Virus record (IMG/VR): IMGVR_UViG_3300037882_003777
Coordinates: 1 to 29,338 of that record
From: a virus
Strand: one strand, 5' to 3'
DNA length: 29,338 bases
Shown: piece after piece, positions 1 through 29,338 of the stretch
Layout of the letters: every line of letters starts with the position of its first letter
Position numbering within the stretch: the stretch's first letter is position 1
The notes under the pieces: model-generated
The model's database searches: none
Seen by the model: only the letters and a program-made list of their open reading frames with translations
Told to the model about the DNA's origin: nothing
Position numbers and translations under genes: made by a program

Positions 1-2
1 CA

Positions 3-311
<309 letters not shown>

Positions 312-312
312 T

Positions 313-2061
313 ATGCCGAAATACACGGTCGGAGAAAAAGGCCCCGTCGTCGATCTGAATAAGGACAACTTCAAAACGAAAGGGGGCGAGGGCAGCATCC
401 ACATCATCGGCAGCGTGGTTTACAAAGTTTGTGACCCGGGCCGGATGATCCCCCAGTTGAAACTCAAGGAACTGGCTGCGCTGGACCATCCACGAATCAT
501 CCGTCCCGACCTAATGCTCTTCGACAGCAAGAAGCACCCGGTCGGGTACACGATGAAGCTTGTGCCGGGCAATTCCCTGCCGCTGGCTCAGATCCTCACG
601 AAAACCTACCGTGAACGTGAAGGAGTTACTCCGAGTCACATGCTCAATCTGGTCGCCCAGATTGCAGACGGGCTGCGATACATCCACGGCCGACCGGGTT
701 ACTTGCAGGTGGACGGAAACGAACTCAATTATATGGTCACGGATGACTACGGTGAGATTCACTTCATCGACGTGAACTCCTTCCAGACACCCAACTTCCC
801 CGCTGATGCCATCATGCCAAGCATCCGGGATTGGTCGGTCGGCCACGACGCCTCTGGCCGGTGGCAGTGGACCACTCTGAGCGACTGGTACAGCTTCGCA
901 ATCGTCTCTTGGTACATGTTCACGGGCATCCATCCGTTCAAGGGACGACACCCGAAATTTCCCGACATTAAGACCGCCATGATCGATCAAATGAAAGCGG
1001 GCGTGTCGGTGCTTGACCCTGATTCGACTTTTCCCAAAGCGGCCGTCTACTTTCCTTTCGAGGACGTGATCCCCGGCGGCAAGAACGGAGCCTACTGGCA
1101 ATGGTTTCGTGAAATCCTAGTCAACAAAAAAAGACTCCCGGCTCCGGACAGTTTCCAAGCCACCCTTGTCTTCGTGGCCAAGGTCAAGGAGATCGTCGGC
1201 TCGGACAAATTCGAGATCGTCATGCTGCGACAGTACAAAGGTCAAATCACCGGCTTCGTCGAAAAAGACGGCAAGGAAGTCGTAATCACCACTGAAGGAC
1301 TTTACGTCAACAACCAGCCATACCCCAAGATAACAAATCGCTTCCGGGTCGGGTTCACCCCAAAGGGAAACAACGCCGTCGCCGTCACGTTCGACGGCAC
1401 CACAGCCGAGGTGATAGATCTGGAATCGCAGAAGCCTGTGAACAACGGGCGATTCCCGGCCAGCGATGTCATGTCCTACGACGGACGACTGTACCTCCAA
1501 GTTGACCATCAGGTTTACGAGCTGGATTTCCTCGAAAACAACACCTCAACCATGGTCCTTACCGTCCCAGTGGCGAACGTGATGCCCACCGCCACCAAGA
1601 TGTTCCAAGGGGTGGTCCTTCAGGATGTGTTCGGGGCTCGGTTCGTGTCCGTGTTCCCTGAAAGCCGCCACCACCGCCAAGTACAGATGAAGGAGCTTGA
1701 CGGCTTGGCGGTGACGGACGCCAAATTCGAGCGGGGCGTCCTCATGGTGCTGGCGATGAACCGGGAACAGGGAGACTACACCCGGTTCGTGTTTCGTTTC
1801 GCCGCCGACTGGAACACTTACGACGTGCGCCGGGTCGAACACGTCACCCCTACGGGCCTCAACTTCACCGTCCTGCCGAACGGCATTGTGGTGAGCATTA
1901 CCGAAGAAGAGAAAGTGGAGATCTTCTCCAACAAGAAGGACTCGCCGGACATCAAGTCGATTTCCGACCCGGCCATCAGCGGGGACATGAGGCTTTGCCA
2001 CGCCGGGGCACAAGTGCGGCGGGCGCACGGCGACAAGCTCTATACTTTCAAAATGAAGTGA
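313..2061 (+). CDS. Protein-kinase-fold protein with beta-rich C-terminal half
   Basis: This 582-residue protein has an N-terminal region resembling a Ser/Thr protein kinase. Visible elements are a glycine-rich loop GGEGS (about 24-28), a lysine in VVYKV (38), a helix-C-like glutamate in LKEL (53), a catalytic-loop segment LQVDGNELNYMV with Asp134 and Asn139, a metal-binding Asp153 in FIDVN in place of DFG, and SDWYSF (190-195) matching the conserved subdomain IX aspartate. The HRD and DFG motifs are altered but the acidic residues remain, so activity is possible but not certain. Residues from about 285 onward are rich in short beta strands and could form a propeller-like domain; that part is inference. 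The start at 313 follows AAAGGAAGG and sits one base after the preceding stop. Substrate and role are unknown; phosphorylating host or virion proteins is one possibility. Confidence 0.7.
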   Translation: MPKYTVGEKGPVVDLNKDNFKTKGGEGSIHIIGSVVYKVCDPGRMIPQLKLKELAALDHPRIIRPDLMLFDSKKHPVGYTMKLVPGNSLPLAQILTKTYREREGVTPSHMLNLVAQIADGLRYIHGRPGYLQVDGNELNYMVTDDYGEIHFIDVNSFQTPNFPADAIMPSIRDWSVGHDASGRWQWTTLSDWYSFAIVSWYMFTGIHPFKGRHPKFPDIKTAMIDQMKAGVSVLDPDSTFPKAAVYFPFEDVIPGGKNGAYWQWFREILVNKKRLPAPDSFQATLVFVAKVKEIVGSDKFEIVMLRQYKGQITGFVEKDGKEVVITTEGLYVNNQPYPKITNRFRVGFTPKGNNAVAVTFDGTTAEVIDLESQKPVNNGRFPASDVMSYDGRLYLQVDHQVYELDFLENNTSTMVLTVPVANVMPTATKMFQGVVLQDVFGARFVSVFPESRHHRQVQMKELDGLAVTDAKFERGVLMVLAMNREQGDYTRFVFRFAADWNTYDVRRVEHVTPTGLNFTVLPNGIVVSITEEEKVEIFSNKKDSPDIKSISDPAISGDMRLCHAGAQVRRAHGDKLYTFKMK

Positions 2062-2071
2062 GGGTGTTACG

Positions 2072-2698
2072 ATGCCGAAAAAGATTTACTGTTTTGAAGT
2101 CGAGGTCTGGTGCTGGATCGAAGGCGACGGATCTGAAGCTAACATTGAGACCACCAAAAAACACCTTTTGTCAAGACTGAAAGATGACCGCTACCTAACC
2201 TTCGAGGACGGCACCAGCATCTTTTTTCACTGGCCCGAGATTGAATACACCATCTGCCCACCGAAGAGGAAATCCCAGCCACCCTTATACACAAACGATG
2301 AGTCAATGTTCAGGGAACGGTGGGGTACGGACCCCAAGCACCCGTTCTACCAGTCGATCCTGAAAGTTTTCAAACGAATGCCGTGGCTGGCGTGGACCAT
2401 GCAGAAGTTCCCGAATCGTATTACCGACCGAGAAGATTTCATCAACTTCCTCTGTGGCGAGTTCAACCAATGGTTGGACGTGTATATCACCCACACAAAT
2501 GCGGCGTTGGCAACAAAATTCAAGGTGTCTGAGGAGGATGTACGCCGGGAGGCATACTACACGTGGCAGACCGAGGGAGAACCAAACGGAAGGGACCGGG
2601 AATTCTGGTTCACTGCCAAGGCGAAGATTCTCTCGCAGAATGTGACGGCAGTATCGTTGCCACGGGGCGGTGCGAAAATTATCTGCGAATCAAAATGA
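2072..2698 (+). CDS. Unknown protein with C-terminal DUF2934-like motif
   Basis: This 208-residue protein is the third gene of the left operon, ten bases after the kinase-like gene and preceded by GAGGG. Most of it is not recognised. Near the C-terminus (about 165-195) the stretch VRREAYYTWQTEGEPNGRD, followed by EFWFTAKAKI, fits the DUF2934 pattern (R-x-x-AY-x-x-W-x-x-x-G-x-P-x-G-R-D-x-x-x-W-x-x-A), a short helical motif of unknown function in bacterial proteins. The last 20 bases overlap the convergent Nudix gene. No membrane segment or signal peptide is visible. Confidence 0.7.
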   Translation: MPKKIYCFEVEVWCWIEGDGSEANIETTKKHLLSRLKDDRYLTFEDGTSIFFHWPEIEYTICPPKRKSQPPLYTNDESMFRERWGTDPKHPFYQSILKVFKRMPWLAWTMQKFPNRITDREDFINFLCGEFNQWLDVYITHTNAALATKFKVSEEDVRREAYYTWQTEGEPNGRDREFWFTAKAKILSQNVTAVSLPRGGAKIICESK

Positions 2699-3137
2699 TC
2701 GCCTCTGTGATCGTTGCCCACTCGGCGAATCCTTTGATTTGTCGGCGAACCTTCTTCAGATAAGAAGGTAGGTGTTCCCGGAACTTGGGGTGCAAGTCCA
2801 TGCCGTTCAGATCCCCGAACGGCACCCACTTCCAGTCGGAGTGTTCCCCGCTCAGCTTGACGTGAAACGGCTTGTCCACCTTGCGGATGAAGGCCGTATA
2901 GGTTCGCCCCTCGCCGGGGGTCGCCAGTGAATCAAACGATTCCCCGGGCATATCTTCTAGGCCGGTCTCCTCACGAGTCTCCCTGTCCGCCACCACGCTC
3001 TCGGTGTCATCGTCCTTCTTGCCCTTACCACCGGGCAAACCCCATTGGCCAGCCCCGGTATCGTCCTTCGAACGCTTCAGCATCAACACGGACCTGCCGT
3101 CCGTGAAGAAGTTGCCTGCGGCGATCTTGTCCATCAT
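2679..3137 (-). CDS. Nudix hydrolase
   Basis: This 152-residue protein begins MMDKIAAGNFF. The chosen start at 3137 lies in an ATGA overlap with the stop of the upstream gene and is preceded by AAAAGGGG; an in-frame start at 3215 would only add residues overlapping that gene. GLPGGKGKKDDDTESVVADRETREETGLE contains the catalytic core RETREETGL of a Nudix box, with the upstream glycine and acidic residue displaced by one position. Nudix enzymes cleave nucleoside diphosphates linked to another group, such as damaged dNTPs, dinucleoside polyphosphates or sugar nucleotides. T4-like phages commonly carry one. The substrate cannot be told from sequence. Confidence 0.85.
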   Translation of the reverse strand: MMDKIAAGNFFTDGRSVLMLKRSKDDTGAGQWGLPGGKGKKDDDTESVVADRETREETGLEDMPGESFDSLATPGEGRTYTAFIRKVDKPFHVKLSGEHSDWKWVPFGDLNGMDLHPKFREHLPSYLKKVRRQIKGFAEWATITEAIILIRR

Positions 3138-3601
3138 TTTGGACCCCTTTTCAACGGGACTTTTTTCAACTTCTGGACGTGGCGGTCGGGAACATTCTTC
3201 AAATGGTGCATCCAATTCTTGACGTGGGAAGTGATTTCCGAGGCATTCCCGGCGTTCAACTTCTCCGAGCCCTGCTTGGAGACGGTCTTCTGGAGTTTGT
3301 TAAAGAAACCCTTGGAGATGACGTAACAGCTCTCCTTGGGGTTCCATGAGACGATGACCACCCACTCCCCGTCGTCCCAGTTACGACCCGACACCATGAT
3401 TCGATAAGGCTCTTCCTCGAAGACCTGCTTCACGTGAAACTCGGCCTTCTTAAGAGCGGCCGACACGTACCCCAAGGTGATTTTGGCGGCTGCTTTCAGC
3501 ACCTCGTCAGTCTTCGTCCGGAAGTTGATTTCCACGGAATACCGTGTATCCGCTTCCGTCAGCACGTTCTGATTTTTAAGCCAACCTTCAAATGTTTGCA
3601 T
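3134..3601 (-). CDS. Unknown phage protein
   Basis: This 155-residue soluble protein has an N-terminus MQTFEGWLKNQN similar in style to the short amphipathic helix that begins the neighbouring protein at 3708 (MTSFKEFVQSQ). The middle part has alternating strands (RIMVSGRNWDDGEWVVIVSW), and the C-terminus is lysine-rich. It is translationally coupled to the Nudix gene by ATGA. An AGG lies nine bases before the start, with a stronger GGAGG further upstream. No family is recognised. Confidence 0.7.
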   Translation of the reverse strand: MQTFEGWLKNQNVLTEADTRYSVEINFRTKTDEVLKAAAKITLGYVSAALKKAEFHVKQVFEEEPYRIMVSGRNWDDGEWVVIVSWNPKESCYVISKGFFNKLQKTVSKQGSEKLNAGNASEITSHVKNWMHHLKNVPDRHVQKLKKVPLKRGPK

Positions 3602-3707
3602 ATGTGACCTACGGTCCTCCTGAACTCTTTGTATTTAGTGCGGCGCTGGCCAAATTGTTCTTATTCCGTGGGCACTAGATAAGACGCACAATGGAGGAAG
3701 ATATCAG
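3602..3707. promoter_or_regulatory. Divergent intergenic region
   Basis: This 106-bp gap lies between a leftward and a rightward gene, so promoters for both should lie here. GTATTTAGTG at 3631-3640 resembles the GTATCTA-type motif seen in other intergenic gaps of the window. GGAGGAAG at 3694-3701 is the ribosome binding site of the rightward gene. Confidence 0.3.
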
Positions 3708-4478
3708 ATGACCAGTTTCAAAGAGTTCGTCCAGTCACAACCGGGCAAATCCCAAGCCGCCGTCAACCGTGGGGCAATCATGACTCCGGCTGCGCAACAG
3801 CAGGTCGTTGGCCAACAACAAGGACAGCAGACGCCCAAGGCTCCGGGCGAAGATGACCGACAACCCATTCTGCCGATCATGAACGTACAAGCTGGCAAGA
3901 TCGACGCACGAATTAGTACGCTGGGCTACGAGAAAGCTTACGAAAATATGAGTAGGGCCTGCAATCAGATTCTGAGCGACGAAGAGGCCATGGTGCAAGT
4001 AACGCCCGAAGACGCAGAAATGCTCGGCGCTCGTGAACCTGTGGCCCCGAGAGCCAAAGGCCAACCGCAACAGACGCAGAAGGGACAGCTCGTACCTTGG
4101 GAACAGGTTTATTTCCTTTCGACAAGGAACAGCCCGAGGCGAGGCTACATCGAACTTGAATACTTTCAAACCGCCACCAAGGGGCGAATGGGGAGAATGC
4201 TGTGGTCGGCAGGCTGGATGGCGAAGCGGCCTCTTCATTTCCCTTTCCGTCTGGCAGGCGAAAAGGCTTTGGGTGTGGCCATGAACCCCGAGAAATTCTA
4301 CCTCGGTCAGTTCACGAGGGAACTCCAGCGTCTTGCCAACCAGCAGATTCTGTACGGTTTGAATGAATGGGACATCACGACCAGCATGGCGGGACGCAAC
4401 ATCATTCTTAAACCCAAGCAAGGTCTTCACGAGTGGCTCATAGAGGCACAGAATCCATACCTAAGCGAAAGGAAATAA
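3708..4478 (+). CDS. Unknown protein, glutamine-rich N-terminus
   Basis: This 256-residue protein has a strong ribosome binding site (GGAGGAAG). Residues 1-50 are rich in Gln, Ala and Pro (AAQQQVVGQQQGQQTPK) and probably disordered. The rest looks folded, with PILPIMNVQAGKIDARISTLGYEKAYENMSRACNQIL followed by a Gln/Pro linker and a C-terminal domain with many aromatic residues. Its place beside neck and structural genes suggests a virion or assembly protein, but no family is recognised. A homing endonuclease gene follows about 100 bp downstream. Confidence 0.7.
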   Translation: MTSFKEFVQSQPGKSQAAVNRGAIMTPAAQQQVVGQQQGQQTPKAPGEDDRQPILPIMNVQAGKIDARISTLGYEKAYENMSRACNQILSDEEAMVQVTPEDAEMLGAREPVAPRAKGQPQQTQKGQLVPWEQVYFLSTRNSPRRGYIELEYFQTATKGRMGRMLWSAGWMAKRPLHFPFRLAGEKALGVAMNPEKFYLGQFTRELQRLANQQILYGLNEWDITTSMAGRNIILKPKQGLHEWLIEAQNPYLSERK

Positions 4479-4531
4479 AGAAGGCATTGCACCTGTCACG
4501 ACCGAAAGACATGCTGTTTGCCATAATCGTC

Positions 4532-4560
4532 TTGTGATTATAATCAAGTCATGTTATTAT
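4532..4560 (+). promoter_or_regulatory. Sigma70-like promoter of the homing endonuclease
   Basis: TTGTGA at 4532-4537 and TATTAT at 4555-4560 are separated by exactly 17 bp, the preferred spacing for a host housekeeping promoter. The endonuclease ATG lies 25 bp further downstream, behind AGGAGA. A separate promoter fits a self-contained mobile gene. Confidence 0.5.
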
Positions 4561-4585
4561 AGACACGTCAAAAACAGGAGACGCA

Positions 4586-5509
4586 ATGCCGAACAAGGAA
4601 CAACTGAGATTGCTGATGTCTACAAATAAGGTTGCGGACATAGCAACTATTTTTGGCGTGCATAAACGAACAGTTGGTCGTTGGATAAGCGAACACAATT
4701 TATCCTACGAGGAAGTGAGATTGTCCAATTATCCATCGTCCTTGACGGCGGCACAAAATGAATTCATAATCGGATCTCTGTTAGGTGATGGCTCAGTGCG
4801 AAAAGATGGATCTTACAAATTATCCCAATCGAAGAAACGAAAAAAATACATTGACTATGTTTTCCAAATTATGAGTCCATTCGCAAAATACTACGCTAAG
4901 GAAGTTTGGACCATTCCGAGAAAGAAAAAAGGGCAAATCATCGGGAGATCAGACCGACATACCGAGGGGTACTCAGTCTCCACAATTGTCCACCCTGTTT
5001 TCCGGGAACTAAGAAGTATTTGGTACAAAGAAGGGGTTAAAATTGTACCTGAAGGTGTGAAACTAACTCCATTTTCTTTGAGTGTTTGGTATATGGACGA
5101 TGGATCTAATCGAAATTCAGGTGCATCAAAAGATATTCGACTGAATACTCAATCATTCTCTATGGAAAATGTGCGAAAATTGTCACGGATGTTAGAACGA
5201 GACTTAGGAATTAAATCATCCATTCAAAAGGACAAGGGAGAACAAGCCATCATTAGAGTAGGTGCAGGCAATTATTTTAAGTTCATCGATATTGTGAGAA
5301 ATCACGTACAAAAGATTGATTGCTTCTCTTATAAAATCAACACAAGTCAAGTCCCGAAAGACAGACGCTTTATAGATAAACAAACCAAGGAATCAGTTGT
5401 AAAACTGTACGAAAAATACTCTCAAATGAAAATAGCATCTATGCTTGGCATTAGCCAATCTTCTGTTAGCAACATTATCCAAACTTCAGTTGGCGGTTGT
5501 CAGGTCTAA
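4586..5509 (+). CDS. LAGLIDADG homing endonuclease with terminal helix-turn-helix domains
   Basis: This 307-residue protein carries two LAGLIDADG-type motifs, FIIGSLLGDGS near residue 55 and LSVWYMDDGS near residue 165. These helices form the dimer-like interface and provide the metal-binding acidic residues. The N-terminus (about 1-45) reads as a helix-turn-helix (VADIATIFGVHKRTVGRWI), and so does the C-terminus (MKIASMLGISQSSVSNII). Homing endonucleases cut an allele lacking the gene and are copied in by repair. The gene is clearly richer in A+T than its neighbours, has its own promoter, and its stop overlaps the stop of the convergent neck gene. It therefore appears free-standing in a gene boundary. 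The flanking genes look intact, so an intron or intein is not indicated. Confidence 0.9.
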   Translation: MPNKEQLRLLMSTNKVADIATIFGVHKRTVGRWISEHNLSYEEVRLSNYPSSLTAAQNEFIIGSLLGDGSVRKDGSYKLSQSKKRKKYIDYVFQIMSPFAKYYAKEVWTIPRKKKGQIIGRSDRHTEGYSVSTIVHPVFRELRSIWYKEGVKIVPEGVKLTPFSLSVWYMDDGSNRNSGASKDIRLNTQSFSMENVRKLSRMLERDLGIKSSIQKDKGEQAIIRVGAGNYFKFIDIVRNHVQKIDCFSYKINTSQVPKDRRFIDKQTKESVVKLYEKYSQMKIASMLGISQSSVSNIIQTSVGGCQV

Positions 5510-6426
5510 TCGAGAGTAATGGGGAGCAAATCACCAAATTTGTAAATAAGCTCTTCTTGCCACTTGTCTTTAAGTTCCCAACCTTTGGTCTTCATGTATT
5601 CGCCGTCAAGACTTGCGCCTCCACCGGGGCCGGGCGGTTGCTGGTATTTTCCTCGAATGTGTCCAAGCATGATCATGGCGTGAGCTAGAGCCCCTTCCTG
5701 CATGGCCTGCGTGACCTCTTTCCAATCCTTGCACTTCTGAAGGTAATGAACAAGCACTTTTTGATTCCGACACGGTACGGGGTAAAGTTTGATGTAGCCA
5801 AGGTCCGATACCCATTCCCAGCCGCCAATGTTGGAAGAAATACGAGAGTACATTTGCTCGTATTGCTTGTAGAGAACCCATTCTCCCATGCGACCCCATA
5901 TGGGTTGCACGGGGTCGATCAAACCGCCGCCCATCGAGCCGCCAGCCCCGCCGGGATAGAAGTATTCGACGGGGATTGCTCCCCCAAGGTCCGAAGCTTG
6001 GAAAGCAAAGGAGCCTTGTTCTTTGTAGAAGACGTTGCGAATCATGCCCACGTCGTCGGGCATCTTGTATACACTTTTGCCCGGACTGGTGGCGAACGTG
6101 TAGTAATCGAAATACTCACGACCCGCATAATCTTCAAAAATCTTCAGTGATTGATCCACCGCAAGGTCCAGTTGTTGTTGGTCGAGTTCGACCTTCACCA
6201 CGGGTGCGCCGAGCATTAGGAGAACGTAGTCACGAATGTCTTCCCTGACTTTCTCCCGGTGCTTGCGGGGGCTCAACTTGCGGTCGTGGGAGCCCGTGAA
6301 ACTTCCACAGGAAGGTGTGCCGCAGCCACCGGTTGATGCAACAGTGCCCCCTTTTCCGCACAGAGAATCAAATTTCTGCTGGGATGGACGGCCAATAACC
6401 AAAGTGTTAGATCCAGAACAACTCAT
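5506..6426 (-). CDS. T4 gp13-like neck protein
   Basis: This 306-residue protein begins MSCSGSNTL. The segment REDIRDYVLLMLGAPVVKVE followed by LDQQQLDLAVDQSLKIFEDY matches the gp13 neck family of T4-like phages (R-x-L-GAPV-x-x-x-x-x-x-x-Q-x-D-x-x-x-x-A-x-x-x-F-x-x-Y). In T4, gp13 and gp14 seal the filled head and make the tail attachment site. The first 55 residues are an unusual Gly/Ser/Cys-rich tail with five cysteines. A Gly/Pro-rich loop (PGGAGGSMGGG) sits in the middle. The gene is transcribed opposite to the gp14-gp15-sheath-tube block, unlike in T4. An ATG 45 bases further upstream is less likely because it would run into the divergent promoter region. Confidence 0.7.
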   Translation of the reverse strand: MSCSGSNTLVIGRPSQQKFDSLCGKGGTVASTGGCGTPSCGSFTGSHDRKLSPRKHREKVREDIRDYVLLMLGAPVVKVELDQQQLDLAVDQSLKIFEDYAGREYFDYYTFATSPGKSVYKMPDDVGMIRNVFYKEQGSFAFQASDLGGAIPVEYFYPGGAGGSMGGGLIDPVQPIWGRMGEWVLYKQYEQMYSRISSNIGGWEWVSDLGYIKLYPVPCRNQKVLVHYLQKCKDWKEVTQAMQEGALAHAMIMLGHIRGKYQQPPGPGGGASLDGEYMKTKGWELKDKWQEELIYKFGDLLPITLD

Positions 6427-6429
6427 AGA

Positions 6430-6440
6430 GTCTATATAGA
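6430..6440. promoter_or_regulatory. Putative phage promoter motif, divergent
   Basis: GTCTATATAGA lies in the 32-bp gap between two divergent genes. It is nearly palindromic, so it could serve both directions. It resembles the motif at 10854 and may be the -10-like element read by the gp55-like sigma factor encoded at 19258. Confidence 0.3.
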
Positions 6441-6458
6441 ATTGTGGAGATAAGAAAC

Positions 6459-9400
6459 ATGAAAGCATCAAATATCAAGAGTTTCAGGCAGTACATCCAG
6501 AGTGCCATTGAGCACATTGCGATTGCCAAAAGTCAATTCTCCGAAGCGACCGGATTCGGAGGCACCACTTTGCCTTTCGTCATCACACAACCGATGGCCA
6601 ATTTGTTGACCTTGATCACGGGAACAAAGTTGCGTGCAAGGGCCTTAAACTGGATGTTGAGCGAAGGTTTACTGGAAGCTACTTTGAACCGCAACAAGCT
6701 TTGCGAGATGATTAACGCACATATGCGTGGCCAATCCGTGGATGCGGTTCTTAAGATGCCGCCTCGTATCGTGCCGCAAAACATCCAACCTTCGATGCGA
6801 GTTGTGGGAGAAATGGCCCGGTCAGCCGTAGGGTTGAGTGGCGAAGACCCCCTTCACATGGGGCGACAGGATGAAGTAAGACCGTGCGATGTTTTCTCTC
6901 CTGAAGGAAGAGAGAGATTTCGACTCGACACCATAAAACTTTCGGGTGGCTTGGGGATCGACGAGTATTACGATGAACACTTCGAACCGAAGTACATGGT
7001 TATTCAGCATTCGAACCCGGGAGAGATGCTTAGGATTGAGTTGCGTGCCATAAGGGATGCTCTGTACAGCATCGGCATGGAGGGATTCCAATACGGTGGC
7101 AAGGATGGTTATCTCCAGTTCATGGAGAAGGGCGACTGGTTGGAGCCGGAGGCCCGCAAGGCTTTTTCCAACAACCAGCAATTTGGTTACAGCTTGGAAC
7201 CTGAGAGCACGGTTCCGACCTACGATGACAACGGAAACAAAGTCTATCACTTCATTGGCGGACCTTCGGTTCCCGAGGAAAAAAGAGCCGAACAAACAAT
7301 CATGCACATGCGGGCAAGTTTTCACAAAATTGCCGGTTCGGTGAAACAAAATCAAGAGATCGAGGACATTACGCCGGGTGAAGTAGATGCTGTGAAGAGA
7401 TTGCTTTCTTCTTATCAATCTCTCAAGAGGGGTGAGGTCGGTATTCGACCCATTGACGTAGGGGTTGACACCGCTAACGCTGGCAAGGAAGGAGCGGCTC
7501 GCAAATTATTCGACATGAATAGCGGTCGTGGAAGTCCTTACATGGAAGTAGACCCTGACATGGAATTGGATCTCATTCTTGGCTTGGCCGAAAAAGGCTT
7601 GCACCATGAGATGCCGAAGCGGGAAATCAAGACGTGGGGCGGACCCATGGTTTTGAATAAAATCTTCGGCAGGGAATGGGATGGCACGGGAAATCCTCCC
7701 GTTACATATTGGAGAACTGACCCAAGTGATCCCAACATGTTTTCGTGCAAAATTGATCCGGCTTTGGTTCCTGTCTTCATGAACGCCATTAAAGAAGGCT
7801 TAAGTTACAATCCACCACAGTTAAGAGTCAGACTTGTACTAAAGAACTTCTTGCCCAAGGCCGCTGAAGCTGGCCTTAGCAAAGAGGTCAAACTCAATCT
7901 TTCCACATTAGTGAACGCAGGCATCAAGCATTATCCAGAGGCCGTAAGTGCGGTAAAGAGGACGATTTACAAACTGCACGGTTTCGATCAGAGTAGCTTT
8001 GCGACGTTGCAGGGATTCGACCGTATCAAAGTCAATCCTTTGGACCAATACAGCAACGATGCTCTCCAACAACTTCGCAAGAGTGGTTACGACTGGGAAG
8101 AGAAAACCGAGAGTGGTGCGCCTGACTTTCTTGGCCGAGACGAGTGCTCCATTTCGTTGGGAGCTTCAAGGTACAAGGTCGTAATCGACGATTCACTAAA
8201 GGGTTTGACGGCGGAACAAAAAATCGCCCAGATTCGGGCAAACCCGCAGGCGGGTTTGCCTTGTTGGCTCCTTGTTCCAGTTGATCGTAAAGGCAAGCCG
8301 GTTAAGCTGGCTCGGTGGGGTGCAACGGGATCAGCGATGCTTGCTGGTGGTCACAAGCACATGGGTGGCGTAGGAACTGGAGCAGGACACGTGGAAACTC
8401 GTCCTGCCGGAACTAAAACTTGGGCGCAGTTGCGTCAGTTGTTGTTGCAAGGTGGCCTTGGGGAGAACCCCGCAGAAGATTTCGGCAAAGTGCATTATGC
8501 TGATGAAACTGAACTGCCTTCCGTTAAGGAATCTGTGACAAGGGCGGAAAGATTGTTCGGACTCAAGCACAATCGCAAATGGCCCGAAGTAAGCCAACTC
8601 TACATGTGGGGCATTGAAGCTCTGCGTTCATTTTCAGGCGATCCTGCTTTTCAGGTAGGTCTTCTTACCGACAAGCAAATCGAAGCCGAGTTGAATTGGG
8701 ATGAGGAAAAAAGAAGGTCAAAAGGGGAGCAAAAAGGATGGGGCATTCGGGTGCTCTTGTCGAACGCTGGCGTGAACGATCCCGATCAGCAGGTTCAATT
8801 GATTGACCTAATGCACCAGCATGGCACATTAGGTGGTGTGATCGATCAGTTCTCCATGCTGACGCCCGAGTTGCTGGGTGCATTTGGAGAAAACGCCAAG
8901 TATTACCGTGTGCGAAAAATGTCGCAATACATTTTCACCCGCATGAACGAGGAGTATAAAAAGGAACAAAAACGTGGTAGCTTGACCAGTCTCGACGCTG
9001 CAATTGGCGGCGGCGACGGAGGAAGAACAACCAGTGCCGCCGCCAATGTTTCCAAAAAAGGCTTTGGAGGGGGAACGGGTAACGATGGAGAAATGCGGGT
9101 TATTACATCCGACGAGCTAAGAAAAAACAGTGGCTTGCCCGATCTGCCTCCGGATGAAAAATACGTTCCAAGGCACAAAGGCCCAGTCATCCCGTCGCAA
9201 GAACCAATCCCCGACACGAGCGGAAAGAAGCGTGCGCCCCGGCAGTCAACCCAAGGCGGCAATCAACCCGCTCCAGTGGCTCCAGCGACGACCCCTGCTT
9301 TCTATCCAAAGGCACCACAAAAACCTGTTGCCCTGAGCATAGACGATGATTCGGAGTTGGATAACTTGTTTGCGCAAGTAAAGGGCTCCCCGCCGCAAAT

Positions 9401-9695
9401 TCCACAAAAACCTGTTGCCCTGAGCATAGACGATGATCCGGAGTTAGACAACCTATTTAGGGGAATAGGCACCACCAAAAAATTAGAGCATCTTGATTGG
9501 CGAACTTACTACAAGAAGTTTAAGGAAACTTCCGCCGTTTACGATTCCAAGGTCAAACCAAGGAATGGATCGGGCTTTAACTGGTGGGGTGCCGTGGGCA
9601 ATCTCGGCGGAACCTCGATTTCAGGCGGGGCCGATACGGCGAAGACCGATCCTGTCGGCAAGAAAGGGACAAAGGATGGAAGAGCAAAAAACTAA
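6459..9695 (+). CDS. Large unknown phage protein (1078 residues)
   Basis: The ATG at 6459 is preceded by GGAGATAAG; a GTG 15 bases upstream is less likely. The protein starts MKASNIKSFRQYIQ, a short amphipathic helix like those of neighbouring gene products. Residues 1 to about 830 look globular and soluble without a recognised family. From about 850 the chain becomes Gly, Pro, Thr and Lys rich and probably disordered. Inside that tail the segment PQKPVALSIDDDSELDNLF occurs twice, at residues 953-971 and 982-1000, with Ser replaced by Pro in the second copy. The acidic-hydrophobic ELDNLF end looks like a short binding motif. The size and location suggest a virion or DNA-associated late protein, but no function is assigned. 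Confidence 0.75.
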   Translation: MKASNIKSFRQYIQSAIEHIAIAKSQFSEATGFGGTTLPFVITQPMANLLTLITGTKLRARALNWMLSEGLLEATLNRNKLCEMINAHMRGQSVDAVLKMPPRIVPQNIQPSMRVVGEMARSAVGLSGEDPLHMGRQDEVRPCDVFSPEGRERFRLDTIKLSGGLGIDEYYDEHFEPKYMVIQHSNPGEMLRIELRAIRDALYSIGMEGFQYGGKDGYLQFMEKGDWLEPEARKAFSNNQQFGYSLEPESTVPTYDDNGNKVYHFIGGPSVPEEKRAEQTIMHMRASFHKIAGSVKQNQEIEDITPGEVDAVKRLLSSYQSLKRGEVGIRPIDVGVDTANAGKEGAARKLFDMNSGRGSPYMEVDPDMELDLILGLAEKGLHHEMPKREIKTWGGPMVLNKIFGREWDGTGNPPVTYWRTDPSDPNMFSCKIDPALVPVFMNAIKEGLSYNPPQLRVRLVLKNFLPKAAEAGLSKEVKLNLSTLVNAGIKHYPEAVSAVKRTIYKLHGFDQSSFATLQGFDRIKVNPLDQYSNDALQQLRKSGYDWEEKTESGAPDFLGRDECSISLGASRYKVVIDDSLKGLTAEQKIAQIRANPQAGLPCWLLVPVDRKGKPVKLARWGATGSAMLAGGHKHMGGVGTGAGHVETRPAGTKTWAQLRQLLLQGGLGENPAEDFGKVHYADETELPSVKESVTRAERLFGLKHNRKWPEVSQLYMWGIEALRSFSGDPAFQVGLLTDKQIEAELNWDEEKRRSKGEQKGWGIRVLLSNAGVNDPDQQVQLIDLMHQHGTLGGVIDQFSMLTPELLGAFGENAKYYRVRKMSQYIFTRMNEEYKKEQKRGSLTSLDAAIGGGDGGRTTSAAANVSKKGFGGGTGNDGEMRVITSDELRKNSGLPDLPPDEKYVPRHKGPVIPSQEPIPDTSGKKRAPRQSTQGGNQPAPVAPATTPAFYPKAPQKPVALSIDDDSELDNLFAQVKGSPPQIPQKPVALSIDDDPELDNLFRGIGTTKKLEHLDWRTYYKKFKETSAVYDSKVKPRNGSGFNWWGAVGNLGGTSISGGADTAKTDPVGKKGTKDGRAKN
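9315..9458 (+). repeat. Duplicated 57-bp coding repeat
   Basis: Two copies, 9315-9371 and 9402-9458, sit inside the 1078-residue protein. The first 36 bases are identical. The last 21 bases differ at several mostly silent positions while still encoding ELDNLF, which suggests that the protein motif is under selection. Confidence 0.85.
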
Positions 9696-9969
9696 CAACA
9701 CCAATTTCATCAGGTACATGCAGAACCCGAGGGCTTTCACCCTCAAGAAATGGTTCTATGACATGTTGAAGTTGAATTATTCCGCCCACGACAACATCAT
9801 TGAACGGGTGGCTTCTTCGTTGGCCACCGACAAGGATGTCGAGGATTTCGGAAAATTGATTGGCCAAGTGTTCGAAGAAGGATTTCGTCGAGCCTTGGAG
9901 CAATACAAGGCGGAAGTGGAAAAACTCGGTATGAAGATCACAATCGAGCCGCCCAAGCAACCTAGCTGA
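9676..9969 (+). CDS. Small helical unknown protein
   Basis: This 97-residue protein overlaps the end of the large upstream gene by 20 bases and has an AAAGG just before its ATG, so translation is probably coupled. It is mostly helical (DVEDFGKLIGQVFEEGFRRALEQYKAEVEKLG). Its 3' end overlaps the convergent gene by 8 bases. It may be a partner of the large protein, inferred from position only. Confidence 0.7.
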   Translation: MEEQKTNNTNFIRYMQNPRAFTLKKWFYDMLKLNYSAHDNIIERVASSLATDKDVEDFGKLIGQVFEEGFRRALEQYKAEVEKLGMKITIEPPKQPS

Positions 9970-10621
9970 AATCAGGGTTGAATTCGGACGGATTGGCGAT
10001 CACCAAATATCCGCCTGTCTTCGCTTCCACTCTTTCGATAGTCCACCATCGGTCTCCGTCTTTATTCTTGCGATAGATGACGGAGCCTTTTGTTACCGCC
10101 TTCACGCCCCAGAACTGGATCTGCAAGTCGGACTCCTCGATGATCACTGCGTCAAAAATGTACTGGTCCCCGAAAACAGGGGTCTGATAGCTGCTGCCGT
10201 AGAATTCGTCCTTATGTTCACGGAAGCTCACCACCGGAGCGCAGTGAAACTCGACTCCTCGCTCCTTCAGGATGCGGGCCAGTTTTGGATCAACCGTGAT
10301 TACCACGTCCGGTTGTGGCACGGTTGATTGCCTTGGCTTGGTCTCAACAATAGCGGGTTCTTCCCGAACCTCTTGGATGAATTCCCTAGCTGAGACAATC
10401 CGACTTTCGGCGGGGTTGTCTTCCAAATGAAGTTCGTCACGGATGTTGATTATGTTTGATTTTTCTTCCGTGATGGGGTTGCGACTGTCCGACACGACCT
10501 CGGATCTCCAACCAAGATTGATCAATTTGATTTTCGTCTTATCCCAATCCGCTTGATCTCTCAGCAAAGGATTGGGGCCTCGCAGCTGATAGACGTTGCC
10601 GTTTTTGTCTTTAATTGGCAT
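9962..10621 (-). CDS. Unknown phage protein starting MPIKDKNG
   Basis: This 219-residue protein uses the ATG at 10621, preceded by GCGGGG; a GTG at 10636 is in frame but less well placed. The first 11 bases overlap the end of the helix-turn-helix gene. The N-terminus MPIKDKNGNVYQLRGPNPL resembles that of the gp14-like protein at 12152 (MPIKNPDGSNYSPTGSL). The C-terminal half (about 115-219) is strand-rich: FGDQYIFDAVIIEESDLQIQ followed by GDRWWTIERVEAK. It may be a virion or neck-associated protein, but the family is not recognised. Confidence 0.7.
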   Translation of the reverse strand: MPIKDKNGNVYQLRGPNPLLRDQADWDKTKIKLINLGWRSEVVSDSRNPITEEKSNIINIRDELHLEDNPAESRIVSAREFIQEVREEPAIVETKPRQSTVPQPDVVITVDPKLARILKERGVEFHCAPVVSFREHKDEFYGSSYQTPVFGDQYIFDAVIIEESDLQIQFWGVKAVTKGSVIYRKNKDGDRWWTIERVEAKTGGYLVIANPSEFNPDFS

Positions 10622-10823
10622 GAATGTACCCCGCACGAACCACAGCCTCGCCGCCGAAATGAATTTCCGGTTTATGAACTTGATTGTTGATGATCTTGCA
10701 AACGAGAGGCTGGCTCACCTTATAGATGTCCGCTAGTTGCTTTTGTGTGTACTCACCAGCGTCGTAGAGTTGGCGGATCTCTTGCACTTGAATAAGACCA
10801 AGCCTTTTAGGTCCATAAGGCAT
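10611..10823 (-). CDS. Small helix-turn-helix protein
   Basis: This 70-residue protein has a strong ribosome binding site (CGGAGGAAA). EIRQLYDAGEYTQKQLADIYKVSQPLVCKIINNQ is a clear helix-turn-helix of the type found in phage regulators and in DNA-binding tails of recombinases and endonucleases. The protein is little more than this domain, so it probably binds DNA as a dimer or with a partner. It overlaps the next gene by 11 bases. It could regulate the divergent promoter immediately upstream; that is inference. Confidence 0.75.
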   Translation of the reverse strand: MPYGPKRLGLIQVQEIRQLYDAGEYTQKQLADIYKVSQPLVCKIINNQVHKPEIHFGGEAVVRAGYIHAN

Positions 10824-10853
10824 AGTAATTTCCTCCGTTTTATTACTTCGAGA

Positions 10854-10866
10854 GTATCTATATAAC
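10854..10866. promoter_or_regulatory. Putative phage promoter motif, divergent
   Basis: GTATCTATATAAC lies in the 68-bp gap between two divergent genes, about 25 bp from each start signal. The core TATCTATATA is partly palindromic. It is the best copy of a motif that recurs at 6430, 12115, 19842 and 25691. Confidence 0.35.
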
Positions 10867-10891
10867 GTTGTCTCTTTTAATTGGAGGAAAA

Positions 10892-11293
10892 ATGGCATTA
10901 GTTGTGCCCGATCAAAAAGGTGAGATCCTGTTATTGCAATACATCGTTGGAATGGTCAATGCCGACAACCCTGTTTTGCATTTGTACGCCAACGATTGGA
11001 CGCCGAGCGACTCGACGTTGATCGGCGACTTGACGGAAGTAGCGGGTGCGACTGGCTACGCAGCTATCACGTTGTTGTCGAACCAATGGACCACGACTCA
11101 ATCAGGGGGTGTGACCACCGCAGTATTCTCGGAGAAAACATTCACATTCGTGACGGATGCGACTGCTTACGGTTACTACATAACCAATCAGTCCAACCAA
11201 TTACTTTGGTTGGAGCGGTTCAGTGGAGCGCCATTTGATATTCCGGACGGCGGTGGCACGATCTCGATTACGAACAAGCTTACATTGAGCTAA
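10892..11293 (+). CDS. Small beta-rich virion-type protein
   Basis: This 133-residue protein has a strong GGAGG five bases before the ATG. The sequence has the look of a beta-sandwich virion protein: MALVVPDQKGEILLLQYIV, then VLHLYANDWTPSDST, then glycine- and threonine-rich strands ending in TISITNKLTLS. Similar short proteins occur among structural genes of many environmental phages. Decoration or fibre-associated roles are possible. No catalytic motif is visible. Confidence 0.7.
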   Translation: MALVVPDQKGEILLLQYIVGMVNADNPVLHLYANDWTPSDSTLIGDLTEVAGATGYAAITLLSNQWTTTQSGGVTTAVFSEKTFTFVTDATAYGYYITNQSNQLLWLERFSGAPFDIPDGGGTISITNKLTLS

Positions 11294-11305
11294 GAAAGGA
11301 CTGCC

Positions 11306-11566
11306 TTGAAAAACGTTTGGCTAACTGTGAGAATAAGAAAGACAACCCGCAAAACCATTCGAGAGATATTGGGATGGCCTAAGAATTTGAGTGACAGTCA
11401 AATAGACCACGCAATCAAGACGGCCAGTGATCATTTCTACAAGTACAGAAATGGGCCATGGGAGATGGCTTTGGAAGGAACTGTGTTGTATGCCAAGTTC
11501 TTAATTGAAGATTCAGGGACTGTCCTTGGCGAATACATAATGTGGGCAGACCGAGTGAAACAATAA
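11306..11566 (+). CDS. Small unknown protein with TTG start
   Basis: This 86-residue protein starts at TTG, with AAAGGA six bases upstream, twelve bases after the preceding gene. The sequence is basic at the N-terminus (MKNVWLTVRIRKTTRKTIRE), followed by helices. A strong terminator lies directly after the stop. No family is recognised. Confidence 0.6.
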   Translation: MKNVWLTVRIRKTTRKTIREILGWPKNLSDSQIDHAIKTASDHFYKYRNGPWEMALEGTVLYAKFLIEDSGTVLGEYIMWADRVKQ

Positions 11567-11570
11567 AAAA

Positions 11571-11605
11571 CAAAAGCCAACCTTGAGGTTGGCTTTTGTT
11601 TTTTT
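11571..11605. terminator. Bidirectional rho-independent terminator
   Basis: A 12-bp perfect stem, CAAAAGCCAACC at 11571-11582 with GGTTGGCTTTTG at 11587-11598, closes a TTGA loop. Seven T follow on the plus strand and an A run precedes it, so it can stop transcription from both convergent genes. Confidence 0.9.
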
Positions 11606-12089
11606 ACTTAGGTCGGTGTCCGTCTGGGACGCCGAAGAGTTGTGCGTGGAGTTGGTGCCATTGGGCGACCACTTCATTGGCTGGTTTCGGACGCCAGTCG
11701 CCGTTCTTGTACTTTTCCACGATCCAATCAATTGAAGCGGACAGTACGGTTTCGAGAATGAATCGACGAATCATGCCCGAGAACGGCTTGAGCCAGAACG
11801 GCATGGCGGCGGCGACGATGTAATCGTAGACCTTGCCTATGGCATCGAGGACGGTTGCCTTCTTGTCTTCGCCGGGAATGTTGTGTTCGATGAGATAGGC
11901 TACCAGATCGTCGAGAATCTGAATGAGATAGTTTGTTACTGGCGTGAAGCTGATTCGCTTCCAGAATTTCCACCAAGGCACGCTCGGCTTGGTTTCATCC
12001 CATTGCTTTTGCATTGCCTCAACGAACACCTCGATGGCGTCGTCTTTGATGACTTCCCCAACGGGGTTGACTGTATCTTTGATTTCCAC
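11604..12089 (-). CDS. Unknown protein with amphipathic or hydrophobic segments
   Basis: This 161-residue protein probably starts at GTG 12089, which has GGAGGAAGAA just upstream; an earlier GTG at 12101 lacks a ribosome binding site. Segments such as FTPVTNYLIQILDDLVAYLI, YDYIVAAAMPFWLKPFSGMI and ILETVLSASIDWIV are amphipathic or hydrophobic and could associate with membrane. A holin or membrane-associated role is a weak possibility. No signature confirms it. Confidence 0.65.
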   Translation of the reverse strand: MEIKDTVNPVGEVIKDDAIEVFVEAMQKQWDETKPSVPWWKFWKRISFTPVTNYLIQILDDLVAYLIEHNIPGEDKKATVLDAIGKVYDYIVAAAMPFWLKPFSGMIRRFILETVLSASIDWIVEKYKNGDWRPKPANEVVAQWHQLHAQLFGVPDGHRPK

Positions 12090-12114
12090 TTCTTCCTCCA
12101 CTGAACGACAGGGT

Positions 12115-12127
12115 GTATCTTATCTAC
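12115..12127 (+). promoter_or_regulatory. Putative phage promoter motif
   Basis: GTATCTTATCTAC lies between divergent genes, about 25 bp upstream of the gp14-like gene. It resembles the motif at 10854. Confidence 0.25.
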
Positions 12128-12151
12128 TTGCCACAAATCAAATCTAAGTGT

Positions 12152-12769
12152 ATGGGCATAAATATGGTTGCCATGCCTATCAAAAATCCAGACGGTAGCA
12201 ACTATAGCCCGACAGGTTCTCTGGTCCAATTCGATCCGCAGAATCCAGAACATGATTTGTTCAATTTGTGGGATCAGGAAGTCATTGAAATTGGCGGCAC
12301 CCCCCTGTACTACTACGATTTGTTCATAAACGTACAGAATGTAGACCAGTTATACGTTGAGGCTCGTGACAAGCTCTGGTCCCCGATTCCTGTTTGCATT
12401 TACGGCTACTACGACCCCATTCCTTCCTCGAACATGATGGGAACTTTTGGCATCGATTCACCTGATGAAATCATGTTCGAGTTCAATTATCGTCATGTTT
12501 TGAAGGCGTTGGGCAAGCCGCCCAAGATCGGAGCACGCATCTTTTCTCCCCACAAGCGGGAACAATGGATGGTTCTTCAGCGAAACGTGGAAGTATTCAA
12601 GCTTTGGGGCGAGCTGAGACTTCAGGTCATGTGCATTCGTTTCCAAGAATCGCTTACGACCGGCGAAGGCAAGATCACCCAACGCCAGCCCGACTTCAAA
12701 ATCAACAGTATCAAGGATCTTGGCAGGAAGAAGATGGATTTGGCTGGGGGTCAGCCGCAGGTGCCGTGA
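12152..12769 (+). CDS. T4 gp14-like neck protein
   Basis: This protein is about 205 residues if it starts at 12152. ATGs at 12164 and 12173 are also in frame, and none has a strong ribosome binding site. After an N-terminal PQNPEHDLFNLWDQEVIEIGG segment, the core has LYYYDLFINVQN, MMGTFGIDSPDEIMFEF, KIGARIFSPHKREQWMVL and RLQVMCIRFQES. This order matches gp14-family neck proteins (metal-free beta barrel; gp14 caps the portal vertex in T4). The placement directly before the gp15-like, sheath and tube genes supports the assignment. Similarity to T4 itself is low, so this is a fold-level call. Confidence 0.6.
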   Translation: MGINMVAMPIKNPDGSNYSPTGSLVQFDPQNPEHDLFNLWDQEVIEIGGTPLYYYDLFINVQNVDQLYVEARDKLWSPIPVCIYGYYDPIPSSNMMGTFGIDSPDEIMFEFNYRHVLKALGKPPKIGARIFSPHKREQWMVLQRNVEVFKLWGELRLQVMCIRFQESLTTGEGKITQRQPDFKINSIKDLGRKKMDLAGGQPQVP

Positions 12770-12963
12770 CCCGTGCCTTCGGCGGGGTGTGTACGTTCTT
12801 GAAAAACCAGAGCGGCACCTTTGGCGAAATGAGAGCATTCACCAGTGTCTTGCGGTATTTGGTGTTGATGTGGGACTTTATTATCTTATAGGGTTTCATT
12901 TGGCCTCTTCTTATAATAGTCAAATTCTACATATGTGTTCCAAAAGAACGCAAAGGATAATTC
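12770..12963 (+). promoter_or_regulatory. Intergenic region before the gp15-like gene
   Basis: This 194-bp gap has no convincing gene. It contains TATAAT at 12912-12917 without a good -35 box, so it may be a phage-type promoter. AAGGA just before 12964 is the ribosome binding site of the next gene. Confidence 0.3.
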
Positions 12964-13980
12964 ATGAGCGATTCACATCTCGATCCCTGCAATCCACCGA
13001 CTCAGATCAAAAGTCTGAACATTGATACGCCGCCGACTTATTGTAGAGATGGGGAAGCCACCGAGGAATCGGGGACAATAGACAAAAAGCCGTTTTTGAC
13101 GAATCAAAAGGATGTAACTTCTCGTGACATGTCGTGGTTGGAAGATTCCACCCAAAGTAAATTAGGACAAGGACATAGTGCGTTGTGCGACCCGCAGCAG
13201 ACCGGTCACATTATCAACGAACAGGGCATGTCGCCGCCGGGTAGAAACACAGTTTATCGTTACCAGAAATCCATTCGTGGCACGGACGAGGCAATGAAGG
13301 ATTTGTTCAATGATCTGGTGGTGTTGGATGAATCCGGTAAAGCTCACAAGATTCCCATTATATGGGCGACACAGGAAAAAGCAGTTGCTTTTATTTTGCA
13401 AGACAACACCAGAAAAGACGAGTCCTTAGTAGTCGATAGAATCAGATTGCCGATGTTAGCAATACATTCGGCTAGTCATAATTTTGCGCAGAACCGATTC
13501 ATCTATCACAAGGCAATCGATTATTTAAGAAGCGAGCGACTGGATGGGAAGCCGGGCTTCACGACAAGTGAGAGATACGAAAGAGACACTGTTTTTGGAG
13601 TAACGAGAGGCATCCCAATCGATATCGAGTACAACCTATACGCATGGACTCTGTACGAGGAGGACATGAATCAGATTCTCACTCAAATCGTGACAAAATT
13701 CTCCCCCATAGCATACATACGGGTACGAGGAATCTCATGGGAGATCGGCGTTAAGCTGAATTCGATAGCTAATAACGTCGATTTGGAGCCGGGGGACAAG
13801 AAGGTTCGGGTTTTCAAATATCAGTTCGGATTCACGGCAGAGACATTTGTAGCTCAGCCCATCGTGAGGAAGAAGGCGGTATTGAAAACTAAGATCGAGA
13901 TCACCGACTCTCCGAACGAAGACGACATTACAGAAGTCTTGGCAAGGTTGGAATCGGCAGTAAAGGAATTAGAAGAATGA
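12964..13980 (+). CDS. T4 gp15-like tail sheath terminator / completion protein
   Basis: This 338-residue protein has a core (about 95-300) that follows the gp15 family pattern: VYRYQKSIRGTDEAMKDLFND, HKIPIIWATQEKAVAFIL, RIRLPMLAIHS, GIPIDIEYNLYAWTLYEEDM followed by NQILTQIVTKFSP, and a final VFKYQFGFTAETFV. In T4, gp15 caps the assembled tail tube and sheath and joins the tail to the neck. Relative to T4 gp15 there is an extra N-terminal segment of about 90 residues, probably disordered, with CNPP and CRDG cysteines, and a charged C-terminal helix. The small gene after it overlaps by ATGA. Confidence 0.8.
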   Translation: MSDSHLDPCNPPTQIKSLNIDTPPTYCRDGEATEESGTIDKKPFLTNQKDVTSRDMSWLEDSTQSKLGQGHSALCDPQQTGHIINEQGMSPPGRNTVYRYQKSIRGTDEAMKDLFNDLVVLDESGKAHKIPIIWATQEKAVAFILQDNTRKDESLVVDRIRLPMLAIHSASHNFAQNRFIYHKAIDYLRSERLDGKPGFTTSERYERDTVFGVTRGIPIDIEYNLYAWTLYEEDMNQILTQIVTKFSPIAYIRVRGISWEIGVKLNSIANNVDLEPGDKKVRVFKYQFGFTAETFVAQPIVRKKAVLKTKIEITDSPNEDDITEVLARLESAVKELEE

Positions 13981-14201
13981 TTGAGATCAAGAATAAGTTC
14001 AAGAGTCCTGTTCAGATTCTAGTGCGATCAAGGAAGGCACCGCACGCTTTCACCACACTGATCATTCCGGGAATTGGCGCTGGCAAGAATGTCAGAGCCA
14101 TCACAGATGAACAGAGCACAGAATACATAGAACGAGTGGAGAAGATGGGCTTAATCTCCACTAGATATGTTCCAAACAACGAGATTCGTAAGGGAGATTA
14201 A
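13977..14201 (+). CDS. Small unknown tail-operon protein
   Basis: This 74-residue protein begins inside the stop of the gp15-like gene (ATGA) and ends three bases before the sheath ATG. It is translationally coupled on the left side and possibly made in proportion to tail proteins. It is strand-rich (NKFKSPVQILVRSRKAPHAF). No family is recognised. Confidence 0.7.
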   Translation: MIEIKNKFKSPVQILVRSRKAPHAFTTLIIPGIGAGKNVRAITDEQSTEYIERVEKMGLISTRYVPNNEIRKGD

Positions 14202-14204
14202 GAC

Positions 14205-16562
14205 ATGGCAATTCTAAGGGGATTCCCACCATCTAACACGATTTCGCCAAGCGTCCGAATCACCGAGAAGGATCTGAGCTTCATTGCTCCAGAACAGTCC
14301 TTTCACCGTGCTGGGCTCGTGGGATTTGCAAGCAAGGGTCCGGTTAATGTGCCGACTTTGATTGCCACCCAGAGACAACTCAACACAGTGTTTGGATACC
14401 CGCATCCTGAATCGGGCGATCCTTATCTGATTTACGCTGCGGAACAATACCTGCTGGTGGCTAACGAACTGTACGTGGTCCGAGTGGCCGACGAGGAAAA
14501 TGTTAGCGATGAGCAGGCGCAGATTGCGGAAGTTGACGTGGTATCCGCAGGCGGACAGATCGAGATCATGTCTGCGACTGCCGGTCCGTACACTTTTGAC
14601 GTGGATTCGTTCTTTCGTTGGAGATTGAATGGCGTGCTCCATTCCAAGACGCTTGTTGTTTTGGCTGGCGAATATACCGCTGTCCAACTCGCTGAAGATC
14701 TTAATCTTCAGCTTGTGGGCGACATCGATGGTATCGTATTCATCACTGATGACGGCGACGACTATATCGGCGTGCAGACAACATGGGCTTTCGGTCCCGA
14801 CTCGGAACTTGAGTTTGTCTCCGTGCAGGATGCCATTTATGGCGGCACTGTAATGGCTGGCAACCCGACTGGTCTTGGCACGGGTATGACGCAAGCTTTG
14901 ATCGTCGGCAGCAAGAGCCAGTATCCTGCATCTTACCAGACTGCGGGCGAGTATGACTTCAGTGGATTGACTGGTCTTAACATCGAAATTGTCATCGACG
15001 GCACCGACAACGTGCTCATCGATAACGTGGTGCAGACCATCGACCTCGCCGACCTTGAAGGTGCCGAATACACGGCAGCTGAGGTTGTGGATGAGATCAA
15101 CAGCCAGCGGGCAGAAGAAGATGGATCGCTTCCCGGTGGTTGGACCGCTTATGTTTCGGCAAGCACCAATATCGCCTTCAAGACAGATCACCATGGTCGT
15201 GATGCCAGATTGCTCATCAAGGCTGACAGTACCGCCGCAAGCCTATTCGGCCTAGACAGCGTGACCAAGGTTGGCGACAGTCCGATTCGTGATTCCAGTG
15301 CAACGGACGTTGCTGCCGCAGGCCGCATCAACGGCGATGCCAACGACACGGACGCAGTGACTTTCACTATCTCCGCTGACACAGCAGGTATCGACGGCAA
15401 CAGCACGCAAGTCGTGATCGAGAATAACATTCGTGAAGGCAACTTCTCGATGCAAGTTTTCAACAACGGTGTCGAGGTGGAGTCTTGGGGTGCCTTGGTT
15501 AAGGATGAGAATTCACGGTTCTACGTAGAGACCTTCTTGGCTCTGGTGTCCGATTGGATCAGGGTCACTGACAACACTTCCAACACTGCCCCTCCACTGG
15601 ATGGAACTTACAGTTTGGCTGGCGGGTCGGACGGCATTCCTTCAGATCCTGATGATCAGGACGGATTGATCATCGGCAACAGGCTTGCGTACACGGGCAT
15701 GTATGCCTTGAGCGAGCCAGAGCAAATTGACATCGATTTGATCGCTGTCCCGGGTCACTCCAGCACAGCCGTTGTGACGGCATTGCTCGATCTGTGCCAA
15801 AACGTCCGCATGGATTGCATGGCCATCATCGATCCTCCGTTCGGTCTTACTGTCAACGAGATCGTAGCTTGGCAGAATGGCACGCATCCTTTGAACACCA
15901 CAAGATTCGACAGCGACTTCGGTGCTCTTTACTGGCCGTGGGTTAAGATTCGTGACAATTTCAACCGTGTTGACATTTGGGCACCGCCTTCGGGCGCTGT
16001 CATGTCAACCATAGCCCGGTCCGACCAACTGTCGGCACCGTGGTTTGCACCAGCCGGTGTAAACCGTGGCACGGTTCCGAACATCAACGACGTATTCAGC
16101 AGGCCGACGCTAGAAGAGCGTGACCTGATGTATGGGTACAGAAACGCAATCAACCCGATTGTGCAGTTCGTGGACTTTGAAGGGTTTGTCATCTGGGGCC
16201 AGAAGACGCTGCAACGTAGGCCGACCGCCCTTGACCGTGTGAACGTCAGAAGACTGATGTTCGTGATCGAGAAGCGAATCCGCACGGCGGCAAGACAGTT
16301 GCTATTCGATCCACATGATGAGATTCTTCGTCAGAAGTTTGTCAGAATTTCGACCTCGATTTTGTCTGAGATTCAAGTTGGTCGTGGCGTGAACGACTTC
16401 CGTGTCAAATGTGACGAGGAATTGAACACCGCAGACGTAATCGACCGCAACGAAATGCGAGCACGCATTGGCGTTCAGCCCATTAGAGCGGCTGAATTCA
16501 TCTTCATCGAGTTCTCGATTCACAGAACCGGTGACTTCGGTGAAAACACCGACACGTTCTAA
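14205..16562 (+). CDS. Tail sheath protein (gp18-like)
   Basis: This 785-residue protein forms the contractile sheath. The N-terminus SPSVRITEKDLSFIAPEQ, then GLVGFASKGPVNVPTLIATQ followed by RQLNTVFGYPHP and LYVVRVAD, is the classical start of phage sheath proteins. The C-terminal domain has the conserved PSGAVMSTIARSDQLSAPWF, GVNRGTVPNINDVFSRPT, LQRRPTALDRVNVRRLM and FIFIEFSIHRTGDFGE segments. A variable insertion of roughly residues 120-430, rich in Asp, Gly and Thr, would form outward domains as in T4 gp18 (659 residues). A GGGAG signal precedes the ATG. Confidence 0.95.
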   Translation: MAILRGFPPSNTISPSVRITEKDLSFIAPEQSFHRAGLVGFASKGPVNVPTLIATQRQLNTVFGYPHPESGDPYLIYAAEQYLLVANELYVVRVADEENVSDEQAQIAEVDVVSAGGQIEIMSATAGPYTFDVDSFFRWRLNGVLHSKTLVVLAGEYTAVQLAEDLNLQLVGDIDGIVFITDDGDDYIGVQTTWAFGPDSELEFVSVQDAIYGGTVMAGNPTGLGTGMTQALIVGSKSQYPASYQTAGEYDFSGLTGLNIEIVIDGTDNVLIDNVVQTIDLADLEGAEYTAAEVVDEINSQRAEEDGSLPGGWTAYVSASTNIAFKTDHHGRDARLLIKADSTAASLFGLDSVTKVGDSPIRDSSATDVAAAGRINGDANDTDAVTFTISADTAGIDGNSTQVVIENNIREGNFSMQVFNNGVEVESWGALVKDENSRFYVETFLALVSDWIRVTDNTSNTAPPLDGTYSLAGGSDGIPSDPDDQDGLIIGNRLAYTGMYALSEPEQIDIDLIAVPGHSSTAVVTALLDLCQNVRMDCMAIIDPPFGLTVNEIVAWQNGTHPLNTTRFDSDFGALYWPWVKIRDNFNRVDIWAPPSGAVMSTIARSDQLSAPWFAPAGVNRGTVPNINDVFSRPTLEERDLMYGYRNAINPIVQFVDFEGFVIWGQKTLQRRPTALDRVNVRRLMFVIEKRIRTAARQLLFDPHDEILRQKFVRISTSILSEIQVGRGVNDFRVKCDEELNTADVIDRNEMRARIGVQPIRAAEFIFIEFSIHRTGDFGENTDTF

Positions 16563-16572
16563 ATGAGTGACT

Positions 16573-16606
16573 GTTTGAGGAAGCAGCCGAACCTGCTTCC
16601 TCAAAC
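16573..16606 (+). terminator. Hairpin between sheath and first tube gene
   Basis: GTTTGAGGAAGCAG at 16573-16586 pairs perfectly with 16593-16606 around a CCGAAC loop. There is no T run after it, so it may act as an RNA processing or stability element, or a weak attenuator, rather than a true terminator. It would separate sheath from tube expression. Confidence 0.6.
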
Positions 16607-16635
16607 ATCTCTTATGAATCAGAAAGAGGTAAGAA

Positions 16636-17184
16636 ATGGCACAGCAGATGGGCATCGGCAAGCTGGGTGCTCCCCGAGTGATACTGAAAAGAAAATTCAG
16701 GTTCACTCTGGAGATTTCCACGCCTTGCGGGTTCATCCCGAAATCGTTCGTTAAGTCAGCCGCAAGGCCGAATATCGAAATTGAAGAGACGGAATTGCAT
16801 TTTTTGAATGCCGTGACGTGGATACCCGGGAAAGGCAAATGGCAACCGATACAAGTTACTTACTATGACGCTGCCGACCAAGACCTTACGGGATTATACA
16901 GTTGGCTGGCTACGGTGTATGACTTCACCAAGCCAGTTGAATTGAGACAAAGTGAAAAAGCCGGGTGGGCCGGCACCGCACTGTTGACAATGTACGACGG
17001 ATGCGGTAATCCGCTGGAGTTCTGGCTTTTGCAGAACTGCTTCCCAACATCGGTAAATTTTGGAGAACTCGCATACGAGGATTCCATGTACTCCGAAATC
17101 CAGCTAACCCTTAGATATTCGGACGTGATTTACGCACCGGGTTGTAGGGGCGGACAACCGCAACCCTGCTGCATCGGCTGCTAA
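16636..17184 (+). CDS. Tail tube protein paralogue 1 (gp19-like)
   Basis: This 182-residue protein forms, or contributes to, the inner tail tube. The order MGIGKLGAPRVILKRKFRFT, ARPNIEIEETELHFLNAVTW followed by IPGKGKW, then a WLATVYDF helix, MYDGCGNPLEFW and LTLRYSDVIY matches gp19-type tube subunits. Its C-terminus carries C-RGGQPQP-CC-IG-C, a cysteine pattern shared with the next two genes and not typical of tube proteins. The ribosome binding site is GAGGTAAGAA. Whether it or a neighbour is the main tube subunit cannot be told here. Confidence 0.85.
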   Translation: MAQQMGIGKLGAPRVILKRKFRFTLEISTPCGFIPKSFVKSAARPNIEIEETELHFLNAVTWIPGKGKWQPIQVTYYDAADQDLTGLYSWLATVYDFTKPVELRQSEKAGWAGTALLTMYDGCGNPLEFWLLQNCFPTSVNFGELAYEDSMYSEIQLTLRYSDVIYAPGCRGGQPQPCCIGC

Positions 17185-17199
17185 CACATAGAGGTAAAA

Positions 17200-17808
17200 A
17201 TGGCTAGAGACCGCAAACCAATGGGTATCGGCGTTATCGGGCAACCGGACATGGTGTTCAAGCGTAAGTTCCGCTGGACATTTGAATTGTTTGGTTTCTG
17301 CGACAACGAGAAAAACGTAGTACCAGAACACTTCGTCAATGTGGCTTCGAGGCCGAACCTTGAAATCGAATCGACGGAAATAAATCACCTTAACGCAAAA
17401 ACGTGGATTCCCGGCAAGGCTTCATGGCAGTCGATCACTGTTACTTACCTTGATGTGGCCCACGAAGAAATGCGAAGCCTGTGGAATTGGCTTGCCACCC
17501 TCTATGACTTCACCGACCCAATTCGTCTCACCCAAGGTGAGAGAAGGGACTGGAACGCCACCGGCGTATTGAGCATGTACGATGGTTGCGGCGTTCTTCT
17601 CGAAGGCTGGCAGTTGCAAAGAGTGTTCCCGACCAACATCAACTTCGGCGACCTCGATTACTCACAGTCAGACATCGCCACAATCGAATTGACGCTGCAA
17701 TACTCCGACGTAAAGTACCGGTCTTACTGCCCAGATTACACTCCGCAACCATGTTGTGGCGGTTGTGGCACCACCGTAAAACAACCGCAATTTGCAAGCT
17801 TTGTTTAA
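17200..17808 (+). CDS. Tail tube protein paralogue 2 (gp19-like)
   Basis: This 202-residue protein begins MARDRKPMGIGVIGQPDMVF and shares all landmarks of paralogue 1: SRPNLEIESTEINHLNAKTW followed by IPGKASW, then WLATLYDFTDPI, MYDGCGVLLEGW and ELTLQYSDVKY. The C-terminus has the same C-x7-CC-x2-C arrangement (C-PDYTPQP-CC-GG-C) followed by 13 further residues absent from its neighbours. A GAGGTAA signal sits before the ATG. Confidence 0.85.
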   Translation: MARDRKPMGIGVIGQPDMVFKRKFRWTFELFGFCDNEKNVVPEHFVNVASRPNLEIESTEINHLNAKTWIPGKASWQSITVTYLDVAHEEMRSLWNWLATLYDFTDPIRLTQGERRDWNATGVLSMYDGCGVLLEGWQLQRVFPTNINFGDLDYSQSDIATIELTLQYSDVKYRSYCPDYTPQPCCGGCGTTVKQPQFASFV

Positions 17809-17835
17809 GAATGGAAATAACAGTAGGAGTTAGAA

Positions 17836-18402
17836 ATGTCTGAAAAAATCCCAATGGGCATAGGCAGTCTCGGATTCAAGAATCTGATCTTCAAGAGGAA
17901 GTTCAGATTCACATTCGAATTGAACGACATCTGCGGAGGCCAGAGTGTGCCAAAGCATTACGTAAAGACAGCAGCCCGTCCAAACCTCGACATCGAAGAA
18001 ACTGAAATCAACTTCTTGAACGCCAAGACTTGGATTCCCGGCAAGGCTTCGTGGCAAGAGATGACGGTAACGTACATTGACGTGGCCACGGTTGACGCAG
18101 CGCCCTTGTTCAACTGGCTGGCTTCTGTTTACAACTTCACCGACCCGATCAACCTACAGATGGGCTCCCAGAGGCGTGACTATACGGCCACGGGAATTCT
18201 CAAAGTTTGGGACGGGTGCGGTCAGTTGCTTGAAATGTGGGAAATGAAGGATGTGTGGCCGAAGGGCATCAACTTCGGCGATGTTTCTTACGATTCGTCC
18301 GAGGAAATGACCATCGAATTGTCCATGCGTTATTCGGAAGTCAAGTATACGCCGGTTTGTCCTGCCTTCCAAATTCAGACGTGCTGCTCGCCGTGCAACT
18401 AA
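17836..18402 (+). CDS. Tail tube protein paralogue 3 (gp19-like)
   Basis: This 188-residue protein has the same fold signature: MGIGSLGFKNLIFKRKFRFT, ARPNLDIEETEINFLNAKTW followed by IPGKASW, then WLASVYNFTDPI, VWDGCGQLLEMW and ELSMRYSEVKY. The C-terminus C-PAFQIQT-CC-SP-C repeats the cysteine pattern. AGGAGTTAG precedes the ATG. A strong terminator follows, so the first three paralogues form one expression unit. Confidence 0.85.
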   Translation: MSEKIPMGIGSLGFKNLIFKRKFRFTFELNDICGGQSVPKHYVKTAARPNLDIEETEINFLNAKTWIPGKASWQEMTVTYIDVATVDAAPLFNWLASVYNFTDPINLQMGSQRRDYTATGILKVWDGCGQLLEMWEMKDVWPKGINFGDVSYDSSEEMTIELSMRYSEVKYTPVCPAFQIQTCCSPCN

Positions 18403-18421
18403 AACTGATAGTTACTACGTT

Positions 18422-18450
18422 AAAGGTGGCCGATATCGGCCACCTTTTTT
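18422..18450 (+). terminator. Rho-independent terminator between tube genes 3 and 4
   Basis: AAAGGTGGCCGAT at 18422-18434 and its perfect complement at 18435-18447 form a GC-rich palindrome that runs into six T (18445-18450). It would sharply reduce transcription into the fourth tube gene. Confidence 0.85.
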
Positions 18451-18463
18451 ATTAAGGAGACAC

Positions 18464-18991
18464 ATGGCAAAGATGGGTTTGCAGTTCGGCCTTGAAAAAA
18501 CCGACGCCTGTTACAAGAGAACCAATCGTTGGTTGTTCACCGTTCCTGAAGTGTGCGGCGATGATACGCCCAAGGGGGTGAATAGTCTGCCGCCCACCCG
18601 GGCCGCAAGACCGTCCCTGTCTTTCAAGGAAATAGAAGTAAGACACTTGAACGAGGATGTGTTTTTCCCCGGCAAGCCAGATTGGAAACCCATCACCCTC
18701 ACCCTGTACGATCTGAAGGTGAGATCCGCTCATCCGGTGTTCAAGTGGCTACGGCAGGCATACGAGCCCGAGATTGGCAAGTTCTACGAACCGTTGGCCA
18801 AGGATTTGTTCAAAGAATGCCGGTTGGAGTTGTACGACGGTTGCGGCAAAAATCTTGAGACGTGGATCTACGAAGACGCTTGGCCGCAAGCCGTCAATTT
18901 TCAAACTCTGGACATGTCGCAGAGCATGGTTTTAACATGTGAAATTACGCTAAGATACGCAAGGTCATATATGCTTGGATTGGTAAGTTGA
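18464..18991 (+). CDS. Divergent tail tube-like protein, paralogue 4
   Basis: This 175-residue protein starts MAKMGLQFGLEKTDACYKRT and keeps the tube-fold landmarks in weaker form: ARPSLSFKEIEVRHLNEDVF followed by FPGKPDW, then LYDGCGKNLETW and LTCEITLRYARSY. It lacks the C-terminal CC-x2-C tail and has a distinct PTRA loop. It lies behind a terminator with its own AAGGAGA, so it is probably made at a lower level. A specialised tube end, tail initiator or completion ring is a plausible role; that is inference. Confidence 0.75.
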   Translation: MAKMGLQFGLEKTDACYKRTNRWLFTVPEVCGDDTPKGVNSLPPTRAARPSLSFKEIEVRHLNEDVFFPGKPDWKPITLTLYDLKVRSAHPVFKWLRQAYEPEIGKFYEPLAKDLFKECRLELYDGCGKNLETWIYEDAWPQAVNFQTLDMSQSMVLTCEITLRYARSYMLGLVS

Positions 18992-19252
18992 TTACTCTTC
19001 TTCCAACGCCTCAAAATCATTTTTAAGAAGCTCTTTCATTTGTTTCAGAGCGTCTTCTAACTTTTTAGACTTCCAGTTTAACCTCCTACACGTGCCGCTC
19101 TTGTTCAAGCGGGATTTTTTCGTGTAGCAATCCTTCTCGTTGTCCAACAAGCAATCAACGACTTCGGAAAAACCAGCGTCCCTAAGCTTTTGTATGGTTT
19201 CTTGCATTTCTATAGCGTTCACAGGGTTTACGCTACGTTGAGTCATATCCAT
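18992..19252 (-). CDS. Small protein downstream of late sigma factor
   Basis: This 86-residue protein starts five bases after the sigma gene stop, so the two are co-transcribed. It is helical and basic in the middle (CYTKKSRLNKSGTCRRLNWK) with an acidic end. Its position invites comparison with the T4 late co-activator gp33, but it lacks the gp33 C-terminal clamp-binding motif and no similarity is visible. Function unknown. Its stop abuts the tube paralogue 4 stop. Confidence 0.65.
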   Translation of the reverse strand: MDMTQRSVNPVNAIEMQETIQKLRDAGFSEVVDCLLDNEKDCYTKKSRLNKSGTCRRLNWKSKKLEDALKQMKELLKNDFEALEEE

Positions 19253-19257
19253 AGATG

Positions 19258-19815
19258 TTACCAGATAGTGGCGTCTCGATCAAGACTGTTTTTGATATTA
19301 GATCTCTCCTTGCCATTGCGGAAAACGACGCTTTCGAACTTTTCTTGCAAGAAGTTGTGATATCTCTTCTTCAGTTCGTTGTAATTCCTCGCACTCCGGT
19401 AGAGTTGCCGAAAATGATTGAGGATGCAGGTCGTCATGTAATTGAACGCCTTGCCTTTTCTCGGGTCGAAACGGTCGATCTTCTCGAAACAGATTAAGAC
19501 CCCTTCTTGTATGGCGTCGTCAATGTCAATGCCGTTGAATTTGGCATAGTTCGCAATGTTCTCGGACAAGACATAGAAAGCGTAAGCCAGTTGTTCCTGA
19601 AATTCCTTGTGATTAGTGCAAGCTTCCTTGTAATACTTCTCACTGTCTTCCAGCGGCAATCGCTTCTCCTCGTCCCCGTATTTTGTCACTCGTCGGTCAT
19701 GTGTTTCCTGAAAGTCTTCGATGATAAGCTCGTATTTGGATTTTTGTTTCTTGTAGTATTGAAAAGATTGAATTATCGATTCAAATGATCGATTGTTAAG
19801 GTACTCGTTGGCCAT
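19258..19815 (-). CDS. gp55-like late sigma factor
   Basis: This 185-residue protein has a strong GGAGG before the ATG. Residues 99-140 (DDAIQEGVLICFEKIDRFDP then RKGKAFNYMTTCILNHFRQL) match sigma70 region 2, which binds core RNA polymerase and melts the -10 element. The small size and lack of a region 4 resemble T4 gp55, the late promoter recognition protein. Unlike T4 gp55 the C-terminus (NSLDRDATIW) does not end in the SLDFLYE-type sliding-clamp motif. It would direct host polymerase to the late tail genes around it. Confidence 0.8.
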   Translation of the reverse strand: MANEYLNNRSFESIIQSFQYYKKQKSKYELIIEDFQETHDRRVTKYGDEEKRLPLEDSEKYYKEACTNHKEFQEQLAYAFYVLSENIANYAKFNGIDIDDAIQEGVLICFEKIDRFDPRKGKAFNYMTTCILNHFRQLYRSARNYNELKKRYHNFLQEKFESVVFRNGKERSNIKNSLDRDATIW

Positions 19816-19841
19816 GGTCCTCCGAACAGAACGCTAAAGGG

Positions 19842-19853
19842 GTATCTATGTAC
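19842..19853. promoter_or_regulatory. Putative phage promoter motif, divergent
   Basis: GTATCTATGTAC lies between the leftward sigma gene and the rightward gene at 19911. It matches the motif at 10854 in eight of the first nine positions or better, and in the reverse direction sits about 30 bp upstream of the sigma gene. Confidence 0.3.
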
Positions 19854-19910
19854 TGAACCACGGCTTATCTTTTTAGCGGAAAATCCTTTTCACACTCCCA
19901 TTAAATTAGT

Positions 19911-20111
19911 ATGAACCCATTAAAGTTATTCGCCGAGTTGCAGGTGAATCCGTTTAGCGTAACCGTTTACCGCAAATTGGCCGACCATTACCGAAACGCT
20001 GGCATGACCAACGAGGCGGAAGCGTTCGAGGATCTAATAAGGAAAAAATTCGATGCTCACAGTCCACATGTTGACAAAGAACAACAGCCGAACAATCAAG
20101 GAAGCACTTAA
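19911..20111 (+). CDS. Small TPR-like protein
   Basis: This 66-residue protein has one helix-turn-helix repeat of the tetratricopeptide kind: NPFSVTVYRKLADHYRNAGM followed by TNEAEAFEDLIRKKF. Its last 59 bases overlap the glycosyltransferase gene in another frame. No clear ribosome binding site is seen, yet the amino acid composition is protein-like. It may partner the TPR-containing glycosyltransferase. Confidence 0.55.
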   Translation: MNPLKLFAELQVNPFSVTVYRKLADHYRNAGMTNEAEAFEDLIRKKFDAHSPHVDKEQQPNNQGST

Positions 20112-21003
20112 CTCCATTGCAGGGGTCAAAAACGATGCAGTTGCCATAATGGTCGGAGACTTGGGAAGCACAGACGACACCGTGGAAATCTGTGAATCTA
20201 AGGGAGTCGAAGTCCACGATTTGCAAGGATTGCCTCGACATGCGGCCCGCAACAAGATGTTGAGTTTTGCTGCGCCGGGTCGCCATTTTTGGATGGAGCC
20301 TTGGGAAACGGTTGTCGCTGGCCACGGGGCTCTGCATAATGCCAAAATTCCCGTGGCCAGTGCCACCATCATGAAAGGAAAGACTTTCACACCCGAGAAT
20401 CGTCTTTGGGATGGTTCTGTTAAGTTCATCAACCCTGTCCACGAGCAATTGGATTGCGAGACAGGCCCCCTCAGCAGCGTCACGATCTTGTCCCGAGGCG
20501 GACTTGCCGACGACGAGATCCGCCTCGCCCTTGACAAATGGAAGGCCGACGAGCCCTTGTCGTCCAAGCCCTATTACTATCAAGCTTTCATGCTCCTGTC
20601 CCAGTCTCGCTTCGATGAATTCATGAAGGCTGCGGACCGCTATTTCTTCATGGAGACAGCAAGCACCATGTCGTCCGTGATGCTGAGATACTACTACGCC
20701 ATGTCCAATCTTCTTCACAAGAAAGCCTACAAGCCAGCCCTCCAAAACCTCAATCTTTGCATGTGCGCCAGACCGCTCATGGCCGAGTTTTGGTGCCTCT
20801 CCGGAGATGTCTATTACCACTTGCTTCATCGTTTTGACCAAGCAAAGGTGTTCTACGAAAACGCAATCGCTCTGGGAGCAAAGCGTTTAAGAGGGGATGG
20901 ATGGCCCATTGACGTGGCCAAATACCGGGAATACCCAGAAAAAATGATCAAGAGCTGCAACGACATCCTCGAAACCAAAGGATATTACGTCACCCGTGCC
21001 TAA
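20053..21003 (+). CDS. GT2-family glycosyltransferase with C-terminal TPR-like helices
   Basis: This 316-residue protein starts MLTVHMLTKNNSRTIKEALNSI, the usual first strand and helix of a GT-A fold. GDLGSTDDT (35-43) corresponds to the nucleotide-sugar loop and RHAARNKML (62-70) to the conserved ARN helix. NPVHEQL is present as in WaaE/SunS-like enzymes. At the position of the metal-binding DxD/DADE motif the sequence is FWMEPWE, so metal binding may differ. From about 165 on, helical repeats resemble TPRs. Targets could be virion proteins or host surface sugars. An AAGGA lies upstream of the ATG. Confidence 0.8.
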   Translation: MLTVHMLTKNNSRTIKEALNSIAGVKNDAVAIMVGDLGSTDDTVEICESKGVEVHDLQGLPRHAARNKMLSFAAPGRHFWMEPWETVVAGHGALHNAKIPVASATIMKGKTFTPENRLWDGSVKFINPVHEQLDCETGPLSSVTILSRGGLADDEIRLALDKWKADEPLSSKPYYYQAFMLLSQSRFDEFMKAADRYFFMETASTMSSVMLRYYYAMSNLLHKKAYKPALQNLNLCMCARPLMAEFWCLSGDVYYHLLHRFDQAKVFYENAIALGAKRLRGDGWPIDVAKYREYPEKMIKSCNDILETKGYYVTRA

Positions 21004-21694
21004 ACGAACCATAGCGATCAACCAGAACCTTGTGGTCCTTGGAGATTTGGAGGAAACGATGGTCGTGTCTCATGCCCGCATAGTGTATGAAATAGTTGTC
21101 TTCGAGGTACATCGTTGGCCACCATTTCGGCATGGCATTGAAACACATCGGCAAGCTGTAAGTGCTGACCCCAAGAGCGTGAAGTCGAAGATTGATCAAA
21201 CTTTGCTCCGAGATGAGTTCCTTCATGAACGGGTGCGGCTCAGGACGTTTCAACACTTCCCGATCCTTTCGGTCAAGCAAGAAAACCCCGGCGTTGAAGT
21301 AGCGGCTGCTCACGTCGATTTGGCCCGCATCATAACCAAATGCCTCGGCGGCACCGTACAAGTAACTGGCTCTCGCCCGAAGCTGGTCGAGGTTGTCCAG
21401 CCAAGAACCCTCGTTCAAAGCAGCGAAGTGCCCCTCGGGGACGAGAGAGAACAGGTCCGGTGAATCGTAACGAACCAGAATGTCGCAATCCAAGAAGAGA
21501 ATACGGTCGAAGTTCCTGAAAAGGTCGTAGACCTTGTACTTGTCGAACAAAGGATATTCAGTCCTTGCGCCGATGTTGTCGTAAATGAACGACGCTCCAA
21601 TCCTATCGGCGTAGTTGCGCATGAGAGGAACTGTGAACTCACAAAAAGCTGTGAATTCTGGACCGGAACTCTGTGTATAGATCAGGTTGCTCAT
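20990..21694 (-). CDS. GT8-family glycosyltransferase (glycogenin-like)
   Basis: This 234-residue protein carries the GT8 features: RILFLDCDILV with DCD at 69-71 (metal and sugar-nucleotide binding), YFNAGVFLLD (132-141), EQSLIN, and IHYAG near 203-207. It would transfer a sugar from a UDP- or similar donor. The start overlaps the preceding gene stop (TAATG), and the 3' end overlaps the convergent GT2 gene by 14 bases. With the GT2 enzyme it suggests the phage modifies a protein or surface glycan. The acceptor is unknown. Confidence 0.85.
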   Translation of the reverse strand: MSNLIYTQSSGPEFTAFCEFTVPLMRNYADRIGASFIYDNIGARTEYPLFDKYKVYDLFRNFDRILFLDCDILVRYDSPDLFSLVPEGHFAALNEGSWLDNLDQLRARASYLYGAAEAFGYDAGQIDVSSRYFNAGVFLLDRKDREVLKRPEPHPFMKELISEQSLINLRLHALGVSTYSLPMCFNAMPKWWPTMYLEDNYFIHYAGMRHDHRFLQISKDHKVLVDRYGSFRHG

Positions 21695-22062
21695 TAGATC
21701 ATGAAGTTCTTGAGGTAGACTTTGCAGGACAACTCATCGCCCCGGTAGATGTGGTAGACGATCTCCTTAATGGAAAAGTCCTTCCAGAACTCCATGCCCG
21801 CAACGTCCTTGAGTTTGCAGAGGGTCTGGTTCGGGTCGAAGACGGTCATGTCGTAGCTGGAACAACCCGTCTCGAACAGGCACGTGGCCTCCGGGCTACC
21901 AACGATCTTGGTCGTGCCACGCCAGTCCCTAAGTTGGCGGAATAGGAGCCACACGCTCTCACACATTTCCGTGAGGGTATCAGCCAAGGCTTCTTTGTTT
22001 ATGTCGAAATGAATCACGGGACTGACTCGAATCCGGTGGCGGCTCTTCCAATGATTTTTCAT
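21694..22062 (-). CDS. Duplicated unknown protein, copy A
   Basis: This 122-residue protein starts MKNHWKSRHRIR with AAGGA upstream. It is a tandem paralogue of the next gene (22127-22477): shared segments include MKNHWKxRH, RGTxKIxGxPE, YRxDxLSCKVxLKNFMI and the spacing between them. Cysteines differ. Function unrecognised. The stop overlaps the GT8 start. Confidence 0.75.
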   Translation of the reverse strand: MKNHWKSRHRIRVSPVIHFDINKEALADTLTEMCESVWLLFRQLRDWRGTTKIVGSPEATCLFETGCSSYDMTVFDPNQTLCKLKDVAGMEFWKDFSIKEIVYHIYRGDELSCKVYLKNFMI

Positions 22063-22126
22063 CAGTAAATCCTTCGAAATGATTGACAACAACTGTTGAG
22101 AGAAACTGTGAAATTTTGGCTACTCA
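22063..22126 (-). pseudogene. Relics of neighbouring gene ends left by tandem duplication
   Basis: This gap between the two paralogues contains a degraded copy of the last dozen codons of the 22477-22866 gene (22063-22098, about 85 percent identical to 22478-22514 by eye, one gap). It also contains a short piece resembling the first codons of the GT8 gene (near 22104-22127). Together they mark the duplication junction at about 22100. Confidence 0.6.
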
Positions 22127-22477
22127 TTATATCATAAAGTTCTTAAGGAAAACTTTGCAGGATAGCATATCATTCCGGTATAAACTGTATTCGGGCGTCT
22201 GCTTAGAACTATCCATATAACAGTTCATGAAGCAAAGATCATTGATCCTCACAATTGATTCTTGTTCTGTGTCCATATGGCCACCGTTGTCGAATATCCA
22301 TAAGGATTCTGGAGTGCCGATGATTTTGTCCGTGCCACGATGCGTCCAGATATTATAAAGGAGGACGTAAACTGCTTCATATTTTTCCTTAAATGTGTCC
22401 CCAAGCAACTCAACGAAATCTAAATGAAATTCCGAAGCAGATCTGAAATAATGTCGAATTTTCCAATGATTCTTCAT
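22127..22477 (-). CDS. Duplicated unknown protein, copy B
   Basis: This 116-residue protein begins MKNHWKIRHYFR with AAGGA upstream. The ATG overlaps the preceding stop by one base (TGATG). It is paralogous to 21694-22062. Both copies end in FMI and keep the RGTxKIxGxPE motif, suggesting selection on both. Function unknown. Confidence 0.75.
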   Translation of the reverse strand: MKNHWKIRHYFRSASEFHLDFVELLGDTFKEKYEAVYVLLYNIWTHRGTDKIIGTPESLWIFDNGGHMDTEQESIVRINDLCFMNCYMDSSKQTPEYSLYRNDMLSCKVFLKNFMI

Positions 22478-22866
22478 CAATAAATTCCTTCTAAGTGGTT
22501 GACAACAACCGTTACCTGATCTTGCCAGCGAGCCACCTCGACTTGCTTGCGTCCCGGCCCAAGTTCACGGAGCCGCTCGGAAAGTTCGTGAACACCACAG
22601 TTGATGACCTGCCAGTTATTTTGAGAAAGCCGGTCCACTTCTTTCTCCATCTGTTCAACGTCCGGCTCTTCCTTGGTTGGAAAGTAAGAAGACACTTCCT
22701 TGGGAGCTTTCTTCATGACGTTGACGTAAATCGGATGGTTGCAGGCGCAGCCCGGGTTCTTCAGGAATTTTTGCACGTCTTCCTGCAAGGAAGTAGGCAA
22801 ACTCGCCCGGAACCGTTCGTCCAACAGCGCTTGCTTGATGTCGTGTACCGATACTCTTTTTTTCAT
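22477..22866 (-). CDS. Unknown phage protein
   Basis: This 129-residue soluble protein has a short cysteine-containing motif, NPGCACNHPIYVNVMKKAPK, that could hold a metal, followed by a helix and a strand-rich end. It lies two bases after the zinc-ribbon gene in the leftward operon. A family name is not recognised. Confidence 0.7.
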   Translation of the reverse strand: MKKRVSVHDIKQALLDERFRASLPTSLQEDVQKFLKNPGCACNHPIYVNVMKKAPKEVSSYFPTKEEPDVEQMEKEVDRLSQNNWQVINCGVHELSERLRELGPGRKQVEVARWQDQVTVVVNHLEGIY

Positions 22867-22868
22867 TC

Positions 22869-23246
22869 TTATCCTAAGAACTCAGATTCAGTTTTCTTCT
22901 CTGGTGGTTTTCCGTCTTCCAACCGTTTCTTAATGTCGTCTTCGAGCCGCTTCCGCTCTTTCTCATCATCGATTCTCTGAAGGGCGTCTGCGTAAGGCTT
23001 GAGTAAGTCCCGAAGTTTCACACCACGTCCGCAACCGGGACACTTGAACTTGGGTGCCTGCGGTTGTGCCGCAGGCACCACGGTCTTGCGGGTAAGCGGG
23101 TCAATGTACGGAATCTTCATTTGCACCGGGCAAGTTTGGATCTCCGGCAGATCCGTAACGTGTTCATCAACTTCGACGATGCGTTTGTAACCGCAAGGTT
23201 CACAATACAACATCTTTCTTTTCTTACGGGGTATGTTCGGATTCAT
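22869..23246 (-). CDS. Zinc-ribbon protein
   Basis: This 125-residue protein starts MNPNIPRKKRKMLYCEPCGY, preceded by GTGGAGA; the ATG lies inside the upstream gene's 3' end. CEPC (residues about 15-18) and CPGC (about 64-67), with a further CPVQ, suggest zinc-ribbon folds that could bind nucleic acid or protein. The C-terminus is a charged helix (DDEKERKRLEDDIKKRLEDG). Role unknown. Confidence 0.7.
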   Translation of the reverse strand: MNPNIPRKKRKMLYCEPCGYKRIVEVDEHVTDLPEIQTCPVQMKIPYIDPLTRKTVVPAAQPQAPKFKCPGCGRGVKLRDLLKPYADALQRIDDEKERKRLEDDIKKRLEDGKPPEKKTESEFLG

Positions 23247-23556
23247 CAAAAGTCTCCACAACAAAGTCGGTTTTGCTCTCAATTAGATAGGCGACCGTGC
23301 TGTAGAAATGGCCCATCGCCGCACCCGCAAAGGCGCAAGGCAAGAAGATCAAAGGGTTGCAAGACACGAGCAAAAGACCCATGAGCAATCCGGCCCACCA
23401 GCCCGAGCACTCGTAGCAATCGAGCATGTCGCCGAAACGCTTGAGTCTCCGTTTCAGCCAAGAACGAACCTTAAGATGCTCGTCGTCCAAGACCTTGCCG
23501 TGTACGAGTATGTTCGTCAGTCCGATAGTGGCCATCACAAAAAGAAGTACCGTCAT
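23224..23556 (-). CDS. DUF1360-like membrane protein
   Basis: This 110-residue protein has an N-terminal hydrophobic segment (TVLLFVMATIGLTNILV) and a second hydrophobic block (WWAGLLMGLLLVSCNPLIFL followed by PCAFAGAAMG). The cysteine motif CYECSGWWAG between them is the hallmark of DUF1360 proteins, small inner-membrane proteins of unknown function found in bacteria and phages. It starts at TAATG, overlapping the upstream stop. Confidence 0.7.
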   Translation of the reverse strand: MTVLLFVMATIGLTNILVHGKVLDDEHLKVRSWLKRRLKRFGDMLDCYECSGWWAGLLMGLLLVSCNPLIFLPCAFAGAAMGHFYSTVAYLIESKTDFVVETFDESEHTP

Positions 23557-23891
23557 TACTTGCCCTCCGAAGCAGTTTTTTTCTTTTCTTGTTCAAGAAG
23601 GAGAAGCCGTTCTTTCTCCTTGCGTCGTCTTTCTTCTTCGCCGATGTCTCCGTGCGTCTTGGCCAAATACCTCGGGTAAGGTTTGTCGAAATCCATTTTC
23701 TCAACACGACACGATTCCTTGGTTGTCGGCACCACTGCTATGCGATACGATGTTTCGGATTGAATCTTGTCGAAGATCTCTTTGTTGCACTCCCACAGAA
23801 GTTCCTTGCGTTTCTTGACATCTTCACCGTCTTCAGGACGGTAATTGATGTAGAACATGATCAAGCCGTTAAAGTCGTTGCTCATAAACAT
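23556..23891 (-). CDS. Unknown protein with charged coiled C-terminus
   Basis: This 111-residue protein has an N-terminal half with strands (GLIMFYINYRPEDGED, SYRIAVVPTTKESC) and a C-terminal lysine/glutamate helix (EEERRRKEKERLLLLEQEKK) likely to form a coiled coil. Start could be 23891 or 23885. The stop overlaps the membrane-protein start by one base. Confidence 0.65.
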   Translation of the reverse strand: MFMSNDFNGLIMFYINYRPEDGEDVKKRKELLWECNKEIFDKIQSETSYRIAVVPTTKESCRVEKMDFDKPYPRYLAKTHGDIGEEERRRKEKERLLLLEQEKKKTASEGK

Positions 23892-23912
23892 TCTTTCTTT
23901 TCTGGTGGCAAA

Positions 23913-24287
23913 TTACCGCCACAGTGATACATACAGGTGCTCGTCGTCACGCCACGTGCTCAGGTTTCTAAAACCTTCCAAACGGCACAACTCTTGGCAA
24001 ACCAAAGAATCCGACAAAGGCACCTTTAGGTTGATCGCCACACTGTAGTTGAGTTTCTCAACGACGATTTTGTCTTCGAAGTAAATCTCCAGAGCTGCTA
24101 TTTCTTCTTGTGTCAGCGAGTTTAAGAGATCCAACACAGCTTGTCTTCCGATTTCTCTCAAGAATGGCATTCGCTTCGCCAGACGCCACTGCTCAAACAA
24201 TCCATACCTGTGTATCGGAAGGATTGATTGGGCTGATCTATTGTGGAAAACAAGTTCTTCCACGTTCGAGAAATTAAGACAGAGCAT
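23913..24287 (-). CDS. Unknown protein, first gene of leftward operon
   Basis: This 124-residue protein is largely helical with a strand-rich C-terminus (VVEKLNYSVAINLKVPLSDS). GGTGGTATAAGAG precedes the ATG and may combine promoter and ribosome-binding elements. It faces the gp26-like gene, so promoters for both lie in the 55-bp gap. No family is recognised. Confidence 0.65.
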   Translation of the reverse strand: MLCLNFSNVEELVFHNRSAQSILPIHRYGLFEQWRLAKRMPFLREIGRQAVLDLLNSLTQEEIAALEIYFEDKIVVEKLNYSVAINLKVPLSDSLVCQELCRLEGFRNLSTWRDDEHLYVSLWR

Positions 24288-24342
24288 ACTCTTATACCAC
24301 CGACAATGAATTCACGTTCATCATAGTAACGAGGAGAAAAAT

Positions 24343-25512
24343 ATGGCAGATGAGGTCTTCAGACAATCGAGGAAGAAAATCACTCCAGACGAATTGAGAG
24401 ACACTCCCGGGGAAAACTCAAATCCTCTGGATCAGATTAAGTCCATCCAACAAGCGGTGGCCAAGGAAACCGGCAGGGACGTGCCGCAACCATTCGAGGC
24501 CCCCTTTCAGATCGAGGGCAACATTCCGCCAGAGTTCCGCAGCGCATTGATGCGCAAGGCTCAACAGGGTGGAATGCCAGAACCTCGGCCCGTGGCACCG
24601 AAGAAGCCGGAAGACGACGAGAACTTCGAGACTTTCGAAGCGCCGCCCGACAAGCCGAGGCCGCACGTCACAAACAAACAGCGGGCTACACCCGATGCCA
24701 AAATACGTGTGCAAGGCACGGATGCTCTGGAAGGGTTGCTTCAGAAGTTGGCCGACAAGCACCAGTGGGAGCAGTTCACGTGGCCTTCCAAAGGCAAGTT
24801 CTACACGGACATTCCCGAGACGGTGCATGTGCGGACCATGACGGGTGAAGAGGAGCAGATTCTCTCGACGCCAAGATGGGTGAAAAAGGGCCTTGCCATC
24901 GACATGATTTTTCGTCGTTGCATCAGGGAGACCATCGACACGGAGCAATTGCTTTCCGTTGACAGAACAAACTTGTTGATCTTCCTCCGTGGTATTTCTT
25001 ACACGCCCGAATACGACGTGGAGATCAAGTGCCCCTCATGTTCGATCAAGTTTGCGCACGTCATCGACCTAAACGATCTGGAAATTGACGTGTGCCCGGA
25101 CGATTTCGGGCCTGACCGACTGCGGGGCAAGTTGCCGGTGAGCAAATTCAACTACAGTTACCGTCTTGCCACTGGTGCCGACGACCAAGAAGTGACCAAT
25201 TACCGTGAGCGACGAATTGGCCAGTGGGGTGATCAGGGAGAAGACGATACGCTCCTCTACCGAACAGCTTTGTTGCTGGACGAGATCGAAGGTGTTTCCA
25301 TGAAAAAAGAATTGGCAGTGCTTCTTAAGAAGTTGCCGATTCAGGACGTGGGCCACCTGCGAAACGAAATCAACCAACCGCCGTTCGGCGTAGATACGAT
25401 GATTCCAATTCTGTGTCCTAACGGAGGGTGCTCGGAGGAGTTCAAGATCGACCTCCCGATGGAGGCAAATTTTTTCTTCCCAAGGAAGAAGGAGCCAAGG
25501 AACCAAGTGTAG
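24343..25512 (+). CDS. T4 gp26-like baseplate hub protein
   Basis: This 389-residue protein begins after GAGGAG. Residues 1-130 are Pro/charge-rich and likely disordered. From FTWPSKGKFYTDIPETVHVR onward, including MTGEEEQIL and the conserved INQPPFGVDTMIPILCPNGG region, it matches the T4 gp26 baseplate hub family. CPSC (230-233) and CPNGGC (358-363) look like a split zinc site. In T4, gp26 helps assemble the central hub. The 3' end carries a canonical slippery heptamer at 25467 that would let a fraction of ribosomes enter the -1 frame and read to 25688. The zero-frame end, FFFPRKKEPRNQV, is short. Confidence 0.7.
   Translation: MADEVFRQSRKKITPDELRDTPGENSNPLDQIKSIQQAVAKETGRDVPQPFEAPFQIEGNIPPEFRSALMRKAQQGGMPEPRPVAPKKPEDDENFETFEAPPDKPRPHVTNKQRATPDAKIRVQGTDALEGLLQKLADKHQWEQFTWPSKGKFYTDIPETVHVRTMTGEEEQILSTPRWVKKGLAIDMIFRRCIRETIDTEQLLSVDRTNLLIFLRGISYTPEYDVEIKCPSCSIKFAHVIDLNDLEIDVCPDDFGPDRLRGKLPVSKFNYSYRLATGADDQEVTNYRERRIGQWGDQGEDDTLLYRTALLLDEIEGVSMKKELAVLLKKLPIQDVGHLRNEINQPPFGVDTMIPILCPNGGCSEEFKIDLPMEANFFFPRKKEPRNQV
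25467..25490 (+). promoter_or_regulatory. Candidate programmed -1 frameshift site
   Basis: A AAT TTT at 25467-25473 is an X XXY YYZ heptamer in the zero frame of the gp26-like gene. TTCTTCC at 25474-25480 can pair with GGAAGAA at 25484-25490 to form a hairpin directly downstream, closer than the usual 5-9 base spacer. GGAGG at 25461-25465 lies just upstream. Confidence 0.6.
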
Positions 25513-25688
25513 AACTTTGGCAAACGCTCATGGAGGAGCTTTTCTTCTTCCAATACCACATGCGCATGTCCAAGCAAGATTGCATGAGCTTGCCAGTGCA
25601 TGAACGGAAATGGCTTATACAGCGTTTCATCGCACAAAAGCGCAAGGAAAATGAGGCAATTGACAAAGCCAAGAAACAAAAACATTGA
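25473..25688 (+). CDS. -1 frame C-terminal extension of the hub protein
   Basis: In the -1 frame the reading continues FLPKEEGAKEPSVELWQTLM then EELFFFQYHMRMSKQDCMSL then PVHERKWLIQRFIAQKRKEN. The YHM...LPVHERKWLI pattern looks like short hub or tail-assembly proteins that follow gp26 in related phages. Frameshift fusion would give about 448 residues. An internal ATG at 25531 without a clear ribosome binding site could alternatively give a separate 52-residue protein. Either way the frame is protein-like across the overlap, which favours use of the slippery site. Confidence 0.65.
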   Translation, partial: FLPKEEGAKEPSVELWQTLMEELFFFQYHMRMSKQDCMSLPVHERKWLIQRFIAQKRKENEAIDKAKKQKH

Positions 25689-25690
25689 TC

Positions 25691-25704
25691 GTATCTACTG
25701 ATAT
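25691..25704 (+). promoter_or_regulatory. Putative phage promoter motif
   Basis: GTATCTACTGATAT lies just after the hub reading frame and upstream of the next genes. It is one more copy of the GTATCTA motif. Confidence 0.25.
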
Positions 25705-25861
25705 GAAGAACTTTTGGTTGGCCCGACGCCGCAGCAAAGAATTGTCCTACATTGCAGACATTGTGGATGCCATCGCCAGTAAGCCGACGATTCCGAACAG
25801 GATCAGAAGATTGTTGGCAGGAATCAGGTGGCCAAGAAAAAACAACCCTTCTAGCCCCTGA
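25703..25861 (+). CDS. Possible 52-residue basic protein
   Basis: The reading frame MKNFWLARRRSKELSYIADI with a basic C-terminus (RRLLAGIRWPRKNNPSSP) fills the gap between two structural genes. The start resembles that of the 86-residue protein at 11306 (MKNVWL). There is no good ribosome binding site and the ATG overlaps a promoter-like motif, so this is tentative. Confidence 0.35.
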   Translation: MKNFWLARRRSKELSYIADIVDAIASKPTIPNRIRRLLAGIRWPRKNNPSSP

Positions 25862-25875
25862 TAGAAAGCAAGATT

Positions 25876-26616
25876 ATGGCCACAAAAGAAAGATATCAAA
25901 ATCCGGCCGTAGGCGACACCGTTAATCTAAGGATGTTTACCTACAACAGCAACAATCTCAGTGACCTTTCGAGCGTCGAGGAAGTAAACATCTACTTCCT
26001 CGACCCCGATAACGTAAGTGCTGATGTTCCTGATGGCCGACGCCTAGTCGAGACCTTTGAAAGTGATGCTGTTACCAACAGCGACACGGGCACTTATCTG
26101 TTGCCCGTGTTGTTGGAGAATCTGCGTTACACCATCGGGGATTACTTCGATATCTGGACTGTCAAAGCCGTCGATGGCGAGCCGTCGAGCACCATCGTCA
26201 ATCGGTTTGCGGTTTATCCAAACCTGTGGTACACGACACCAATCCCGGTCGTCTATGATTTCAATTTCCACATGCAACCGAACAAGATGCGTCAAGGTTC
26301 GGTGCAATTCTTGATCATAGAGATCAACCCCAACACGCCTACTGCCGGGGATCTCCGGCAATACTACGAGAATCTGGCAATCGTTTCTGACATCCGGGTT
26401 TCCATTGAACAAACCTGTGGCGAGTGTCTTCCTGCTGAGGAAGATCTACGTCTTATCGTAGACAAAGAACTCATCGATTATCGAGAGAAACGCCACGGTT
26501 ACTACAAGTTCGACACACGTGAGTTGTCTTGTGGAATTTACGACATTTGGTTCCAGTTGGATTTCGGTGACAACCGATACATCTCGGACCGTTTCAAATT
26601 TCAGATTTATGATTAG
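25876..26616 (+). CDS. Beta-rich virion or baseplate protein
   Basis: This 246-residue protein is strand-rich throughout: VNLRMFTYNSNNLSDLSSVE, a GTYLLPVLLENLRYTIGDYF segment typical of Ig-like phage domains, VYDFNFHMQPNKMRQGSVQF with LIIEINPN, and a final DIWFQLDFGDNRYISDRFKF. It probably has two or three beta-sandwich domains. The gene lies between hub and tube-like genes, so a baseplate or fibre-attachment role is likely by context. Eight bases separate it from the next gene. Confidence 0.7.
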   Translation: MATKERYQNPAVGDTVNLRMFTYNSNNLSDLSSVEEVNIYFLDPDNVSADVPDGRRLVETFESDAVTNSDTGTYLLPVLLENLRYTIGDYFDIWTVKAVDGEPSSTIVNRFAVYPNLWYTTPIPVVYDFNFHMQPNKMRQGSVQFLIIEINPNTPTAGDLRQYYENLAIVSDIRVSIEQTCGECLPAEEDLRLIVDKELIDYREKRHGYYKFDTRELSCGIYDIWFQLDFGDNRYISDRFKFQIYD

Positions 26617-26623
26617 AGGTAAT

Positions 26624-27541
26624 ATGGAACAAAACCCATTGCACGACATGAAGCAAAAATTACTCCAGCAAATGAATGACACCAAGAATGATGTCAAGAC
26701 ATATAAGAATGCCCGTAGTATGGGCATTGGGAAGTTGGGAGAGCCTGCCATGACGTTTGTGCGGCAGTTTCGCTGGGTCATGACAACCAGCGGCGTGCCC
26801 GAGCACTTGATGAACAAGGTCGATTTCGATTTCGTCAGCAAGACTATCAGCCTTCATTGTATCGAAGTCATTGCACCCGAAGATACAGATGTGTTGATCG
26901 ACAACTGGCTGGAAAAGGATCTGACGCAAGAGAATCTTGTTTTCACCACATATGATGGTTTAGGTACTCCCCTTTACGAAATGAAGTTCAACAACCTCAC
27001 TTTGCTAGAGGACAAGGCTTCCTTCGATTATTCTGTGTCGGGTCTTAGCATAAGAAAATTGAAGTTCGCCTACGACGAGAAAGAGAGGGTTTTTCTAGCC
27101 AAAGGCGACCCGAGAATTCCCAAGAAAAAGGGATTTAGTTGGAAATTCAGAGTTGGCCAAGACTTGAAGCTGTTTGATGTGAAATCGGGCCAACAACCCA
27201 ACTTGGAAATAGAAGAGACTGAACTCAACTTCTTGAGTTCCAAGACTTGGATTCCCAGCAAGGCTAAATGGACTGATCTCGACCTGATCATGGATCGAAA
27301 AGCTTGCAAGGCTTTGATGGCGGGTCTCCTGAATGGAGAAAATGAGGATTTGCATTTATACATTTATGATTCTTCGGACCGACCAATCGAGTGTTGGACA
27401 CTCAAATCAGCCAACTTAGTGAAGAGTGTGGCCGATGACGAGAAGGTTCCTTTGGTTACTGAAACGGACAACAAGAAAATGTACTTTGTAACCGTCAGAT
27501 ACAAAGAAGCGTTTTGGGTGGTACAAGGTCGGAAGGAGTGA
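26624..27541 (+). CDS. Double tail-tube-domain protein, probable baseplate tube or hub
   Basis: This 305-residue protein follows GAGGTAAT. Residues about 33-150 begin MGIGKLGEPAMTFVRQFRWV, as in the tube proteins at 16636-18402, and include FTTYDGLGTPLYEMKFNNL. Residues about 160-305 repeat the pattern with GFSWKFRVGQ, QPNLEIEETELNFLSSKTWI followed by PSKAKW, then IYDSSDRPIECW and FVTVRYKEAFW. Thus two gp19-like domains are fused. In contractile tails the hub and proximal tube proteins (gp27, gp48, gp54) use this fold to start tube polymerisation. The neighbouring hub gene supports a tube-initiation role, which is inference. Confidence 0.75.
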   Translation: MEQNPLHDMKQKLLQQMNDTKNDVKTYKNARSMGIGKLGEPAMTFVRQFRWVMTTSGVPEHLMNKVDFDFVSKTISLHCIEVIAPEDTDVLIDNWLEKDLTQENLVFTTYDGLGTPLYEMKFNNLTLLEDKASFDYSVSGLSIRKLKFAYDEKERVFLAKGDPRIPKKKGFSWKFRVGQDLKLFDVKSGQQPNLEIEETELNFLSSKTWIPSKAKWTDLDLIMDRKACKALMAGLLNGENEDLHLYIYDSSDRPIECWTLKSANLVKSVADDEKVPLVTETDNKKMYFVTVRYKEAFWVVQGRKE

Positions 27542-27543
27542 TA

Positions 27544-28089
27544 ATGAACACCGAAGAGAAGGTTAAGATCGATGTGGGCGAAAGGGGACAAGTGTGCAAC
27601 CCTCCCGTAAAGTTTCGTCGGGCTAGGAACGCAAGGCCGGAATCCAACAATTTTCGGGTCACGCCGAAGTTGTTCTCGCAACTGAAGGATTACTTTCATT
27701 CGTTCGCTTTTGACCTATCTCATAAGATGTTGACAATGGTATTGTTTGAGACGCCGCAATTCGACGTATTCAGGTGGATCGAGTACGTGCAGCAACAAAA
27801 TCATGAAGCCAAGAAGAGCCCATTTTTCGACTTGGACAATCTCAGTTTGACGTTGACTTTGTTGGACTGCGAGGGTAAAGAAGTGGGCGTCATGAAGTTT
27901 GCCCACCTGTGTCTTGAAAAACATTGCTGTGAACTGATCAACAAGGAAGATGCCCCTTACGTTCAACACCAGATTTCCATCAGTTACGGATCGGTGGAAG
28001 TTTCGTTGCCGAAGGTGGAGATAAAGGGTGATTCGATCAGCAGCAACGAGTTGACCGATCACGAGTGGCAAGTTATTGAGACTCCATGA
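27544..28089 (+). CDS. Divergent tail-tube-fold protein (gp48/gp54-type by context)
   Basis: This 181-residue protein starts two bases after the preceding stop, with GGAAGGAG upstream. The middle LSLTLTLLDCEGKEVGVMKF, AHLCLEKHCCELIN and VQHQISISYGSVEVSLPKVE follow the strand order of the tube proteins (x-Y-D-G-C-G-x-x-L-x-x-W, then the final strand). Similarity is weak and it lacks the MGIG start, so the fold call is moderate. Role as a tube initiator or baseplate-tube adaptor is inferred from the neighbours. Confidence 0.6.
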   Translation: MNTEEKVKIDVGERGQVCNPPVKFRRARNARPESNNFRVTPKLFSQLKDYFHSFAFDLSHKMLTMVLFETPQFDVFRWIEYVQQQNHEAKKSPFFDLDNLSLTLTLLDCEGKEVGVMKFAHLCLEKHCCELINKEDAPYVQHQISISYGSVEVSLPKVEIKGDSISSNELTDHEWQVIETP

Positions 28090-28234
28090 TTTCTTAAAAT
28101 TGACTTGTGTAAAATAGTCCCTTTGATCATATTATACGTCAGCGAGTAAATTCCTCGGTGGTTCGACTTAGCCGCCAAAGCAATTTTGCACAGCCCTAGT
28201 GAGGATGAAGGGTAAACTCGTAAGGAGATAAGTT
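28090..28234 (+). promoter_or_regulatory. Intergenic region before the histidine-rich protein
   Basis: This 145-bp gap has no gene. An AT-rich TATTATAC near 28131-28138 may be part of a promoter. AAGGAGATAAG precedes the ATG at 28235. Confidence 0.3.
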
Positions 28235-29263
28235 ATGGTTTACAGCAATCGTTTCGTTATGGCCATTCTCGTTGATGGTCAACCGCAGCAGGAACTCGCC
28301 AATGGTGTAGTGAAGCTGCCTTTCAATTCCGATTACGCACTCAGATTCCGAAACAAGAACAACAGAAGAGCAGTCGTTAAGATCTACATCGACGGCGAGA
28401 ATGTATCCGGTGGCGGGTACATCGTACCGGCGAATGACTTCGTGGACATCAAGCGGCACTGGGGTAAAGACTCTTCGTTCAAATTCGTGTCGTTGGACAG
28501 CGCTGACGCCGTGGAACACGGCAAGAATGGCCCGAATGCCGACAAGGTGAAAGGGACTATCGAAGCCCGATTTCATTTGGAGAAGGAAGTTCCGCAGACC
28601 ATCTACAGAGATGTCCACCATCACCACCATCACGATCACCACTACCGCCCCAAGCCCAGCCCTTGGTACGATCCCTATAGGCCATACTGGGGCGTGAACC
28701 GTCCAATTTCCGTTGGGGACACGAGCCAATCCGGCGACATGACATGTTCATTTGATGGTAACGAGGGAGGGTTTGAAAAAGCTTCCCTTGGAGATACGGC
28801 TCAGGGCGCTGCGGATTCCAAATTTGAACTGTGCAGCATGTCTCGTCGGAATGTCTTGAGAACGAAGACTTGCAGCAGTCCCGAGGCCACCTACTCCGCT
28901 GACTGCATCGTTTCAAAGGACGCATCGTTTTCGGCACCGGAGTTGAAGGACGGCTGCACTGTGGAAGGTACGCAGACCGGGCAGAACTTCACTTCTGTGT
29001 GGCTCGATTACGAGGAAGCCTTCACCTCGTTGAAGGTATTCCTCCAAGGGTTCGATGGAAAAGAGGAGATCCAACATGTTTCGGAAGAGCCGAAGAAGGT
29101 TCGGAAAACGAACAAGGATGTCAGGCTAAGCGATCTTGAAGAGGAAAACGAGAGGCTTCGAAAGGAGCTTGCCGAACTGGAAAACCAGAAGCTCAAAGAT
29201 GCGTTGGCGGAAAAGAAGAAGCCGAAGGTGAAAAGATCTAGGATGAAAAAGACCACACAGTAA
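28235..29263 (+). CDS. Phage virion-type protein with polyhistidine segment and coiled-coil tail
   Basis: This 342-residue protein has three parts. Residues 1-115 (VKLPFNSDYALRFRNKNNRR, VKIYIDGENVSGGGYIVPAN, then a FKFVSLDSADA block) match a beta-sandwich domain seen in many phage and bacterial proteins of unknown role. Residues about 127-150 are VHHHHHHDHHYRPKPSPWYD, an unusual natural His run that could bind metal. The middle is Ser/Thr/Cys-rich with scattered cysteines. Residues about 290-342 form a charged helix (DLEEENERLRKELAELENQK) predicted as a coiled coil, ending in a basic tail. A virion or surface role is likely; exact function unknown. Confidence 0.75.
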   Translation: MVYSNRFVMAILVDGQPQQELANGVVKLPFNSDYALRFRNKNNRRAVVKIYIDGENVSGGGYIVPANDFVDIKRHWGKDSSFKFVSLDSADAVEHGKNGPNADKVKGTIEARFHLEKEVPQTIYRDVHHHHHHDHHYRPKPSPWYDPYRPYWGVNRPISVGDTSQSGDMTCSFDGNEGGFEKASLGDTAQGAADSKFELCSMSRRNVLRTKTCSSPEATYSADCIVSKDASFSAPELKDGCTVEGTQTGQNFTSVWLDYEEAFTSLKVFLQGFDGKEEIQHVSEEPKKVRKTNKDVRLSDLEEENERLRKELAELENQKLKDALAEKKKPKVKRSRMKKTTQ

Positions 29264-29338
29264 TGACAAATGCAAAAGCCCGCAAACATGTTTGCGGGCT
29301 TTTGCATTTGTCATTACTGTGTGGTCTTTTTCATCCTA
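29239..29338. repeat. 100-bp perfect palindrome at the window edge
   Basis: Every base from 29239 to 29338 pairs symmetrically about 29288/29289. The left arm includes the last seven codons and stop of the preceding gene, so the right arm is its exact reverse complement. It runs to the end of the window. Confidence 0.95.
29274..29303 (+). terminator. Strong hairpin terminator
   Basis: AAAAGCCCGCAAACA pairs with TGTTTGCGGGCTTTT as a perfect GC-rich stem with a four-base T tail. It follows the last gene by about ten bases. It is the centre of a larger inverted repeat. Confidence 0.8.

Follow-up and report, generated by a model that had tools for sequence, protein, structure and literature searches.

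A probable −1 frameshift on a conserved T TTT TTC heptamer in a gp26/gp51-family gene of an uncultured T4-like phage relative

Positions 24343-25688 of IMG/VR virus record IMGVR_UViG_3300037882_003777 (positions 1 to 29,338, hereafter the window) very probably form a single tail assembly chaperone gene in which a −1 shift on T TTT TTC would give a short and a long form of the protein, a reading to which we assign a probability of about 0.92 from sequence comparison. The initial annotation had already suggested a programmed −1 frameshift joining a gp26-like hub protein to a C-terminal extension, and our comparative tests strongly support that suggestion. The features discussed below, all on the + strand, are as follows.

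24343..25512, +: zero-frame ORF, short form (TAC-N, gp26/PF12322 family), 389 aa; PF12322 E=2.1e-9
25461..25465, +: GGAGG 5′ of the slip site; not conserved, role doubtful
25467..25473, +: A AAT TTT, the heptamer first proposed, overlapping T TTT TTC; varies in relatives
25470..25476, +: T TTT TTC slippery heptamer, probable −1 shift site; in phase in 73/73 and 57/57 loci
25471..25493, +: 10-bp hairpin first noted (25471-25480/25484-25493), overlapping the slip site; z −0.8
25476..25688, +: −1 frame extension (T/TAC-C domain), 70 post-shift residues and stop; 19-homologue alignment
25484..25551, +: candidate downstream stimulator stem (25484-25493/25542-25551); z −3.06 versus shuffles

The two reading frames and their conservation

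The upstream ORF starts at an ATG with GAGGAG at 24331-24336 on its 5′ side, and its 389-residue product ends in ...EANFFFPRKKEPRNQV. As first reported, A AAT TTT at 25467-25473 stands in the X XXY YYZ phase of this ORF, and the downstream frame is −1 and open across the slip site (25422-25688 in our ORF reading of the window). Computed from the coordinates, the fusion product would comprise 448 aa, 378 from the zero frame and 70 from the −1 frame. Slippage at A AAT TTT or at T TTT TTC would give the identical protein (...EANFFLPKEEG...), and peptides therefore cannot separate the two sites. Elsewhere, the window encodes a LAGLIDADG homing endonuclease-like protein (4586-5509; PHROG 11023, E 9e-29), a tail sheath stabilizer-like protein (12964-13980; PHROG 227, E 6e-17) just 5′ of the sheath gene (14205-16562), four consecutive tail tube paralogues (PHROG 4542) that follow the sheath gene at 16636-18991, and a fifth, weakly tube-like protein (E 0.0012) at 26519-27541, downstream of it.

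Scanning viral contigs with the hub protein returned 23 loci, and the phage collection added LR756511 and more distant phages. Wherever the contig of a close relative is long enough, the second ORF (ORF2) lies in the −1 frame and is homologous from KFFLP to its end. A second scan, with an ORF2 profile, gave 80 loci (63 distinct) that share the −1 layout, none being fused in frame among the matches listed. In all, 73 distinct loci conserve the protein encoded by the −1 ORF. The alignment of homologues proposed at the outset thus found the −1 frame and the in-phase heptamer kept and no in-frame fusion in the clade, which upholds the predicted pair of 389- and 448-residue products. Bacterial genomes scanned with the hub alignment produced one match only, which was unrelated, and the hub of XacN1 had no match in viral contigs.

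Slip site, stimulators and competing explanations

T TTT TTC is invariant and in phase in 73/73 distinct loci, which are related sequences falling into 20 clusters at 70% identity, so that the count is not one of independent events; codon usage of the same genes predicts the heptamer at about 13-14% per locus, both here and in a set of 57 cyanophage-type loci. The codon before it varies (AAT, AGT, GGT, TCT or GAT). Directly 3′ of the heptamer, 25477-25481 (TTC CC) is also nearly invariant, the third Phe codon being TTC in 72 of the 73 loci. The in-phase heptamer of the initial annotation was rightly seen, but the conserved site is T TTT TTC at 25470-25476 rather than A AAT TTT. That the shift occurs instead at A AAT TTT (25467) is very unlikely: the window and many relatives do have this heptamer in phase, but it is missing from many others that have the −1 layout, where its position reads A AGT, C AAT, G AAT, G GGT or A TCT TTT, while T TTT TTC never changes.

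Another possibility is that ORF2 is a separate gene, translated from an internal ATG (25530/25560) or by re-initiation after the first stop, its overlap with the upstream ORF being incidental. Equivalents of ATG 25530 are kept in close relatives, ORF2 has been annotated as a gene of its own in S-PM2, immuto, pf16 and OLIVR6, and, since an internal ATG is present in ORF2 at most window-clade loci, a degree of separate initiation is possible. As a full account of the overlap we consider this very unlikely. The −1 frame was described as having no good start, and the candidates in the window bear this out: GTG 25428 is touched by GGAGG with zero spacing, and ATG 25530, 25560 and 25566 have no Shine-Dalgarno sequence upstream. 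Rather than a well-initiated second gene, some homologues have no second-frame start codon at all, with no ATG, GTG or TTG in ORF2 ahead of the conserved core in 7/73 loci (no ATG in 17/73) and none of the three near the beginning of ORF2 in 13 of the 57 cyanophage-type loci. In 16 close relatives, the stretch that runs roughly from the first stop to the earliest conserved ATG shows 0.12, 0.15 and 0.42 substitutions per site at the three −1-frame codon positions, and this third-position excess is a protein-coding signature lying upstream of the ATG. The separate-gene reading is further opposed by the presence of the heptamer in phase at all loci.

RNA polymerase slippage on the T6 run could also in principle make a second product, and the run of six T's does exist. 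Such slippage would need no single codon phase, however, and the X XXY YYZ phase is kept at all loci while the preceding residue varies; six T's are moreover short for efficient polymerase slippage, and we regard this explanation as highly improbable. The chance that an assembly error or a decayed gene, with one frame broken by an indel, produced the layout is practically nil, as nothing was found in its favour and the homologues already refute it, finished genomes and dozens of independent contigs sharing this layout.

Neither of the two further elements first noted around the slip site proved to be a conserved stimulator. The GGAGG of the initial annotation is present upstream, but it does not hold up as a conserved stimulator, since only 14/73 relatives have a Shine-Dalgarno-like motif at −20..−4. 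The hairpin, described as 7 bp beside the site, also exists; it in fact comprises 10 bp, takes in part of the slip site and is likewise no conserved stimulator. It is unlikely to stimulate in the window either, because the slip site itself pairs in it and a ribosome positioned there would have opened it. The downstream stem 25484-25493/25542-25551, separated from the heptamer by 7 bases, is a possible stimulator. It folds better than shuffles in several close relatives too, with a clade mean z of −1.1 versus −0.4 for the control, but covariation lends it no support (8.6 bp with a locus's own arms versus 8.4 bp with arms swapped between loci), and purine-rich Lys/Glu codons opposite Phe codons may explain the pairing. 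No conserved stimulator could be established across the clade.

Identity of the protein and its wider family

The upstream ORF matches Pfam T4_baseplate (PF12322) with 37.8 bits against a curated cut-off of 24.5, and PHROG 150 'baseplate hub' with E=9e-13. In T4, PF12322 covers gp26 over its whole length and gp51 (249 residues) at residues 1-201. In a profile comparison, the window family and gp26 match at 96.9% across 185 columns. For the predicted model of the short form (mean pLDDT 79), the best solved-structure match is the HK97 tail assembly chaperone gp13 (2ob9; Z 5.6, rmsd 3.8); a Z of 5.6 is weak alone, but the match has some weight because it stands clear of the next row (Z 2.8) and covers the domain (94 of 104 residues). 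Foldseek against the PDB found no match below E 1, and the sequence search of solved structures with gp51, hub and extension returned nothing relevant. The extension is predicted as three helices (mean pLDDT 87) and had only weak Foldseek matches among viral models; its Pfam matches to Tma16, DUF6760 and ApaG are weak and below cut-off, and were rejected.

The gene pair is flanked directly by the tube gene and the tape measure gene in LIS04 and Flavobacterium phage immuto; its neighbours in SP-15 are the tube gene and the gene of a large putative tail protein. We identified no tape measure gene in the window, next to ORF2 or elsewhere. This position in the relatives, which is the place of lambda G/GT, together with the HK97 gp13 match suggests that 'hub' is probably a misnomer, and that what was first called a hub protein is more plausibly a tail assembly chaperone of the lambda G/GT type, probably not a structural hub.

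The same arrangement extends well beyond the window clade. Cyanophage-type gp26 loci have T TTT TTC in phase one codon ahead of the stop in 57/57 distinct cases, each with a short 'gp51' ORF in the −1 frame; in S-PM2, gp26 ends TCT TTT TTC GCA TAA and the annotated 'gp51' is a 57-residue −1 ORF. In-phase T TTT TTC or T TTT TTT was found in S-PM2, HTVC008M, RaK2, XacN1, pf16, ACP17, VH7D, OLIVR6 and Bhz51. Cyanophage ORF2 is homologous to the C-terminus of T4 gp51 (hhalign 98.4%, E 1e-14) and has no homology to any part of gp26. The window extension gave no significant result in direct profile comparison with T4 gp26/gp51 and a weak one with cyanophage ORF2 (best E 7e-4 at Z=10000), so that its profile link to T4 gp51 would run only through intermediates, the last link being weak. 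Short genes annotated 'baseplate hub assembly catalyst' occur in S-PM2 (the 'gp51' at 4191-4364 of L141) and OLIVR6 (2681-2821 of L227); these are probably the −1-frame part of gp26 and not genes of their own.

T4 itself has two PF12322 genes, the other six phages searched having at most one recognisable copy each. Its gp26 ends TTC TTT, lacks the heptamer and has a −1 frame that closes immediately; its gp51 is fused in frame with the heptamer absent. The pair amounts to a natural test of the −1 reading.

In another group (SP-15, LIS04, GXN1, LR756508, Mel-JY01, L124/L125, immuto and RM378) the +1 frame carries the second ORF instead, at a TTT codon in the homologous position. ORF2 of this group matches the window profile in SP-15 (5e-10), L124 (3e-7) and Mel-JY01 (4e-6). 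A −2 slippage in the SP-15 group was rejected, because in most members the tRNAs would re-pair poorly, and +1 at TTT fits better by eye. The loci at which related chaperone genes have ORF2 in +1 (or −2) at such a TTT codon include L002 (3644-3967), L003, L004, L005, L006, L124, L128 and L130. The part of the literature that we covered yielded no published description of the +1 group.

We lean towards the view that one family reaches two products at the same spot by three routes, namely −1 on T TTT TTY (window clade, cyanophages, jumbo and many T4-like phages), +1 at Phe TTT (the SP-15, immuto, Mel-JY01 and RM378 group), and duplication with in-frame fusion (T4), and that the cyanophage 'gp51' is no gene of its own.

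Proposed mechanism and relation to known systems

Normal reading of 24343-25688 would give the 389-residue short form. A minority of ribosomes would shift backwards by one base at T TTT TTC, both Phe-tRNAs re-pairing as UUU UUU, and would go on in the −1 frame to make the 448-residue long form with its C-terminal helical domain. The analogy with lambda gpG/gpGT would assign coating of the tape measure protein to the short form and recruitment of tail tube subunits to the extension. We infer the occurrence of slippage, its rate and its role in assembly, as well as, by the same analogy, the set ratio of the two forms that was first proposed.

The likeness to the −1 shifts of lambda and P2 tail-assembly genes, also drawn at the outset, is upheld by the comparisons as far as sequences can tell. 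As in lambda gpG/gpGT and P2 E/E′, a chaperone gene in the window is overlapped towards its 3′ end by an extension in the −1 frame; those systems make a short major and a long minor product, and the likeness is one of layout, with no sequence similarity claimed. The lambda slip site is G GGA AAG. With T4 gp26/gp51 the window shares PF12322 and the short and long forms, but T4 divides these between two genes, of which the longer is an in-frame fusion, whereas the window has one gene with a frameshift. The 'reduced gp51' of cyanophages and marine vibriophages is like the window in having T TTT TTC and a short ORF read in −1 relative to gp26, and unlike it in its shorter extension, its heptamer one codon before the stop and its annotation as a separate gene. 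The hub genes of SP-15, LIS04, GXN1, immuto, Mel-JY01 and RM378 likewise pair a gp26-like gene with an overlapping second ORF, which is in +1 (or −2) and not −1.

A 2016 review states that G-T frameshifting is widely conserved except in T4 (PMC5009743). The PRFect paper (PMC10885494) credits Vladimirov, Gautam and Davidson 2022 with T4-like phages that have one short and one fused long chaperone gene, and PMC12846349 treats poly-T −1 signals in T4-like TAC-N genes as known, citing the same work (Virology 566:9). The T4 two-gene solution can therefore not be presented as unreported, this published work covering T4-like chaperones; from our reading of the sequences, its short and long T4 genes would be 26 and 51. 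The system is thus known in outline, and the window clade, seen here in an uncultured relative of T4-like phages, is a new member of an ordinary kind.

Two annotations are corrected by these results, that of a widespread 'baseplate hub' gene and that of the separate 'gp51' genes in cyanophages. Sullivan 2010 reported that cyanophage gp51 lacks the first 200 residues, the passages found giving no explanation (PMC3037559), and the −1 frame offers one for why this protein appears cut down to its C-terminus. The 130 related natural variants of the heptamer also form a test set for the requirements of the T TTT TTC site. More broadly, a single family appears here to have moved between gene duplication and frameshifts of either direction.
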